Shown here: positions 1-64,000 of the stretch, one piece after another | Layout: each line of letters begins with the position of its first letter | Position numbering within the stretch: the first letter of the stretch is position 1 | The notes under the pieces: generated by a model | What the model saw: the letters and a program-made list of their open reading frames with translations, nothing else | What the model was told of the DNA's origin: nothing | Databases searched by the model: none | Assembly (NCBI GenBank): GCA_029261405.1 | Contig: JAJDBK010000011.1 | Coordinates: 62,001 to 126,000 of the forward strand | Source: Nitrospinaceae bacterium | GTDB taxonomy: Bacteria > Nitrospinota_A > UBA7883 > JAJDBK01 | Reading direction: 5' to 3' | DNA: 64,000 nucleotides | Position numbers and translations under genes: made by a program

Positions 1-302
1 TTAATAAGGGAAATTGCCGTGAGAGAAAAACCTGCGTCATCGACTGAACCGGCAAGTCCCATATGCATAAATTTGGCCTTCGATTCCGCATACGATGCTG
101 TATGGCCGTATTTTGAGTTAATCAGGTCCATTCTTTTCAGCGCCTCATCGGTTTTGCCCTGTTTATACAACAAAATTACTTCCTTAATGGCTTTTTGGGC
201 CGCCATTTCCGTGGGCAGGTCGGTGGCGCCGCCTCCGCCACCGGAACAGGCCGTAAAAGTTATGGCAAAAATAATGGCTACTATGGAATTGAATGGTTTC
301 AT
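1..302 (-). CDS. small lipoprotein, 3' end outside window (partial)
   Basis: Read on the minus strand, an ATG at 302-300 opens a frame that stays open to base 1, so the C-terminus is missing. The protein starts MKPFNSIVAIIFAITFTAC, a type II signal peptide with a lipobox ending at Cys19, followed by a Ser/Gly-rich linker. The rest seen here (about 80 residues) is helical and reads like a TPR-type repeat (EVILLYKQGKTDEALKRMDL), so it is probably a periplasm-facing lipoprotein with a helical repeat. It starts 7 bases after the stop of the MotB-like gene and is probably co-transcribed with it. The function is unknown. A role beside the MotB-like protein in the envelope is only an inference. Confidence 0.72.
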   Translation of the reverse strand, partial: MKPFNSIVAIIFAITFTACSGGGGGATDLPTEMAAQKAIKEVILLYKQGKTDEALKRMDLINSKYGHTASYAESKAKFMHMGLAGSVDDAGFSLTAISLI

Positions 303-309
303 CCGATTA

Positions 310-1224
310 TTACCCCAATTTAAAAAGAAACTCTACTCGCCGATTCAGTATACGGGTTTCGGGTCTGTCGTTGGAAAATAGTGGTCTGGAATCGGCGAAC
401 CCCGCGGCCGCCAACTTATGAGCGGGCGCCCCCTTCTCAAGCAGGTACTGCAAAACTGTGGAAGCCCGGATCACCGAAAGCTCCCAGTTGGAGGGATATT
501 GCGCTGACCGTACCTTCGTACTGTCGGTATGCCCTTCGACCACCAGAAAAAGATTCTTGTTTCCGCTTAGAAGACCCACCACGCTGTCGAGAAAACCGAC
601 CCCCTTCGGGTTCAACTCCGCCGTACCGGCCTTAAATAGCAGGCGGCTTTTCATTCTGACTCTGACCCCTTCGTCGGTGGAAGTTATGGAGGCCGAACCC
701 TGATGGCCCTCCCGGACCACAGCGTCATGCACAACATTAACGAGCTTCTCCCTCGGGCTGGAACTGGCCGCGCTTATATTGCTGTCTACATCGGCCATCT
801 CACCCTGGGAGACCGCCTGATAGGAGCCACTGGTCAGATCGCTTACCCCGAACCTTTCGGCCATGGAACCGACCAGTTCACGGTATTTCACTACATCCAT
901 ATTTGAAAAAGAGAGGATGAGAACGAAAAACGTCAGCAACAAGGTGGCCAGGTCTGCGAAAGTCACAACCCAGGCGGGAATTTCAGCTTCACTCTTTTCG
1001 ATTTTCCCCTTTCGAGGCGGAGGGGGCGGCTCCAGGGCGGCGATCTCATCATCGCTCGCTTTTCTCGCGGAGATTTTTCTGCCGTCCCGGGCGGCCCTGA
1101 TTTTTGTTTTGCAATTCGGGCAGGAATAGATAATACCTTTAACAGAGATCTTGTTGACCGGCGCCTTGGCCTTGGTTTTACACGACGGACAAGGGATAGA
1201 CACCGAAGAGGCCGCCGCCACCAT
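310..1224 (-). CDS. MotB/OmpA-family protein with N-terminal zinc ribbon
   Basis: 304 aa. Residues 12-38 hold two CxxC pairs (C12/C15 and C35/C38), a zinc-ribbon-like module. Residues 83-108 are the single MotB-type membrane segment with the motif TFADLATLLLTFF; Asp91 matches the proton-binding Asp of MotB. Residues 190-304 form an OmpA-like peptidoglycan-binding domain (VVEGHTDST, later NRRVEF). The family anchors flagellar or related ion-driven stators to the cell wall. A cytoplasmic zinc ribbon ahead of the membrane helix is not part of ordinary MotB. No motA lies in the window, so the partner is unknown; another energised complex is possible. The start at 1224 is backed by AAGGAG a few bases upstream. 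Confidence 0.85.
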   Translation of the reverse strand: MVAAASSVSIPCPSCKTKAKAPVNKISVKGIIYSCPNCKTKIRAARDGRKISARKASDDEIAALEPPPPPRKGKIEKSEAEIPAWVVTFADLATLLLTFFVLILSFSNMDVVKYRELVGSMAERFGVSDLTSGSYQAVSQGEMADVDSNISAASSSPREKLVNVVHDAVVREGHQGSASITSTDEGVRVRMKSRLLFKAGTAELNPKGVGFLDSVVGLLSGNKNLFLVVEGHTDSTKVRSAQYPSNWELSVIRASTVLQYLLEKGAPAHKLAAAGFADSRPLFSNDRPETRILNRRVEFLFKLG

Positions 1225-1357
1225 CTCTTCTCCTTAACTAGTTTATTACGATACTCAAGTGAAACCAGACCGAGTCTTACCCTCGTTACGATATCACATG
1301 AAGAAGCCGGGCTAAACCTGATTCTCCACTACTTATCGACCGATTCTGGTATTATAA

Positions 1358-2692
<1,335 letters not shown>

Positions 2693-2751
2693 GGTGGCGA
2701 AACCAAGGTTTCCCATCATAGCTAGACCAAGTCTGTTGTATAATCCATAAG

Positions 2752-3045
2752 ATGGAAAAGAGTAAGAAATTCTTTCTTCCGCTTATGGTGGTTATGGTGG
2801 CTGTTGCGCTAGGATTCGCCGCTTACCATAAGCAGAACGGGCTTGCCGATGTCTTTGAACTGGAAAAAGCCATCGTCTCTCTTGACGATCGTATCATCGC
2901 CGTAAAGGACGAAAACGACCGATTGCGAATGGAACTCCTGGCGCTTGAGACCAGTGATCTCTATATCGAATCGATCGCCAGGGAGAGCCTGGGGCTTGTC
3001 AAACCGGGCGAGACCGTCTACGAATTTCTCGATTCTGAAAACTGA
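2752..3045 (+). CDS. ftsB: FtsB/DivIC-family septum formation initiator
   Basis: 97 aa. It has a short cytoplasmic N-terminus, one membrane helix (about residues 7-24, FFLPLMVVMVAVALGFAAY), a coiled coil (about 35-70, DRIIAVKDENDRLRMELLAL) and a short end with ARESLGLVKPGE, the typical FtsB/DivIC pattern. The family bridges early and late divisome proteins with FtsL and FtsQ. There is no clear Shine-Dalgarno before the ATG, but a perfect TATAAT lies at 2739-2744, only 8 bases from it. That spacing would give a nearly leaderless transcript; read-through from eno is also possible. Confidence 0.85.
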   Translation: MEKSKKFFLPLMVVMVAVALGFAAYHKQNGLADVFELEKAIVSLDDRIIAVKDENDRLRMELLALETSDLYIESIARESLGLVKPGETVYEFLDSEN

Positions 3046-3089
3046 GAACCTATTCAGTACATCCTTGAACAAAAAACCCTGAGGCGAAT

Positions 3090-5498
3090 ATGGCTTATGT
3101 TGAGTGGGACGATCTGTACAGCGTCCGAGTCGAGGAGATAGACAGACAACACAAGAAGATCTTCGACTATATAAACCAGCTTCACACCGCCATGAAAAGT
3201 GGCGCTGATATGAGTGAGATCGAGAAAATACTCAACAGCCTCGTCGATTATACGGCTACACATTTCGCTGAGGAAGAAGCGAAACTTGCCAGAAGCAAAT
3301 ACCCGGACCTCGACGCCCACAAAAAACTGCATGTCAACCTTGTCAACGAGGTGATCGGATATGCGGAGAAAGTAAAGAGCGGCGAGCTTTCCGTCAGCGT
3401 AAAACTGATGAAATTCCTCACGGAGTGGTTGCAGAACCATATCCTCAAGGTCGATAAGGGGTATACCCAATTCCTTCTGGACGCCGGGGAACAGGAAACT
3501 ACGAGAAAGGACACGACAACTACTTCAAGAACCTCGTCGATTCGCTCCCATAAAAGGTCGGTTTTTAGTGTAGCTGGCATCCAGGGGAAGATGATTCTGG
3601 CGTTTTTCGCCATGGCGTTTATGATTGCAGTGGTTGGCGCAGTCGGATATTCGAGCAATACCTATATTTCAACTATCGTAAATGATGAATTGACGGAAGT
3701 CTGGGACGCATCCGATATCGTCATGGAGAGTATGATTGATGTCGGATCGTACATGTGGGTTGTCAGCGCAAACACCCGGCAATACTCGGAGGAAGCGCAG
3801 GTCGACGGTAAAGAGACCTCCGATAAAAACGCCAAAAATTTCCAGGAGTCTATGGCCAAACTTCGCATCAAAGGCATCATTCCGGCCAAATATATAGACA
3901 GCGCAAAAACCGATTTTGAAACCACCAGGAAGCTGGAGGCAAAACTGCTTGGGCTGGCCATAGGTAAATACGAAGCTATGAGTGAAGCTGATCTGGCGGC
4001 GGTAAACCTGAAATCGGTAGCACAAAAAAATGGGCATGACCTGTCGGACATATTGCTGATCGAAAACTACATAATGGCGGTCAACGACTACGCCGCCTAT
4101 GCCGACAGCGAAATCAAGCTCGAATTCGAGCGGTACGGTGATCGCCTGCGCAAGGTATTTCCAGCCAACAGCAATGTGTCATCATCATTCGGGAAACTCG
4201 TATCAAAAGCTGACAGGCTTGTGGCCGTTACCGAAGAATACATAACCACCGAAAAAGAGTTTGGAAAGATTGGTCGCAGATTGGTGGATAAACTCTCCGA
4301 ACTGGAAAAAGGAGGGGATGGAATTACCGGAACCAACGAACTGACAGAACAGATCCTGAAAAATTTGCATGACACTATCATCTCATCCACTTCCCTTCTT
4401 GTTGGAGTTACGCTCCTCGGTCTCGTTTTCGGCTTCACTCTGGCGATAATCATGTCGAACCGGCTCGTTTCACCGATTCGAAACGCCGTTTCCGCCATCC
4501 AGAACATTGCTGAAGGAGAAGGAGACCTGACAGCGAGAATCACGGTTGCCAGTGAAGATGAGATTGGTGAAATGGCCGAATGGACGAACATTTTCATCGA
4601 AAAAACCCAAGATATTATTAAGAATATCGCACAATCGAGTGGCGCGTTGGCCAATACGGCTAAAGAACTCGATGGTTCGTCAGCCATGCTGGCAGTGACA
4701 GCGGACCAAATGCGGGTAGACTCATCAGGCGCGTCCGGCGCCATCGAAGAATCGAAAAACAACATTTCCGATATAGCCGAATCAGCCGATTCCATGTCCA
4801 CATCTGTCTCCGCCGTGGCCGCCGCCATGGAAGAGATGAGCGCTTCAATCAACGAAGTGTCGCAAAGCACATTGAAGGGTCTTGGCATCGCACAAAACGC
4901 CAACGAACGAGCCACTTCAGCAAACTCTGCCATATTGCGCCTGAGCGAATCATCTGTAGAAATAAATAAGGTCCTCGACACTATTAAAGGTTTCGCTGAC
5001 CAGACAAAGCTGCTGGCCCTCAACGCCACCATCGAAGCCGCCGCCGCCGGAGAAGCTGGCAGAGGTTTCGCCGTGGTCGCCGATGAGGTGCGGGACCTAG
5101 CCAGACAAACCAACGCCGCCACCGAGGATATTTCAGATCAGATAGCGGTAATGCAATCGACCATTACCGACACCATTACATCGATAAAATCGATCAGTGA
5201 AGTTATCTCCGATATGAACGAGATTTCACATATCATCTCCTCAACCGTGGAAGAACAATCTGCGACCATTAACGAAATAGCCAGCAACTCAGCCACCTCC
5301 TCCCATCTTGCCGATGATATCGCCGAAAAAATCAAACATGTCTCCGATGCGAGTGTCGATATCTCAAAAAATATAACTGAAATCGACAAAGCCTCCCGCA
5401 AAACCGCCATGAACGCCAGTCAGTCAAACGCAGGAGCCATGGAACTATCCCAACACGCACAACGACTAAACAAAGTAGTAACAAGATTCAAATACTAG
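3090..5498 (+). CDS. bacteriohemerythrin-methyl-accepting chemotaxis protein fusion
   Basis: 802 aa. Residues 1-130 are a bacteriohemerythrin with all seven diiron ligands in place: H21, H58, E62, H77, H81, H117, D122. A membrane helix at about 168-187, a sensory region to about 430, a second helix at about 430-455, a HAMP domain and a signalling domain follow; the hairpin tip is near [18 protein letters not shown]. The hemerythrin lies before the first helix and so faces the cytoplasm. Hemerythrins of this type bind O2 or NO, so an aerotaxis or redox receptor is likely; the ligand of the region between the helices is unknown. No che genes are nearby. GAGG precedes the ATG. Confidence 0.95.
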
Positions 5499-5586
5499 GT
5501 GCGTGGCGCACACCCAATATCGCTTCGCTGGAAAACCGATGGTCCGTTTACATCTGTTCGCCGGGGTGGCGGGGCCACACCCAATT
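5499..5586 (+). repeat. two palindromic repeat units (GTG..CAC-ACCCAAT type)
   Basis: Two related units lie 67 bases apart straight after the chemoreceptor stop. Each is a 13-base imperfect palindrome followed by ACCCAAT: GTGCGTGGCGCAC at 5499-5511 and GTGGCGGGGCCAC at 5566-5578. Related CACACCCA units occur on the opposite strand at 6770-6787 and 6857-6874, so the patch between them is bracketed by inverted copies. They look like REP-type intergenic palindromes. Confidence 0.5.
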
Positions 5587-5944
5587 GCGGCCTTACCGCT
5601 CCACCCACCACTGCTATCTAAGTCATGGTGACAAGGATGAGAGTGGGATAACTCCGTTCCCTTAATAGTTTAAAAATGGACATGGATTAAACTATCTGGC
5701 TTACTTTCCCACAAGGTGGAGGCTCCGGGATGTCGTCCGTGATTTCTTAGCTCCGGCTCGTTCAATCAACTCCCCCCACCGACCGCTCAGGAAACGGACG
5801 TATCCTTCACGAGAGGAGAGGGAGGAAAAAGCATTAATAATATTACGTCTCCTTTACAAACCGGCGATGCGATCCCATATTGAAAGCATCATAAATTGAG
5901 ACGCAAATAAAAAAAATGACAGGTACAAACTTTACAAGGGAATA
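5587..5944. other. non-coding stretch before the low-GC gene
   Basis: About 360 bases without a convincing gene. The left part keeps the base composition of the neighbourhood. From about 5820 it becomes AT-rich and runs into the gene at 5945. I see no clear promoter, tRNA or riboswitch here. Confidence 0.4.
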
Positions 5945-6427
5945 ATGATGGACGAGAAAATGAGGGAAAAAGAGGATAAAGCTATCGCATTTGAATCTTG
6001 GAAGATGCATATTAGTAGCCACGCGAATTATGACAAACTTATCATCGGGATGGACGGAGCGGCGATAGCGTTTGCTCTCCACGAATCTGCTGAAGTTAAG
6101 GGTGCTGGTTTAGTGGCCCTGATCTTTCTGGTAATTGCTCTTTGTTGCTGGGGCTGGAGTATTCTAAACGCATTAAAGAGCCTTATCGCAAATGACGCTA
6201 TCGTAAGGTACACATACCAAGGCACAGAAAGCCCAGCGGAAAAGCCTGAGTTATCGAAAAAAGTGAAAGGGCTTGGAAATGATGCCTACACATACAGAGA
6301 AGATTTGCATTTATCCTTCATATTTGGGTGCATTGCGTTTATCGTGTACCACTTCATCGTACTATATTTTTCTGCACCACAGGTGACGATTGCCTCTTGT
6401 GTAAAGGCGGGTATGACCCAACTTTAG
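5945..6427 (+). CDS. hypothetical small membrane protein
   Basis: 160 aa, not recognised. It has a charged N-terminus (MMDEKMREKEDKAIAFESWK) and hydrophobic stretches at about 34-49, 55-78 (GAGLVALIFLVIALCCWGWS) and 120-143 (SFIFGCIAFIVYHFIVLYFS), so two or three membrane helices with a cytoplasmic loop between. This layout resembles small membrane effectors of the Pycsar/SLATT kind, but no diagnostic motif is present and this is only a resemblance. GC is about 44% over three sampled lines, below its neighbours, and it sits alone between inverted palindromic repeats. This suggests acquisition by transfer. An AAGGG lies just ahead of the ATG. Confidence 0.62.
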   Translation: MMDEKMREKEDKAIAFESWKMHISSHANYDKLIIGMDGAAIAFALHESAEVKGAGLVALIFLVIALCCWGWSILNALKSLIANDAIVRYTYQGTESPAEKPELSKKVKGLGNDAYTYREDLHLSFIFGCIAFIVYHFIVLYFSAPQVTIASCVKAGMTQL

Positions 6428-6846
6428 CAGTGCGTTGGAGGTACTTTCGAAGGTGGGTCTTTTAATCGCCCTCAAAAGGGCCGGAGGCAGGGAGCGAAGC
6501 GACCCCCCCGACGCGCACCTGAACAGCCGCCAGAATCCCAGCGTTAGATTCTATATATCAAGTACGGTAGAACAGGAACGAGTCGGGACGGCCTACCGGG
6601 CGTTAGCTTGCAAAAAATCGATGGTCATCTGAAAAGACGCCGTTAGATTCCTCATCGACGCACGATGGCTGAAGCGGGGGATTGCTATCGCTGTTTGTCC
6701 GGGTAAGTCGGCAAATGCGAAACTGTGTCCCGGCTCATTTTCACCTAATCACTATCATACAAGCGATGCTGGGTGTGCCCCCGGCGCCGAAGCCCTGGTC
6801 AGAGGCCACGGCGAACAGCTTTTAATCAGTCTCGCGATTCCCAGCG
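6428..6846. other. non-coding stretch with repeated CGTTAG and CCCAGCGTTAG motifs
   Basis: About 420 bases without a convincing gene. CCCAGCGTTAG occurs near 6537-6547 and again at 6839-6849, and CGTTAG also occurs near 6600 and 6641. TGGGTGTGCCCCCGGCGC occurs at 6770-6787 and, identically, at 6857-6874, where it runs into the 3' end of creD. The stretch looks like a pile-up of short repeats and not a gene. Confidence 0.45.
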
Positions 6847-6874
6847 TTAGCGAGAATGGGTGTGCCCCCGGCGC
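6770..6874 (-). repeat. direct pair of 18-base repeats, inverse to those at 5499-5586
   Basis: TGGGTGTGCCCCCGGCGC is identical at 6770-6787 and 6857-6874. Read on the minus strand each contains GGCACACCCA, matching the CACACCCA part of the units at 5499 and 5566. The second copy covers the last codons of creD. GGCCACGGCGA at about 6804-6814 recurs at 37373-37383. Confidence 0.5.
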
Positions 6875-8196
6875 TCGTACCAGTCTATGTTTCTGGTTAT
6901 GTACATTACCACTGAGAGGAATACGAAGAGACCCGCTGACCCGAACAACAATGCAAAATCCTGAAGGCTCATCAGCGTGTAGAGGAAGCCGTAGAGGAAC
7001 AGAAGGATACAGGAGATCATATATACCTGCCGGGATTTTTTGAGAATCGAACGGGAGTAGAGGGTTATCATTCCGACGTTGGCCAGGGTGGCTATCATGT
7101 ACGCTTTCCAGAATCCGATATGCTCCGATATTGATATTAGCATCAGATAGAAAAGGGATAACGCAAAACCGATCATCAGGTACTGGACCGGGTGAATCTG
7201 ATACCTGTTGGTAATTTCAAAGATAAAAAACGCTATAAAGGTAAGGGCGATAAACAAAATTCCGTACTTGGTGGTCCGTTTGATTTTCGTGTAAAAATCG
7301 ACAGGAATGACGAGCCGGACGCCGAACCGTGATTTGCCAATAGAGTGTTCGGAGGCTTTCCACTTCTGCGGATACGATCTGCCGAAGAACGACACATCCC
7401 ATCTTGCTGTAAACCCATCGTCCGAAACTGTCCGTTTTACCGGCAGAAAATTTCCCTGAAAGCTGGGGTCGGGCCAGGGTGACGCCAGGGTGACTGTGGT
7501 TGTCTTCCCCATTGGTCTGAAAAAGAGGTCTTCACTACCGTTAAGGTCGATACTGAACGAAAACCCGATCTTCCTCGATCCCCCCTCAGGGGTCGGCAGT
7601 GGCGCATGGATTCCCTGTTTAAACAGCTTGCAACCCTTGACGCTGGGGAGAAAAGGAATCTCCTTGCCGTCCCACGATATCAGCAGTTCTCCATCAAGCG
7701 ACCTTGTGTCGGGCACACCGAACGCCAGGTGGATTTCATCTTTGAGCAGGTCTTTTTCGTCGATTTTGAGTTTGGAAAAATCGGGTGAGTTAAATTCGCC
7801 GCTAACCAGAAGTTTCACCTTGTATACAGCTACCTGATAGATGCCACGATTTCTTATCTCTGGATCGGCTGTTCCTCTGATCGATAGTGAGTCGGGGAGA
7901 AAATAGGCGTTTTCGATCCGTGATCTCTTCTCGCCGTTTTTGTTGGTGAAATATACGCGGTATGGAGCAACTATAACCGGCCCGGTAAGGTCTTGTTTGC
8001 CTCCCCAGCTTTCACTGACCTCTTTGGCCACGTTTACGCTCAGGTCGGCTCGTTCAGAAATAACACCGTTTATCATGCCCAGAGGAATGAGCGTCAAAAG
8101 GATAAGCAGTCCGATCAGGACAATTTTGTTTTCCAGTATATTTTTCGGTTTGTCACCGGTCTCCACGTTTGACTCTTTTGAACCGCTCATTGTCAC
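6847..8196 (-). CDS. creD: CreD-family inner membrane protein
   Basis: 449 aa. One N-terminal membrane helix (about 26-44, VLIGLLILLTLIPLGMINGV) is followed by the diagnostic CreD segment (SWGGKQDLTGPVIVAPYR), a large periplasmic beta-rich region and a C-terminal block of about five helices. CreD is the inner-membrane protein induced by the CreBC system in E. coli and linked to envelope integrity; its biochemical role is not known. No creB or creC is visible. It follows the fibronectin-type lipoprotein gene by 3 bases, so the two are almost certainly co-transcribed. The last codons lie in a repeated sequence (6857-6874). Confidence 0.9.
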   Translation of the reverse strand: MTMSGSKESNVETGDKPKNILENKIVLIGLLILLTLIPLGMINGVISERADLSVNVAKEVSESWGGKQDLTGPVIVAPYRVYFTNKNGEKRSRIENAYFLPDSLSIRGTADPEIRNRGIYQVAVYKVKLLVSGEFNSPDFSKLKIDEKDLLKDEIHLAFGVPDTRSLDGELLISWDGKEIPFLPSVKGCKLFKQGIHAPLPTPEGGSRKIGFSFSIDLNGSEDLFFRPMGKTTTVTLASPWPDPSFQGNFLPVKRTVSDDGFTARWDVSFFGRSYPQKWKASEHSIGKSRFGVRLVIPVDFYTKIKRTTKYGILFIALTFIAFFIFEITNRYQIHPVQYLMIGFALSLFYLMLISISEHIGFWKAYMIATLANVGMITLYSRSILKKSRQVYMISCILLFLYGFLYTLMSLQDFALLFGSAGLFVFLSVVMYITRNIDWYERRGHTHSR

Positions 8197-8199
8197 ACT

Positions 8200-8877
8200 C
8201 TACCCGGCAATACCAGTATCTTCATCCAGTAACAGTTCTTCCACCGGTGTGCCGGAGACCTCAGCGGAGAGACCGCTTTCCCCGCCTGTGTTAACGGCGC
8301 TTATTCGGTAGAAATATGTCACTCCGGCTGGCAGACCGGCGTGGACGTATGAGGTGGCGCCTGTAACTTCAAACGACGGGTCGGTGTCGCTCACTCCGCC
8401 AACGGTGTTGTAGTAGACGTTGTACGAGTCGGCGTCCCTTGGGCCGGACCAGGAGAGAGTTATCTGGCCTATATCAGACACAGCCGACAGATTCGTCGGG
8501 GTAGACGGAGCGTTCGGCAGGGGGATGGCCGATACTTCGGCGGAAAGTCCCCCTACGACACCGCTCAAGCTGACCGAAGCCACAGCGAAGAAATACTCCA
8601 CGCTGTTTTTGAGGTCGCGGATAACCACGCCCGGCTCGTAGGAAATGACGTAATTGTCTGTCCGGGTGACGTTCGCCGCCGAATCCCAGAAGACAAGATA
8701 GTAGGATGAGTCCTGAATCGCAGGCCACAGGAGGGTCACCTCCGCCGGTCCGACTGTTGCGGTAATTTCCGCCGGAGGGATAATAACAGGATCCTCCACT
8801 TTTGAACCGCATGAGACCAGGGTGAAAAAGGCGCCAAGAAGGATTAACACCCACCCTGTCAGATAACTTGCTTTCAA
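8200..8877 (-). CDS. lipoprotein with two fibronectin type III domains
   Basis: 225 aa. The signal peptide ends in a lipobox (FFTLVSC, Cys23). Two fibronectin type III-like repeats follow, at about residues 35-120 and 128-214; the second reads ITLSWSGPRDADSYNVYYNT. The protein ends with an acidic tail. The start is TTG with GGTGG four bases upstream. It is the first gene of a pair with creD. The same fibronectin subtype occurs in the lipoproteins at 37742 and 40203, so this genome carries a small family of them. Surface or periplasmic protein or sugar binding is the general role of the fold; the ligand is unknown. Confidence 0.8.
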   Translation of the reverse strand: MKASYLTGWVLILLGAFFTLVSCGSKVEDPVIIPPAEITATVGPAEVTLLWPAIQDSSYYLVFWDSAANVTRTDNYVISYEPGVVIRDLKNSVEYFFAVASVSLSGVVGGLSAEVSAIPLPNAPSTPTNLSAVSDIGQITLSWSGPRDADSYNVYYNTVGGVSDTDPSFEVTGATSYVHAGLPAGVTYFYRISAVNTGGESGLSAEVSGTPVEELLLDEDTGIAG

Positions 8878-8908
8878 TAGACCACCCGCTATAATCGTTG
8901 TGTTGATG

Positions 8909-8917
8909 ATTTTAACA
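8909..8917 (-). promoter_or_regulatory. extended -10 promoter element for the lipoprotein-creD pair
   Basis: On the minus strand TGTTAAAAT forms an extended -10 (TGn plus TAAAAT, 5/6 to TATAAT) about 32 bases upstream of the TTG start at 8877. No good -35 is visible, as is usual with extended -10 promoters. Confidence 0.4.
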
Positions 8918-8951
8918 TATATACGCTTGCCGTAATAAATAGGTGGTTTTT

Positions 8952-10679
8952 GTGAAAGTGGGAAAGATAAACTTCTACCTGTTGCTCGTTGCGGTTATCC
9001 CTTTTTACGCCGGGTGTAGCGGAGGGAGCGGCTCGACATCCATGGTCTTTTCAGAAGTGGTGTCGTTTAACGGGAAAGCGATCAAGGGTCCGCTTATCAA
9101 CGGAACGGTTTCGGCCATCATGATCGACAGCGATGGTTACAGAGCGGGAACGATACTCACCTCACGAACCGACGAATATGGCAATTTCGGGTTTGAGACC
9201 ACGGTCTCCGGGCCGGCGCTTCTGGTGGCGACCGGGGGATCGTATGTGGATGAAGCTACGCGCAAAACCGTTTTCATGGCCGACGGTGTGGAGCTTACGG
9301 CCCTGATATACATAGTGCCGGTCAGTCTCGAAACCGGTGTAAGGACGGTGGTGATAACACCCCTCACCCACCTGGCCACCGGTCAGGCGCTCAATAGCAT
9401 CAACGGTGGTACAGACCCGTTCTCGGCGATAAATGACGCCAATACCAATGTAGCTGATCTCCTGGGTTTAAGTGGAGTCGATATCGCCACCACCATACCA
9501 TTTGACTTTACCCGGGAAGGAGTAACCGTCGATCCGTCAAGCGACGAGGCGAAGTATGGTCTGATAATTTCGTCCATGTCACAACAGATAGCCGACGAAG
9601 GGCTTGAGCCGGAGGATCTCCTGGACCGGCTTGACGCTTTGCGGGACGACCTGTCGGATGGGACCCTGGACGATCAGGACAGTGAAGCGGTTGTTGACGG
9701 GATGGCTGACGCCGCCGACAGCTTTCTTGATGGAGACTACAACGAAAGTGGAACCTTGCCGGGGGATATAAGCGTCGATCCGGGCGGAAACAGCACGGAG
9801 CCTGATCCTGCTACAGGTGATGGCGCGGGTACAGGCGCTGGCGATGGAACGGGCGATGGCGCGGGCGATGGCACGGGTAGTGTGGACGATAAACCTGATA
9901 CTTTCGATTTTTCAGATATCGCCGACGCCGCTCTGAACACCTACATCACAAGCGACACCATAACCGTTACCGGTGTTGATACGGTCATCTCCGTTCTGAC
10001 GACATGTGGAACGCTTGTCATAAACGGGACCGAGACGAACAAGAACTCCGGCAACGTCACCATCGATTACGAAATTGCCATCCAAATTCTTACCAACCAG
10101 CAGAACGGGATTACCACGGAGTGCACGGTTACGATCGGTAGTGTCAGTGACCTGTTCACAGTCACGACCATAAGCCAGCTCGACGAGAATATCGAGACCC
10201 TGCTCACCACCGGCGCATGTGTGTCGTGCAACCTTGATCAGGCGCCGCTAGCTGGATACGACCTCACAGGGGTGGATCTTACCAGCGCGTCTCTCGTAAG
10301 CGCCGACATCTCCAATGCGGCTATCTCGTCTGCGATATTCACCAAGGCGGACATGACCTCCATAAACCTGTCAAGCTCCAACCTGACCTCCGCCGACTTA
10401 AGCGACACAAACCTCACCTCCGCCAATCTCTCCGGGGCAACGGTCAATTGGGCCAGTTTTACAAAAGCCAACCTGACCTATGCCGACTTTACAGACGCTT
10501 ATACATTTGGAACGATTTTTCGTGACTCAACACTTACAAGTTCTACAATAACGAGCGCATACGCCACCTATCTCGTGACAGCGATTTTCGAAGGCGCCAC
10601 CTGGGTAGATGGCGTAACTGTGTGCCAAGCCGGTTCAATCGGGGTTTGTATTGCTCCTGATACAGCTAACACCAACTGA
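8952..10679 (+). CDS. lipoprotein with pentapeptide-repeat region
   Basis: 575 aa from the GTG at 8952, chosen because AGGTGG lies 5 bases upstream; a GTG at 8943 would add three residues. The signal peptide ends FYAGC (lipobox). The next part (about 30-280) reads like the carboxypeptidase-regulatory-like domains of large surface lipoproteins (AIKGPLINGTVSA). A Gly/Asp/Thr linker of GDGTGDGAG type follows at about 285-320. Near the C-terminus (about 425-515) there is a run of pentapeptide repeats (ADLSDTNLTSANLSGATVN), which fold as a right-handed four-sided helix. Three cysteines lie near the repeats. The function is unknown; it is probably surface-exposed. Confidence 0.8.
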   Translation: MKVGKINFYLLLVAVIPFYAGCSGGSGSTSMVFSEVVSFNGKAIKGPLINGTVSAIMIDSDGYRAGTILTSRTDEYGNFGFETTVSGPALLVATGGSYVDEATRKTVFMADGVELTALIYIVPVSLETGVRTVVITPLTHLATGQALNSINGGTDPFSAINDANTNVADLLGLSGVDIATTIPFDFTREGVTVDPSSDEAKYGLIISSMSQQIADEGLEPEDLLDRLDALRDDLSDGTLDDQDSEAVVDGMADAADSFLDGDYNESGTLPGDISVDPGGNSTEPDPATGDGAGTGAGDGTGDGAGDGTGSVDDKPDTFDFSDIADAALNTYITSDTITVTGVDTVISVLTTCGTLVINGTETNKNSGNVTIDYEIAIQILTNQQNGITTECTVTIGSVSDLFTVTTISQLDENIETLLTTGACVSCNLDQAPLAGYDLTGVDLTSASLVSADISNAAISSAIFTKADMTSINLSSSNLTSADLSDTNLTSANLSGATVNWASFTKANLTYADFTDAYTFGTIFRDSTLTSSTITSAYATYLVTAIFEGATWVDGVTVCQAGSIGVCIAPDTANTN

Positions 10680-10701
10680 CGTAGTGTAAAGGGTAACTTT
10701 G

Positions 10702-11640
10702 ATGTATAGTTTTATCGGTATTGCCATACTGTTTTTCGCCGCTGTGATGGCCATAACCACCGAGACATGGGACCGGTACAACATCGGCATGTCCAAAATC
10801 ACCCTTTCCGGTCTTTTTGCGCTACTGCTCACGCTTGTGGGCATAGTCGTCTCTTCCATGTCCACATATCAGAACGTAGAGGATGTGGCTGTGATGAAGG
10901 AGGAGGTGAAATCGCTTACTGTACGGAACAGGACTATGGAAAAGAAGCTTAAGGATGCGAGCTTTCAGAACGCCGTATACGAAGGAATAATGGGCGCGAT
11001 TGAAATGGGGCTGGAAGTGGGCAAGGACGAGACAACAGTGGCGGAGAAGAGCGCCGACTTTGATGAAGGAAAAAAACCGGAGATAGACACTACCGAAGAG
11101 GAAGTGGCGCTGGTCAAGGGCCAGGCCGTAGTCCTGAGCTGGTCTTTGAATGTACGCGAGGGGCCAGGTATGGATTTTCCGGTTATAAGCTCGCTCGAGG
11201 AGGGGGATGTGGTAACGATTGAAGCGGTTGACGGGTCGTGGTTTGATGTAAATCATCGAGGTGTCAATACCGGTTGGGTAAACTCGAACTTTCTGCGAAG
11301 AATGGGAGAAGATGTGAATGTAGCCGAAACAGAAACGACTACAGCGCTACCCGAACCGACTATGCGGACCGTTGATATCTCCGACGAAGGGAATGTAGCG
11401 ATGGTGACGGTTGACCTGCTATATGTCCGGTCCGGTCCCGGCAAGGAATATCCGATAGTAACTTCTCTTGTTCTTGGTGACCTGGCGCGTGTCAAAAGAG
11501 ATCAGAGAGGATGGCTGAACGTGGAGTTGGAAGAACACAACGGCTGGATTTCGAGCTCTTATGTGAAACTGATAAAAGGACGACGCCACGAAAGCTCCAC
11601 AGCTCTTTCGACGGTGGCCGATAGCCTGACGGCTCCGTAG
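10702..11640 (+). CDS. membrane-anchored protein with two bacterial SH3 domains
   Basis: 312 aa from the ATG at 10702 (an adjacent in-frame TTG at 10699 is less likely). Two N-terminal membrane helices (about 2-18 and 31-52) lead into a coiled coil (about 60-85). SH3b domains follow at about 136-198 (LNVREGPGMDFPVISSL) and about 230-292 (LYVRSGPGKEYPIVTSL), each with the RxGPG turn. SH3b domains usually bind peptidoglycan or cell-wall peptides, so a wall-facing sensor or scaffold is likely. It lies 22 bases after the pentapeptide lipoprotein and may share its transcript. Confidence 0.8.
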   Translation: MYSFIGIAILFFAAVMAITTETWDRYNIGMSKITLSGLFALLLTLVGIVVSSMSTYQNVEDVAVMKEEVKSLTVRNRTMEKKLKDASFQNAVYEGIMGAIEMGLEVGKDETTVAEKSADFDEGKKPEIDTTEEEVALVKGQAVVLSWSLNVREGPGMDFPVISSLEEGDVVTIEAVDGSWFDVNHRGVNTGWVNSNFLRRMGEDVNVAETETTTALPEPTMRTVDISDEGNVAMVTVDLLYVRSGPGKEYPIVTSLVLGDLARVKRDQRGWLNVELEEHNGWISSSYVKLIKGRRHESSTALSTVADSLTAP

Positions 11641-11689
11641 CTCGCGTGGTTCGGCTGGCTTCACCTTTCTCGCCGGTTTTCGTTACTGT

Positions 11690-11718
11690 TTCACACACTT
11701 GCGATAATCGTTTATAAT
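11690..11718 (+). promoter_or_regulatory. sigma70-type promoter for the diguanylate cyclase gene
   Basis: TTCACA at 11690-11695 (5/6 to the -35 consensus), a 17-base spacer, then a perfect TATAAT at 11713-11718. The ATG of the downstream GGDEF gene is at 11774, giving a leader of about 50 bases. Confidence 0.65.
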
Positions 11719-11773
11719 GGCGAGTCTTCGCAACCCATAAAATCTGTTATTGCCGGATAACCTTTCATAAATT

Positions 11774-12949
11774 ATGGACAAATACGACAGCTCGATACAT
11801 AGAGCGGAAGCCTTATACAGCCACTCCGAACGGGTGAAGCTTGCGCGGATACGGATGGCGTTTTCCGATTCCAGTGGCAATATGATCCGCCTCATGTTTG
11901 GCGCGTTATTCATAAGTTACGTCTTCGCTGACTCCATCCCGATGGTTTATCTTGAATCGTGGCTCCTGCTTCTACTTGTATTTACCATCGTAATCATTTG
12001 GTACGAAAAACGGAATCCGGTGATACGTCTTTTACCAGACGAAGCGGCTCACATGGCCAATGTGCGGATGGCGTTGGGGGCGGGCATCAGTCTCGTCTGG
12101 GGACTGCTGGCGTGGGCGCCCTTTTCTTCAGACCCGGTATTACTACGGGTGTTTTTGTTTGTCGCGCTTTCCGCGCTCGGCGCCATTGGCGGCATCGGTT
12201 ATTCGATGATAATGCCGTATGTCTATATCCTGAACCTGACCTCCCTGGGTCCCATAATTATCTGGTTTTTTATCGCAGGCGACAACTTTTCCCTCCTCAT
12301 GGCATTTTCCGGGCTGATCTGGCTCACCCTGATTCTCCGGACCTCTCACAGAATAGGTGGGGTACAGGTAGAGGGGGTCGAACTTGCCGAGCGGTTGAAG
12401 GAGGAGATCGAGAAAAGGGAACAGGCAAACCGGCTGACCATCCATCACGCAAACCACGATAACCTTACGGGACTTGCAAACCGCAGGCTATTGAACGAGG
12501 TCTATAAACGTTTCACAGCCAACGCCACCCGCCACAACCAAAAGTTCGGCCTATTGATGATCGATCTTGACAACTTCAAACCGGTGAATGATATTGCAGG
12601 TCATCACGCCGGGGATCATGTTCTTTCGGTGGTGGCCATGAGGCTTACCGGGAGTTGCAGGGAGGTCGATTGTGTGGCCCGGACAGGTGGTGATGAGTTT
12701 GCCGTGCTGGTGGAGTCGGTAGCCGACAAGGAAGACCTTGTACGGGTAGCGGAGAAGATTGTGGTTTCCGTTGGTGAGCCTGTTGTTTTCGAAGGGCGCT
12801 CATTTGAAATCGGCGCCAGCGTCGGGATCAGTATCTGGCCTGACCATGGAAATGATATCGATCATCTGTTCAAGGCGGCTGACCAGGCTATGTACCATGT
12901 GAAGCGGGAGGGGAAAAAAGGGTACAGGTTCAGTCCAGAAACCAGATAA
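11774..12949 (+). CDS. membrane diguanylate cyclase (GGDEF)
   Basis: 391 aa. About six membrane helices between residues 35 and 190 form an N-terminal sensor. A short coiled coil (ERLKEEIEKREQANRLT) leads to a GGDEF domain starting near DNLTGLANRR. The active site is TGGDEF at about 303-308, and an RxxD inhibition site (REVD) lies five residues upstream, so product feedback is expected. The enzyme makes cyclic di-GMP from two GTP. No EAL domain is present. It has its own good promoter; no clear Shine-Dalgarno is visible. Confidence 0.93.
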   Translation: MDKYDSSIHRAEALYSHSERVKLARIRMAFSDSSGNMIRLMFGALFISYVFADSIPMVYLESWLLLLLVFTIVIIWYEKRNPVIRLLPDEAAHMANVRMALGAGISLVWGLLAWAPFSSDPVLLRVFLFVALSALGAIGGIGYSMIMPYVYILNLTSLGPIIIWFFIAGDNFSLLMAFSGLIWLTLILRTSHRIGGVQVEGVELAERLKEEIEKREQANRLTIHHANHDNLTGLANRRLLNEVYKRFTANATRHNQKFGLLMIDLDNFKPVNDIAGHHAGDHVLSVVAMRLTGSCREVDCVARTGGDEFAVLVESVADKEDLVRVAEKIVVSVGEPVVFEGRSFEIGASVGISIWPDHGNDIDHLFKAADQAMYHVKREGKKGYRFSPETR

Positions 12950-12959
12950 CCGATTCTGG

Positions 12960-13400
12960 CTACCTCATCTTTCTCATCAGGGACGACCACGACTCCCAGG
13001 GCAATCTCAACCGGGTGTTGGCGCTGACAGCGAATCCACCCCCACCGATGTCATCCCCTTTTTTTATGATCTTCCCCATCTCCGTCGATCCTGCGCCGGT
13101 GGCGTTCTTAAGCCCCTCCGCCTGAAATGGGGTGGCTCCCGTCCAGCCGGTTTCGGGAGTGGCCCAGATCTGCTTGTGTCGTTTCTCCACCTGTTCACGG
13201 TTTCCGGGCCACAGGTTATCGGTCTTGTAATCGCCTGGGGCTACCATGCTGGGCAGGGTTGACTCCACAATAACCGAGCCACTTTTACCCATGTTGTTTT
13301 TGCAGAGGCGAAAATAGTGCGCTTCGGCTTCCACCGGGTTGCCGGTCGATATTTTTTCCGATACGCTGGAGGCGCCAGACTTGTGATAGATATTAAACAT
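12960..13400 (-). CDS. hypothetical protein
   Basis: 146 aa, not recognised. No signal peptide and no membrane helix. It is rich in Gly, Lys and Trp, with segments such as WATPETGWTGATPFQAEGL and GKIIKKGDDIGGGGFAVS. Its stop lies 10 bases beyond the stop of the convergent diguanylate cyclase gene; CCAGAA and TTCTGG frame that junction and could form a shared weak terminator. It lies 28 bases downstream of the large glycosyltransferase on the same strand. Confidence 0.5.
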   Translation of the reverse strand: MFNIYHKSGASSVSEKISTGNPVEAEAHYFRLCKNNMGKSGSVIVESTLPSMVAPGDYKTDNLWPGNREQVEKRHKQIWATPETGWTGATPFQAEGLKNATGAGSTEMGKIIKKGDDIGGGGFAVSANTRLRLPWESWSSLMRKMR

Positions 13401-13428
13401 CGCAATTCCACATGTTATCAGCGATACA

Positions 13429-15699
13429 CTATTTTACATGATCGAACAGTTTTCGGAGGATTTCGGTTGTCCTTTTGTTAAATTCGATCTGCCTGCTTTC
13501 GAGCTTGTCTAGGTAGTTGACTTTCAGGTGGCGGGTCATGATCCGGCGAATCCGGCTCAGGAGAGAACCTATAAACGCCCGGTCGGAGAAATCCTCGTAT
13601 TTGATGTGGATGTCGGCCAGTTCGCCGTGCCGGTCCACCAGGTCCCTTAACGCCATCCGGCCTACGGTGTCGCCTTCAGACCTTCTTTGCGCCACAGCCA
13701 CCATTCTACGCTCAAGCTCTTCTCCACCGAACGGTTTTCCTGTGAGGCTCTCTTTTAATACTTTACCCAATCGTCTGGTAAGTGGCTCCGGTTCAAGCTC
13801 GTCCAGACTCTTTTTTACCCGCTCGACCACCCTCTCCCAGACGTAGTTTTCAAGGACGTATTTTCTGCCAGCCTCCCCCATGAGGGTTGCGGCCTCAGGG
13901 TCTGAAACGATAACGTTCAAAGATTCGGCAAAGGTCTCCTCGTCGTAATAAAGAAGCCCGCATTTGCGGGAAAACAGATGCTCCCGCGAAACGTTGCATT
14001 TACCGTGAGCCAAAACCGGTTTTTCCTGCAACCACGCTTCCATCATTACTATGGAAAAAGACTCCTGAACAGACGGGAGTACAAACGCCGTACAGGCGGA
14101 GTAGGCGTCGATTTTATCCTGTTCGCTTATAAACCCTATGTTACGCAGATTTTTCGATGGATCGTCGGCGATCTTTAAATTGCCGCTTCCGGCCAGTATC
14201 AGACCGACTTTTCCGTTCTGTTTTTTCCCGGCGTAGGCGGAGAAGAAATCGACCAACTCCCCCACATTCTTTTCCCGCTGGAGCCTTCCAACATAGAGAA
14301 GAAAATCGCCGGTTACACCGAATTTCTCCCGGAACCTGTCAGGGTCCCCCTTTTCATCGAGGTTAACGCCCAGACCTGCGACACTACCCGCTACGTTGGA
14401 GATACCTATGGAACCTTCGGCAAGCCGTTTTTCCGCAAAGGTGTTGAAAAACAGGCCCCTAACCCACTGGGCGTTCTGTCGCAAAACACCAGTGTAGGCG
14501 GGGGGTTCGTCGTGGTAGCAGGGGAACAGAAAACTCTTCTCCGGAACCACCTGACTGGTCCAGTATGTTGTGCCGTAAAGATAGGGGAAATAGAAGAGGG
14601 CGTCGTAGTCGTCGAGGTTTGCCCGCAGGTAGTCGTCCAGATCGGTCGATCTGATGGTTGATCGCATCCAGTCGGTCTCTTCGGTCCACGAAAGATTTTC
14701 CCGAGTATTGATGAGGTGCCCGATCTGGTGGTGGCGTTTCGGATCTACATTGTCCACCCTGAACCGTCGCACGGTAAGCCCCTCTTCAACGCCGGGGCCG
14801 ACAGCCAGGTTGTTGTTCCAGTCGATCATTGAGTCGGTTGTGGTCGATAACACCTCAGCCCGGTTTCCGGCGGCAAGGAACGCCCGCGCAAGCCCCATCG
14901 CCGCAGTTTCAGCCCCTCCTGGAGCGTTCTTCCTGCACATGGGAACCACCACGCCTACTCTCAAATCCCGGTTATTGGTTTTTCCCGGAGTGGGCCGACA
15001 GAGTATGGAGATTTTTTGCCGAAAATCCTCCTTCGAGAGAGGGTCAAAAAGGAGAGTACCGGAAAAAACCGTTTTCCTGAACGATTCCACACCTGGCGCC
15101 ACAGCGCCAAGGCCGCTGTTCGCAAAATAACCTAAAGCCAGCCATACCGATGGATGGTATTCGGGAACCGCCAGAAAAGCCCTGTTCGACATCTTTACGG
15201 GCGGATGGTTGATGGAAAGCGGGATTACATCCAGATCATCAAGCCAGGGGTGACCGGCAAATACCTCCGGGACGTATACTTGCGTATCACCATGAATAAG
15301 TTCGGCGCCGATTCCCCCGTCCGGGTAAGGGGCCATGACTATTCTGGCGTGCAAAGGTCTCACCCTCTCCCGCAGAAAACTTTCCGCTTCGTGGTCATGG
15401 ATTATGACGGTAATATTATCGAGCAGATGGAGAGGGAAAGAGTGTGGATCGTTGACAAAACGGGGTTCGCAATGAAAATCTATCGCTGTTCTTCCGGCGG
15501 GAATAGCCCGCATGGTCTCAGGCGCCCGCGCCACCTCCGAGAACCCGAACAGGGTTAAATGATCGGAAGGGTCAGCCTCTTCGGGTCGGCCTGTTTTGAC
15601 CGTCCATCCATTTTCGGTGAAGAAACCGGCGTAAGCTTCAGTCATCAAATAATCGGACGAGCCGAGCAGTAACGAGACGGCGGGTTTGGCAAGTGACAT
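13429..15699 (-). CDS. two-part glycosyltransferase, GT4-like C-terminal half
   Basis: 756 aa from the ATG at 15699. Longer in-frame starts exist, but they run over the start of purL and give non-protein-like sequence. Residues 1-340 look like a GT-B fold without clear motifs. From about 345 a family 4 glycosyltransferase begins (RVGVVVPMCRKNAPGGAETA), with the donor-site hinge LYVGRLQREKNVGELVDF and the E-x7-E motif ESFSIVMME. A charged helical tail of about 130 residues follows. It probably adds a sugar to a cell-surface glycan at the cytoplasmic membrane face; donor and acceptor are unknown. It is divergent from purL. Confidence 0.85.
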   Translation of the reverse strand: MSLAKPAVSLLLGSSDYLMTEAYAGFFTENGWTVKTGRPEEADPSDHLTLFGFSEVARAPETMRAIPAGRTAIDFHCEPRFVNDPHSFPLHLLDNITVIIHDHEAESFLRERVRPLHARIVMAPYPDGGIGAELIHGDTQVYVPEVFAGHPWLDDLDVIPLSINHPPVKMSNRAFLAVPEYHPSVWLALGYFANSGLGAVAPGVESFRKTVFSGTLLFDPLSKEDFRQKISILCRPTPGKTNNRDLRVGVVVPMCRKNAPGGAETAAMGLARAFLAAGNRAEVLSTTTDSMIDWNNNLAVGPGVEEGLTVRRFRVDNVDPKRHHQIGHLINTRENLSWTEETDWMRSTIRSTDLDDYLRANLDDYDALFYFPYLYGTTYWTSQVVPEKSFLFPCYHDEPPAYTGVLRQNAQWVRGLFFNTFAEKRLAEGSIGISNVAGSVAGLGVNLDEKGDPDRFREKFGVTGDFLLYVGRLQREKNVGELVDFFSAYAGKKQNGKVGLILAGSGNLKIADDPSKNLRNIGFISEQDKIDAYSACTAFVLPSVQESFSIVMMEAWLQEKPVLAHGKCNVSREHLFSRKCGLLYYDEETFAESLNVIVSDPEAATLMGEAGRKYVLENYVWERVVERVKKSLDELEPEPLTRRLGKVLKESLTGKPFGGEELERRMVAVAQRRSEGDTVGRMALRDLVDRHGELADIHIKYEDFSDRAFIGSLLSRIRRIMTRHLKVNYLDKLESRQIEFNKRTTEILRKLFDHVK

Positions 15700-15833
15700 T
15701 ATAAATAAACAGTAATAGTATGTGTAAGGTGATTGCATGGTGACCGGCGTTTGAACATTGGCGTTTACACGCCGGGATAGCTCACTATACCATATCAGAT
15801 TATCGTAACTTATAGCTTGGGAATGGAAAACTG

Positions 15834-18056
15834 ATGGATGACACGACCCAACTCGTAAGAGCGGCGTCCAAGTGTGGATTAACCATGGAGGAGTTCGACC
15901 TGGCCATTGAGATCCTTGGCCGCCCCTTGACAAAGGTGGAGCTTGGACTCTTTTCAGCCATGTGGAGCGAACACTGTTCATACAAGAGTTCCAAAATCCA
16001 TCTGGGTAAATTTCCCACCGATGGCCCACAGGTAATAGAAGGGCCGGGCGAGAACGCCGGAGTGGTCGATATTGGTGATGGCGACGCAGTGGTTTTCAAG
16101 ATGGAGTCGCACAATCATCCATCGTTCATAGAACCGTACCAGGGCGCCGCAACTGGTGTGGGCGGGATCCTGCGTGACATCTTCACCATGGGCGCCCGTC
16201 CTGTGGCGTCGCTCAATCTTTTACGGTTCGGCAGTCAGGATAATGCCAGGACAAAATATCTTCTCGATGGCGTGGTCTCCGGTATTGCAGGTTACGGCAA
16301 CTGTATCGGCGTTCCGACCATCGGCGGGGAGCTCTCCTTTAACAAGAGTTTTAACGGCAACTGTCTGGTTAACGTCTTTAACCTCGGCGTTGTAAAAATA
16401 GAAAAAATCTTTCTCGGCAAGGCCGAAGGGGTGGGAAACCCGGTTATTTACGCAGGCTCCGCCACAGGCAGGGACGGCATCCATGGCGCTACCATGGCGT
16501 CGGAAGAATTTTCCGAGGCTACAGAGGCGAAACGCCCCACGGTACAGGTTGGTGATCCGTTCACCGAAAAACTGTTACTCGAAGCGTGCCTGGAACTTTT
16601 TAAAACCGATTATATCGTCGGTATTCAGGATATGGGCGCCGCCGGCATGACATCGTCGTCGTTCGAGATGGCCGGAAGGGCTGGTACGGGGGTCGAAATC
16701 AACCTTGACAAGGTTCCCCGGCGCGAGGAGGGGATGACCCCTTACGAGATCATGTTGTCCGAGTCGCAGGAGCGCATGTTGCTTGTTTGCAGACCCGGAA
16801 CTGAAGAGGCGGTCAAGGGAATTTTCACCAAGTGGGGCCTCTGCTCCGAGGTGATCGGAGAGGTTACGGGGGACGGGCAGGTTCGACTGACAGAGAATGG
16901 AAAGATCGTCGCCGATGTCCCGGCGCTCAGGCTGGCCCAGATGGCGCCACACTTTTCCAGACTTTCGTTGCCACCCCTCAATATTGAGGAGGTACAGACT
17001 TTTACCCGGGTTCCGGCGCCTGAGAATTATTGCAAAACCCTTCAGACATTGCTGGCCTCACCCAACATCTGCTCAAGGCAGTGGGTCTATCGGCAGTACG
17101 ATCATATGGTTCGTACCGACACGGTGGTGAAACCTGGTTCCGACGCCTCCGTTATCCGGATCAAAAGTAGCGGTAAAGGGATCGCCATGAGCGTGGATTG
17201 CAACAGCCGGTATTGTTATATCGACCCGTATATGGGCGGAATGCAGGCGGTGGCCGAAGCGACCCGCAACGTTGCCTGTAGCGGCGCCAAACCGCTTGCC
17301 ATAACCGATTGTCTTAACTTCGGCAGTCCCGAAAACCCGGAGGTTATGTGGCGTTTCATAAACTCCATCGAAGGGATCAGCAAAGCTTGCCTGAAGCTTG
17401 ACACGCCTGTTGTCTCCGGCAACGTCTCTTTTTACAACCAGACAGGAGAGACACCGATCTACCCGACTCCCGCCATAGGCGCCGTGGGGCTTCTTGCTGA
17501 CAGCTCTAAAGCGGTAACTCAGTTCTTTGCAACCGAAGGGGATATCATCATCCTGTTAGGCGCCACGTTTGACGAGATCGGTGGATCAGAATACCTCTCT
17601 GTGATACATGGGCAGGAGAGGGGAGGCCCACCAGGTGTGAACCTTGCCAAGGAGCTTGCCCTGCAGAAGCTTATGATCGCTCTGGCCGACGAAAGACTGG
17701 TAAACTCCATGCACGACATTTCAGACGGTGGAGTAGGGGTTGCGCTGGCGGAGTCGGCGTTTTCATCAGAAAATCCCGGAATATTGGGGTTTGACGTATC
17801 TTTTACTACAGAGCTTTCCCCCGACCGGTTTCTCTTTTCGGAGAGTCAGGCAAGAGCGGTAGCGTCGTGTCGCCCCGACCTTGCCGGTAAAATCATTGAG
17901 ATGGCGAAAAAGAACGGAACACCGGCCAGAATGGTTGGTGAAGTGACATTTAAGAAAGTGAATATCAGGGTCAACTCAATCGATCTCGTGACGACGAATA
18001 TAGATGAACTTCTGCAACCGTGGAAAGAGGCGTTGGGAAGCTATATGAGTCGATGA
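15834..18056 (+). CDS. purL: phosphoribosylformylglycinamidine synthase subunit PurL
   Basis: 740 aa, the size of the small PurL type that works with PurS and PurQ. It catalyses the ATP-dependent FGAR to FGAM step of purine synthesis. Signatures include [12 protein letters not shown] near the N-terminus, [27 protein letters not shown] and [14 protein letters not shown]. The stop is immediately followed by the stop of a convergent methyltransferase gene with no gap. No purS or purQ lies in the window. Confidence 0.97.
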
Positions 18057-18755
18057 CTATTCGTTTAGCTCCAGTACAAGGTTTGCGCCTTTCTGAAACG
18101 AAAACCTTGTCCGTTTAGTTGACGTTTCGACCCCTTTGTTGGCAAGGTCTGCGCGAAGTCTGGCGAGATCAACGTACTCCGCTCCGTCGGTTCCGAGCAG
18201 AGGATAGATCAGAACCCGCTCTTTTGTTACCCGCATTAGTTCCAGAGTGGATGCGAGAATAAACCGGTATTCGAACCTGTCAGAGTATGTGAAGAGAAAA
18301 TGAGCGCAGATCGCCAGGTCGAAATGGTTGTCCCTGAAAGGCAATACCGGCAACTCTCCATTGACGTAACGCCCTTTCAGCGCCCCTTCCGGGTACCCTT
18401 CCGAAAATTCCAGCAGAGCCGATCTTGCCAGACGTTTCCGTTCCTCCATGGAACCGTAATATTCCCAGTTGAACTGATCTTTCGAATCGGCCAGTTTTTC
18501 CATTACATGTTCTACATCAGTCTCGCCAACAGACGATATTGTAAGCGGGTCCAGACCGTAGAGAGGATCAAGAGCGGTTACGTTCATCCCTTTTTTATGA
18601 GCTGTTTCTGTGAATGAGGAGGCTCCGGCGCAACAGTCGAGGATTATTTTGTCGGCCAGATTTTCTTCGTCAAAACCGAATATTGCTAAATATTCCGGGT
18701 AGGTTCTGCCGTAGAAAACAATTCGATCCAGACCAAAAATTCGTTTGTTTCCCAT
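18057..18755 (-). CDS. SAM-dependent methyltransferase-like protein
   Basis: 232 aa. Motif I of class I methyltransferases is recognisable (IILDCCAGASSFTETA, then an acidic residue at VTALDP) and the post-motif region reads LPFRDNHFDLAICAHFLF. These support a Rossmann-type SAM-binding fold. The substrate is unknown. It is convergent and abutting with purL. Confidence 0.75.
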   Translation of the reverse strand: MGNKRIFGLDRIVFYGRTYPEYLAIFGFDEENLADKIILDCCAGASSFTETAHKKGMNVTALDPLYGLDPLTISSVGETDVEHVMEKLADSKDQFNWEYYGSMEERKRLARSALLEFSEGYPEGALKGRYVNGELPVLPFRDNHFDLAICAHFLFTYSDRFEYRFILASTLELMRVTKERVLIYPLLGTDGAEYVDLARLRADLANKGVETSTKRTRFSFQKGANLVLELNE

Positions 18756-18851
18756 ATCACCACTTTTCCTTCTTTCTGGGATGATCTGTTTTTGATACGA
18801 TAGAGCGAGTTATTCTATTTTGTGACATATTTTTGTTTAGGGGTGAATATT

Positions 18852-20234
18852 ATGACAAAAAAACCCGTTTATCTCATGTTCGTTTTTCTGACGCTGATTT
18901 GCGTTCTCTCCCTCGGCGGTTGTAGCGGCGGAGGTGGCGGGAGTGGCGATAGTAGTAGTACCGAAGATAGCGCAGGTGACTCCGGGGGCGCTACAACGGA
19001 TGCCGGGGAAACGGGTGGTGATACAGGAGAAGGGAGTGGCGATAGCGCTGACGCTGGAGGGACGACAGAAAACACCGGCCTGACAAGAGCCTTCAAATTC
19101 ACACTCCCTCTATTCTCTGCCAATAGCGCGTGGAACCAGAGCGCTGTGGGCGCCGCAGTAGCAGGTGACAGCGACCAGCGGATCCAAACCCTCTACCGCT
19201 CCCTGCGGGGAGACACCTCCACTCTGGTTGCGTCGGGAGGCGCCGTAGACTGGCCTTTTATCGTCGTTAATTACGATGACTTCTCCATACCGATATTTCA
19301 AGCTGGTGACAATGAACAAAGTGTGATTGTCTGCGATTACGACGGTGTTAGATGGTGGCCTGGCCCCAAGTTTCCAAACCAGGCGGAAGGCGGGCCGGTA
19401 ACGACAAAAGCCCCAATCGGGCAGATCAGACCATCCGGGCCGGTCGGTATGGATTCTGATGGTCATGTTGTGCTCTACCATCCCGCTACCGCTACAGAGT
19501 ATGAATTCTGGGCCGCAACCACCCAAAGAAACGGTGAATGCCAATCTCTTGGCGCAGGTTATACCGGGACTGCGGTATTGGAGGCTGGCGCGGTCGATTT
19601 CTTTAACGTGACAGGTACTGGATCGAACGCTGCAGGGGAATCGAGCGCCCGCGCAATGGGCGTGGCGCTTCTGGCCGGAGCGATTCTGCCGGAGGATATT
19701 GAGAATGGTGTCATCGCCCACGCTCTCGCCTTTGCGATTCCGGGACCGCGAAACCTGAGTTCCGATCCATCAGAGCCGAACTCATCCGATTACCAATATC
19801 CGACAACTACTACAGAAACAGATCACTACAGCACGGACCCGCACGCCCTTAAAGCCGGTGAACGGATACGTCTCAAATCATCGATAGTAGGCGAGGATGG
19901 CTCTGTTATCGACGAGTCGGCTTTGTCGCCTGTCTCCCGAATGTTTTTGACCGCGCTACGAAATTACGGCGCATATCTTACTGACGCATCTGGAGGATTT
20001 ACCTTCTACGCGGAGGATATCCATACAGGCTCCCTTAACCTGAGCGACGACATGGTTAACGAACTGGCGGGTAATCCCCCAGGCACCGCTATGCCAGCCG
20101 GGAAGACCAAATGGCAGGTGATAATGGAGGCTTTAGACAACAATCTCTCCTCCATTCCTGTAGCGGCGGGTTACGCTCCATCTTCCATGGGGACAACCAA
20201 CTTTGAGGTAGTGAGTCCGGCTGTAGCGCCGTAG
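18852..20234 (+). CDS. secreted lipoprotein of unknown function
   Basis: 460 aa from the ATG at 18852, preceded by AGGGGTG. The signal peptide ends in the lipobox LSLGGC, followed by a long Gly/Ser/Asp/Thr linker (to about residue 75). The folded part has Trp-rich and Gly-rich segments, including VRWWPGPKFPNQAEGGP, ARAMGVALLAGAILPEDIE, AGERIRLKSSI and LTALRNYGAYLTDASGGF. The last three blocks remind me of a family of secreted bacterial proteins of unknown function; I have no family name. A possible promoter (TTGATA, 18 bases, TATTTT) lies at 18792-18821. Confidence 0.7.
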   Translation: MTKKPVYLMFVFLTLICVLSLGGCSGGGGGSGDSSSTEDSAGDSGGATTDAGETGGDTGEGSGDSADAGGTTENTGLTRAFKFTLPLFSANSAWNQSAVGAAVAGDSDQRIQTLYRSLRGDTSTLVASGGAVDWPFIVVNYDDFSIPIFQAGDNEQSVIVCDYDGVRWWPGPKFPNQAEGGPVTTKAPIGQIRPSGPVGMDSDGHVVLYHPATATEYEFWAATTQRNGECQSLGAGYTGTAVLEAGAVDFFNVTGTGSNAAGESSARAMGVALLAGAILPEDIENGVIAHALAFAIPGPRNLSSDPSEPNSSDYQYPTTTTETDHYSTDPHALKAGERIRLKSSIVGEDGSVIDESALSPVSRMFLTALRNYGAYLTDASGGFTFYAEDIHTGSLNLSDDMVNELAGNPPGTAMPAGKTKWQVIMEALDNNLSSIPVAAGYAPSSMGTTNFEVVSPAVAP

Positions 20235-20266
20235 CCTTGATATTGGTGAATTTTCGTTAATACTGG

Positions 20267-20330
20267 CTTGCCCCTGATTTTTCTCATTCTGGAAGGTTAT
20301 TCGCCTCCAAACAGGGGGAAACGGGGCAAG
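20267..20330. other. nested inverted repeat between convergent genes
   Basis: CTTGCCCC at 20267-20274 pairs with GGGGCAAG at 20323-20330. Inside, TGGAAGG and CCTCCA form a second short stem with one bulged base. It lies between the stops of the lipoprotein at 18852 and the DUF1697 gene. No T-run follows on either side, so it is not a classical terminator; it could be a structured repeat or a bidirectional termination aid. Confidence 0.4.
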
Positions 20331-20402
20331 TACGCTCTTTTCCTTGAAATCAGCCAAAAACCGCAGATTGGCATTCAGGCGGTGACAGGCCATTGTCGGT
20401 CA

Positions 20403-20942
20403 TTAGAAAAATTTCGCCATCTCAAGGACTCTGGAAGCGGTGCGCCAGTTGCGTGCGGTTGAGTCAACACCAATAAATCTTTCAGCTTTTGTCGCCAGTT
20501 TCGAGCGCCCGATACCATCTGGAGCGTGAAGGTAGAAAATCTTGCCCTTCAGAGCGAATCTTTCGTTTTTTGATTTAACCTGATGCAATGACTCGAAATT
20601 CGGGTTTCCCGGACACTCGGCAAGGAAATAAAGATGTAAACTTTTCGGGTCCGTTTCGGCTTCAGGGAAAGGGTTTGAGGTTACAGCCTCATTCAGTTCC
20701 TTGATACTCAGCAAAATTACAACTGGTTGAAAATCATGATTTTCCAGCATAGCATCGCTAATGCGCTTCGCCAAATCTGATCTCTGGATCGACGGACTCC
20801 GAAATATCACGTTGCCACTCTGAATATATGTTCTGGTGTCAGCAAAACCGAGCCTTTTAAATAGCGCAACCAGATCTTTCATCGGCAAGCTGGTTGCGCC
20901 ACCGACATTTACGCCTCGAAAAAATGCGATCCAGATATCCAT
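20403..20942 (-). CDS. DUF1697 family protein
   Basis: 179 aa, the full length for DUF1697. Typical blocks are IAFFRGVNVGG at the N-terminus, LGFADTRTYIQSGNVIFRS and, near the end, TARNWRTASRVLEMA. The family is cytoplasmic and widespread, but no biochemical role is established. It stands alone between a convergent lipoprotein gene and a divergent aminotransferase gene. There is no obvious Shine-Dalgarno before the ATG. Confidence 0.92.
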   Translation of the reverse strand: MDIWIAFFRGVNVGGATSLPMKDLVALFKRLGFADTRTYIQSGNVIFRSPSIQRSDLAKRISDAMLENHDFQPVVILLSIKELNEAVTSNPFPEAETDPKSLHLYFLAECPGNPNFESLHQVKSKNERFALKGKIFYLHAPDGIGRSKLATKAERFIGVDSTARNWRTASRVLEMAKFF

Positions 20943-21001
20943 GGAGATACGCTACCACACGATGAAACTAAGGTTAACTTACACCGCCAATATTCCCCTT
21001 G

Positions 21002-21030
21002 TTGACAGGTTTTCGATTGTGAGAGAAAAT
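21002..21030 (+). promoter_or_regulatory. probable promoter of the aminotransferase gene
   Basis: Perfect TTGACA at 21002-21007, a 17-base spacer and GAAAAT (4/6) at 21025-21030. The start codon of the aminotransferase follows at 21070. Confidence 0.5.
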
Positions 21031-21069
21031 TGGGGATTGTTGTATAGATATCTATGAAGTGGAGAAGTG

Positions 21070-21990
21070 ATGAGCGGAGCGCCCAGGTCGGAAAAAATCT
21101 GGATGGATGGGGATTTTGTCGAATGGGACCAGGCCAACGTCCATGTGCTTACCCATACCCTGCACTATGGCATGGGGGTGTTTGAAGGTGAGCGGTGTTA
21201 CGAAACAGAGCACGGTTCGGCCATATTCCGGTTACGCGAGCATACTTCACGTCTCTTCGCCTCGGCTAAAATAATCGATATTGAGGTTCCGTTCACAGAG
21301 AATGAGATCAACGCCGCCACTTTGGAAACCGTCAGGCGTAACAACCTGAAAGAGTGTTATATCAGGCCGGTGGTGTTTCTGGGGGATGATCGGCGTGGAC
21401 TTAACTGTATAGGCGTAAAAGTTCATGTGGCCATCGCAGTCTGGCCCTGGGGCGCATACCTCGGAGAGGAGGCGCTTGCCAAAGGAATAAAGGTGAAAAC
21501 CTCCAGCTTTACACGGCATCACCCGAATATATTCATGACCAAAGCGAAGGTTTGTGGCGCTTACGTCAACTCGATCATGGCCAAACATGAAGCGGTGAAA
21601 GCAGGGTACGACGAGGCGCTACTGCTCGATCCGACAGGATATGTGGCCGAAGGGTCGGGTGAGAACATCTTTATAGTGAGAAACGGTCTACTCAAAACAC
21701 CGCCGCTGACATCGGTTCTGGAGGGGATCACCCGTGATTCGATAATATCCATAGCCCAGGACAGGGGACTTGAGGTCCAGGAGCGGTTCTTCGCCCGGGA
21801 CGAAGTTTATATAGCCGACGAGGCCTTTTTTACCGGGACCGCCGCTGAGCTTACACCGATTAACTCGCTCGACGGCAGGATTATCGGGAGCGGTTCGATT
21901 GGACCGACTACAAAAACGTTGCAGACAGCATATTTTGACGCCATCCGGGGAAAAGACAGGACATACCTCGACTGGCTCTCTTTTGTTTAG
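21070..21990 (+). CDS. ilvE: branched-chain amino acid aminotransferase
   Basis: 306 aa from the ATG at 21070 with GGAG five bases upstream (a GTG at 21067 is in frame). It is a fold-type IV PLP enzyme that transfers the amino group between glutamate and branched-chain keto acids. Typical blocks are LHYGMGVFEG, YIRPVVF, the PLP-lysine region (KAKVCGAYVNSIMAK), DPTGYVAEGSGENIF and FFTGTAAELTPI. Length and motifs fit the IlvE group better than 4-amino-4-deoxychorismate lyase. It has its own promoter. Confidence 0.94.
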   Translation: MSGAPRSEKIWMDGDFVEWDQANVHVLTHTLHYGMGVFEGERCYETEHGSAIFRLREHTSRLFASAKIIDIEVPFTENEINAATLETVRRNNLKECYIRPVVFLGDDRRGLNCIGVKVHVAIAVWPWGAYLGEEALAKGIKVKTSSFTRHHPNIFMTKAKVCGAYVNSIMAKHEAVKAGYDEALLLDPTGYVAEGSGENIFIVRNGLLKTPPLTSVLEGITRDSIISIAQDRGLEVQERFFARDEVYIADEAFFTGTAAELTPINSLDGRIIGSGSIGPTTKTLQTAYFDAIRGKDRTYLDWLSFV

Positions 21991-22067
21991 AGTTTCACAC
22001 GCCTGTCCCTTGACACTGACGATTTCGATTTTATACTGCAGTTGAATCTTTTCAGGAACATTGCATA

Positions 22068-22343
22068 ATGCCGATATACGAATACGAATGTGATAAATGT
22101 GGCGAGGTCTTTGAGGTAAACCAGAAAATCACCGCCAAAAACCTTACGAAGCACAATAGCGGCTCCAAATGTGGAGGGCCGGTGCGCAAACTTATGTCCT
22201 CAAACTCCTTTCAACTGAAAGGAACCGGGTGGTTCAAGACCGACTACGCCCAGAAAAGCCCGACCAAGGGCGCAGACAGCAAGAAAGAGACCGCCACACC
22301 GCCACCATGCGCTACAGGTGGTGGTTGTCCCGCCGCGGGGTAG
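22068..22343 (+). CDS. FmdB-family zinc ribbon protein
   Basis: 91 aa. MPIYEYECDKCGEVFEV is the signature start of the FmdB regulatory-type zinc ribbon, and a second Cys (SKCGGPVRKLMS) completes a ribbon of three to four cysteines. Next come a conserved GTGWFKTDY block and a Pro/Cys/Gly-rich tail. The family is small, common and of unclear role. It ends 4 bases from the stop of the convergent queC gene. Confidence 0.92.
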   Translation: MPIYEYECDKCGEVFEVNQKITAKNLTKHNSGSKCGGPVRKLMSSNSFQLKGTGWFKTDYAQKSPTKGADSKKETATPPPCATGGGCPAAG

Positions 22344-22347
22344 GAAA

Positions 22348-23037
22348 CTAACCGAGTAACGGGTCCGTTAGACCGGCGGTTGCAAAACCGTTCAGGCGTA
22401 TCCGGCACGAATCGCATCTGAGACACGGTTTCTCATCGGGTAACGGATCGTAACAGGACCACGTCAGACTATAGTCCACGTTCAGGCTCCGGCCGGTCTT
22501 TATAATCTCAGATTTTGACATTGAGATCAGGGGAGTGTGGATTACGGTTCTTTGTTTCCCCTCCACCGCCTGTTTGGTGGCAAGGTTTGCCATTGTTTCG
22601 AAAGCAGATATATATTCCTGGCGGCAATCGGGGTAGCCTGAATAATCGAGAGCGTTCACTCCGATAAAAATGTCGAATGCGTCGAGGGTTTCGGCGTAGG
22701 CCAGCGCAAGCGACAGGAAAACGGTATTTCGCGCCGGAACGTATGTTACAGGTATCCCCGGTTTCATAGGCGCCGAGAGGTCGCTCTCTTTTGGGGGTTC
22801 GATATCGCTCGTCAGGGCGGAGCCGCCTATGGCTCGAAGGTCCACTTTGATGGTGGAACGCTCTTTGGCTCCCATAGATTTTGCCAGCCGGTCGGCTCTC
22901 TCAAGCTCAATACTGTGCCGTTGACCATAATCGAAACTCAGCGCGTAGACTTCATAACCTTGCGACAGGGCGATAGCCAAGGTAGTGGCGGAGTCAAGCC
23001 CTCCTGAGAGGAGCGTAACAGCTCTTTTCTCAATCAT
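22348..23037 (-). CDS. queC: 7-cyano-7-deazaguanine synthase QueC
   Basis: 229 aa, full length. It converts 7-carboxy-7-deazaguanine to preQ0 with ATP and ammonia, for queuosine or other deazaguanine modification. The PP-loop reads [11 protein letters not shown] near the N-terminus, and the C-terminal zinc site is made of Cys residues in [18 protein letters not shown]. No queD, queE or queF lies nearby. It is the last gene of a minus-strand run with alaS and the TIGR04282 gene. Confidence 0.97.
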
Positions 23038-23068
23038 TTAAATCTGGCAGTCATCTAAATCCGGATTA

Positions 23069-23839
23069 TTAGGACGCTGTGACGATTATTTTCTTGTCAC
23101 GCGAATCATCCGAAGCGCGAACAACTTTCAAACCGAGATTCTGGATGATTTTGTAGGTGTCGCTGGGGAAAGCGCCTCCATCGAACTGGCGCTGGTATTC
23201 GATGGCTCTGCATACGCCTATGAGCGTAATGAGATCCGATTCCAGGTCAACGTCGAGGATTTCAGGGAGGAGTTTCAGCGGGATATTCATCCCCTTGGCC
23301 TGCTCCAGCAGGTTTTCAAGCTCGCTTCCTTCGTTAAAGACCGATTCGTAGTCGATAGGAGCGCCCGCCGGGTGACCGATGAGGTATACACCGCCACCTC
23401 CGGTGGGACCGAGGGTGACGCCGGATCTGGCGTAGATATACTCGAAAGCGGAGTCTATTATCTCAGCTTTCAGGATCGGGGCGTCGGCGCCGATCATTAT
23501 TATTTCATCACCATCGCCGCCACTGGCTGATTTAAACGAGGCGGCCACCCTTTCACTAAAAGTCTCCCCGGTTTGGGGGGTGTAGGTGAAGCGCCGATCA
23601 TTCCGCGCTCCCAGGTTCATCGACCTGACGATTTTTTTCATCATTTTCTCCTCTTTGGCGGGGGAGAAATGAATGGCGATGTTCTCGGCTGATGACATGG
23701 TGGAGACTGCGATAGTGTCCCGCAGGAAAGCCTCGTAAAGCTGGCACACCTGAGCCTCGGAAAGATCGGTACTCGCTGAGAGCCGGGTCTTGACCGTTCC
23801 GGGGATGGGCGCTTTTGCGAAAATTATCAGGGTTTTCAT
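23069..23839 (-). CDS. TIGR04282-type glycosyltransferase (DUF2064)
   Basis: 256 aa. The N-terminus IIFAKAPIPGTVKTRLS and the later block GADAPIL with GPTGGGGVYLIG match the DUF2064/TIGR04282 group, GT-A-like nucleotidyl or glycosyl transferases sometimes linked to arsenosugar synthesis. The real substrate is uncertain. Its ATG overlaps the stop of alaS by four bases (ATGA), so the two are translationally coupled. Confidence 0.88.
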   Translation of the reverse strand: MKTLIIFAKAPIPGTVKTRLSASTDLSEAQVCQLYEAFLRDTIAVSTMSSAENIAIHFSPAKEEKMMKKIVRSMNLGARNDRRFTYTPQTGETFSERVAASFKSASGGDGDEIIMIGADAPILKAEIIDSAFEYIYARSGVTLGPTGGGGVYLIGHPAGAPIDYESVFNEGSELENLLEQAKGMNIPLKLLPEILDVDLESDLITLIGVCRAIEYQRQFDGGAFPSDTYKIIQNLGLKVVRASDDSRDKKIIVTAS

Positions 23840-26475
23840 TCACCGCTCCCCTCTTTTACCATAGTGAGTACGGCGTCGAGGGCGATTTTGATGTTTTCCG
23901 GATTTTTCCCCCCCGCCTGAGCGAAGTCGGGTCGGCCACCACCACCTCCGCCGAGCAGACCAGCGGCCTTTTTAATCATCTTGCCTGCGTGGAATCTTTT
24001 AACAAGATCGTTTGTTACCCCAATGGCGATCAGGGCTTTGCCGTCCCGTCCCGCCGCCACCGCGATCACCGCCGAGCCGAGCCTGTTTTTCTGATCGTCG
24101 ATAAAGGATCGCAGAGCTTCCGCATCCGCTCCGTCAAGCTCCCGAACGACGGTTTTTACACCAGCTATTTCTGTGACGGAATCGTCCGCTCTCCCGCCGC
24201 CGGTGAAAAGTTTCTCTTTCAGGCTCCTGTTCTCTTTTTCGAGTTCTTTTATTCTTTCCAAAAGTTTTTTCGCCTTGTCGGCAAGACCTCCTCCGGAGGA
24301 TTTTAAAACCTCGCCTAAAGTTTTAAGCTGGTCTTCCGCCTCTTTGACATGCGCGAATGCCGATTGCCCTGTGACAGCCTCTATACGTCGCACTCCGGCG
24401 GATACGGCCCCTTCCGATACGATCTTGAAGAATCCGATGTCACCGGTGGCGTTGGCATGGCAACCGCCACAAAGCTCTTTGGAAAAATCTCCCATGCCGA
24501 CCACCCGGACCTTTTCGCCATACTTTTCGCCGAACAGGGCCATAGCCCCCGATTTCGCCGCGTCCTTTATATCCATTACATCGGTGGTGACCGCCATGTT
24601 CGCCATGATCTTTTCATTCACCACAGACTCGACCCTGTTTATCTCCTCGCTCGACGGGGAGGTGAAATGGGTGTAATCGAATCGCAATCGCCCTTCATCC
24701 ACCTGGGACCCACCCTGCTTGACATGACCGCCTAAAGCCTGACGCAGGGCGGAGTGCAGAAGATGGGTGGCGGAGTGGTTTTTCCTGATGGCGTTGCGTC
24801 TGCCGTAGTTAATTTTCGACGCGACCTTATCCCCTACACGAAGATTGCCGGAAGTGACCTTGATTTCATGCAGAAAATGCTCACCATCCGGTTTTGAAAC
24901 ATCGGTCACCTCGACCCGGAATGTCTCGCCCGACACGATTCCGGTATCGGATACCTGTCCGCCAGATTCGGCGTAGAAGGGCGTTTTATTCAGCAGAACT
25001 GTGGCGGCCGAACCTTCGGAGATCGAATCGACAATATCTCCATTACAGATGATCGCAAGAACGGTAGATTCTGTGGAGTCCTCTTCGTAACCTGTGAAAA
25101 CTGTGGCTGGTTGTCCTGCAGTGGCTTTGGCGATAGTGGGGTTTATTTCGCTATCACCCCCCCCTTTCCAACTGGCTCGGGCTTTCACCTTCTGTTCGTT
25201 CATCAAGGTGTCAAACCTTGCCGTATCGATATCGAGACCGGCGTCCCCCGCGATATCAGTGGCCAGGTCGATGGGAAACCCGTATGTGTCGTAGAGTTTA
25301 AAGGCGTTATCACCCGACAAGGTCTTTTCGCCCGCCGATTGAGTGGTTTTAATCATATCGGAGATCATGGCCATGCCGTATTCGAGGGTAGCGCTAAACG
25401 ACCTCTCTTCGCCGAGAGTGACTCCCCTTATGATTTCCGAATAATCGGAAAGTTCAGGGTATCCATCTTTCATGACTTCAATCACTGTATCGGTCAATTT
25501 ATGGGCGAATGGATCTTTTACGCCCAGCATTCTTCCGTGCCGTAACGCCCTTCGGAGAATCCGGCGCAGAACGTAACCCCGGCCTTCGTTGGATGGGTGA
25601 ATGTCATCGGCGATCAGGAACGTCACCGCCCGCATATGATCGCCTATCACTCTGTAGGAGACATCGGTTTCGGCGCTGGACCTGTACGGCTCGTTGGCGA
25701 ATTTTTCCATCCGCCGTATCACCGGAAGGATTAAATCGGTCTCGAAGTTGGTCTCTACCCCCTGAACGAGGGATACAAGCCGCTCCAGTCCCATGCCGGT
25801 GTCGATGCTCGGATTCGGAAGGGGGTTTAGGGCGCCCGCCTTGTCGCGGTTGTATTGCATGAAGACGAGGTTCCATATCTCCAGAAACCGGTCACACTCA
25901 CAATCGACCCCACAATCGGGGTTGCCGCACGAAAAAGCCTCTCCTCGGTCGTAGTGGATTTCGGAGCAGGGACCGCACGGGCCGGTATCGCCCATGCTCC
26001 AGAAGTTGTCCTTCTCCCCGCAACGCACGATCCTCTCTTTTGGCAGACCGATTTTCTTCTCCCATATCAGCGCCGCCTCATCGTCGTCGGTAAAGACCGT
26101 TGCTACGAGTTTTTCTTCCGGAATCTTCATCTCATCGACGATGAACTCCCAAGCGAACTGTATCGCATCTTCCTTGAAGTAGTCCCCGAACGAAAAGTTG
26201 CCGAGCATCTCAAAGAATGTGTGATGCCGGGCTGTTCTGCCAACGGTTTCAAGGTCGTTATGTTTGCCGGAAACCCTCAGGCATTTCTGGGATGACGTGG
26301 CCCTGGGGTACGGTTTTCTTCCGCCGAGAAAAAGATCCTTGAACGGTACCATTCCCGCATTGGTGAAGAGCAGGGTAGGGTCGTTGGCGGGGACTAAGGA
26401 TGAACTTTTTACCAGAGTATGTTTTTTGTTTTCAAAGAATTTCAGGAATTTCTCTCTTACTTCCGATCCTGTCAT
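23836..26475 (-). CDS. alaS: alanine-tRNA ligase
   Basis: 879 aa, the normal length. The order is the catalytic class II core (GNFSFGDYFKEDAI), tRNA recognition, the editing domain with zinc ligands HSATHLLH and CGGCHANATGD, and a coiled-coil/DHHA1 C-terminal part (GGGGGGRPDFAQAGG). It charges tRNA-Ala and edits mischarged Ser and Gly. It is the first gene of a run with the TIGR04282 gene and queC. Confidence 0.98.
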   Translation of the reverse strand: MTGSEVREKFLKFFENKKHTLVKSSSLVPANDPTLLFTNAGMVPFKDLFLGGRKPYPRATSSQKCLRVSGKHNDLETVGRTARHHTFFEMLGNFSFGDYFKEDAIQFAWEFIVDEMKIPEEKLVATVFTDDDEAALIWEKKIGLPKERIVRCGEKDNFWSMGDTGPCGPCSEIHYDRGEAFSCGNPDCGVDCECDRFLEIWNLVFMQYNRDKAGALNPLPNPSIDTGMGLERLVSLVQGVETNFETDLILPVIRRMEKFANEPYRSSAETDVSYRVIGDHMRAVTFLIADDIHPSNEGRGYVLRRILRRALRHGRMLGVKDPFAHKLTDTVIEVMKDGYPELSDYSEIIRGVTLGEERSFSATLEYGMAMISDMIKTTQSAGEKTLSGDNAFKLYDTYGFPIDLATDIAGDAGLDIDTARFDTLMNEQKVKARASWKGGGDSEINPTIAKATAGQPATVFTGYEEDSTESTVLAIICNGDIVDSISEGSAATVLLNKTPFYAESGGQVSDTGIVSGETFRVEVTDVSKPDGEHFLHEIKVTSGNLRVGDKVASKINYGRRNAIRKNHSATHLLHSALRQALGGHVKQGGSQVDEGRLRFDYTHFTSPSSEEINRVESVVNEKIMANMAVTTDVMDIKDAAKSGAMALFGEKYGEKVRVVGMGDFSKELCGGCHANATGDIGFFKIVSEGAVSAGVRRIEAVTGQSAFAHVKEAEDQLKTLGEVLKSSGGGLADKAKKLLERIKELEKENRSLKEKLFTGGGRADDSVTEIAGVKTVVRELDGADAEALRSFIDDQKNRLGSAVIAVAAGRDGKALIAIGVTNDLVKRFHAGKMIKKAAGLLGGGGGGRPDFAQAGGKNPENIKIALDAVLTMVKEGSGE

Positions 26476-26506
26476 TTATATAAAACCGTCCATATAAGTC
26501 AAAATG

Positions 26507-27571
26507 TCATTCCTCTCTATTTTCACGTTCTACTACTGTGAACCCGTTCTCACCAGCCACCACAACCTGGTTTTTGCCATTCTTTTTTGCATAATAGAGA
26601 GCCTTGTCCGCCGACTCCACCAGATCAGCCGGTTTTTTTATGGATGGGTTAAACGAGGTCACTCCGGTCGAGACGGTGACTTTTATCTCTTTGCCGTTAA
26701 AGTGGTTGAGTTGGTTCTGGATCATCTCGCGCATTCGCTCAGCTCGCAGGGACGCGCCGTCGATATCGATTTCTGGAAGAATGATGGCAAGCTCCTCTCC
26801 ACCATACCTTGTAGGCAGATCGATCTTGCGACTCGATTGTATAATCACACCGGAGACGGCTTTAAGGACCATATCTCCGGCAAGGTGACCATAAACGTCG
26901 TTCACAAGTTTGAAATCGTCGATGTCGGTCATTATCAAAGAGAGATTGTGATTGTATCTGTCCGCTCTCTCGATCTCTTCGGCAAGGCGTTTACTGAAAT
27001 GGCGATAGTTGTAAAGTCCTGTTAATTCATCTGTTACTGATAGAACTAATAGTTTTTCGTTTAGCTTGGTCGTCTCCTCCTCCTTGATTTCAAGAAGGCG
27101 GTTCTTCTCTCTTAACTCGGAAGTCGCCTCTTCCACCCTCTTCTCTAACTCTCTGGTGAACGATTCGGCCATCTGTCTTACATCGGAAGCTTTTAGCGCC
27201 AGGGCGACTGCGCTTCGAAGCTGGTCAACCCGGAATGGCTTGCCAAGATAATAATCGACCCCTCCTTTAGTAAAAGCGTCGATAATCGTCTCTTCGTTGC
27301 CTACTCCGGTAATCAGAACGGAGCCGATCAGAGGGTATTGTTCCTTGGCGGAGAGAATTGTCTCGATTCCGTTCTTTCCTATAAGTCTATAATCGCTGAC
27401 AATAACATCGAAACCCCCATTATCGAGAAGATCATGCGCCGCCTCGTATGAAGTCGCAACACTGACTTTATAACCCCCGTGGGATAGCGCCCGTTTGGCG
27501 ACATCGCATATGGTGGTCTCATCGTCCACGAAGAGGACCGATCTTGCTTTGTTGTTGTCGATATTATTCAT
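26507..27571 (-). CDS. response regulator diguanylate cyclase (REC-GGDEF)
   Basis: 354 aa. The receiver domain (about 10-125) has D16/D17, the phospho-acceptor Asp60 (VIVSDYRL) and LGKPF. A coiled coil of about 55 residues leads to a GGDEF domain with the active site GGEEL and the inhibition site RKID five residues upstream. This is the PleD/WspR-like arrangement without an extra receiver. Phosphorylation should switch on cyclic di-GMP synthesis. No cognate kinase is adjacent. An ATTATAAT at 27597-27604 is a -10 candidate in both directions for this and the divergent peptidase gene. Confidence 0.95.
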   Translation of the reverse strand: MNNIDNNKARSVLFVDDETTICDVAKRALSHGGYKVSVATSYEAAHDLLDNGGFDVIVSDYRLIGKNGIETILSAKEQYPLIGSVLITGVGNEETIIDAFTKGGVDYYLGKPFRVDQLRSAVALALKASDVRQMAESFTRELEKRVEEATSELREKNRLLEIKEEETTKLNEKLLVLSVTDELTGLYNYRHFSKRLAEEIERADRYNHNLSLIMTDIDDFKLVNDVYGHLAGDMVLKAVSGVIIQSSRKIDLPTRYGGEELAIILPEIDIDGASLRAERMREMIQNQLNHFNGKEIKVTVSTGVTSFNPSIKKPADLVESADKALYYAKKNGKNQVVVAGENGFTVVERENREE

Positions 27572-27645
27572 TTAGTTTCCGCTAATATGACCTTATATTA
27601 TAATCTATTCCCGCTCTACAGTCCCGTTTCAAAAGAGGGGTAAAG

Positions 27646-28476
27646 TTGATTTACGAACGCTCAAGGCGTCTGGCCCCGGTTATTTCAGCGCTTATTCCGC
27701 TGGTTGTCGTCATAGTCTCGTGCCGAAGCGTTCCCCATACCTACAGGCCACAGCTTGTGGTGATAAGCGCCGAAACCGAACTTGCCATGGGCGAATCCGC
27801 CTACCGTGAGCTGATGCAATATTCGCGCAAATCTTCGATGGATCGGCTCGTCAGAATCGTCAACCGGGTCGGCGGTGAGATCGCGGCTGTCTCCGGGCGA
27901 AACGACTACAAGTGGGAGTTTAACCTCATTGAGTCCGACTCACCCAACGCCTTTTGTCTTCCCGGTGGAAAAGTCGGGGTAAACACGGGAATTTTGTCGA
28001 TAGCGAAAAACGAAGCCGGGCTGGCCGCTATCATCGCTCACGAGGTCGGTCACGCTATTGCCGGACACGGCGCCGAGCGGATGAGCCATTCGATGATTAT
28101 CGACTTTACCGGAGGGTTATTGGCTAAAGGTGTTCCGGGGGATCAGGCGTTCCGGGCGGCTTTCAGATCAGCTTATGGGGGTGGATTTTCGGTCGCATTC
28201 GCCCTCCCTTTTTCCCGAAAACATGAACTTGAAGCGGATCATCTCGGTCTTTTGATGATGGCCAATGCGGGATACGACCCGGAGGAGGGGAGACTTTTCT
28301 GGGCGCGTTACAACGAATTCAGTGACCAGGGCGATAAAAAACTCTTTTCAACTCTCTTCTCTACCCATCCCGCCAGTGCGAAGAGGATTACCAGAATTGA
28401 CAGTTTGATGTCCCTTGCGGTTAAAGAGTATGAAAAGGCGACCGAAAAACATGGAGCGGGCGAGCAATTATTGTAG
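27646..28476 (+). CDS. M48-family metallopeptidase, lipoprotein
   Basis: 276 aa. The start is TTG, supported by AGAGGGG five bases upstream. The signal peptide ends VVVIVSC (lipobox). The zinc-binding motif HEVGH lies near residue 130, with the third ligand in KHELEADHLGL. This matches the LoiP/BepA/YggG type of periplasmic M48 peptidases that handle outer-membrane proteins. The conserved FCLPGGKVGVNTGIL block is also present. Confidence 0.94.
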   Translation: MIYERSRRLAPVISALIPLVVVIVSCRSVPHTYRPQLVVISAETELAMGESAYRELMQYSRKSSMDRLVRIVNRVGGEIAAVSGRNDYKWEFNLIESDSPNAFCLPGGKVGVNTGILSIAKNEAGLAAIIAHEVGHAIAGHGAERMSHSMIIDFTGGLLAKGVPGDQAFRAAFRSAYGGGFSVAFALPFSRKHELEADHLGLLMMANAGYDPEEGRLFWARYNEFSDQGDKKLFSTLFSTHPASAKRITRIDSLMSLAVKEYEKATEKHGAGEQLL

Positions 28477-28550
28477 AAAAAGCCCTTTTGACAAAAACAT
28501 GCGCTGAGCCTAAACTATATATGGGAAGTTTTATTTTGGAGTGAAAGGTC

Positions 28551-28985
28551 ATGGTAGAGGTCACTGGGTTGACACAGTCATTGCCCAACCAGCAGAATTT
28601 GCAGGCGAGGCAGAGCCAGGAAGAGCGTAAGAACCGTGAGGTGGATAAGGCTGAAACCGGCCAAAACGAACATCGAGCGGTCCGGGAAGTGGCTCAGGAG
28701 TCAAGAACCAACGTAGATCAGGACCGCACAGAGACCAAGGTCGAGGTGAGGGCTACCGAAACGAACCAGCGTGATGAGCGAGCGGAACGGGCCGCCAGTC
28801 AGGCCAGTCAGGCTGAGGCGGACGATCAGGCTCGCAGGGCCAGCGAGAACGATGAATTCCAATCCGATGTGGACCAGGCCCAAAACGAGGAGCAAGCCGC
28901 CGCCACGGAAGTTGCCAACAAGGCATTGGAAAACAAACCTATAGCGGAAAAAGAGATTGGCGGTACAGTCAACGTCGCAACCTGA
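28551..28985 (+). CDS. hypothetical low-complexity Glu/Gln/Arg-rich protein
   Basis: 144 aa. Apart from the first 15 and last 20 residues it is almost entirely Glu, Gln, Arg, Asp, Asn, Ala and Thr, with hardly a hydrophobic side chain (for example QASQAEADDQARRASENDEF). It should be disordered or a long polar helix. There is no signal peptide. AGTGAAAGG lies just ahead of the ATG. Short proteins of similar composition occur beside motility genes in other bacteria, but I cannot name a family. Confidence 0.6.
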   Translation: MVEVTGLTQSLPNQQNLQARQSQEERKNREVDKAETGQNEHRAVREVAQESRTNVDQDRTETKVEVRATETNQRDERAERAASQASQAEADDQARRASENDEFQSDVDQAQNEEQAAATEVANKALENKPIAEKEIGGTVNVAT

Positions 28986-29075
28986 GAACTACTGCCCTGA
29001 AATTGACCTGTCAGGCTCGGCCTTGCCCCAAAGCCCATCTACCCTGATCGCATGTGACATGCCGCTGGGTGGGTG

Positions 29076-29441
29076 TCAGTTGCTCCGCTTCTCTTCTTTC
29101 TCCTGATCTTCCTTGCAGGAGATGCAAAGAGTGGCCACGGGGCGGGCTTTCAACCTGCCGATGGCGATCTCTTCGCCGCAATCGTCGCAAAAACCGAACT
29201 GACCTTTATCGAGTCGGTCCAGGGCTTCGTCGATTTTTTTAAGTAGTCTCCTGTCGCGATCCATCAAACGCAGGGTAAAGTTACGGTCGGTTTCCAATGA
29301 GGAGCGGTCCATGACGTCGGCAAGTTCTTCAGACACGACCTTGATTTTACCTTCGTCCGCCTCTTTGGATGACTCGCGTAAGATCTCATCCTTCATCTGC
29401 TGGATACTCTTCCTGAAAAATTCGATATTCTTTGCATCCAT
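29076..29441 (-). CDS. DksA/TraR-family C4 zinc-finger protein
   Basis: 121 aa, shorter than E. coli DksA (151). A helical N-terminal coiled coil (about 5-75) carries DRSSLETDRN, and the C4 zinc finger reads CDDCGEEIAIGRL with CISC downstream. DksA binds in the RNA polymerase secondary channel and works with ppGpp. A strong GGAGGAGG precedes the ATG. It lies just downstream of the O-antigen ligase gene on the same strand, but an 87-base AT-rich gap allows its own promoter. Confidence 0.9.
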   Translation of the reverse strand: MDAKNIEFFRKSIQQMKDEILRESSKEADEGKIKVVSEELADVMDRSSLETDRNFTLRLMDRDRRLLKKIDEALDRLDKGQFGFCDDCGEEIAIGRLKARPVATLCISCKEDQEKEEKRSN

Positions 29442-29528
29442 TGAAGCCTCCTCCGGTACAAACTCCGGTGATATCTCTCTCTATTATTTAAATCTCTACC
29501 AATCAGTTTACAACTACAGGCGGTTCCG

Positions 29529-30752
29529 TCAAGCATCTTCGTTATAAACTTTTAATTTATCAGGGATGGCCGCCACTCCCACAGCGAGTAGATAATAGAA
29601 GAGCATCTGGATCTCCGAGTCCCCGAAGTTGTATTCGAATATACCGGCGAACTGAAAAGCCACCAGAGAGGCGAAAGCTCCCGCAAGGGCCGCTCTCCTG
29701 GCTCCATACTCCCGGTTGGCAAAAAGAGCTTTGGCCATCAGGCACAAGGCGTAGATCCAGAAGGAGGACCAGGCCACAAGTCCAAGAAGACCCCTTTCGG
29801 CGGCTATTTCGAGGAAATTGTTGTGCAGATGGGATATGGATGGTTCGTTGACATCGGGACTCCGGTATTTCGGGTAGACAAGCGGAAACGAATTCTGGCC
29901 GACTCCCAATACCGGATTATCGGCAACGATTCTTACTCCGGCGCTCCAGAGAAGGATTCGTTCCCGATTGGTTTCATTTTCAAGATCAACAACGCTTCTG
30001 ATCCGGTTTTGCACCCCTTCCGGAGAAAAATAGAATGCCAGAATCGCCACCACAGGTAATACAAACAGCGCCTTGGGTCGTTTCAGTACGATCAGAATGG
30101 TGGCGCCAACCATAATGCCAATCCATGCGTTCCGGGTCAGGGAGAGAAGGACCGCCACGCAGGTAAGGAGCAGAGCGAGAAAAATCCAGGAGTCTTTACC
30201 TCTCCTGTAATCGAAGAAGATGGTCGCCAACGATACGGTTATCACCAGCGCCAGCATTCCGGCAAAGGTCATGTAGATATCGAAAAAACCGGAGATACGA
30301 TCATGCATTACGATGCCCCGGCTAATGGCCTGGTAAAGACCGACACATGAGACAGCCATTCCAGCGAAAGCGAGCAGACGGAAGGTTATGCCTGTAGCCC
30401 CTTTCCATCTTCTCAGAAGTTCGTAAGCGGAGAAGAATATGGCGATATGCAGAAGATCTTTCGAGTCCCGGATCGATTCGACCACATCCAGGGAGAAGAG
30501 GGCGGCCACCAGTGAGGCTACCACAAAAAACGCCAACGGCCATTTCAGGGGTGAGAGGTCAAATCCTCTCTTGTTTTTTACGTTACCCGCGATCCACGAG
30601 ACGATCATTCCGAAAGCGGCTATCTGGGCCACAGAGATGGAGACAAGATCGGCTGTAACAAAGATGAACAGGAATATGTAGCCCGCCTTGTCCCAGCCGT
30701 CCAGGGTATTGAAACGCCCCTTGAGGCTCTCCTTGGGGGAGCCGTCGATCAT
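29529..30752 (-). CDS. O-antigen ligase / polymerase family membrane protein
   Basis: 407 aa with about eleven membrane helices and the larger periplasmic loop typical of the Wzy_C/WaaL fold; the loop contains RILLWSAGVRIVADNPVLGVGQNSF and SHLHNNFLE. These segments (arginine, the HNNFLE histidine) mark ligases that transfer lipid-linked glycan to lipid A core or to another acceptor; polymerases share the fold. Its ATG overlaps the stop of the glycoside hydrolase gene by four bases. Confidence 0.9.
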   Translation of the reverse strand: MIDGSPKESLKGRFNTLDGWDKAGYIFLFIFVTADLVSISVAQIAAFGMIVSWIAGNVKNKRGFDLSPLKWPLAFFVVASLVAALFSLDVVESIRDSKDLLHIAIFFSAYELLRRWKGATGITFRLLAFAGMAVSCVGLYQAISRGIVMHDRISGFFDIYMTFAGMLALVITVSLATIFFDYRRGKDSWIFLALLLTCVAVLLSLTRNAWIGIMVGATILIVLKRPKALFVLPVVAILAFYFSPEGVQNRIRSVVDLENETNRERILLWSAGVRIVADNPVLGVGQNSFPLVYPKYRSPDVNEPSISHLHNNFLEIAAERGLLGLVAWSSFWIYALCLMAKALFANREYGARRAALAGAFASLVAFQFAGIFEYNFGDSEIQMLFYYLLAVGVAAIPDKLKVYNEDA

Positions 30753-31723
30753 CGTTCCTTTAGATGGGTGTACAGAAACGATTCGTACCGGACATTTCCG
30801 TAATAGGTCACAAGTCCGTAGGTCTCATCCGGGTGGGTCTCTTCATCTTCACCCGCCCCCTGGATGTAGGTGTACCAGTAGATTCGCTCTGGCGCCAACG
30901 ATTTTTCTATCCAGGCCATGTTGTTGATGAAATATCCGTACTGGTTCGATTGTCCTGTCACACCGACTTCTGTTACCCATACAGCCATGTTTGCGTCCTG
31001 CACCATCGGACCACCTACCGCGCTAAGCTCAAATTCCACATCGGCGTAATAATGAATGTTCAAAACATCCGCATAGCTTTTCAAACCCATGTTAATCAGT
31101 GTTTTGGTCCAGTCAAACTTGTCCAGGCCATCTGCGACAATGTTGACTGTGGCGGCGGCGACTATCTTCGCCGACGGGTCTATGGAACGGATAACCGGGG
31201 AGACTGTCTCCAGTAGATTAAAATACGCCCCGACTGAACCGTCCAGAACGTTATATTTAAGCTCGTCCGGTTCGTTCCATATTTCCCAGTATTTGACACT
31301 GTTTTTATATCTACTTACCACAGGGGTCACATATTCGTTGACGAATGTCGATTTCCACGACGAGGAGCCTTGTAACCAGTCGGGAACGTAGGCTAAAATC
31401 GCCACAATCTCCAGACCTTCCGCCGCCGCCGCATTAACCACCTCGTCAAACTTCTCAAAATCGTGGGACGATGACGCGCTTCGCATATAGAAGGTGTCGA
31501 ACCAGAAAGTTACTCGGATCGAAGTTATGCCAAGCGCCTTGATCTCCGCCATTTGAGAGGCGAGACTGCCTGCGGTCCTGTTTCTTGGAAACATGTTCAT
31601 GGCAAGTTTATGGTAAGGAACGTCCGTTCCACCGATCAGCAATGTTTCTGTCACATCCTGGCAACCACTGGTTGTGGTAAATGTGAAAGTGAGAGAGAGA
31701 AGAATAACCAGCTTTTTAATCAT
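30749..31723 (-). CDS. lipoprotein glycoside hydrolase (clan GH-A type)
   Basis: 324 aa. The signal peptide ends TTTSGC, a lipobox with Cys21. The TIM-barrel segments include SIRVTFWFD, the acid/base motif WNEPDE (Glu151) and the nucleophile motif WVTEVG (Glu252), as in GH5/GH39-like enzymes. It should sit on the inner or outer membrane and act on a glycan in the periplasm or outside. Being encoded between an MsbA-like exporter and an O-antigen ligase, it could trim or remodel the same glycan. The substrate is unknown. Confidence 0.85.
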   Translation of the reverse strand: MIKKLVILLSLTFTFTTTSGCQDVTETLLIGGTDVPYHKLAMNMFPRNRTAGSLASQMAEIKALGITSIRVTFWFDTFYMRSASSSHDFEKFDEVVNAAAAEGLEIVAILAYVPDWLQGSSSWKSTFVNEYVTPVVSRYKNSVKYWEIWNEPDELKYNVLDGSVGAYFNLLETVSPVIRSIDPSAKIVAAATVNIVADGLDKFDWTKTLINMGLKSYADVLNIHYYADVEFELSAVGGPMVQDANMAVWVTEVGVTGQSNQYGYFINNMAWIEKSLAPERIYWYTYIQGAGEDEETHPDETYGLVTYYGNVRYESFLYTHLKER

Positions 31724-31742
31724 GGGCCTTCATCTTGTTGGT

Positions 31743-33470
31743 TCAGAGTTTATCAGGGAATTGTAACTCAAAAAGTTTCTGATACATCCCTTTTTGCGAA
31801 AGTAGTTCTTCGTGACTTCCAGTTTCGATGATCCGGCCCTTGTCGATAACAACGATTGTATCGGCGTGGAGGATCGTTGACAGGCGGTGGGCCACAACGA
31901 AAACCGTGCGCCCCGACATCAGATTGTCCAAAGCCGCCTGCACCATCTTCTCCGACTCTGTATCGAGAGCTGATGTCGCCTCGTCGAGAATCAGGATCGC
32001 CGGATCTTTCATTATGGCCCTGGCAATGGAGAGTCGCTGGCGCTGGCCGCCGGAAAGTTTTATGCCTCGCTCGCCAATGGAGGTATCGTACCCATCCGGG
32101 GTTTCGAGAATAAAATCGTGCGCGTAGGCGGCCCTGGCGGCCGATTCAACCTTCTCATTTCCGGCGCCTGTCTGGCCGTAGGCGATGTTGTTCCTTATTG
32201 TGTCGGCGAAAAGAAAAACATCCTGGGTGACTATACCGATCTGCGCCCTGAGCGATTTTATTGTGGCGTTCCGTATATCCTCGCCATCGAAGAGGATCGC
32301 GCCATCACCCACGTCAAAAAAGCGGGGAATGAGGTTTACCAGAGTGCTTTTCCCGGCGCCTGACGGACCTACAAACGCAACGATCTTCCCCCTCGGAACT
32401 TTAAAACTGATCGAATCGAGAATTTTTTCCCCTTCGTTATAGGAGAAAGAGACATTTTTAAACTCAATCTCCCCTCTGACCGGAGCGATATCCCTCGAAT
32501 CCTTGCTGTCGGTAATCTCTTTTGGAGTATCCATCAAGTCAAAAATTCTCGCCGCCGCCGCCATCGCCTGCTGGATTTTATTATTCGCCCTCGAAAGTTT
32601 CGATATGGGGGTCAGCAACATAAAAAGAGCCGTGAGGAACGAGAAGAAAGCCCCCACAGTGAGGCTTCCTTCGATAACCTCTTTTCCACCGTAGTAGATT
32701 ATGGCGGCGATACCAAAAGCGCCGATAAACTCCAGAAGGGGTGAAGAGAGTTCGTTGATCTTTATATTTTTTTCCAGGGTCTCGAAATATTCGGAGTTCG
32801 CCTTTGCAAAACGCTCGGTCTCATATTTCTCCATACCGAACGCCTGCACCACCCGGATACCGGAGAAGGTGTCGAAAAGCATGGCGTTCATGTCGGCCAT
32901 CCGCTCCTGGGAGAGTTTTGACACTTTGCGCAACGATTTTCCCAGCCTTCCTATCAGGAGAGCCGAGAAGGGGAGCACAACAAGAGCGAAGATGGCGAGA
33001 TAAGCGTCCCGGTAAAATACAACGCAGAGAAGAACAGCCATCGTCAACGTCTCCCGGACGATATCGTAAACCACGATCGACACAGCGTCTTGTATCAGTT
33101 GCACATCGTTGGTGATCCGGGACATTAACTGTCCGGTTCTGCTCTTTGCGTAGAACTTGAGTGAGAGGGATTGAAGTTTTTCAAATAGCTCATCCCTGAT
33201 GTCCCTGACAGCCAGCTGACCTATGATCTGCATCTTCGAGGAGGCAAAATATCGGCCCAGCCCACGAATCGAATAGATGAGAATGACTCCGAACGGAAGG
33301 TAGCCCAGGGTCGATTCGTTCTTGCTCATAAAGATGTCATCAAGGATCGGTTGCACGATCAGCGCCGCCGCCCCGGTCGATCCCGATATGAGGACCATAA
33401 AGAGGGAAGCGAGCAAAAACCTGTTCCGGTAAGGTTTTAGATACGAAAGAAGGCGGCGGTAAAGATCCAT
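31743..33470 (-). CDS. msbA: MsbA-like ABC exporter
   Basis: 575 aa, a half-transporter with about six membrane helices (residues 15-300) and an ATPase domain. Walker A is GPSGAGKST, the signature is LSGGQRQR, and Walker B is ILILDEATSALD. The coupling helix and the EIEFKNVSFSY start of the ATPase domain are regular. The closest family role is flipping lipid A-core across the inner membrane, which the LPS-type neighbours support; a different lipid-linked glycan is possible. Confidence 0.9.
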   Translation of the reverse strand: MDLYRRLLSYLKPYRNRFLLASLFMVLISGSTGAAALIVQPILDDIFMSKNESTLGYLPFGVILIYSIRGLGRYFASSKMQIIGQLAVRDIRDELFEKLQSLSLKFYAKSRTGQLMSRITNDVQLIQDAVSIVVYDIVRETLTMAVLLCVVFYRDAYLAIFALVVLPFSALLIGRLGKSLRKVSKLSQERMADMNAMLFDTFSGIRVVQAFGMEKYETERFAKANSEYFETLEKNIKINELSSPLLEFIGAFGIAAIIYYGGKEVIEGSLTVGAFFSFLTALFMLLTPISKLSRANNKIQQAMAAAARIFDLMDTPKEITDSKDSRDIAPVRGEIEFKNVSFSYNEGEKILDSISFKVPRGKIVAFVGPSGAGKSTLVNLIPRFFDVGDGAILFDGEDIRNATIKSLRAQIGIVTQDVFLFADTIRNNIAYGQTGAGNEKVESAARAAYAHDFILETPDGYDTSIGERGIKLSGGQRQRLSIARAIMKDPAILILDEATSALDTESEKMVQAALDNLMSGRTVFVVAHRLSTILHADTIVVIDKGRIIETGSHEELLSQKGMYQKLFELQFPDKL

Positions 33471-33473
33471 ACT

Positions 33474-34511
33474 TTACGCGGTGGAACCGGTGACGGTTCT
33501 CTCCAGTACAAGGGTCTTTATCTGTTCAACGGAGATGCTCTCCATACAGTCGTAGTGAGGACATTGCAGGCCTGTACATTTTTTGCACGCCGGAACTTCC
33601 GGGCGGACCGCTACGGCGTGATCGCCAATTGGCCCCCACCTCTCCGGCAGGCAGACGTATATGGGGCAATAGATCCCCACAACCTTAGTTCCCACCGCCC
33701 CGGCCAGATGCAAGGGGCCGGTGCTTCCGGCAACAAAAACATCGAACTGCGACAGAACCGATGCAAGTTCATGTAAACCACCTTCACCGATGAAGGTCTG
33801 GAGCGAAACACCGGAGAGCGTGGAAACACTCTCCACAAGTTCCCGTTCAGCTTTGGAGCCTGTGACTACCACTGTGATTCCGGCTGAGTGAAGTTCGGTT
33901 ACAAGCCGGGCGTAATATCGGGCGGGCCAGTTCAGGGAAGAGCCGCCGTGACCCGGATGTACGCCGACAAGGGGCTTCCCTGCGGGTCGGTCGATTACGC
34001 AAAGAGGCTGTTGAGGAGGCTTTACTGTGGCGACCCTGACAGGCTTTATTAAAAGCGGTCGCAAAAGATCGAGGTTGTGATCCGCTTCGTGTTTTAGCTG
34101 TTTCGACCTTCTCTGGGTGATGGCGTGGGTCAGGAAAATCCGGGCGATTTTTCCCGCCGGGCCGATACGGACAGGAATCCGGGCCAAAGCCAGCAGGGCC
34201 GCCACGCTGATATTGGAGTAGAGCGCAATAGCGCAATCAAAATTTTTATTCCTGACCTGATCGAGTATTCGACAAAACTCCTTGCGTGGGATATGGGGGC
34301 TGTCAGAATCGAAGGAGATAATTTCATCAACGCCACCGTGCAACGAAAAGAGGTCGGACGTATAACCACGGGTCAAGGCGCAGATGTGAGCTTTCGGGTA
34401 CGCTCTTCTTATCGACTCGATTACCGGAAGAGAGAGAACAACATCGCCGATCCTGTCGGTACGGACAACCACTATTTTTGGATTTTCCGGTAGCTCGATT
34501 TTTTCGGTCAT
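33474..34511 (-). CDS. family 9 glycosyltransferase (heptosyltransferase-like)
   Basis: 345 aa. The N-terminal VVVRTDRIGDVVLSLPVI and the C-terminal block GSTGPLHLAGAVGTKVVGIY are GT9 signatures, and VGVHPGHGGSSLNWP lies at the domain boundary. GT9 enzymes add heptose to the LPS inner core from ADP-heptose. gmhA of the ADP-heptose pathway lies in the same window (39611). Three bases separate it from msbA and four from the unknown gene upstream. Confidence 0.93.
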   Translation of the reverse strand: MTEKIELPENPKIVVVRTDRIGDVVLSLPVIESIRRAYPKAHICALTRGYTSDLFSLHGGVDEIISFDSDSPHIPRKEFCRILDQVRNKNFDCAIALYSNISVAALLALARIPVRIGPAGKIARIFLTHAITQRRSKQLKHEADHNLDLLRPLLIKPVRVATVKPPQQPLCVIDRPAGKPLVGVHPGHGGSSLNWPARYYARLVTELHSAGITVVVTGSKAERELVESVSTLSGVSLQTFIGEGGLHELASVLSQFDVFVAGSTGPLHLAGAVGTKVVGIYCPIYVCLPERWGPIGDHAVAVRPEVPACKKCTGLQCPHYDCMESISVEQIKTLVLERTVTGSTA

Positions 34512-34515
34512 CCAG

Positions 34516-35103
34516 CTAATGGGACGAATCGGTGTTGCGGTTCCCGAACCCTAACGATCTGTTTCTCATACTGCTTCTTATGCTCGAAATGACTCTGTCG
34601 GGAAAATGCTCGTCGCATTCATCAAGGTATCGAAGGGCGGAGATTACCCAGGCCGATTCGTCGGGGGTTTCCACTATAGCGATGTTCTGTTCCGAAAAAT
34701 CGGCTAACGCCATATCGCGCATTCTCGACAGGTCGGCCCCCGATTGTTTCGAGCAGACTTTTATCGGCCTTAACGGTGAAACATGATAGACCTCAAGACC
34801 TTTTAACTTCTCGTCGATCTCCTCACCCGCCAGATCTTCAATCTTCATAACACCGCCATATCCTACCGCGTCGGGGTCGCCTATGGAGGCTACATACATA
34901 GAAGCGCTCTGGATCATCATCTGTTCGGCAAAACAGACCCGCAGGACCGCGCTATCTTTCTCCTTACCCGGCCCGAATACGACAAAATCCCACCTTCCCA
35001 AAGCGAGTTTGCGTTGTCTTTGATGGATCACTGTGCCTTCGAGAGTTTCTCTCACCTTCTGTTTTACGAGGGAGTTATCTGATTTAAAGGAGACTTTTCC
35101 CAT
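34516..35103 (-). CDS. hypothetical protein in the LPS operon
   Basis: 195 aa, not recognised. No signal peptide or membrane helix. It has beta-rich stretches (WDFVVFGPGKEKDSAVLRVCF, in two parts) and a helical C-terminus with DECDEHFPDRVISSIRSS. Its start shares one base with the stop of the radical SAM gene (TGATG), and it is followed 4 bases later by the GT9 gene. That placement suggests a role with one of them, perhaps as an accessory factor. Confidence 0.65.
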   Translation of the reverse strand: MGKVSFKSDNSLVKQKVRETLEGTVIHQRQRKLALGRWDFVVFGPGKEKDSAVLRVCFAEQMMIQSASMYVASIGDPDAVGYGGVMKIEDLAGEEIDEKLKGLEVYHVSPLRPIKVCSKQSGADLSRMRDMALADFSEQNIAIVETPDESAWVISALRYLDECDEHFPDRVISSIRSSMRNRSLGFGNRNTDSSH

Positions 35104-36497
35104 CAGTTTCCCATGACGAATCGCTGGATCGGTTTTTTGACCGAGTTCAGTAGCCGGATCATCGGTTCGCCAATCCTTGAGTAGTAGATCTTGTAGATTA
35201 GAGCCTTCTTGAGCGAGTTGGTCTTGTAGACGTTAAATACAAAGTTCCGGTAACAACGCAAGATATCCTCTCTTGAAAAATCCTTCATGACCAGTGGGGT
35301 GTCGGTCCTTGATATAAAGTCCTCGTCCATGAATTCGGGGCTTAAAAACCCGTCTTTTATCGCGATGTTAAAAAGGGATGTTCCCGGATACGGATTGAAA
35401 ATATATATGACAATGCTGTCCGGGTTGATCTGGCGGTTCAGCTCCACCGTCTCCATGTGCATCTCTTCGGTCTCGTGCGGGAAACCGACGATATTGTATG
35501 ACTTTGTTTTAAGTCCGGCGGCCCGCGCGTCTGTAAAAGCCTGCAATATCTTCTTGTTCGACATCTTCCGGTTAAGCGCTTTGCGTCGAAGCTCTTCGCT
35601 CCCCGATTCGATTCCCATAGCCACCCGTGTGCATCCAGCGTCAGCGAGGTTGCGGAACGTATCGTAGTTGGAGCTCTCCACTCTTGTGGTCACTTCAAAA
35701 GGAATGCCTATCTCTTTCTTATACTCTTCACAGAACGCCTTTACATATTTCCGGTCGATAGTAAAAACGTCGTCGGCGAAAAAGATGGTGCGCACCTTGT
35801 AACGGGTGACAATATCCTTTATCTCCGCGATTCCGTTTTTTACACTTTTAAACCGGACGTATTTACCTTCGCTAAGTTTTCCCATAGCGGGACTGCCGCA
35901 ATAGTTGCACTGGTAAGGACAACCCCGCGACAACATGAACGTGGCCCGGTCGTAGTCTGAATCGACAACCTCCTGGTAGTTGAACATATCCCGGTCGCCG
36001 TCGGGTATCGAGTCGAGCTCCTGCACAAAACACCTGCCCGGATTTTGTTTGATGGTTCCATCAGCGGTTTTCACCCACAAGCCACCTATGGTGGTATGAT
36101 CCCCCCCCGATTCGAGAGTGTTGACAAGCTCTAGCAACGCATCTTCCCCTTCACCGAGGCAGATCGCGTCGAGAGCCTCCATCCGTTCGATACATTGTGG
36201 GTATAACGACGGATGTGTGCCACCGGCAATCTGGAAAACCTTACGATCTTTTGCCAGATCCACAAGTTTCGCCACATGCCGAATCTGGGATGAGTCGGAG
36301 GTGTAAGCGATGATATTGGGGCCGAACCTGTCGATGTGGGTCAGAAACCCTTCCGGGTCCCATTCGTCGAACATATAATGTAGTTCGGTTGTGTGTCCCG
36401 CTTTTTTCAGGACGGAAGAGAGGATGCCGAGGCCGAAATGATAACTTCTGGCGCCCCCCTTAACATCGATATCGGTGTAGACGAAGAGGACTTTCAT
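35103..36497 (-). CDS. B12-binding-domain radical SAM protein
   Basis: 464 aa. Residues 1-140 form a cobalamin-binding-like Rossmann domain (IIAYTSDSSQI, FQIAGGTHPSLYP). The radical SAM core starts with CPYQCNYC (C193, C197, C200), binding the 4Fe-4S cluster, and includes TIFFADDVFTID and GIESGSEELRR. The family performs methylations, ring rearrangements and other radical chemistry. It heads a minus-strand run with glycan export genes, so modification of a lipid or sugar of that pathway is plausible; the substrate cannot be read from the sequence. No SPASM domain is visible at the C-terminus. Confidence 0.92.
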   Translation of the reverse strand: MKVLFVYTDIDVKGGARSYHFGLGILSSVLKKAGHTTELHYMFDEWDPEGFLTHIDRFGPNIIAYTSDSSQIRHVAKLVDLAKDRKVFQIAGGTHPSLYPQCIERMEALDAICLGEGEDALLELVNTLESGGDHTTIGGLWVKTADGTIKQNPGRCFVQELDSIPDGDRDMFNYQEVVDSDYDRATFMLSRGCPYQCNYCGSPAMGKLSEGKYVRFKSVKNGIAEIKDIVTRYKVRTIFFADDVFTIDRKYVKAFCEEYKKEIGIPFEVTTRVESSNYDTFRNLADAGCTRVAMGIESGSEELRRKALNRKMSNKKILQAFTDARAAGLKTKSYNIVGFPHETEEMHMETVELNRQINPDSIVIYIFNPYPGTSLFNIAIKDGFLSPEFMDEDFISRTDTPLVMKDFSREDILRCYRNFVFNVYKTNSLKKALIYKIYYSRIGEPMIRLLNSVKKPIQRFVMGN

Positions 36498-36623
36498 TCA
36501 ATAACTGTATCCATATGTTTTTGTTCAGTTTGATGGCAGGCGCTCTTTTTGTCAAGATCGGCGGGCGCCGGACCGGTTCTTGCTGTAAACTTATCCGGGA
36601 AAATTTATGGAGCTTTGAACCTG

Positions 36624-37361
36624 TTGGAAAAAGAGAAAATAGATATCCAGATCCAGAGGGAACGAGGGAAACAGGGAAAATCGAAACTCAGAAAGTATCA
36701 GGACCTTGTTGTCGGGAACCGGTCACTCTTATTTTTGTTAAAGTTCGAGATGATCGCCCTTCTTTTCTCACGAATACCTGGAGCGCTTGGTATATTCCTG
36801 CGAGGTCTTTTCTACCCGCTGATTTTAGGCGAGGTGGGGAAAGGGGTGGCTTTCGGAGCGGACGTATGGTTTCGCCATCCTGCGAAGATAAGGCTCGGGA
36901 GCGGAGTGATTATCGATGATGGCGTTCTGCTCGACGCGAAAGGTAGCTCCAACCGGGGGGTGACCCTGGGGCGCGGCTGTTACATCGGGCGTGGTTCGGT
37001 CTTGAGTTGCAAGGAGGGGGATATAACGTTCGCCGATTATGTCAACCTCTCCACCTGGTGCAACATATCGTCGAACTCATCAATAACCATCGGTGAGAAG
37101 ACGTTATTAGGCCCATATGTCTCCGTTTTCGCCACAGCCCACAATTTCGATGATGTCGATACCGCCATTGCGGAGCAGGGTTGGAGCTCTGAGGGGGTTA
37201 CCATCGGTTCAAACTGCTGGTTGGGCGCTCGTGTGTCGGTATTGGATGGTGTGACCATAGGTGACGATGTTGTCTTGGGCGCCGGTTCTCTCGTGACCTC
37301 GAGCCTTCCTGGCAAGGTTGTTGCAGTGGGTACTCCTGCAAAGGTTGTGAAGAAGCGATAA
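36624..37361 (+). CDS. left-handed beta-helix acyltransferase
   Basis: About 245 aa. The start is uncertain: I chose the TTG at 36624 (GGAG 11 bases upstream); an in-frame TTG at 36615 is an alternative. A hydrophobic segment (about 40-65, EMIALLFSRIPGALGIFLRG) precedes hexapeptide repeats that form a left-handed beta helix (GVTIGSNCWLGARVSVL, GVTIGDDVVLGAGSLV). The catalytic His is in ATAHNFDD. Such enzymes acetylate sugars or other hydroxyl groups with acetyl-CoA. The C-terminal PAKVVKKR is typical. It is divergent from the radical SAM gene of the LPS-type run and probably serves the same surface glycan. Confidence 0.85.
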   Translation: MEKEKIDIQIQRERGKQGKSKLRKYQDLVVGNRSLLFLLKFEMIALLFSRIPGALGIFLRGLFYPLILGEVGKGVAFGADVWFRHPAKIRLGSGVIIDDGVLLDAKGSSNRGVTLGRGCYIGRGSVLSCKEGDITFADYVNLSTWCNISSNSSITIGEKTLLGPYVSVFATAHNFDDVDTAIAEQGWSSEGVTIGSNCWLGARVSVLDGVTIGDDVVLGAGSLVTSSLPGKVVAVGTPAKVVKKR

Positions 37362-37741
37362 GTGGGTGGCTCGGCCACGGCGAATAACGCTGTCGCGCTT
37401 TCTGAACACGCCCTTGCGGTAGCTCTGGTTGTGGCTTAACCACCCTCGGGCATTATTACGGAAGGTGGAATAGAAATAAGTTGCAATTGAACTGTTCTAC
37501 TGTATTATAAAATATTGCTAAATGGGCCTTGACCAAGCCTCGACAGTCTGCCGGACCTGGATTGCCAGAATAACATAGCAGCCCAAGCCTTGCAGAGTGT
37601 TAGTTAAATACCTGCCAGATGTACCAACGTCTGACGGGAGCTTGAATAAAACTCATGGTCAGAGAACTTGCGGATTTCCGCAAAAAAAATAGGCGGCGGC
37701 GCTTTAACTGGAGCCGGAGCTTGAAAGCAGGACTTAACCAT
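37362..37741. other. non-coding stretch with one GTGG-N5-CCAC repeat
   Basis: About 380 bases between the acyltransferase and a lipoprotein gene. It starts with GTGGCTCGGCCAC (37366-37378), the palindromic repeat also found at 48687-48699, then GGCCACGGCGA shared with 6804-6814. An inverted CCACC/GGTGG pair lies near 37440-37470. The rest is AT-rich near 37480-37520 and may hold a promoter; I see no clear one. Confidence 0.45.
37366..37383 (+). repeat. single GTGG-N5-CCAC palindromic repeat unit
   Basis: GTGGCTCGGCCACGGCGA is a 13-base imperfect palindrome plus GGCGA. The 13 bases are identical to the unit at 48687-48699, which is followed by AGCGA. It lies just past the acyltransferase stop. 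Confidence 0.55.
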
Positions 37742-38878
37742 ATGGAAATGACTACTGGCGCTAAACGATTTAAAACTTTTCTTGCGCTATGCGCAATGAC
37801 GCTCATATCCGCATACGGATGCGCCAATACCGATACAGCCAAGACAGAGTTGGCAACGCCCGCATTCACCGGAGTAACACAAAACGAAGACGGATCGGTG
37901 ACCGCCACATGGTCCGGGGTTGATGGCGCGGCAGGGTATAATCTCTACTACGGACAGACCGCAGGCGTCTCCGATAGCAACAACGAAGGGGCCGTGGGAA
38001 CAACCCTTACAACGGCCACCATTGAGGGGATAGGGGCTGTGGCTACCGACGCCGCCGCCCTTACCACCCCGTACACATACTACTTCTCCGTAATGGCTCA
38101 CGACGGTAATGGGCTGGAAAGCTCTCTCTCCGCTGAGTTCACCGCCGAGATTAACGTTGACGACGGAGCTTCAGCAGACACCGGTGGCGACACTGCGGGC
38201 GACGACACCGGCGGCGACACTACGGGCGACACCGGCGGCGTTGTGCTCGGTTCCGGTCTCTGTATGCCTGACCACGATTGGGTCGAAGTAGATCCCGCCA
38301 CACCGATCTGGAGTTATGAATCGTGTGGCGCCGAAGAGACAAAAATCATCCAGCAGACTACCGTTGGCGATGATGGCACAGTTCTCGGCGGCACAGCCGT
38401 AAACAGGGGAATGCTCTCTTTCACCCAGACGAACAGCCTCAACGGTTATTACTCCAGCACCGATGTTTTCACGATCTTCATGCGCACTTTTGGCAACAAC
38501 AACGGAGAGGTGAACTGGCACTGGCATTCATACTGGACTGGCGGTACAAACCTTCAGTCACGGCTGACCGCCCAGCGGTTCGACGGCACCTGCTCCGACT
38601 TTTGCGAAGAGAAGGCGATCACCAACAGCTTGCAGTTCACCAGTACCGATCAGGTCTTCGAGTGGACCTGTACCTGGGACACATTCGCTAGTGACCAGTG
38701 GGTCGGTTGTAAGGTCAACGAGGAGAACAACCCTGTGCTTCTCGACGAGTGGACCCGCTTGAGAGGTCATCTCAACGCTCTTAACTACCTGGGAGTTGGT
38801 AAATACGCCTATATGCCGGGCGGATATCCGACGGCAACGATGACGATCTACAATTTGCGCCTCACCATTTTCCAGTAG
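37742..38878 (+). CDS. lipoprotein with fibronectin type III domain
   Basis: 378 aa from the ATG at 37742 (AGGA nine bases upstream). The signal peptide ends ISAYGC (lipobox). One fibronectin type III-like domain covers about residues 38-132 (GAAGYNLYYGQTAGVSD). An acidic linker of DTGGD repeats (about 138-160) follows. The C-terminal domain of about 200 residues has several Cys (SGLCMPDHDWVEV, FDGTCSDFCEEKA, VFEWTCTWDT) and resembles a beta-sandwich of the laminin-G/lectin kind, which is only an impression. A strong terminator follows at 38894. Confidence 0.75.
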   Translation: MEMTTGAKRFKTFLALCAMTLISAYGCANTDTAKTELATPAFTGVTQNEDGSVTATWSGVDGAAGYNLYYGQTAGVSDSNNEGAVGTTLTTATIEGIGAVATDAAALTTPYTYYFSVMAHDGNGLESSLSAEFTAEINVDDGASADTGGDTAGDDTGGDTTGDTGGVVLGSGLCMPDHDWVEVDPATPIWSYESCGAEETKIIQQTTVGDDGTVLGGTAVNRGMLSFTQTNSLNGYYSSTDVFTIFMRTFGNNNGEVNWHWHSYWTGGTNLQSRLTAQRFDGTCSDFCEEKAITNSLQFTSTDQVFEWTCTWDTFASDQWVGCKVNEENNPVLLDEWTRLRGHLNALNYLGVGKYAYMPGGYPTATMTIYNLRLTIFQ

Positions 38879-38893
38879 GCTGACAGTTTATGC

Positions 38894-38930
38894 CCCGCGT
38901 CCGGGAACAGTTCCGGGCGCGGGTTTTTTT
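38894..38930 (+). terminator. Rho-independent terminator
   Basis: A 13-pair stem with two G-T pairs (arms 38894-38906 and 38911-38923), the loop ACAG and seven T (38924-38930). It follows the fibronectin lipoprotein stop by 15 bases and ends its transcript. Confidence 0.9.
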
Positions 38931-38948
38931 ATATAAAGCGAAACGCAA

Positions 38949-39614
38949 ATGAGCTTTGCCACCCTGCTCCATAAGATCGCCAACCTTCCTGTAATAAAGA
39001 AAACCCTCACTGAAAGCCGACTTTTTGTCCGGCTTTATTTCAACTGGAGATACCGGAAAGAGGACCCATACGACCTGAAAAACTCTGAATACGAGAAGGA
39101 GAAACTCGAAGAGGCGGTAAAGGCGTTGCGGTTCAAGGAGAAATTCGATTCGGCGCTGGAGGTCGGTTGTGGTGAAGGCAGACTGACCCGGAGGATCGCC
39201 GAAAAAACAGGTTCGGCGCTCGCCACAGACATATCCGACCTCGCCATCGGCAGGGCGCGTGACACCCTCAAAGGTCTGGAAAACGTCGAATGCCGAAGGA
39301 TGGATCTTTTTACCGACAGACTCGACGATACGTTCGATCTTGTTATCTGTTCGGAGGTCCTTTTCTATCTGGAGCCGGACCAGTTTCCCGTAGCGGTTGA
39401 TCGGATAAAGGGGTGGGTCGGCGCAGGTGGTTACCTTCTTCTGGTCCACGTCAGGGCTACTGCGGACGATGACTCCGGGATAGAGTTTAAAAAGTTCGGA
39501 GCGAAAACCATCCACGAAACTTTCATAAACGATCCGCTCTTTTCAAAAGTGTCGGACGAGATATTTCCGATGTATCGGGTAACCGTACTACAAAAATCCA
39601 GGAATGTGCAATGA
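38949..39614 (+). CDS. class I SAM-dependent methyltransferase
   Basis: 221 aa. Motif I is ALEVGCGEGRLTRRI (SAM binding). The acidic loop reads ATDISDLAIGRA and the later strand DTFDLVICSEVLFYL, typical of class I (NodS/UbiG-like) enzymes. The substrate is unknown. Its stop overlaps the gmhA start by four bases (ATGA), so a role in the same sugar pathway is likely. Confidence 0.88.
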   Translation: MSFATLLHKIANLPVIKKTLTESRLFVRLYFNWRYRKEDPYDLKNSEYEKEKLEEAVKALRFKEKFDSALEVGCGEGRLTRRIAEKTGSALATDISDLAIGRARDTLKGLENVECRRMDLFTDRLDDTFDLVICSEVLFYLEPDQFPVAVDRIKGWVGAGGYLLLVHVRATADDDSGIEFKKFGAKTIHETFINDPLFSKVSDEIFPMYRVTVLQKSRNVQ

Positions 39615-40189
39615 GCGATTTTTTTACAGAGAGGATAGAAGACCAGCGAGCGGTCATGGCTCTGATGGCTGGTGACAGGAAAATCATGGAGGCGATCCAT
39701 AAAGGCGCCGACCTTATGGTGTCAGTGTTGCGTGGCGGCGGTTCGGTCCTGCTCTGCGGCAACGGCGGTAGCGCGGGTGACGCCCAGCATATAGCCGCAG
39801 AACTCGTATCGAGGTTCTACAAGGAGCGTAGGGCGCTAAATGCGGAAGCCCTGACGGTCAACACCTCGTCGATTACCGCTATCGCCAACGACTACAGCTA
39901 CGATTCGATATTCGAGCGGCAGGTTGAGGCGAAAGGGCGCCAGGGTGATCTTCTGGTCGGCATATCGACAAGCGGTGACTCACCCAACATTATCCGGGCC
40001 ATTAAAAAGGGGAAAGAGATCGGCATGAACACCATCGGCCTGACCGGCGGGAATGAATCGAGCCTGATCTTCTCCACAGCCAATCTGGTGGTGGGAGTTC
40101 CCTCCACCGTAACGCCCCGTATTCAGGAGGCGCACATCGTCATCGGTCACGCCTGGTGCGAATATGTGGAGGAGAAGCTTTTCGGCTGA
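39611..40189 (+). CDS. gmhA: D-sedoheptulose 7-phosphate isomerase
   Basis: 192 aa, full length. SIS-domain enzyme that makes D-glycero-manno-heptose 7-phosphate, the first step to ADP-heptose for LPS. Diagnostic blocks are LLCGNGGSAGDAQHIAAEL, SSITAIANDYSYDSIFERQV, LVGISTSGDSPNI and the end QEAHIVIGHAWCEYVE. The heptosyltransferase-like GT9 at 33474 may use the product. Confidence 0.96.
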   Translation: MSDFFTERIEDQRAVMALMAGDRKIMEAIHKGADLMVSVLRGGGSVLLCGNGGSAGDAQHIAAELVSRFYKERRALNAEALTVNTSSITAIANDYSYDSIFERQVEAKGRQGDLLVGISTSGDSPNIIRAIKKGKEIGMNTIGLTGGNESSLIFSTANLVVGVPSTVTPRIQEAHIVIGHAWCEYVEEKLFG

Positions 40190-40202
40190 TCCTTCCCTCA
40201 CG

Positions 40203-42023
40203 TTACGGAGTAGCGGAGACTTCCGCCGATATGGCGCTCTCCTTGCCCGAAACCGTTGATGTCATCACATAATAGTAGGTTGTTCCGTCTGTCAGCCCTG
40301 TATGGGTATAAGGTGAAGTGACCCCGGTTATCCTGTTGTCCGACGTTGTAACGCTCCCGGTGGTATTCCAGTAAAGGTTGTAGGAGGTCGCCCCTGTGAC
40401 CGCACTCCAGACAAGCTCCACCTTCTGCCATCCCGCTGTGGCGGTCACTCCTGTTGGCACAAGCCCCACGGTAACCGAGACCTCGCTTGACAGTCCACTC
40501 TCCGTATCGTTGGTGATGGATGATACGGCGTAGTAGTAGGTCGATCCGTTGGTCAGCCCTGTCTGGGTGTAGGGTGAAATGGCTCCGGTTATCCTGTTTG
40601 CCGAGGTGGTGACACCTGCTGTTGTACTCCAGTAGATGTTGTACGAATCCGCGCCGGAGACCGCATCCCAGGAAATGATCGCGTCGCCGTCCGCCGTTGT
40701 TACCGATACGTTTGTCGGTTTGGATGAGGCGCCCACACCGGCTGAGACTTCGGTGGAGCCTGGACCTTCCGATCCGCTAACGGTTGCGGTTACGATATAG
40801 TAGTAGGTAGACCCATCGGTAAGCCCGGAATGGCTGTATGGCGATGTTACATCGGCGATCTTGTTGTCGCTGGTTGTAACGCTACCGCTATTATTCCAGT
40901 AGATGTTGTACGAATCGGCGCTCGACACTGCGTCCCAGGTGATGGTGGTCTCTTCGGTTCCGACTGTCACACTGACGTTAGTAGGGGCGGCCGAAGCCGT
41001 GGCGAAGACTTCGGAGGAGATTCCGGTTTCTCCTGTGGCTGTTTCCGCCGTGACGACGTAGTAGTATGTGGTTCCGTTGACGAGCCCCGTATGTTTATGG
41101 GGGGATGTGGCGCTGGTTATCCTGTTGTCTTCCGTTGTGACACCTGAGAGGGTTGCCCAATACACGTTATAGGAAGTGGCGTCGGCAAGAGCGTCCCATG
41201 TAAGGGTAATCTCTCCGTCACCTGATACGGCGGCAAGGTTGGTTGGCGACCCGGTCTCCGCAGTGGTTGTCGGCGTGGCGCACATCTGCACTCCGAAGGG
41301 GCTTTGCCTGATACTCTCTTTCCACTGGGTGACGGCGAAACAGTATTCGACACTTGCTGTAAGACCGGTTACTGTGTAACTGGTCAGTCCGGCCCATATG
41401 TAGTCTATATAGGGGGAATCGATGGTCACATCGCCGCTATCCTCGTAGTGGACCAGGTAGTTTAATGTTATAAAATCTGATGATGTATAAAGGATCAGAT
41501 CGTTCGGCGCGTCCCATGTCACCTTGACCTGCTCCTGCCCTTCCGTGACAGCGGTAACGTTGACCGCATCCGGCGCGATTCCGCTGTAGTCTTCACCACT
41601 ATCGGTGGTATCTGTGACACCGATTGTGGCGCCCATCAATGTGCCGATGGTCGATACGCCGCTACAGTTTCGTTTCATCAGGAAATAGTAGGTCTTGTCG
41701 TTGGTAAGACCGAATACCGTGTAGGGGCTCGATATGTTCTCGAAGGTTGCGCCATCGTTCAAGGTGGACCAGTTTGTGGTTGTAAGGCTCGATTCAGACG
41801 CCATGAAAAGGTAGAAGGTACACTCACCTGCGACTGCGTTGATCCGGGCTGTGGAGGATTCGTCCCAGGTCAGTTTGGCGTAACCATCACCGGTCGTGAT
41901 GGCAAGGTCGAAAGCCGACCCGGTAGAACCGGAAGAGCCGCCACTGCTGGTGGAGTCGTCTCCGTCACCGCCACACGCTGTCAACATGGCTAAAATGGAA
42001 ACAATGAGAGCGACTTTTCTCAA
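40203..42023 (-). CDS. lipoprotein with six fibronectin type III domains
   Basis: 606 aa. I chose the TTG at 42023-42021 because CAGGAG lies nine bases upstream and the result is a clean signal peptide (MRKVALIVSILAMLTAC) with a lipobox; a longer frame to 42107 gives no signal. A Gly/Asp/Ser linker leads to six fibronectin type III repeats of about 85-100 residues. Repeats 3-6 are very alike (SYNIYWSTTAGVTTS, SPYTHTGLTDGTTYYYV), a sign of recent internal duplication. It is probably a surface-exposed adhesin or ligand-binding protein. Confidence 0.82.
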   Translation of the reverse strand: MRKVALIVSILAMLTACGGDGDDSTSSGGSSGSTGSAFDLAITTGDGYAKLTWDESSTARINAVAGECTFYLFMASESSLTTTNWSTLNDGATFENISSPYTVFGLTNDKTYYFLMKRNCSGVSTIGTLMGATIGVTDTTDSGEDYSGIAPDAVNVTAVTEGQEQVKVTWDAPNDLILYTSSDFITLNYLVHYEDSGDVTIDSPYIDYIWAGLTSYTVTGLTASVEYCFAVTQWKESIRQSPFGVQMCATPTTTAETGSPTNLAAVSGDGEITLTWDALADATSYNVYWATLSGVTTEDNRITSATSPHKHTGLVNGTTYYYVVTAETATGETGISSEVFATASAAPTNVSVTVGTEETTITWDAVSSADSYNIYWNNSGSVTTSDNKIADVTSPYSHSGLTDGSTYYYIVTATVSGSEGPGSTEVSAGVGASSKPTNVSVTTADGDAIISWDAVSGADSYNIYWSTTAGVTTSANRITGAISPYTQTGLTNGSTYYYAVSSITNDTESGLSSEVSVTVGLVPTGVTATAGWQKVELVWSAVTGATSYNLYWNTTGSVTTSDNRITGVTSPYTHTGLTDGTTYYYVMTSTVSGKESAISAEVSATP

Positions 42024-42320
42024 CAGTGGTAACTCCTGAATCGGTTTTATAACGCTGGCATCTTTTATATATCGTCCAAGAATATCAGGGAGATGATTAG
42101 CAGTCAATCAAGGTCGGCTCCTCCAGCGGGGAAATGTCCTCTTAAACAACACTTTTTCATCTTCGTGTCCGTAAACAGGACAAGGGTGAGTGTAATAAGG
42201 CGAGCCTGTTAATATCAGGTCTGGCGCCGATTTTGAAGATACGATAATACAATAGCTTATTCAAGGCCGGAGCAGGCGGTGAAACGCGAGGCTCACCAAA
42301 ACCTATCAGGAGGAACTTTC
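42024..42320. other. divergent intergenic region of two lipoprotein genes
   Basis: About 300 bases between the starts of two divergent lipoprotein genes, so it must hold both promoters. A small hairpin (GGTGA 42278-42282, TCACC 42293-42297) lies close to the ribosome site AGGAGG (42308-42313) of the right-hand gene. AT-rich stretches occur at 42055-42080 and 42235-42260. I see no known riboswitch. Confidence 0.4.
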
Positions 42321-43394
42321 ATGAACCGACCAGGTGTCATACCGATTCTACTACTAATAACCTTGACCATCTCGGCGTGTGGAGGAGGGGGATCGACTTC
42401 GAGCGATGGAGATCCCGGAACCACAACCGCTACAACCAAAATCAGTGGAAACCTCACCGGGGATACCGCGAATGTTGGTGGTGTCGTGGCCACCAGCGCC
42501 ACTACCAACTCCACCTACCTTGCTACATTGGGTTCAACTGCCAGAACGAACGGCTTTAGCGGGGCGCCCATAACCTTCTCCGTGGAGGTGCCGACCGGAG
42601 ACACATACTGGGTTAGCGTTGTAGATTCAGATAACAAGTCGATGGGAACGGTCAGTTTCGATATCGACGTAACCGGCAGCGCTACTACCGACACCATTCC
42701 GGTTATGGACGAGACTGACATCGATTTTGGCGATTGTCCGATCCCGGACGGAACAGGCGCGGATGGTGTCGGAACTGTGGAGATCGTTCCGGGGAAAAAC
42801 CCGCTACAGCATATGGATCAGGACCATGACGGAATGAGTGACTGGGAAGACAGCGACGACGACAACGATGGTGTGGACGATCAACACGATGGGGATCACC
42901 ATGGAAACATGGGACACGATCCGATAGTAGATTTTGGTCCGGGCGATGGTGGCGCCGGCGGTGACATGGGTGGCGGTGACATGGGCGGTGGTGACATGGG
43001 CGGCGGTGTTTGTGATAACAGCGTTGATGCCACTTGCGATAACTCTGGCGGAGGAACTGGCGATCCCGATCCCGACACCGGCCAGAATCCTGGTGACGGC
43101 TCCTGTGACAACACCGTAGACGGAACCTGCGATAGTGGCGGCGATACGGGCGGAGGGCAGAATCCTGGTGACGGCTCCTGTGACAATGCCGTGGACGGAA
43201 CCTGCGATAGTGGCGGCGATACGGGCGGAGGGCAGAATCCTGGTGACGGCTCCTGTGACAATGCCGTAGACGGAACCTGCGATAGTGGCGGTACGGGTGG
43301 AGGTGTTGTTGATCCCGCTCCTGGAGATGTCGTCTGTCGAGACGGAATTGACAACGGATGCGCGACAGAACCGGCGCCGGACGGAACTGTGTGA
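42321..43394 (+). CDS. lipoprotein with acidic calcium-type and Cys-rich tandem repeats
   Basis: 357 aa from the ATG at 42321 (AGGAGG seven bases upstream). The signal peptide ends TISAC (lipobox). Residues 30-150 hold a small beta-rich domain. An Asp/His stretch (DQDHDGMSDWEDSDDDND) looks like a thrombospondin type 3 calcium-binding repeat. MGGGD repeats follow, then three tandem 25-residue repeats (CDNxVDGTCDSGG). The tail is acidic with further Cys. Cys may form disulfides. It looks surface-exposed with a repeat-based stalk; the function is unknown. Confidence 0.78.
   Translation: MNRPGVIPILLLITLTISACGGGGSTSSDGDPGTTTATTKISGNLTGDTANVGGVVATSATTNSTYLATLGSTARTNGFSGAPITFSVEVPTGDTYWVSVVDSDNKSMGTVSFDIDVTGSATTDTIPVMDETDIDFGDCPIPDGTGADGVGTVEIVPGKNPLQHMDQDHDGMSDWEDSDDDNDGVDDQHDGDHHGNMGHDPIVDFGPGDGGAGGDMGGGDMGGGDMGGGVCDNSVDATCDNSGGGTGDPDPDTGQNPGDGSCDNTVDGTCDSGGDTGGGQNPGDGSCDNAVDGTCDSGGDTGGGQNPGDGSCDNAVDGTCDSGGTGGGVVDPAPGDVVCRDGIDNGCATEPAPDGTV
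43083..43304 (+). repeat. 75-base in-frame tandem repeat in the Cys-rich lipoprotein
   Basis: Units start at 43083, 43158 and 43233, a period of 75 bases or 25 residues; the last is one codon short. The units differ at only a few bases. A diverged partial unit precedes them. Copy-number change would keep the frame. Confidence 0.85.
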
Positions 43395-43412
43395 AGATAA
43401 GGTGATTTTATT

Positions 43413-43446
43413 GCCGGGGGCGGCGATACCGTCTCGTGTCCCCGGC
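43413..43446 (+). terminator. terminator-like hairpin
   Basis: GCCGGGG (43413-43419) pairs with CCCCGGC (43440-43446) around a 20-base loop, followed by TTATATT. It lies 19 bases after the lipoprotein stop and before the convergent pseG stop. The long loop makes it a weaker candidate than the one at 38894. Confidence 0.45.
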
Positions 43447-43465
43447 TTATATTCAGCCTTCCTCC

Positions 43466-43487
43466 AGGAGCCTGTCGGACTTAGGGG
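43466..43487 (+). repeat. single copy of the MITE-type terminal repeat
   Basis: AGGAGCCTGTCGGACTTAGG and two more G match the terminal arms of the element at 48618-48859 with one substitution over the 17-base core. It abuts the end of pseG and has no partner nearby, so it may be a solo remnant. Confidence 0.6.
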
Positions 43488-44522
43488 TTATTTATCATAA
43501 TCGCCCATTGCCAGGGCTACTCGGCAAGCTCCGGCGCCATCAACAAGTTTCATCCCTTTATCGGAAAAATTGGCGAGAAGTTCACGATTTTCAGACAGAT
43601 CGCGAAGTGTGGCCGATAGATTGTTCATTGTAACCCGCTCTTCCGGTCCCGAATAGATTGCGTAACCACCGTTTGCCAAAGCTTTTGCTGGTATCTCCTG
43701 ATTTTTGGCGATGGTGATTATAAGTGAGGGAACACCGAGCAACGCTCTCTCCATAGTTGATACGCCGTAAGCTCCGATGGCAAGGTCCGCTTTCGTCGTT
43801 AATTCCGCCATGTCGGGGGGGGAGATGTGTAGATTGATCCACTCCCGCTTTTCTGTAAGTTCGTCGATCCAACTGGTCCCGGTGGCGGAGGGGCCTATGA
43901 CGAGGTCAGTTTCGATATCGCCTTTCCATACGGTTTCGATGGCGGTAAAGGTTTTGGCGATGACAGATGGGGCGGAGCCTCCACCGAAAGAGACAAGTAT
44001 ACGGCGTATATCTCCGATCCGGCTTTCGGCGGATTTCCGCGCATCGATAAACTCAGGGCGCAGGAGAGCGTACTGCGGTCCTAGAAGGGTCCTGTATCCT
44101 CCATACTTGGCCTCAACGCCGGGGAGGTAGTGGTAGTTTAAAAGCAGGTCGCAGTTCCGTTTGGCCAGGGCCAGATCGTCTACGGATAAAATACGTCCGC
44201 TACAAGGCCGAACCAGATCCTCCCATTCGGCGTTCGCCCCGGATATATCGATCACCAGCCAGTGAGCGCCTCCATCTCTATTAATTATGTCGGCTGTTTT
44301 CTCTGCGTCTTCTCTTGCCACGAACTTCTCACTACACCCCGTTATTGAAGAAACCGGGAACCCTCGTCCGGTAAGAAAGGGTATCAGGTCACCTTCGAGC
44401 TCCTTGCAGATGAAATGGACCTGCGCCCCGTTATTTTTCAATGCCGTAGCCAGAGCCAGCGAACGAGTCACATGCCCCGATCCGATGATATTGGAAGCGT
44501 CTGTCCTGATAAATGCTTTCAT
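43488..44522 (-). CDS. pseG: PseG-like UDP-sugar hydrolase
   Basis: 344 aa. The N-terminal IRTDASNIIGSGHVTRSLAL with His17 matches PseG, the hydrolase that removes UDP from UDP-2,4-diacetamido-trideoxy-altrose in pseudaminic acid synthesis. The MurG-like C-terminal half contains ILVSFGGGSAPSV and AIGAYGVSTMERALLGVPS. No pseB, pseC, pseF, pseH or pseI is visible here. The product is used for flagellin or capsule sugars. A related UDP-sugar hydrolase is possible. Confidence 0.88.
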   Translation of the reverse strand: MKAFIRTDASNIIGSGHVTRSLALATALKNNGAQVHFICKELEGDLIPFLTGRGFPVSSITGCSEKFVAREDAEKTADIINRDGGAHWLVIDISGANAEWEDLVRPCSGRILSVDDLALAKRNCDLLLNYHYLPGVEAKYGGYRTLLGPQYALLRPEFIDARKSAESRIGDIRRILVSFGGGSAPSVIAKTFTAIETVWKGDIETDLVIGPSATGTSWIDELTEKREWINLHISPPDMAELTTKADLAIGAYGVSTMERALLGVPSLIITIAKNQEIPAKALANGGYAIYSGPEERVTMNNLSATLRDLSENRELLANFSDKGMKLVDGAGACRVALAMGDYDK

Positions 44523-44603
44523 ACGGTTTCAGCCCTGTTGACTTATCGTAGTAACCCCAACTAAAATCCAGACCACCTGACCATCGAAGAGACCGGAATT
44601 CAA

Positions 44604-46829
44604 GTGTATAAAAATATAGAGCTAACGCCCGTTGGCGTCACCGCAAGAATAGTACAGATTCTCCTGTTTATCACGCTCTTGCCAGTTTTGTCCGTTCCGT
44701 CTGTCACTTTTGCTGAAGAATCGCCGAAACCGATCCATATTGAAGCGGACAACATAGAGAGGGTAGGTGAAGGGGGCGAGGCGAAAGCCAGTGGTGATGT
44801 CACCATAAAGTTCGATGGCAAGACTGTCACCGGAGATAACGCCACCTACAACACGGACACAGGCGCAGGGTCTGTTACCGGAAATGTTCTTTTCACCGAT
44901 ACCAATGGTCGCATGACGTGCGACCAGGTCGATTTTATCTCTACAGAAGAGACCGGTGTTCTCTACAACGCAAAAGGCGTACTGGTAGATGATATAAAGG
45001 TCAGCGGCAAGAGGATCGAGAGACATGCGAACGACCGGTACGTCATTGAGGATGGCACGTTTTCCACCTGCAACGAGAGCGAACCTCACTGGAGTTTCCA
45101 TTCCTCCAGGACTGACCTGACGTTGGAAGGATACGCCCACCTGAAGCATATGTCGCTTAGAGCCGGAAAAGTTCCTGTCTTTTATCTCCCTTATTTCATA
45201 GTTCCGGTCAAGACAAAACGGACCACAGGAATGCTTGCGCCTTCAGTGGGAGTATCGAGCGAGAACGGTTTCCAGATGGAAAACTCTTTTTTCTGGGCCA
45301 TCGCCGACAACGCCGACGCTACCTTCGGGCATAAATACCTGGGGGACGCTGGAAACCAGGTGAACGGCCAGTTGCGTTACATTCTCTCGGAGAAGAGCGA
45401 GGGGCAGATCGACGCCGAGTACCTGATGGAGACCGACGCGAATAAATCGAGCGACCGGAACATGTGGAAACTCAAGTCAGACCTTCGCCATACTTTCGAT
45501 AACGGTGTGAAGAACCTGGTTCATATCGACATGGAGAGCGAGGATAGTATCGACCGTGAATATGGCGATGGTGTCGATGGCAGGACGAGGCGTTACACCG
45601 ACAGCTACATGAATTTTACAAAAGCGTGGGCCACACGCAATATCAACGCAACATTCCGGGAGTACGAATCGATAGAGTCTGGCGCAGGGACAACCTTGCG
45701 GGGATTGCCCTCTGTAGCCTTTTACAACCAGAAAGAACAGCTATTCGGTTCTTCTTTTTACGGAACGTTCGAATCCTCTTTTTTCGCCTATCAACTGGAG
45801 ACAGACGATGGAACATCTACCACGAATTTCGATGTCAACCGGTTCGATATATACCCAACCATTTCCCGACCCACGACCATAACACCTTGGCTCTCCGTGG
45901 AGCCTTCTTTAGGGTACAGAAGCGCGTTCTACTCCAACGGCGTGGACGAAAACGGGAACGAAACAGGTGAGAGTTTTTCCAAAGAGTATTATCTGGCTGA
46001 ATTGCTTGTAACCGGCCCCAAACTCCAGAAATTCTTTGAATCCGAATCGGTCACAAGACCGAAGCTAAAACATATAATCACGCCGGAAATAAAATACAGC
46101 TACGTTCCCGACATGGGATTCGACGGTGAAGATCGCCAGAAGGTGAAAGCGATAGATGGCGTCGACGTGGCCGGTTCGACGGGGATGAACCTGATCGCGT
46201 ACAAAATCTACAACCAGCTATTAGCCAAAGAGATTGCAGGCGATGGTCAGTCGAGCGTTATATCGCTCTTGCAGTTTTCCGTATCCCAGACCTTCGACCT
46301 TAACGAAGCGGACAGAACCGACGACCCCGATACGGAGAAACGCCCCTTCTCGTCTGTTGTGTTCGACCTGGACACCCGGCTCTATCCGTGGCTCTTGTTT
46401 AACTACCAGACCTCCTTCGATATCTATGAAGGTGTGTGGGACACGAGTAGCCTGGAGCTTGGGTTAAGGGGAGGCGATTTTAATCTGGCTCTCGACCGGA
46501 CCTTTACATGGGGTGGCCCTGATGGCGTTGACTCCGCCTGGGATACGTTCTATGTGGAGTATATCGGGCCGGGATCGTTCTCCGCCGATTTAGCCGTCAT
46601 ATATGACGAAGTCAGTTCGGAGACCACAGATAGCCTGTTGCGGTTACGTTATAAAAAAGATTGCTACGCCATGGCTCTGGGCGCCGGACAGCGGAAGATA
46701 ACTGTCACCGACGCGGATGGAAGCTCGGAGGTAAAAGACGAAACGAGGTTTACCTTAACTGTAACGCTCAAAGGGCTGGGCGATATCCTGGGCAGTGAGC
46801 CGCCCCGTATCGCCGCCGGGAAAATTTAA
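44604..46829 (+). CDS. lptD: LPS-assembly protein LptD
   Basis: 741 aa, a normal size. The GTG at 44604 gives a signal peptide ending near VTFAEE (residue 36). An OstA/LptA-like jellyroll domain (about 43-150, IHIEADNIERVGEGGEAKASG) is followed by the LptD beta-barrel domain; FYLPYFIVPVKTKRTTGMLAP is a signature of the junction. It inserts LPS into the outer leaflet with LptE. There is no clear Shine-Dalgarno ahead of the GTG. Confidence 0.93.
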   Translation: MYKNIELTPVGVTARIVQILLFITLLPVLSVPSVTFAEESPKPIHIEADNIERVGEGGEAKASGDVTIKFDGKTVTGDNATYNTDTGAGSVTGNVLFTDTNGRMTCDQVDFISTEETGVLYNAKGVLVDDIKVSGKRIERHANDRYVIEDGTFSTCNESEPHWSFHSSRTDLTLEGYAHLKHMSLRAGKVPVFYLPYFIVPVKTKRTTGMLAPSVGVSSENGFQMENSFFWAIADNADATFGHKYLGDAGNQVNGQLRYILSEKSEGQIDAEYLMETDANKSSDRNMWKLKSDLRHTFDNGVKNLVHIDMESEDSIDREYGDGVDGRTRRYTDSYMNFTKAWATRNINATFREYESIESGAGTTLRGLPSVAFYNQKEQLFGSSFYGTFESSFFAYQLETDDGTSTTNFDVNRFDIYPTISRPTTITPWLSVEPSLGYRSAFYSNGVDENGNETGESFSKEYYLAELLVTGPKLQKFFESESVTRPKLKHIITPEIKYSYVPDMGFDGEDRQKVKAIDGVDVAGSTGMNLIAYKIYNQLLAKEIAGDGQSSVISLLQFSVSQTFDLNEADRTDDPDTEKRPFSSVVFDLDTRLYPWLLFNYQTSFDIYEGVWDTSSLELGLRGGDFNLALDRTFTWGGPDGVDSAWDTFYVEYIGPGSFSADLAVIYDEVSSETTDSLLRLRYKKDCYAMALGAGQRKITVTDADGSSEVKDETRFTLTVTLKGLGDILGSEPPRIAAGKI

Positions 46830-46913
46830 GCCCGCAGTTCCCAAAGTTTTGAGATTCGGGACGCTGTTCTTTGCGTTCCGGTAATGTCCACTACAGGAAA
46901 GGGATGAGACTTA

Positions 46914-48113
46914 ATGAGGGATTTCCAACAAAGCGGCATGAAGATGCTGGAAGGCTTTATAAAGAAAGAGTCCTCAAGCGGTCTCCTGTTGATAATTGTC
47001 ACGGTTCTCGCGCTTGCGCTCAAGAACTCTCCGTTTTCGGAGTTGTATGAATCCTTTTTGCACACACCCGTCGAAATACGCTTCGGCGCACTGCATATAG
47101 ACAAAACCCTCTACCACTGGGTCAACGATGGCCTGATGGCGGTTTTCTTTCTCCTTATCGGACTAGAGGTGAAACGGGAGATGTTGGAAGGGCAGTTATC
47201 GTCCCTATCCCAGATAGCATTGCCGGGGTTCGCCGCCGCTGGAGGCATGTTATTTCCCGCGCTTATCTACGTCGCTTTTAACCATGCTGACCCGGTTGCG
47301 CTGAAAGGGTGGGCGATACCGACTGCGACTGATATTGCGTTTGCGCTCGGCATCCTGTCGCTCCTGGGCAAGCGCGTTCCACTTTCGCTGAAAATATTCC
47401 TGATGGCCCTTGCCATCATTGACGACCTCGGGGCGATTGTTATTATCGCGCTTCTTTACACGGCTGACCTGTCACTTTTTTCAATAGCATTCGCTACCGT
47501 TACGCTTGCCATCCTGATCTTTTTCAACTGGATGGGGGTCGCCAGAAAAGCGGCCTACGTTATTGTTGGTGTTGTGTTGTGGGTCAGTGTTCTAAAGTCT
47601 GGCGTACACGCCACGCTTGCCGGGGTGGCGCTGGCGTTCACCATCCCTCTCAACGCGACAAGGGATGATGGCTCTCTGTTTTCGCCAGCAAAAGAGATTG
47701 AACACGACCTCCACTACTGGGTCGCGTTCTTTATTCTGCCGCTCTTTGCATTCGTGAACGCCGGTGTTGCGTTGAGCGGTATGTCGCTTGATATGATGAC
47801 CGGACCGGTTCCGCTCGGCATAATGCTTGGCCTTTTCGTTGGCAAACAGATGGGGGTGTTCGGCTTTAGCTGGCTGGCGATAAGGCTGGGGTATGCAAAA
47901 TTGCCAAAAGGGAGCGACTGGATGAAACTCTACGGTGTCAGTGTGCTCACGGGCATCGGCTTTACCATGAGCCTTTTTATCGACTCGCTTGCGTTTGAGG
48001 ATGACCGTATCTTTGGCTACGCGGACAAGCTGGCAATACTGCTCGGCTCTTTTTTATCCGGCATCGTCGGTTACCTGATTATCCGAATGAGCAAACCCCG
48101 CAAGGTCAGATAA
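46914..48113 (+). CDS. nhaA: Na+/H+ antiporter NhaA
   Basis: 399 aa with about twelve membrane helices. The NhaA signatures are clear: FFLLIGLEVKREMLEGQLS, PTATDIAFALGIL with the conserved Asp, and AIIDDLGAIVIIAL with the paired Asp of the ion site. It exports Na+ in exchange for protons and serves pH and salt tolerance, which would fit a marine or brackish life. It stands 84 bases after lptD. Confidence 0.97.
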   Translation: MRDFQQSGMKMLEGFIKKESSSGLLLIIVTVLALALKNSPFSELYESFLHTPVEIRFGALHIDKTLYHWVNDGLMAVFFLLIGLEVKREMLEGQLSSLSQIALPGFAAAGGMLFPALIYVAFNHADPVALKGWAIPTATDIAFALGILSLLGKRVPLSLKIFLMALAIIDDLGAIVIIALLYTADLSLFSIAFATVTLAILIFFNWMGVARKAAYVIVGVVLWVSVLKSGVHATLAGVALAFTIPLNATRDDGSLFSPAKEIEHDLHYWVAFFILPLFAFVNAGVALSGMSLDMMTGPVPLGIMLGLFVGKQMGVFGFSWLAIRLGYAKLPKGSDWMKLYGVSVLTGIGFTMSLFIDSLAFEDDRIFGYADKLAILLGSFLSGIVGYLIIRMSKPRKVR

Positions 48114-48187
48114 AATAACGGCTACCCAATATCAACGCGCCATACGGGGAATGTAGGTTAACAGGCTATTACAACAAGGAGAACAAG

Positions 48188-48481
48188 GTGAACTGCCCTG
48201 AGCGCTGTACAGATACGTTAAAACCGAGAATGGCGAAAAACGGTGTTGAAGTAGACTTATGCGTCCATTGCGGTGGTGTGTGGCTCGACAGGGGTGAGAT
48301 CTTTTCGTTCACGAAAAACAAGAGGCGAACCGCCGCCCTCTTCTCCGCCGCCCGCCCAGCTAAATCTGAAAGGGAGCGACGCAACCCCAGAAATGGCGCG
48401 TTGTTAAAAGCCCACACCCTGCCGCCCGTCAACACCGCCGGAAAAGGGAGAAGAAAAGCGAAGAGGATAAGGTCCGCTTGA
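48188..48481 (+). CDS. TFIIB-type zinc-finger protein
   Basis: 97 aa. MNCPERC, then DLCVHCGGVWLDRGEI, is the TFIIB-type zinc-binding domain, here with C3-x3-C7 in place of the usual CxxC. The C-terminal half is basic (RKAKRIRSA) and probably disordered. The family is common and of unknown role. The start is GTG with GGAGAA about five bases upstream. It lies 74 bases after nhaA. Confidence 0.82.
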   Translation: MNCPERCTDTLKPRMAKNGVEVDLCVHCGGVWLDRGEIFSFTKNKRRTAALFSAARPAKSERERRNPRNGALLKAHTLPPVNTAGKGRRKAKRIRSA

Positions 48482-49020
48482 AAAAACTGGTTGCCGTCGG
48501 ATTGCCGACGCTACCGAACCTGATGTTTCGTTCCGTCTCTGCGCTGGTGGGTCTCTACGCCATGATGGGGCTTCTTCTTGTGGTGGCGGCGGAACAAATG
48601 GAAGTTCCGCTCGACCCAGGAGTCTGTCGGACTTGGGGGTTCGTTAGCGAGTAGTGCGACTACCCCGGGTGGCCCGGCCACAGCGAGTGGCTCGGCCACA
48701 GCGATAAGGTTTTGAGTCAGATTTATTGCGCTTTTGAGGTGTAATCGCCGTGGTCGCACCACTTCGCCGAAAAAGGGCGGAAAATCTGGCCGAAACCGGG
48801 CCATATCGCTGTGGTAGCGCCACTTTGTAGCAGAATCATCCTAAGTCCGACAGACTCCTAGTCCTTCTCGTAGGATTATTCGCTTCGTTCTTCCATTTCG
48901 TTCTGGGCCCGTGGTTCATGGATCTCTCCTTAAAATACCTGTATGGTGTGACATGGATGACCACAGACACGCTTCCGGCTTGAACATCTGGTCAAATTTG
49001 TAAGGAAAACAAATTCCGGG
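48482..49020. other. non-coding region with MITE-like element
   Basis: 540 bases without a convincing gene. The core (48618-48859) is a repeat element described separately. Left of it are about 130 bases of ordinary composition. Right of it, 48860-49020 leads to the glycosyltransferase stop; I see nothing more there. Confidence 0.5.
48618..48859. mobile_element. MITE-like element with 17-base terminal inverted repeats and REP-type palindromes
   Basis: AGGAGTCTGTCGGACTT (48618-48634) is exactly repeated inverted at 48843-48859. Inside lie five 13-base imperfect palindromes. Three follow each other at an exact 18-base step (48651, 48669, 48687): GTAGTGCGACTAC, GTGGCCCGGCCAC, GTGGCTCGGCCAC. Two more are at 48750-48762 (GTGGTCGCACCAC) and 48811-48823 (GTGGTAGCGCCAC). 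The last reads inverted as GTGGCGCTACCACAGCGATA, matching the GTGGCTCGGCCACAGCGATA of the left part. About 242 bases with no transposase, so a non-autonomous element is likely. Confidence 0.65.
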
Positions 49021-50253
49021 TTAAAGAGGGGCGCCGATATCGGAGAAGAACCTTCTGGCGCAGTTTTCGGCTGAAAATTGTTCGGCGCCCGAGTAGGTGA
49101 ACCGTTTGTCAAGCTCTCCATTCTTCCATACGCCGTAGAGATCGGCGATGGTTTCTTTGATAGCTGTAACATCGTCCGGCGCGACGTTTATGCCCGCATT
49201 GGCGACTGAGACCAGACGGGAGGTTTCCCCCGGGTCGGCCAGCGCGAGGATAGGGAGTTTCGCCCCAAGATAATCGAACAGTTTTCGCGGCGCGGCGCTT
49301 AAGTGACCCTTGGCGGTAATCAGGAGGGCCACGTCAGCCGAGCCAATTTTCTCCACCATCTCCTGTTGCGGAACCTGTCTGTTCACTTCCAGCAGACCGG
49401 ATGTAATTAATGGCTCGAACAGGTCAAGCTCCTCTTCGTGATAATCGCCGTAAAATACGAGCTTTATGTCGGTGATTTTTTGCTCATTGATGAATTTTCC
49501 CACTGCCGTAAGGAACGGCGCAGGTGTTCTGGCGCCGTGGGAGAGACCGAACCTGCCGGTGTGGATTATGGTGAATTTTTCATTATTCGCAGGTTTCCCG
49601 GTGTATAGCGTGTCGTCGTAACCTGTGGGGAAATAGATAATTTTGTCGGAAAGCTCCGGGTAGCGTCTGCGCGCGTCTTCTGCGGTGGTTAACGAAGTGA
49701 AACTGACAAAATCGGCGGTAGTGAAAACTTTTCGCTCCATCCATCTTTCGACGCTCGACCTTATCGGCCATGTCGCCGATTTTCGGAGCGGCTCTAACGT
49801 CCAGCCATCCCGCAGATCAGCGATCCATAGCGCGTTTTGCTTTTTTGCCAGTCGTAATCCGATCAGGTGCATTGATTCGGGTGGTGAGGTAGTGATAACG
49901 ATATCTGGCTTTACAGAGGCTAACCGCCTCGCCGCTACTATTCCTGCGTTTCTCCCCCAGAAAGCCAGCCGATCGGGTACAAGCAATGCGTCGGCGATTT
50001 TTGAAACAGTGAGAAAAAATTTCGAGTGGCCCGACATTTTTTGCGGTTGGGGTGGTGTTTTGGAGCGTTTCGCCTTGTGGGCGGGAACCGCTGGAATCAT
50101 CATCGCTCCACGTTCACCTTCACTTCTATCGTGGGGTGAAAGTATAAAAGTCTGGTGTCCGTTGTCAGCCAGAATCTTCTCCAGCAGTATAGCTCGCGCG
50201 GCGCCTCCCGATATCTCCGGCGGGTAGTGATATGTCGCAATAAAAACCTTCAT
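49021..50253 (-). CDS. GT-B glycosyltransferase (family 4 type)
   Basis: 410 aa. The N-terminal FIATYHYPPEISGGAARA and the C-terminal APRKLFDYLGAKLPILAL fit a GT4-like enzyme; FTIIHTGRFGLSHGARTP marks the donor half. There is no membrane helix or signal peptide. It is divergent from the wecB operon by 65 bases and probably works on the same surface polysaccharide. Donor and acceptor are unknown. Confidence 0.86.
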   Translation of the reverse strand: MKVFIATYHYPPEISGGAARAILLEKILADNGHQTFILSPHDRSEGERGAMMIPAVPAHKAKRSKTPPQPQKMSGHSKFFLTVSKIADALLVPDRLAFWGRNAGIVAARRLASVKPDIVITTSPPESMHLIGLRLAKKQNALWIADLRDGWTLEPLRKSATWPIRSSVERWMERKVFTTADFVSFTSLTTAEDARRRYPELSDKIIYFPTGYDDTLYTGKPANNEKFTIIHTGRFGLSHGARTPAPFLTAVGKFINEQKITDIKLVFYGDYHEEELDLFEPLITSGLLEVNRQVPQQEMVEKIGSADVALLITAKGHLSAAPRKLFDYLGAKLPILALADPGETSRLVSVANAGINVAPDDVTAIKETIADLYGVWKNGELDKRFTYSGAEQFSAENCARRFFSDIGAPL

Positions 50254-50318
50254 GGCTCAGTATAGACCGGGTTGAATCCGTGATACAATCCAACGTTTTA
50301 TTGATATATTCGAGCGAT

Positions 50319-51428
50319 ATGCGAATTGTAATCGTTTTTGGCACCCGGCCTGAGGCCATCAAGATGATTCCGGTGGTGGACGCTTTCCGGGACGAAGGTC
50401 GCCACGAGATAAAGGTGTGCGTAACCGGTCAGCATCGTCAGATGCTCGATCAGGTGACGGAGCTTTTCGGGACGAAGGTCGATCACGACCTTTCGATCAT
50501 GAAACCGAATCAGGATCTCACCGACATTACCTCCGCCGTCCTGATAGGGATGCGCTCTTTTTTAAAAGATTGGCGACCCGACTGGTTGTTGTGTCAGGGG
50601 GATACCACTACCGCCATGGCGTCGGCGCTCGCCGCTTTCTACGAGAAGGTATCGGTGGGGCATGTGGAGGCTGGTCTTAGGACGGGCAATATATATTCCC
50701 CGTGGCCGGAGGAGATGAACCGGAAGATCATAAGCGCCATAGCTACCGATAGCTACGCCCCCACAGCACAGTCGAGGCAAAACCTGCTCAATGAGGGGAT
50801 TTCAGACGAAAAAATTGTTGTCACCGGCAACACTGTCATAGATAGTCTTCTTAAGGTGGCCGGGCGGATAGATAACGATGAATCGTTACGCAAATCGCTC
50901 GACGAAAAGTTCCCGTTTCTCGACCCGTCAAAGAAACTTGTGCTGGTGACAGGTCACAGGCGTGAAAATTTCGGACCCGGCTTTGAGCGGGTCTGCAACG
51001 CGCTGAAAAGCATTGGAGAGCGGGGGGACACGCAGGTTGTCTACCCGGTCCATCTGAATCCGAACGTGCAGGAGCCGGTGAACAGGATTTTAGGCGGCCA
51101 GAAAGATATCGCGCTGACCGATCCGCAAGACTACCTGCCCTTCGTCTACCTGATGAAACGCTCCACCATCATAATCAGCGACTCGGGCGGAGTGCAGGAG
51201 GAGGCGCCTTCTCTCGGTAAGCCGGTGCTTGTCACTCGCGACACCACAGAACGACCGGAAGGGGTGACCGCCGGAACGGTTCTGCTGGTTGGAACCGATG
51301 GTGGCCGACTGAAGGCCGAAGCTGAAAAACTACTCGACGATAACGTCGCTTACGAAAAAATGTCCGCCGCCCACAACCCGTATGGAGACGGGCGAGCGGC
51401 TTACCGGATTACGAAGAGGTTTGAATAG
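50319..51428 (+). CDS. wecB: UDP-GlcNAc 2-epimerase
   Basis: 369 aa from the ATG at 50319; an in-frame start at 50280 adds a poor N-terminus. Non-hydrolysing epimerase that makes UDP-ManNAc. Motifs include VIVFGTRPEAIKMIPV, QGDTTTAMASALAAFY, HVEAGLRTG and SDSGGVQEEAPSLGKPVL. The stop shares one base with the wecC start. It is the first gene of the plus-strand polysaccharide run. Confidence 0.96.
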   Translation: MRIVIVFGTRPEAIKMIPVVDAFRDEGRHEIKVCVTGQHRQMLDQVTELFGTKVDHDLSIMKPNQDLTDITSAVLIGMRSFLKDWRPDWLLCQGDTTTAMASALAAFYEKVSVGHVEAGLRTGNIYSPWPEEMNRKIISAIATDSYAPTAQSRQNLLNEGISDEKIVVTGNTVIDSLLKVAGRIDNDESLRKSLDEKFPFLDPSKKLVLVTGHRRENFGPGFERVCNALKSIGERGDTQVVYPVHLNPNVQEPVNRILGGQKDIALTDPQDYLPFVYLMKRSTIIISDSGGVQEEAPSLGKPVLVTRDTTERPEGVTAGTVLLVGTDGGRLKAEAEKLLDDNVAYEKMSAAHNPYGDGRAAYRITKRFE

Positions 51429-52678
51429 TGAACAGTATGTATACACGGGTTTCGGTTGTAGGGCTCGGATATATCGGCCTGCCTACGGCGGTGGTTCTCG
51501 CCAGCCAGGGTGTGGAGGTCGTTGGTGTTGATGTGAACGAAAACGCCGTGTCGATGATAAATGGGGGTAAAGCGCATATCGTGGAGCCGGACCTTGATGC
51601 GCGGGTGAAAGCTGTGGTGTCGAGCGGAAAGTTGCGCGCCACATCCACACCTGAAAAGGCGCAGGCGTTCATACTCGCGGTGCCGACTCCGTTCAAGGAT
51701 GGGGGAGTCCCCGACTTGTCGTATATCGAATCGGCGGCCAGATCAATTGCCCCTCAGCTCGAAAAAGGGAATCTTGTTATTCTCGAATCGACATCGCCTG
51801 TGGGCACAACAGAAAAACTTGCGGGATGGTTATCCGACGCTCGACCCGATCTCTCTTTTCCGGGGCTAAGCGACAACATACCCGATGTAAATATCTGCTA
51901 CTGCCCGGAGCGGGTTTTGCCCGGTTATGTATTAAAAGAGCTGGTGGAAAATGACCGGATAATAGGGGGGCTTACCGCCGATTGTTCTGTCAGGGCCGGG
52001 GCCTTGTACAAGATTTTCGTCAAGGGCCAGCTACTTATGAGCGATTCGAGGACGGCGGAGATGGCGAAGCTGACGGAGAACGCTTACCGGGACGTGAATA
52101 TCGCCTTTGCCAACGAGCTTTCGATCATCTGCGACAAGATCGACGTTAATGTATGGGAGCTTATCAGGCTTGCAAACCGTCATCCGAGGGTCAATATTCT
52201 ACAGCCCGGTCCTGGCGTTGGCGGTCACTGCATCGCTGTCGATCCCTGGTTCATTGTGCATTCCGCTCCGGAAGAGGCGAAACTGATCGCGTGCGCCCGC
52301 GCGGTCAATGACGGTAAACCGGCCGCTGTGGTTGAGAAGGTAAAAAAAGCGGCGGAGAAATTGAAAAATCCGGTGATAGCCTGTCTGGGACTTGCTTACA
52401 AAGCCGATATCGACGACTTGCGGGAGAGTCCCGCAGTGGGAATTGTCGAACTTTTGGTCAAAGATGGAACCGGCGAACTGATGGTGGTGGAGCCGCATGT
52501 AAAAGACCTTCCTGAAAGGCTTTCCGGGCTTCCCGGCGTAAAACACTCAGGTATGGAGAGCGCCATAAAAAAGGCGGACATAGTGTTGCTACTGGTCGAT
52601 CATTCTGTATTCAGGAAGATCCCGTACGATTCGTTAAGAGATAAGGTTGTCATAGATACACGGGGTATATTTAATTGA
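51428..52678 (+). CDS. wecC: UDP-N-acetyl-D-mannosamine dehydrogenase
   Basis: 416 aa. It oxidises UDP-ManNAc to UDP-ManNAcA with two NAD+. It has a Rossmann start (VSVVGLGYIGLPTAVVLASQ), CPERVLPGYVLKEL with NDRIIGG, and the catalytic-Cys motif GPGVGGHCIAVDPWF; these fit the WecC branch better than UDP-glucose dehydrogenase. The start is GTG. The next gene starts within its stop. Confidence 0.93.
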   Translation: MNSMYTRVSVVGLGYIGLPTAVVLASQGVEVVGVDVNENAVSMINGGKAHIVEPDLDARVKAVVSSGKLRATSTPEKAQAFILAVPTPFKDGGVPDLSYIESAARSIAPQLEKGNLVILESTSPVGTTEKLAGWLSDARPDLSFPGLSDNIPDVNICYCPERVLPGYVLKELVENDRIIGGLTADCSVRAGALYKIFVKGQLLMSDSRTAEMAKLTENAYRDVNIAFANELSIICDKIDVNVWELIRLANRHPRVNILQPGPGVGGHCIAVDPWFIVHSAPEEAKLIACARAVNDGKPAAVVEKVKKAAEKLKNPVIACLGLAYKADIDDLRESPAVGIVELLVKDGTGELMVVEPHVKDLPERLSGLPGVKHSGMESAIKKADIVLLLVDHSVFRKIPYDSLRDKVVIDTRGIFN

Positions 52679-54813
52679 AACAGGCCCTGATCTTGGGTGG
52701 CGGGGTTGTCGTAGAAGAGGTTCCGGCGCCTCAAGTGGGCCGCAAAAATATCCTTGTCCGTGTCGAAAGCTCCTGCGTCAGTGTGGGCACTGAACTTGGC
52801 AGTGTAAAAACATCAGGCACACCCTTCTACAAACGTGCGTTACAACAGCCTGAAAATGTAAAACGGGTAATCGGAATGGCCCGTGATTACGGTATCAAAC
52901 GGACCGTTGAAAAAGTCCGGGGTCGGCTGGCGACAGGCATCCCTGTCGGTTATTCAGCGGCGGGTGTGGTTATCGAAGTGGGCGCCGATGCGGAAGGTTT
53001 TGCTGTCGGCGACAAGGTAGCTTGCGCCGGGGCCGGAATCGCCAATCACGCCGAGATAATTGATGTGCCGGTCAATCTTGCGGTCCGGATACCTGATGGT
53101 GTCGGCTTTCCACAAGCCTCCACTGTGGCTTTAGGTTCCATAGCCCTGCAAGGTGTGCGAAGGGCGGCGCCTACCCTTGGTGAGACGGTGGCGGTTATCG
53201 GGCTTGGGGTTTTAGGCCGGATTACAGCCCAGGCTCTTGCGAAAAACGGATGTAGAGTCATCGGGACCGATCTCGATAAAAAAAGGTTACAGGCGGCTCT
53301 TGATGACGGTATGGAGTACGCTGTCGATCCATCGTCCGCCGATTTCGTTGAACGGTGCCACACCATCACAGGCAAGGTTGGGGTCGACGCCGTGATAATA
53401 ACCGCCGCCACCGCCAGTCACGATGTGGTGAGTCAGGCGATGAAAGCGTGTCGCAAAAAGGGGCGTGTAGTTCTGGTGGGGGATGTAGGCCTGAATCTTG
53501 ACCGGGCCGACTTTTACGCCAAGGAACTCGATTTTTTCATCTCCTCCTCATACGGCCCCGGCAGGTACGATCCACTCTACGAACAGGAGGGGCTCGACTA
53601 TCCGGTGGCGTATGTGCGCTGGACAGAAAACCGGAACATGGCCCACTACCTTAAACTGCTCTCCGGGGGGAGTATTACACTCGATGGCATGTACGAGGAG
53701 TACCTGATCGACAATGCCCCCACCGCCTACGACAAACTGAAGGGGAGCGGTGAAAAACCGGTCATGGTGATCCTCACCTATCCTGAGCGGAAAGAGGCTC
53801 CGCGCCGTTTGATTTCGGTCAAGGAGCGTGTCGTGGTTACAAAAAAGAGTGGCGCCATTGGTGTGGCTCTTGTGGGGTCTGGTGGATTCGCCCTTTCGAC
53901 CCATCTGCCGAACATGATGCGAATGAGGGATAATTTCGATCTGCGCCACGTCATGAGCAGGACCGGGGCAACGGCTATGGCTGTGGCAAAACAGTATGGC
54001 GCCAAAAAAGCCTCTACCGACTACGAGGAGGTTCTATCCGATCCGGCGGTCGATCTTGTCATTATAACCACCCGTCACGACAGCCACGGCGACATGGTTA
54101 TGAAGGCTCTTATAGCGGGCAAGAATGTATTCGTGGAGAAACCGCTCACTATCGACGAGAGTGACCTGGATCGGATCGAGTCGTTTTATCTGGCGAACGA
54201 AAACGGGCCGCTACTTCTGGTAGGTTACAACCGTCGTTTCTCTCCAGCCATAAACCTTGCTGTGGAGACGTTAAAAGGCCGCTCCACACCGATGATGGTG
54301 AACTACCGGATGAACGCAGGTTACCTGTCGCCGGAACACTGGACCCGGAGTGCGGAGGGGGGCGGGCGGAACATCGGCGAAGCGTGCCATATCTACGATC
54401 TTTTTAATCGGCTGACAGGATCCAGGGTTGTTTCTGTTAAGGCGATGTCTATCTCTCCGGGTGGGAAAAATAACTGGGGTAGTTCGGACAATTTTGCCGC
54501 ATCCATATCATATGAAGACGGCAGTCTGTGTACCTTGACCTACACCGCATTAGGCTCCCCCGAATACCCGAAGGAGCGGATGGATATCTTCGCAGATGGC
54601 GTGGTTATAACCCTCGACGATTACAGGTCGCTAAAAGTGGCTGGTTGCAAGGGTGTATCGTGGAACAGTCAGGTTACAAACAAGGGGCACTTCAGGGAGC
54701 TTGCGGCGTTGCGTAACTCATTGACCGATGGCGCTAAATGGCCCATCCCCCTTGAGGAGCAGTTATCCTCCTCCCGGGTAGCCTTCGAGGTGGAAAGACA
54801 AATCCACCGATAA
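52675..54813 (+). CDS. bi-domain oxidoreductase (zinc-type alcohol dehydrogenase plus Gfo/Idh/MocA)
   Basis: 712 aa. Residues 1-370 are an MDR-type dehydrogenase (PVGYSAAGVVIEVG, Rossmann VAVIGLGVLGRITAQ, SSSYGPGRYDP). Residues 390-712 are a Gfo/Idh/MocA oxidoreductase (VALVGSGGFALSTHLPNM, NVFVEKPLTI). Together they are often found in surface polysaccharide loci, where they are thought to modify nucleotide sugars or lipid-linked sugars. It is a TTG start overlapping the wecC stop by four bases. A longer paralogue at 60473 carries an extra domain that is absent here. Confidence 0.93.
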   Translation: MKQALILGGGVVVEEVPAPQVGRKNILVRVESSCVSVGTELGSVKTSGTPFYKRALQQPENVKRVIGMARDYGIKRTVEKVRGRLATGIPVGYSAAGVVIEVGADAEGFAVGDKVACAGAGIANHAEIIDVPVNLAVRIPDGVGFPQASTVALGSIALQGVRRAAPTLGETVAVIGLGVLGRITAQALAKNGCRVIGTDLDKKRLQAALDDGMEYAVDPSSADFVERCHTITGKVGVDAVIITAATASHDVVSQAMKACRKKGRVVLVGDVGLNLDRADFYAKELDFFISSSYGPGRYDPLYEQEGLDYPVAYVRWTENRNMAHYLKLLSGGSITLDGMYEEYLIDNAPTAYDKLKGSGEKPVMVILTYPERKEAPRRLISVKERVVVTKKSGAIGVALVGSGGFALSTHLPNMMRMRDNFDLRHVMSRTGATAMAVAKQYGAKKASTDYEEVLSDPAVDLVIITTRHDSHGDMVMKALIAGKNVFVEKPLTIDESDLDRIESFYLANENGPLLLVGYNRRFSPAINLAVETLKGRSTPMMVNYRMNAGYLSPEHWTRSAEGGGRNIGEACHIYDLFNRLTGSRVVSVKAMSISPGGKNNWGSSDNFAASISYEDGSLCTLTYTALGSPEYPKERMDIFADGVVITLDDYRSLKVAGCKGVSWNSQVTNKGHFRELAALRNSLTDGAKWPIPLEEQLSSSRVAFEVERQIHR

Positions 54814-54815
54814 TT

Positions 54816-56795
54816 ATGTGCGGTGTAAACGGTCTGTTTTGTTTCGATGGTTCGGCTGGGGCTGACGAATCTGTTCTGATATCGATGCGGGACACCATGA
54901 TCTCCCGTGGGCCGGATGGCGCCGGGGTATGGGTGTCGCCCGATAAAACCGTTGGATTCGGGCATCGACGTCTCTCGATCATCGACCTTGCCGATCTTGC
55001 GGGCCAACCGATGAGCGCGGCTGACGGGCGAGTCACCATCACCTATAACGGAGAGATCTATAACCATCTTGCTTTACGAAAAGAACTGCAAACCGCAGGA
55101 CACACTTTTATAACCGACCATAGTGATACGGAAGTTCTGATCCACGGCTTTGAGCAGTGGGGCATCGAAGGTCTTCTACAACGGATCGAAGGCATGTTCG
55201 GTTTCGGGCTGTGGGATGATAACGATAAAAAGCTATACCTCGTCCGGGACCGTGTCGGTGTGAAACCGCTCTATTTCTCTACCCGTGAGGGTAAGTTGTT
55301 GTTTGCGTCGGAGATAAAAGCGATTCTCGCATATCCCGGCTTTGTTCCCGATATCGACCCTGTGGCCATGAGCCATTACCTCTCTTTCATGACAACTCCC
55401 GCGCCTTTAACCATGTTCAGCGGAGTTTTTAAACTGCCGGGGGGCACATACCTGTCGGTCGTCAGAGGGGGCGAGATTGTTTCTACCAGATATTGGGACG
55501 CGATTCCTTCTGGCGAAGTTATGAATGGCGCCGATGATCGGTCTCATGTGTATGGAGTTTTGCAAAAACTCACCGAGTCGGTGGAAAAACGGATGATGTC
55601 GGATGTTGGATTCGGCGCGTTTCTTTCCGGGGGCGTTGACTCCACCACCAATGTCGCCCTTATGAGCAGGTATACAGACAGGCCGGTAAAAACGTTCACT
55701 GTCGGTTTTTCCGATCACAAGGAGTTAAACGAACTCGACCACGCCAGGTACGCCTCGAAACTTTTTGCCACGGAACATCACGAGGTGCTGATAAAGGAGG
55801 ACGACATGACCGGTTATATCGACTCCCTGGTGCATCATCAGGACGAACCGATAGCCGACTGGGTCTGCGTCCCCTTATATTTCGTATCGAAACTCGCCAA
55901 AGAGAATGGCGTAACGGTGGTACAGGTGGGGGAGGGCGCCGACGAGCAGTTTGCGGGCTACGATGGTTACCTTCGATATCTTGACCTGCATAAAAAATAC
56001 TGGACTCCCTTCAACCGATATACACCCGCCTTTGCAAGACGCCTCACCGCCACTACGTTGGATTCCCTCTCCTGGTTGCACCCCAAGTTGGGAAATTACG
56101 CCGAGATCGCCCATCGGGCCGGAAATGATCGTGAACTGTTCTGGAGCGGCGCCATGGTCTTTTGGGACCTGATGAAAAGGAGGCTGGTTACGGGTAAACT
56201 GACTTCAGCAAGGGATGAACGGTTAATAAAGAGCGGGCTTCTGCCGGAGTCGTATCTTGCAGGTGACTCCTTTTCTGTGGTCGATTCATTTTTTACACAA
56301 CTGAAAAATAACCGACCAGACGCAGACCAGTTAACGAAGATGATCTACAGCGAGTTTCGCTTGAGACTCCCGGAACTTCTTCTGATGCGGGTTGATAAAA
56401 TCACCATGTCAACGTCGGTGGAGGCGCGGGTGCCGTTTCTCGATCATAAACTCGTGGAGTTTTCCATGAACATTCCGACGGCTCAGAAGATCGCCGGTGG
56501 GAGAGCAAAAAATATATTAAAAGAGGCTGTGAAAGGTCTTATCCCGGAGGAGATCATAAACAGGAAAAAGGTCGGATTTGGCGCTCCCATGAGCCAGTGG
56601 TTACGCAGTGGTTTCGGGATCATGGCAAAAGAGACGACGCTAAACAGCGGGCTTATGGATCGGGGATATTTTGACACAGATTTTATAGCAGGAATGTTCG
56701 ATGCGCACATGAGCGGCAAGGGGGAGTACAGCGTACAACTGTGGACTCTTTTTAACCTTTGCTCATGGTATGATTACTGGATCGACCGACGATAG
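54816..56795 (+). CDS. asnB: asparagine synthase (glutamine-hydrolysing) family amidotransferase
   Basis: 659 aa. The N-terminal nucleophile Cys2 (MCGVNG) and glutaminase domain (about 1-210) are followed by an ATP-PP synthetase domain with FLSGGVDSTTNVAL. In free metabolism it makes asparagine. In O-antigen loci relatives of this family amidate sugar carboxylates. Here it lies two bases after the oxidoreductase and downstream of wecC, which makes a uronic acid, so amidation of ManNAcA is a reasonable guess. Confidence 0.92.
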   Translation: MCGVNGLFCFDGSAGADESVLISMRDTMISRGPDGAGVWVSPDKTVGFGHRRLSIIDLADLAGQPMSAADGRVTITYNGEIYNHLALRKELQTAGHTFITDHSDTEVLIHGFEQWGIEGLLQRIEGMFGFGLWDDNDKKLYLVRDRVGVKPLYFSTREGKLLFASEIKAILAYPGFVPDIDPVAMSHYLSFMTTPAPLTMFSGVFKLPGGTYLSVVRGGEIVSTRYWDAIPSGEVMNGADDRSHVYGVLQKLTESVEKRMMSDVGFGAFLSGGVDSTTNVALMSRYTDRPVKTFTVGFSDHKELNELDHARYASKLFATEHHEVLIKEDDMTGYIDSLVHHQDEPIADWVCVPLYFVSKLAKENGVTVVQVGEGADEQFAGYDGYLRYLDLHKKYWTPFNRYTPAFARRLTATTLDSLSWLHPKLGNYAEIAHRAGNDRELFWSGAMVFWDLMKRRLVTGKLTSARDERLIKSGLLPESYLAGDSFSVVDSFFTQLKNNRPDADQLTKMIYSEFRLRLPELLLMRVDKITMSTSVEARVPFLDHKLVEFSMNIPTAQKIAGGRAKNILKEAVKGLIPEEIINRKKVGFGAPMSQWLRSGFGIMAKETTLNSGLMDRGYFDTDFIAGMFDAHMSGKGEYSVQLWTLFNLCSWYDYWIDRR

Positions 56796-56844
56796 AATGT
56801 TAATTAAATAAGGTTCTGACACAACCGCTTGTTGCGCCACATCT

Positions 56845-58089
56845 ATGCTTGACGACAACTTTTTCTTCTCCCGTATAAAGCGGCGTATCGCCAGAGTTTT
56901 ACGCCTGGGCGGGAATGCCGATCCGGTCAAGGAGGATCACACGCCCGTAGCCCTCTGTCCTTTCCCCTGGTCATACATGATGATCCTGCCGGACGGTTTT
57001 GTGCGGACCTGTTGTTACAATGTTACGAGGCTGGGCAACATAAACGAAAGTTCGTTTGATGAGATATGGAATGGCGAGAAGTATATTGCGCTCCGTTCGG
57101 CCCTTGTAAACGGTGATTACGAATCGTCGGGATGTGTCGGGTGTCCCCTTTACGAACGCTCGGGGGTGCAGATAGAGACCGCCACGCAAAACCGGCTTCT
57201 CTTCTCCGACGGAACACCCGACCAGATAGAAAACGCGAGGAAAATCCATCAGGAGATGGTTGATAAAAAAACGACGCTCGAAGGAAAACCGGTGGCGTTG
57301 GCGTTGGAGCTTTCCCACGCTTGCAACTACGACTGTGAGTTTTGTTTCCAGCAGGATAAAACCATCGGAATAAAAATAGACAGGCTTGAGGGGATTAAGG
57401 CCGACTGTCTCACCTCGGTGCGGGAGCTTATTATGACTGGCGGCGACCCGCTGGCTTACAAGGAGAATATCAGGCTTCTTGAAAGTTTTACAGAAGAGCA
57501 GTCGGAAAAACTGTTCGTGGAGTTTTACACCAACGGCGCCCTGCTCGACCGTCATTGGGAGCTACTGGAAAAGTTTCCGAATGTTTTCGTGGTGATAAGT
57601 CTGCATTCCCTTGACGATAAGACCTACCGCAGAATAATGAAGACAACAACACCGGTCAAAAGGGTTGTGGAGAATATCGACCACTTCCTCGACGCGGGGA
57701 AAGATCGGCATGGTTGGCGTGTGAGCGTTACGAACATACTGATGAAAAGCACCGTCACGGAGGCGTATGAACTGGCGAAATTCGCGGTGGAACGGGATTG
57801 CGAACTGAGTTTTACATACCTGCACGGTGACATGGAGGAGAACATCTACCTCTACCCGTTTAATATGGAAGACGAGTCGAAAGTTTTAGAGGAACTCGAC
57901 CGTGCAATTTCCTACCTCTCGTCAAAGGGCGAAAAGTATAGTGTGGCGCACAACAATCTAAAGCACCTTAAGGAAAAACTCTTTAACGACCCCAGGCCAT
58001 CCAGGGAAGATTATGAAAAGTGGAAACAGGATGGTGAGAACGAAACCTGCGCATACGACAAATGTTATGAAATGTTCAGCCAGAGATAA
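56845..58089 (+). CDS. radical SAM protein with N-terminal SPASM-like domain
   Basis: 414 aa. Residues 38-100 hold Cys38, Cys56/57, Cys97 and Cys100 around DGFVRTCCYNVTRLGNI, which is the SPASM-type auxiliary cluster domain. It comes before the radical SAM core with C160-x3-C164-x2-C167 (CNYDCEFC). SPASM domains normally follow the core. The MTGGDP segment of the core is normal. The substrate is unknown; the neighbours point to a sugar or glycan. It lies 49 bases after asnB. Confidence 0.9.
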   Translation: MLDDNFFFSRIKRRIARVLRLGGNADPVKEDHTPVALCPFPWSYMMILPDGFVRTCCYNVTRLGNINESSFDEIWNGEKYIALRSALVNGDYESSGCVGCPLYERSGVQIETATQNRLLFSDGTPDQIENARKIHQEMVDKKTTLEGKPVALALELSHACNYDCEFCFQQDKTIGIKIDRLEGIKADCLTSVRELIMTGGDPLAYKENIRLLESFTEEQSEKLFVEFYTNGALLDRHWELLEKFPNVFVVISLHSLDDKTYRRIMKTTTPVKRVVENIDHFLDAGKDRHGWRVSVTNILMKSTVTEAYELAKFAVERDCELSFTYLHGDMEENIYLYPFNMEDESKVLEELDRAISYLSSKGEKYSVAHNNLKHLKEKLFNDPRPSREDYEKWKQDGENETCAYDKCYEMFSQR

Positions 58090-58101
58090 GATCTGGAACC
58101 G

Positions 58102-60414
58102 ATGAAACAGCCCGACACTTTTTTGCCACATTGGGGATATGTAAAACGCGCGCTCCACTCCGTCTGTAAGGAGTCGCGGTTTATCAATACTGTGGTGTCG
58201 GGGCTTGAGATGCGTTTCGGAGTGGAGGAGGTGGTCAGTATGCCGCAGTTCATGGCGGTATGCCCCACGGGACAGTGTAACGCCATCTGCTCATTCTGCT
58301 CGGTGACGACCAACCGGGACGGCATAACAAAAAAACAACTGCCGTTCGACAAGATGGTGGCTATGATCGCTCCCGCCAGGAAAACCGTTCACAGTTTCGG
58401 CGTGGAAGGCAACGGCGAACCGACGTTGTACGATCAGTTCGACGAGATGATAAATCTGCTCACCGACGAAGGGGCGAAGATTTACCTGATTACCAACGGT
58501 GAACGGCTGACCGGACCCCAGATCGACAAGCTGACCTCCGGCGTTACCAGTTTTGTGAATTTTTCCCTCAACTCAGCTACAGCGGCTACCCATCGCAAGG
58601 TGATGGGCTTAAAACGGTTCGATACGGTGGTGTCGAATATCAAGGATCTTATAAACAAAAGACCACATCCCAAATGGCCGCAGGTATCGGCGTCGTTTGT
58701 TGTGACCGCCGATAACGTGCATGAGGTGCGCGACTTTCTCCGGCTGGCGGGCGAAGAGATCGGGGTGAACCCGGTGATGGTGCGCCCCTTATCGGAGATT
58801 GCCAACGAAGGTGGATCGGTGGAGGATACCCGTAGCCTCGTACCGTATGAGAGCGATATCCGGGATATGCTCGAATCGGTAAAAGAGTATTTTGAGGATG
58901 TTGCGCCGACTTTCGAGGTGGGGCTGGAACCGTCGAATTTCAAGGTTTTCCGGCAGGATCCGCTACAAAAAGTCGTAGCCCCCACAGGATACGAAGGCAG
59001 GTTGCTGGCGCCGAGACGTGGCGACTGGAATGTGGCGCAGGAGAGCGTATCGGCAAGCTGGTATCTCGACAGTGTGACGATTTCGTGCGGTGAGCGGACC
59101 TCCGAAGGCGCGATGATCAAAAGCAACCCGATCCCGGTTAACAGAGAGAGTGATCTTGTTTTCGAGGCGAAACTCGGTTGCGACACTCCATCGCAGGTGA
59201 CCGTTTTGATACTCTCCCCGGACGGCGCAACGGTTATTGCCGAAAAGCGGATCGATTTTTGTGAGAAGGGTGAAACGGATAACGTTGAGATCGCCTTTAA
59301 CACCACAGATAATAAAACCGTGATCATCTCTGTCGCCTCTCCTGGTGGAGCGGCGCAGTTTAATATCGACTTTCTTCGACTCAGATCGATTCAGGTAATA
59401 CCCCAGCAGGAGTTTGTCCTGCCCGGTTCGAGCCGGTGGGAGGTTTCGTCTCCCGGCGCCGAGGTGAAGTGGACAGGCAACAGTGTTGCGTTCAAATGGA
59501 GCGGCGAGCCGTCCCGCTACCTTCTGTCGAGCTATTTTACCGAGTGTTTGCAGGGGGAGGATATTGTCATCCCCCTTTTGAGCGATATAAAATCGGGCAG
59601 TGTCGGTCTTGGTATTTTGACCGAAGACGGGTCAAACTGGATTCAGACCATCACCCTTGAACCGGGAAAACATGAATACAAACTCTCGATCAACAGCGGA
59701 ACCAACAGAAAAGTACGAATAGTCTTCTTCTCCCATGGTGAGGAGGATCTGGTCGGATCAGTGACATGGACCGACGGCATGGCCGAGGCTGTCAGGTTTG
59801 ATGAAAACTGGGACAGGAAACCCGATTCAAAAGCGCGTAAAACCTTCGGAATCCTGATAAACCCCATTGAAGGCCCGATCACCATAGAGCTTCTCCAGAC
59901 CAAGGCGGTAAGCGCAGTCAAGCTGGTCGGGTATGTCCTGCTCTACTCCGGCAGGAAGCTAAAGGAGTTTATCAAGGGCCCGAAAATAAAATATTATTGC
60001 CAGAAACCGTGGCGTGACCTGAACAACCTGACGGTCGATGGTCGTCTCGATGTCTGCTGTATCGCCACAGGGGAGAGCCAGAAAGGTTACGCCCTTGGCA
60101 ACATGTTCACCGACAAATTTCAGGATTCGTGGAACGGCGGGATGGCCAGAAAGTTTCGCAAAACAGTCAACACGTCAGAAAAACTGCCTCCGTGCGAAAG
60201 ATGCCCCATGGCTATGGACAACGTCACGGTGTCGTTTCATTACGACAGAAGCGTTAACAGGTTTAACGAGGCGGTATCGGAAATCATGGAGACTGCGCCG
60301 GGTGGTGAAAGGATCACAACGGTATTAACGAAAGTTTTCAGGCTGTTCATGGCTGTCGTCAGCAGGCTGAAATCTGTTTTCGCCGACCAGCTTACATTCA
60401 GAAAGTTATGGTAA
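58102..60414 (+). CDS. radical SAM protein with two inserted beta modules and C-terminal SPASM-like domain
   Basis: 770 aa. The radical SAM core (about 50-290) has C59-x3-C63-x2-C66 (CNAICSFC) and VEGNGEPTLYDQF. Two beta-rich modules follow, A at about 300-432 and B at about 437-563; B contains GSVGLGILTEDGSNWIQT. At about 630-705 is a SPASM-like domain (C633, C652/653, C698, C701; NLTVDGRLDVCCIATGES). Module B is clearly like the insertion in the oxidoreductase at 60473. I infer a radical enzyme that acts on a glycan held by these modules. The gene starts 12 bases after the previous radical SAM gene. Confidence 0.9.
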   Translation: MKQPDTFLPHWGYVKRALHSVCKESRFINTVVSGLEMRFGVEEVVSMPQFMAVCPTGQCNAICSFCSVTTNRDGITKKQLPFDKMVAMIAPARKTVHSFGVEGNGEPTLYDQFDEMINLLTDEGAKIYLITNGERLTGPQIDKLTSGVTSFVNFSLNSATAATHRKVMGLKRFDTVVSNIKDLINKRPHPKWPQVSASFVVTADNVHEVRDFLRLAGEEIGVNPVMVRPLSEIANEGGSVEDTRSLVPYESDIRDMLESVKEYFEDVAPTFEVGLEPSNFKVFRQDPLQKVVAPTGYEGRLLAPRRGDWNVAQESVSASWYLDSVTISCGERTSEGAMIKSNPIPVNRESDLVFEAKLGCDTPSQVTVLILSPDGATVIAEKRIDFCEKGETDNVEIAFNTTDNKTVIISVASPGGAAQFNIDFLRLRSIQVIPQQEFVLPGSSRWEVSSPGAEVKWTGNSVAFKWSGEPSRYLLSSYFTECLQGEDIVIPLLSDIKSGSVGLGILTEDGSNWIQTITLEPGKHEYKLSINSGTNRKVRIVFFSHGEEDLVGSVTWTDGMAEAVRFDENWDRKPDSKARKTFGILINPIEGPITIELLQTKAVSAVKLVGYVLLYSGRKLKEFIKGPKIKYYCQKPWRDLNNLTVDGRLDVCCIATGESQKGYALGNMFTDKFQDSWNGGMARKFRKTVNTSEKLPPCERCPMAMDNVTVSFHYDRSVNRFNEAVSEIMETAPGGERITTVLTKVFRLFMAVVSRLKSVFADQLTFRKLW

Positions 60415-60433
60415 CGCGCCAAAGGGCGGTATG

Positions 60434-60442
60434 TGGTAAAAT
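60434..60442 (+). promoter_or_regulatory. extended -10 element before the second oxidoreductase gene
   Basis: TGGTAAAAT is an extended -10 (TGn plus TAAAAT, 5/6) about 31 bases ahead of the ATG at 60473. No good -35 is seen. It may give extra transcription inside the operon. Confidence 0.35.
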
Positions 60443-60472
60443 CCACTGTTTTTCACCAATTAACGGAAAATA

Positions 60473-63112
60473 ATGCGTCAAATACTGCTCAATGGTAGCG
60501 GGGCGGTCATAGCCCGGACACCAAGACCGGCGGTTGAACGGGGCCACGTCCTGATCCGGGTTCGCAGGTCGATGATAAGCGTCGGCACCGAAATTGCCTC
60601 CATACGGCCTTCCACAGCCGAAGTTCCTGTGACAGAACAGGCGAAAGAGTACGCTGGTCTGGCCCGAACCTATCTCGGACTCGCCATGAAAAATCCGGGC
60701 AAAGCTGTTCGCCGCGTCGGGAAAATAACAAAAAGCGTCATTAACGCTCTTGCCGTAAAATCGAGCGACCCACAGGGGGAGAGCGTGGAGCGGCAGGGGG
60801 ATGTGGTCTGGTCGAAGTCGTCTGCGAAAAGCATGGAGAGAGTCGGCTCCTCCCTTGAGATAGTTACCGATAACTCCTCAGGTGGTTATCAGGCGTTATC
60901 CCAGCTATTTACGTTAGAAGAGGGAAAAACTCCCATCGTTCGCGTATCAGGTGAGGTAAAAGAGGGAATTGTTTCTATCGGCCTGCTCAACGACGACGGT
61001 ACCAAATGGCTCGGACAACGATCATTCGATAAAGGCCGGTTCGACGATAAGCTGATTTTCGACCCGCAAGGGAGAGAAGGATTCACCCTCGTGGTGGCAA
61101 ACGCCGGGCTTGAGGTCGAGTCTAAAGTCACCATCGAAAACGTGGAGGTCTTTTTAGGCTCTCCCACAGAGGGTGGACTCCCCTTAAGCGAGCTTGAGGA
61201 TCAGGGGTGGAACGTCGGATACTCAGCCGCAGGTGAGGTTATTGCCATCGGAGCCGGGGTGACCGGGTTCGTGGTGGGGGATAAAGTCGCGTGCGGTGGC
61301 GCCGGGAAAGCCAACCACGCCGATTACGTCTCTGTCCCCCGCAACCTCGTATGCGGGATACCGGACGGCGTTTCGATGCGGGAGGCGGCCACCACCACCG
61401 TTGGAACCATAGCCCTGCAAGGAGTCAGACGTACAGCTCCGCAACTAGGGGAGAGTGTGGCGGTTCTCGGACTCGGACTGATAGGCCAGATCACGACCCA
61501 GCTACTCAGAGCCTCCGGGTGCAACGTCATCGGGCTTGACCTGAGCGAAAAGAGGGTCGCAAGAGCCAAAACCCTCGGCATGACCGATGGCGCCAGCGAC
61601 GAAACCGAATTCAGGGCGATCATACGCGACAGAACAGGCGGCAAAGGCGTTGACCGCACAGTCATAACAGCGGCCACAAAATCGGATGCGGTAATAAACC
61701 TCGCCATGGAGATAACCCGCATGAAAGGCAGGGTCGTCATAGTCGGCGATGTAGGCCTTAATGTTGCGAGGGCGCATTTCTACAAAAAAGAGATCGACCT
61801 TATGATGAGTTCCTCCTACGGACCGGGGAGGTACGACCGGTCTTACGAAGAGGATGGAATCGACTACCCGCAAAGTTATGTGCGCTGGACACTCAACCGG
61901 AACATGGGCGCTTATATGGATGCAGTAGCCACGGGCAGGCTTAACGTCACAGCCCTTATCGACCGGGAAATTACCATCGACAAGGCCCCGGAGCTATATT
62001 CTGAACTCGCCAAAGGGACAGGAGACGCCCCGCTGGGTGTGATAATCGAATACCCGGATGACAAACGGGAGCTTTCGGAGCCAGCCGAGTCATGCTCCAT
62101 AAAAATTCGTGGAAGCAGAAACGCGCCCGACTGGCCGTTACGTTACGCGCTGGTAGGCGCTGGCGCTTTCGGAACATGTATGCTGGTCCCGCAGATGGCC
62201 AAAAGGAAAGATCGTTTCTTTTTAAGAGGGGTGGTAAGCCGCGACGCCGTGCGTGGAGGCAACTTTGCCAGAGCGAATCAGGTGGAGCTTTTTACATCCA
62301 GCATCGACGAAGTTCTGGCGGACCCCGACATAGATCTTGTGGTGATAGCGACCCGTCACAGTGACCACGCCGAGCAGGTAATAAAAAGCCTTGAAGCGGG
62401 GAAACACGTTTTTGTGGAAAAACCGCTGGCCATGACATGGAAAGAACTCGACCGGATCGTGGAGCTGTATAGCGGGCTTGAGGTCAGGCCCTCACTTATG
62501 GTTGGGTTCAACCGGCGCTTCTCCCCGGCGATGACGGCCCTGATGTCGGCCATAGAAGGGCGGCGGTCCCCCCTGATAATGCACTACCGGTTAAACGGCG
62601 GTTTCATTCCAGCAGACAGTTGGATTCACGGTCCGCAAGGTGGGGGAAGAAATATCGGTGAGGCGTGCCATATGTACGACGTTTTCCGGTCTCTGGCAAA
62701 AGGGCCTGTGACCGCAGTCACCGCATCCGCCATCAACCCTGGCGATACCCCCTACCAATGCAACGACAACTTCTGCGCTACAGTTACTTATGAGGATGGA
62801 AGCGTCGGCAACCTTGTCTATACAGCCCTTGGACCTAAACAGGGCTTACCGAAAGAACGGGTGGAGGTCTACTGCGATGGTGAGGTATATATACTTGATG
62901 ACTACAAATCGTTGACAAGAGCAAGCGACGGCGAAATTCTGTGGCAGAGTGATGAGGTGGACAAGGGGCATTTTTCGGAACTGAGTCTCTTTGGGGACTC
63001 TATCGCCCAAAACGGAGAACCGCCCATATCTTTCGATGATATCGTCGAAACGACCGCAGTGGCTCTTACAGTCGAGGATCTTATAACTGGCGTGGAAACC
63101 TTGCATGAATAA
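60473..63112 (+). CDS. bi-domain oxidoreductase with inserted beta module
   Basis: 879 aa. The same two-part plan as the paralogue at 52675: dehydrogenase (to about 540; NVGYSAAGEVIAIG, AVLGLGLIGQITTQ, SSSYGPGRYDR) and Gfo/Idh/MocA domain (about 555-879; YALVGAGAFG, HVFVEKPLAM). The difference of 167 residues is mostly an insertion at about 103-230, right before the GYSAAG segment. It matches module B of the radical SAM protein upstream (EGIVSIGLLNDDGTKW against SGSVGLGILTEDGSNW). It probably acts on the same bound glycan or carrier. The stop overlaps the next start by eight bases. Confidence 0.92.
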   Translation: MRQILLNGSGAVIARTPRPAVERGHVLIRVRRSMISVGTEIASIRPSTAEVPVTEQAKEYAGLARTYLGLAMKNPGKAVRRVGKITKSVINALAVKSSDPQGESVERQGDVVWSKSSAKSMERVGSSLEIVTDNSSGGYQALSQLFTLEEGKTPIVRVSGEVKEGIVSIGLLNDDGTKWLGQRSFDKGRFDDKLIFDPQGREGFTLVVANAGLEVESKVTIENVEVFLGSPTEGGLPLSELEDQGWNVGYSAAGEVIAIGAGVTGFVVGDKVACGGAGKANHADYVSVPRNLVCGIPDGVSMREAATTTVGTIALQGVRRTAPQLGESVAVLGLGLIGQITTQLLRASGCNVIGLDLSEKRVARAKTLGMTDGASDETEFRAIIRDRTGGKGVDRTVITAATKSDAVINLAMEITRMKGRVVIVGDVGLNVARAHFYKKEIDLMMSSSYGPGRYDRSYEEDGIDYPQSYVRWTLNRNMGAYMDAVATGRLNVTALIDREITIDKAPELYSELAKGTGDAPLGVIIEYPDDKRELSEPAESCSIKIRGSRNAPDWPLRYALVGAGAFGTCMLVPQMAKRKDRFFLRGVVSRDAVRGGNFARANQVELFTSSIDEVLADPDIDLVVIATRHSDHAEQVIKSLEAGKHVFVEKPLAMTWKELDRIVELYSGLEVRPSLMVGFNRRFSPAMTALMSAIEGRRSPLIMHYRLNGGFIPADSWIHGPQGGGRNIGEACHMYDVFRSLAKGPVTAVTASAINPGDTPYQCNDNFCATVTYEDGSVGNLVYTALGPKQGLPKERVEVYCDGEVYILDDYKSLTRASDGEILWQSDEVDKGHFSELSLFGDSIAQNGEPPISFDDIVETTAVALTVEDLITGVETLHE

Positions 63113-64000
63113 ATCAGAATATATCTACATCGATGGCTCCCTTACATGGTCGGGGCTGTTAACAAACGACGAACTGGGAGCTTATACCGAACGGCACAAG
63201 ATCGAGCTGAAAGTTCCCGAACTCTCCCGCATTGACAACCTGGAGGCGGTATACGGCGATTCGGGCGCCAATGGTGTTGTTGTCGGCATGAACCACGGCT
63301 ACCCGGAGAGGGCTATCCTGAAATTTTCCCGTCAGGTGATCCATGAAGGTGGAAAAGTCTTTTACCACTGGCCGAAAGAGAGCGCCGTTGAGGTGATCGA
63401 CAATGAGCGGGTGACAAGCTACTACATACTCATCTTTGTAGTGGCGGTTCATTGCAGAATGGTACAGCTTGGCGTAACCCGGATAGCCGGAAAGATCCTG
63501 CGCCGTCTGAAAATTTTACCGCCCGTCGGCGCCCCGGTTCAATATACCGAAGAGGTAGCGGCTCCTGTCAACCCGGTTGTGATAGCCGCCGCCAACGCCT
63601 CGGATGACGCTGACTCGATCTTTAACAATGCCAGTCCGGTACCCCTCGCGGTTTCAGATATACCGACTGAAAAAAACCGCCTTCCCGGTTGTGGTGTTTA
63701 TTTGAGGCTCGATTTCTGGGCGAAAATATCCTCCGGCGGGAGTTACGGACACACCTGTTACATCGCAAAGGAACTTGCGGCCACCACCGAAAGGTTTACC
63801 GCTTTTATGGCCAACGAATACGACCTGCTCGATGAGTTGGGAGTTCATCAGGTGGAGGTTCCATACGCTCCAAACTACTGCGGTGAAGAGAAAGACCTGG
63901 TGATGGCGACCGAGAGTTACGTCAAGGTCTTGCGTCCCGCCCTCGCCGCTTTGCGTCCCGCTTATATATACGAACGTATATGTCTCGGTAACTACACCAG
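63105..64000 (+). CDS. probable glycosyltransferase, 3' end outside window (partial)
   Basis: The ATG at 63105 overlaps the end of the oxidoreductase gene by eight bases and the frame is open to the edge (298 codons seen). The part seen starts MNKSEYIYIDGSLTWSGLL. Residues 200-298 include DFWAKISSGGSYGHTCYIA and MANEYDLLDELGVHQVEVP, which resemble the N-terminal acceptor half of GT4 enzymes; the GGSYGH segment is a typical glycine-rich loop. There is no signal peptide. The C-terminal donor half lies beyond the window, so the call is provisional. Confidence 0.65.
   Translation, partial: MNKSEYIYIDGSLTWSGLLTNDELGAYTERHKIELKVPELSRIDNLEAVYGDSGANGVVVGMNHGYPERAILKFSRQVIHEGGKVFYHWPKESAVEVIDNERVTSYYILIFVVAVHCRMVQLGVTRIAGKILRRLKILPPVGAPVQYTEEVAAPVNPVVIAAANASDDADSIFNNASPVPLAVSDIPTEKNRLPGCGVYLRLDFWAKISSGGSYGHTCYIAKELAATTERFTAFMANEYDLLDELGVHQVEVPYAPNYCGEEKDLVMATESYVKVLRPALAALRPAYIYERICLGNYT

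Follow-up and report, generated by a model that had tools for sequence, protein, structure and literature searches.

The repeat at 48619-48858 of the window, by which we mean the whole 64,000-nucleotide stretch of DNA analysed here, is very probably a non-autonomous transposon of the MITE type that has ends of the IS1182 family and a hairpin of about 162 bp as its basic form, and that is present here in an old and enlarged version. The element is short (162 bp in the basic form, 240 bp here), carries terminal inverted repeats, lacks a transposase gene and occurs in dispersed copies, as befits a MITE, and the copy in the window is an old, enlarged derivative of the 162-bp element decorated with smaller palindromic units.

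The layout of this copy was read directly from the letters (Table 1). An earlier note on the same DNA had described perfect 17-base terminal inverted repeats, and these are indeed present, AGGAGTCTGTCGGACTT being found at 48618-48634 and its exact reverse complement at 48843-48859; over 20 bases the two arms remain 95% complementary. All five of the 13-base palindromes that were said to lie between the repeats can likewise be found, the exact 18-base step holds for palindromes 1-3, and palindromes 4 and 5 are part of minus-strand units, in agreement with the claimed inversion of interior units. The proposed GTGG-N5-CCAC type applies to four of the five, the first (48651) being of the form GTAG-N5-CTAC. 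A covariance model of the element, R1, scores the copy at 64.5 bits on the plus strand and 33.6 bits on the other strand. The sole open reading frame of at least 80 amino acids to overlap the copy (48511-48804, minus strand) runs across its left boundary, and a scan for promoters and terminators gave three terminator-like sites against 2.2 expected, none of them inside the element, and no promoter-like sites.

Table 1. Features of the element copy and of the related pieces in the window.
Feature	Positions	Strand	Basis
Left flank CCAG, one base off the CTAG target; its G also belongs to the start of the terminal repeat	48616-48619	.	
Left terminal inverted repeat, IS1182 type	48619-48637	+	
Left asymmetric internal-loop block of the conserved 162-bp chassis	48638-48650	+	alignments
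Site-1 insert, GTAG-type unit GTAGTGCGACTACCCCGG; palindrome GTAGTGCGACTAC at 48651-48663	48651-48668	+	
Site-1 insert, GTGG-N5-CCAC-AGCGA unit; palindrome GTGGCCCGGCCAC at 48669-48681	48669-48686	+	
Site-1 insert, second GTGG-N5-CCAC-AGCGA unit; palindrome GTGGCTCGGCCAC at 48687-48699	48687-48704	+	
Inner stem, left arm GGTTTTGAGTCAGATT	48708-48723	+	alignment, fold
Site-2 unit, replacing the apical hairpin seen in the basic form; palindrome GTGGTCGCACCAC at 48750-48762	48745-48762	-	
Inner stem, right arm AAAATCTGGCCGAAACC	48781-48797	+	alignment, fold
Site-3 unit in the right arm; palindrome GTGGTAGCGCCAC at 48811-48823	48806-48823	-	
Right asymmetric internal-loop block of the chassis	48824-48839	+	alignments
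Right terminal inverted repeat	48840-48858	-	
Right flank CTAG	48858-48861	.	
Truncated relic, left terminal repeat and first bases of the chassis	43466-43489	+	R1 15.5 bits, E 0.022
Solo palindromic unit with tail GGCGA, a few bases 3' of a TAA	37366-37383	+	

Two solo pieces named in the earlier note are real as well: the terminal repeat at 43466, which has one mismatch, is a truncated left end, and the palindrome at 37366 together with its tail differs by one mismatch from the 18-bp unit. A possible decayed terminal repeat (AGTCTGCCGGACCTGG) lies at 37543-37600, where the R1 match reaches only E 0.49.

The genome from which the window derives (3.27 Mb, 99.5% complete) holds many further copies. 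With the element as blast query it yields 79 pieces, and R1 finds 35 distinct places when the rows of both strands are merged, of which 10 measure exactly 162 bp, the other 25 being derivatives that are longer, shorter or cut. The 14-base terminal core AGTCTGTCGGACTT occurs in 46 exact copies and the exact unit GTGG-N5-CCAC-AGCGA in 73, against none for the reversed control of either, and the outcome that the earlier note took as fatal to its proposal, no further copies in the genome, is thus not what the search returned. Its description as a non-autonomous element plus fragments is borne out by the terminal repeats, the CTAG-type flanks, the dispersed copies, the truncated relics and the lack of a transposase gene in the element itself.

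Alignment of 21 copies from this genome reveals a single chassis with three insert positions. Site 1 lies in the left arm, where the basic form has AAAAGYYT or similar, site 2 is at the tip, where the basic form has a hairpin with TAGTGGACCTA, and site 3 lies in the right arm, 5' of TTTGT. Each of the three is either basic or unit-bearing, independently of the others: units are found at all three in the window copy, at sites 1 and 2 in L009, at sites 2 and 3 in L014, only at site 1 in L016, only at site 3 in L013, and at sites 1 and 3 in L012, which has three in tandem at site 3. Since the site-1 tail AGCGATA is complementary to the TATCGCT of site 3, the main stem should survive a paired insertion and gain side hairpins, and the fold would thereby be enlarged, not broken.

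The inner units behave as a separate, REP-like dispersed family. While 39 of the 73 exact units have a terminal repeat or model hit no more than 150 bp away, 34 lie away from any detected element, and since six of these read as cut elements (C14:22036, C29:98, C33:8697, C78:60658, C81:13922 and C81:13944), about 28 are truly outside elements; these remaining units are single, inverted, or in tandem at an 18- or 22-bp step. The exact unit is absent from the 23 other genomes of the phylum, and a search of the window's genome for a transposase of the units found none. The 18-bp unit has either entered the chassis at three fixed positions or multiplied there, and its spread is likeliest to have occurred by slippage within tandem arrays and by switching of the template from one palindrome to another. 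Solo units are often found inside a longer repeat, GGGCCA-GTGG..CCAC-AGCGATTAACGCTAACGCT or similar (L227, L228, L230, L231, L233, L246), which constitutes a further palindromic family of this genome, and one locus (L237, at G000:C46 near 43100) is a tandem array of at least six units of 22 bp (TCGCYGTGGTCGCACCACCATA).

Judged by their sequence, the ends of the element are of the IS1182 type and not of the REP/RAYT type. In one stretch (L184) exact terminal repeats enclose a reading frame of 455 amino acids with the DUF772, DDE_Tnp_1 and DDE_Tnp_1_6 domains, that is, an IS1182-type transposase, and in another (L148) a DUF772 frame begins beside one such end. A tblastn search of plasmid records with the L184 protein gave many matches annotated as IS1182, and of eight IS1182-like plasmid copies that were examined, one of them annotated as ISAzo2 family, six have both ends within four mismatches and two have one such end. 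Furthermore, an Extensimonas genome (G042) contains an intact 1.5-kb IS1182 with ends CAGCCTGTCGGACTT and CTAG on both sides, directly abutting a copy of the element, and a second genome (G087) has an IS1182 frame with one matching end within the stretch examined. In two IMG/VR stretches (L189, L191) an end lies beside a reading frame resembling the start of an IS1182; both are cut off and were left uncounted. The look for a transposase with matching ends that the earlier note had recommended is thereby answered in Extensimonas, whereas the window's own assembled genome holds five DUF772 remnants, none with these ends, and no IS1182 with matching ends, a partner in the same genome being expected but not indispensable. 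A search of seven element-rich genomes at E 1e-20 gave an IS1182 close to the query in only two of them. The element would presumably be mobilised in trans, its ends being recognised by an IS1182 transposase encoded at another place, which would insert it at CTAG and leave CTAG on both sides, perhaps through duplication.

The flanks agree with such a history of movement. In G087, 13 of the 14 copies examined are identical and all 14 are flanked by CTAG on both sides, each at a different site, which points to recent movement. One Extensimonas insertion is furthermore missing from the corresponding site of two relatives, whose intergenic flanks have diverged too far to show a duplication. CTAG is found on both sides of 32 of 64 copies in other genomes and of 7 of 29 in the window's genome, where most of the others have CCAG to the left or CTGG to the right; since CTAG is palindromic, a target duplication, which the earlier note had proposed to look for, and a target preference look alike in all these counts. 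The copies in the window's genome look older because their CTAG flanks have decayed, in keeping with the fact that no matching IS1182 was found, and for these two reasons the element seems to have stopped moving there. The left flank thus drifts from CTAG to CCAG and the right one to CTGG; when the next G of the element is included, this amounts to a change of CTAGG to CCAGG, the setting in which very-short-patch repair works at Dcm sites.

The family extends well beyond this genome. Scanning of species genomes with AGGAGYCTGTCGGACTTNGG gave at least 117 stretches, and among the matches listed (117 loci) the repeat forms a facing pair in 63, is cut by the sequence end in 19 and does neither in 35, while 53 of the 69 facing pairs listed at a spacing of 40-320 bp measure 161-163 bp. 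The 47 loci aligned from the matches listed are assigned to Pseudomonadota (39), Nitrospirota (3), Thermodesulfobacteriota (2), Myxococcota as labelled (2) and Bacteroidota (1), although many of these labels stem from metagenome bins and may be erroneous. R1 has matches at E 1e-10 in 28 of the 200 genomes sampled from the order of Extensimonas, and the Extensimonas genomes themselves give 86-88 blast matches each, a few of which are pieces of flank or second-strand rows. In the window's phylum only 3 of 24 genomes match R1 and full copies are confined to the window's own, a patchy pattern that suggests horizontal arrival. Four loci, L101, L115, L121 and the more diverged L182, have in common an additional stretch of about 50 bp, inserted in one and the same loop, and three Spirochaetes records (L155, L163, L173) have the same ends 214-302 bp apart around a different interior and probably represent a sister family.

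Compensatory change maintains the fold of the element. A first set for fold analysis comprised 29 of 58 elements, kept at below 85% identity (median pairwise identity 61%) and without L041, L118 and L143, which have a different interior or doubtful orientation; a second comprised 28 of 96 at below 80% identity, with L041 and L143 included. For the 29 elements RNAalifold predicts 49 pairs, 29 of which are changed on both sides. Double-changed cells number 244 as against 83 +/- 8 in shuffled alignments, and paired cells make up 93.2% as against 75.8%, the shuffles in both cases ignoring relatedness, and when the partners are slid by 1-3 columns no more than 90 double-changed cells are left. The fold is also strand-specific. 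With element orientation fixed by a sequence motif and not by energy, the plus strand gives the more stable RNA in 27 of the 28 elements of the second set, by 14 kcal/mol on average, and DNA parameters give the same outcome in 26 of 28, the forbidding of G-U pairs in 28 of 28. In pairs common to the folds of both strands G-U outnumbers A-C by 55 to 28 in the first set and 48 to 27 in the second, a skew that is only moderate and to that extent speaks against the reading; counted by sequence, it is 15 to 5 in both sets. We infer that selection acts on the fold of one strand. Identity in interior columns is 0.59 where unpaired and 0.52 where paired (permutation p 0.03), and this difference, being only slight, speaks against a strong constraint on the loops.

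The best reading of these observations is that the element is selfish and that its fold helps it to spread or to be tolerated. It is furthermore possible, if somewhat doubtful, that the fold of about 162 nt is a functional single-strand structure, either RNA or one DNA strand, which is needed for the spread of the element, so that the family would be a structured selfish nucleic acid crossing several phyla on borrowed IS1182 transposases and the side positions would be docking sites for a second repeat.

The main rival for the covariation is quasipalindrome correction, an established process for quasipalindromes by which one arm is copied onto the other during replication or repair, and which would produce a covarying fold free of any selection. 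The element, as a long imperfect hairpin, is a substrate of just this type, the tails of units on opposing arms are complementary, and unpaired columns are barely better conserved than paired ones. Correction should however erase asymmetric loops, and yet asymmetric blocks, among them TCGnAGCGA with GCAG opposite, have been kept across phyla; neither these nor the greater stability of one strand in nearly all diverged elements is readily explained by it, and we consider this account rather unlikely. A structured RNA or terminator of use to the host, spread by transposition and kept for the control of neighbouring genes, would agree with the very stable folds (z of -9.5 for the window copy and -13.7 for the basic form) and with the intergenic location and long predicted stem-loop described in the sections consulted on a published relative, MITEPye1 (PMC11578231). 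It is nevertheless improbable, since orientation relative to neighbouring frames, as given by rough ORF calls, is unbiased elsewhere (<E> 16, >E< 12, >E> 11 and <E< 6 of 45) and in the window's genome shows no convincing bias (4, 4, 5 and 9 of 22 in the same order), since presence in the phylum is so patchy, and since none of the copies tested attains the gathering score of any Rfam family, the only match at the element being at chance level. That the element is of the REP/BIME type, produced and mobilised by a RAYT (Y1) transposase in line with the earlier note's comparison, is highly improbable in spite of the dispersed, tandem and inverted 18-bp units and the one unit of GTAG type, since the ends match IS1182, the unit lacks a tag distinct from its palindrome, GTGG being the 5' arm of the palindrome itself, and the RAYT domain Y1_Tnp (PF01797), found in 5 of 14 controls, has no match in the 99.5%-complete genome; what stands of that comparison is the REP-like, dispersed nature of the inner units.

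As a selfish element with ends of the IS1182 type, the present family has a known relative in MITEPye1 of Paracoccus yeei, which the consulted sections describe as an intergenic element of 159 bp with 18-bp IS1182-like ends, 4-bp direct repeats and a long predicted stem-loop, and which its authors think is mobilised by IS1182 elements (PMC11578231). The two are alike by description in length class, type of ends and predicted stem-loop, but MITEPye1 has been described in one species, with copies that are 96-100% identical, and those sections mention neither a family across phyla nor covariation, strand bias or nesting of palindromes (PMC11578231). The IS1182-family insertion sequences of the ISAzo2 group likewise have the terminal repeat [GC]AGYCTGTCGGRCTT and CTAG flanks, but they are about 1.5 kb long, encode a DDE transposase and lack the 162-bp fold. 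The Chunjie MITE of Geobacter uraniireducens likewise comes in size variants with many partial copies but measures 178-235 bp, the comparison covering size and copies as described in a review (PMC10969869). REP/BIME elements also consist of short palindromic units that are single, tandem or inverted, and REP dimers inside longer palindromes have already been reported, according to the part of the source consulted (PMC3733652); unlike in REP/RAYT systems, no RAYT was detected here, GTGG is part of the stem, and the units occupy three fixed sites of an IS1182-type MITE. Searching papers for the sequence letters gave as sole match a Geobacter sulfurreducens primer, OmcE_fwd, which contains the 15-base core of the terminal repeat and may anneal at the repeats, as judged from the excerpt consulted (PMC11077965). 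In the literature searched, which covers few subscription journals, neither an IS1182-type MITE that spans phyla and has a covarying fold nor nesting at three sites is described. The breadth of the family, its conserved strand-specific fold and the nesting are hence new, whereas a single-species relative was known in MITEPye1.

The family is common in one sampled group, the order of Extensimonas, and can now be detected with the covariance model, and its decorated copies show how a palindromic repeat can come to be built into another. Bacterial MITEs are usually regarded as decayed insertion sequences. The near-constant length and the compensating, strand-specific fold found in several phyla suggest that the interior of this MITE matters, and if the functional reading is true, the element would be a selfish nucleic acid whose stems have diverged under a strong pairing constraint.

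Follow-up and report, generated by a model that had tools for sequence, protein, structure and literature searches.

The closest described counterparts of the module studied here are CBM4/9 (CenC-like) modules and galactose-binding-like jelly rolls. Like them, it is predicted to fold as a jelly roll of ten strands and ~125 residues, is frequently present as tandem copies and is appended to catalytic domains. Unlike them, it has no Pfam sequence match, and its hosts are not glycan-degrading enzymes but enzymes of biosynthesis, some of them cytoplasmic and radical SAM enzymes among them. In Pseudomonas, AlgX combines an SGNH domain with its own C-terminal carbohydrate-binding module (PMC9734138). 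The genome of our study encodes an AlgX-like protein (P0010) that likewise has an ALGX SGNH domain (E 1e-21) followed by C-terminal modules and adjoins an MBOAT gene, but its two modules are tandem copies of the new family; we saw no sequence kinship to the AlgX module, since AlgX was not among the matches of a PDB profile search with the module. The C-terminal glycan-recognition domain of Wzt is likewise a beta domain, carried by a polysaccharide protein that this cluster encodes (Wzt_C in P0005); however, the middle region of Wzt, which resembled the module at first sight, was unrelated by profile comparison (probability 0.5) and was rejected as a further copy. Finally, one module carrier (P0002) belongs to the bi-domain oxidoreductases of polysaccharide loci, whose usual forms have no insertion.

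We examined the genes of the window, i.e. the whole stretch of 64,000 nucleotides analysed, and listed those of the cluster together with the three module copies (Table 1). The core of P0001 has the CxxxCxxC motif at residues 59-66 (cysteines 59, 63 and 66) and its SPASM domain spans residues 633-702, which places the protein in the radical SAM/SPASM class; modules A and B sit between the two. In P0002, the GroES-like part of the ADH domain is interrupted by an insertion of ~170 residues that contains module C; module-bearing relatives have theirs at the same site, between SxGTE and GYS. The sequence-only reading had located these modules at about residues 300-432 and 437-563 of P0001 and 103-230 of P0002; their refined limits are those of Table 1. 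It had also described a module-free oxidoreductase paralogue three genes upstream: the alignment agrees that this protein has no module, while the distance of three genes holds for the radical SAM gene and that to the oxidoreductase gene is four. Identity within the bi-domain family ranged from 37 to 66% over the shared part, and P0002 was closer to the module-bearing oxidoreductase of a distant genome, G315 (66%), than to its own neighbouring paralogue (47%).

Table 1. Genes of the polysaccharide cluster within the window and positions of the module copies.
Feature	Coordinates	Strand	Basis or remark
WecB-like UDP-GlcNAc 2-epimerase	50280..51428	+	named from sequence; 52-62% in three other clusters
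WecC-like UDP-ManNAc dehydrogenase	51428..52678	+	named from sequence; 42-61% in three other clusters
Paralogous bi-domain oxidoreductase without module	52675..54813	+	47% identity outside the insertion
AsnB-like glutamine amidotransferase	54816..56798	+	homologues near other clusters
Second radical SAM/SPASM protein, without modules	56845..58089	+	Pfam
Radical SAM/SPASM protein P0001, 770 aa	58102..60414	+	Pfam Radical_SAM 6e-13, SPASM 9e-8; cysteines; radical SAM family alignment
Module A (P0001 residues 296-428)	58987..59385	+	profile matches; ten strands as in B
Module B (P0001 residues 434-562)	59401..59787	+	z 11.5 against module C; leave-group-out 4e-16; AlphaFold jelly roll
Bi-domain oxidoreductase P0002 (ADH + Gfo/Idh/MocA) with inserted module, 879 aa	60473..63112	+	Pfam; alignment with six relatives
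Module C (P0002 residues 100-228)	60770..61156	+	pairwise against B; alignment; leave-group-out 9e-18
GT4 glycosyltransferase, start (602 aa)	63105..64000	+	continues past the window as L007:606-2414

Beyond the window, 3' of the GT4 gene, we found methyltransferase, heparinase-like, Wzm, Wzt and AsnB genes. The Wzt protein (P0005) contains both ABC_tran and Wzt_C domains, and the adjoining permease was named Wzm-like from its sequence; this pair of a Wzm-like permease and a Wzt ATPase with a C-terminal domain assigns the locus to the ABC-transporter-dependent polysaccharide clusters. The downstream AsnB (L007:11176-13179) is closer to the AsnB proteins of the other clusters than the one in Table 1. 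The same genome also encodes a third, module-free bi-domain oxidoreductase (L009:1705-7656) with a heparinase II/III-like gene nearby, so that members of these two families are again found together. Elsewhere in the window, two adjoining genes (40203-42107 and 42279-43394) encode predicted lipoproteins, one with fibronectin-III-like repeats and the other with near-identical Gly/Asp/Cys-rich repeats (GQNPGDGSCDNAVDGTCDSGGDTGG).

Modules A, B and C are copies of one shared, mobile module. The sequence-only reading had aligned B with the oxidoreductase copy over its whole length, and their Smith-Waterman score of 89 compares with a mean of 30 for shuffled sequences (z 11.5; 0 of 1000 shuffles reached it), with a BLASTP E of about 1e-6 (3e-5 between the whole proteins P0001 and P0002). 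Module A was not significant in pairwise comparison with B or C (z 1.1 and 1.9), so that the earlier wording of a looser match was fair. Its homology was settled by profiles: one holding distant copies and no A-type copy found A at E 1.1e-5, and A is a true copy because profiles without A-type copies find it. When each carrier group was held out in turn, A was recovered at 7e-8, and B and C at the values of Table 1; overall, held-out copies gave 1e-5 to 1e-26, with the sole exception of the Xanthobacteraceae A copy (0.09), while the best E among reversed ORFs was 0.23. The general motif comprises an early W, Y(Q/LL)xxS in mid-module and then Gx[VIL]x[IVLM]G[VIL]L...W; the closing SxVT of the pattern first proposed does not hold generally. 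Pfam gave no match in the module regions of P0001 and P0002 and no credible match for 25 module copies, CBM_4_9 and other CBM families included; NCBIfam had no credible model match for the module, and the PDB profile search returned one match (8xmz_A, 2e-4). As judged from these searches, the module is a previously unnamed domain family, missed by Pfam and NCBIfam.

The AlphaFold2 model of modules A and B (P0001 residues 289-570, nine-row alignment) had a mean pLDDT of 82, mostly 82-94 inside the modules. Each module forms the same ten-strand jelly roll in this model, and the strands of the two share columns of an independent sequence alignment. A single-sequence AlphaFold model of the whole oxidoreductase (pLDDT 36) showed eight strands in the module C region at low confidence, which is no reliable model of C, and the jelly-roll fold of C is therefore predicted by homology only. 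Foldseek against the PDB ranked surface glycan-binding protein B first for the A+B chain (E 1e-9), followed by Vip3 and EngBF, which have CBM-like domains, and a tandem CBM4; the viral library gave CBM-cenC and tail proteins. The TM-scores were low (0.3-0.4), in part an effect of querying both modules together as a single chain. The structure search, of a kind that had been proposed from the sequence, gave CBM4/CenC-like and other glycan-binding neighbours. Two features of carbohydrate-binding modules were found, a beta-sandwich/jelly-roll fold (for A and B, by AlphaFold and Foldseek) and the behaviour of a separately folding, non-catalytic attached domain, mobile over at least eight carrier types and, where modelled well, predicted as separate domains. 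The predicted fold points to carbohydrate binding; other ligands of jelly rolls with this fold are proteins, lipids and calcium.

The movable domain proposed by the sequence-only reading was borne out by many further glycan-modifying carriers in several genomes. In the window's genome these include P0010, ~95 kb away; between it and the window, on the same contig, lies a type VI secretion system-like cluster (L057:1-19500; ClpV-like, TssM-like and VipB-like genes, named by eye). The distant genome G315 has ten module places (one weak), and its carriers are two radical SAM proteins, an oxidoreductase, an AlgX-like, a GT-C-like and a GDSL-like (SGNH) protein and a small protein predicted to be anchored in the membrane. 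Outside the window's genome, copies also occur at the N terminus of a methyltransferase, as weak matches at the C termini of two large methyltransferases, on a sulfotransferase-like protein and on two further GT-C-like proteins. The predicted locations of the carriers span both sides of the membrane, with the radical SAM protein, oxidoreductase and methyltransferase in the cytoplasm and the AlgX-like and anchored proteins exported. One radical SAM protein of G315 (1151 aa; L075:14155-17610) has a duplicated N-terminal domain homologous to that of the window's GT4 protein (about residues 4-122; hhalign probability 98, E 2e-13), which by this comparison is a second domain common to unrelated enzymes of the system.

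The module is rare: it was detected in 3 of 385 sampled genomes and in 1 of 77 genomes of the phylum of G315, where two same-genus relatives had none. A pattern scan built on the lone window radical SAM protein gave no matches. A strict-pattern scan of 84,980 species genomes, which gives a lower bound, recovered three named relatives from Planctomycetota (L080), Xanthobacteraceae (L081) and Rhodospirillales (L082), all with modules on both the radical SAM protein and the oxidoreductase. Viral collections gave no matches, plasmids gave radical SAM core matches only, and we found no description of such module-bearing radical SAM proteins in the open-access literature.

The oxidoreductase family occurred in 32 of 289 sampled genomes, at 39 places. 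Only the window's place has a frame with the insertion (882 residues), the other frames being at most 800 residues and some partial, and a module scan of those 38 places found no copy. All five genomes with the radical SAM protein have the insertion in their oxidoreductase, in a small sample in which G315 was found through the module itself and three genomes are unbiased towards the insertion because they were found through the radical SAM protein alone. Another genome, G167, carries modules on two other proteins and has neither such a radical SAM protein nor a module in its oxidoreductases.

The five genomes with the pair are scattered over distant phyla. In three of the others (G315, the planctomycete and the Xanthobacteraceae genome), the pair is accompanied by homologues of WecB, WecC, GT4, the methyltransferase, the heparinase-like protein, Wzm, Wzt and AsnB, most of them with 40-70% identity. 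Over the stretch retrieved, the Rhodospirillales locus had no WecB/WecC and no Wzm/Wzt, so that Wzm/Wzt are present in 3 of the 4 other clusters; this conserved export cluster supports the earlier proposal of a polysaccharide-modifying system. The window's paralogous oxidoreductase and second radical SAM protein fall outside the shared set, the latter without a homologue in the other clusters compared. An IS1-like transposase ORF (L081:6751-7626, read by eye) was seen ~1.7 kb upstream of the Xanthobacteraceae radical SAM gene, which fits a mobile cluster.

On the module tree, copies grouped by carrier and not by genome (radical SAM A copies 100/99, four oxidoreductase copies 99/98), with many weak deep forks; carrier labels changed nine times, against 18.5 in shuffles. 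This grouping fits fusions that predate the spread of the cluster, which later moved as a unit. We infer horizontal transfer of the cluster because its distribution is patchy.

The reading that we consider reasonably probable is that of a carbohydrate-binding-module-like jelly-roll family that docks cluster enzymes of different chemistry on one glycan, which for the cytoplasmic enzymes would be a lipid-linked polysaccharide exported by the ABC transporter; by binding it, the shared module probably brings chemically unrelated enzymes to the same substrate. WecB/WecC would supply UDP-ManNAcA, which suggests ManNAcA in the glycan, and the cluster also encodes glycosyl transfer and ABC export through Wzm/Wzt. 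In Wzm/Wzt pathways, export begins only after the lipid-borne glycan has been completed in the cytoplasm, which gives tailoring enzymes of that compartment access to the polymer as such. The chain would be kept close to the radical SAM site by modules A and B, and to the ADH site of the oxidoreductase by module C. As a guess, the two enzymes might then epimerise residues of the bound chain, or oxidise or reduce them. The AlgX-like copies would do likewise for O-acetylation after export. Binding modules beside a radical SAM core and one inserted by an ADH domain fit tailoring at the polymer level. Rather more tentatively, and with somewhat less than even confidence, we propose that this one family addresses radical, redox, acetyl, methyl, sulfo and glycosyl transfer to a single cytoplasmically assembled polysaccharide, the radical SAM members acting on residues within the polymer and not on small precursors.

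It is unlikely that the module is instead a docking or scaffold domain, whose copies would build a membrane-located tailoring complex by contacts among themselves or with a shared partner, and would have no contact with sugar. Its presence on many different carriers of one cluster and the capacity of jelly rolls to bind proteins would suit such a role, but the carriers are predicted on both membrane sides, where a glycan is more easily shared than one protein partner, and the fold neighbours are mostly glycan binders. Binding of a nucleotide sugar or of the lipid-linked primer (the carrier end), and not of the polymer, strikes us as distinctly improbable: the cluster does make a nucleotide sugar, and Gfo/Idh/MocA and SPASM enzymes often use small substrates, yet the AlgX-like, GT-C-like and sulfotransferase-like carriers should have glycans as substrates or work outside the cytoplasm, in a space that has no nucleotide sugars. 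That the modules are unrelated beta-rich stretches, alike by convergence or chance, is hardly credible, as the weak direct pairwise scores of A are outweighed by the recovery of all held-out copies but one at values far below those of reversed ORFs, by the grouping of the tree by carrier type and by the strand-for-strand match of A and B.

With a glycan-binding module shared in this way, enzymes that modify a common glycan could be traced by sequence, and the module adds to the known domains an unnamed family absent from Pfam and NCBIfam. It also suggests that cytoplasmic enzymes, radical SAM proteins among them, could modify ABC-exported polysaccharides at the level of the entire chain.
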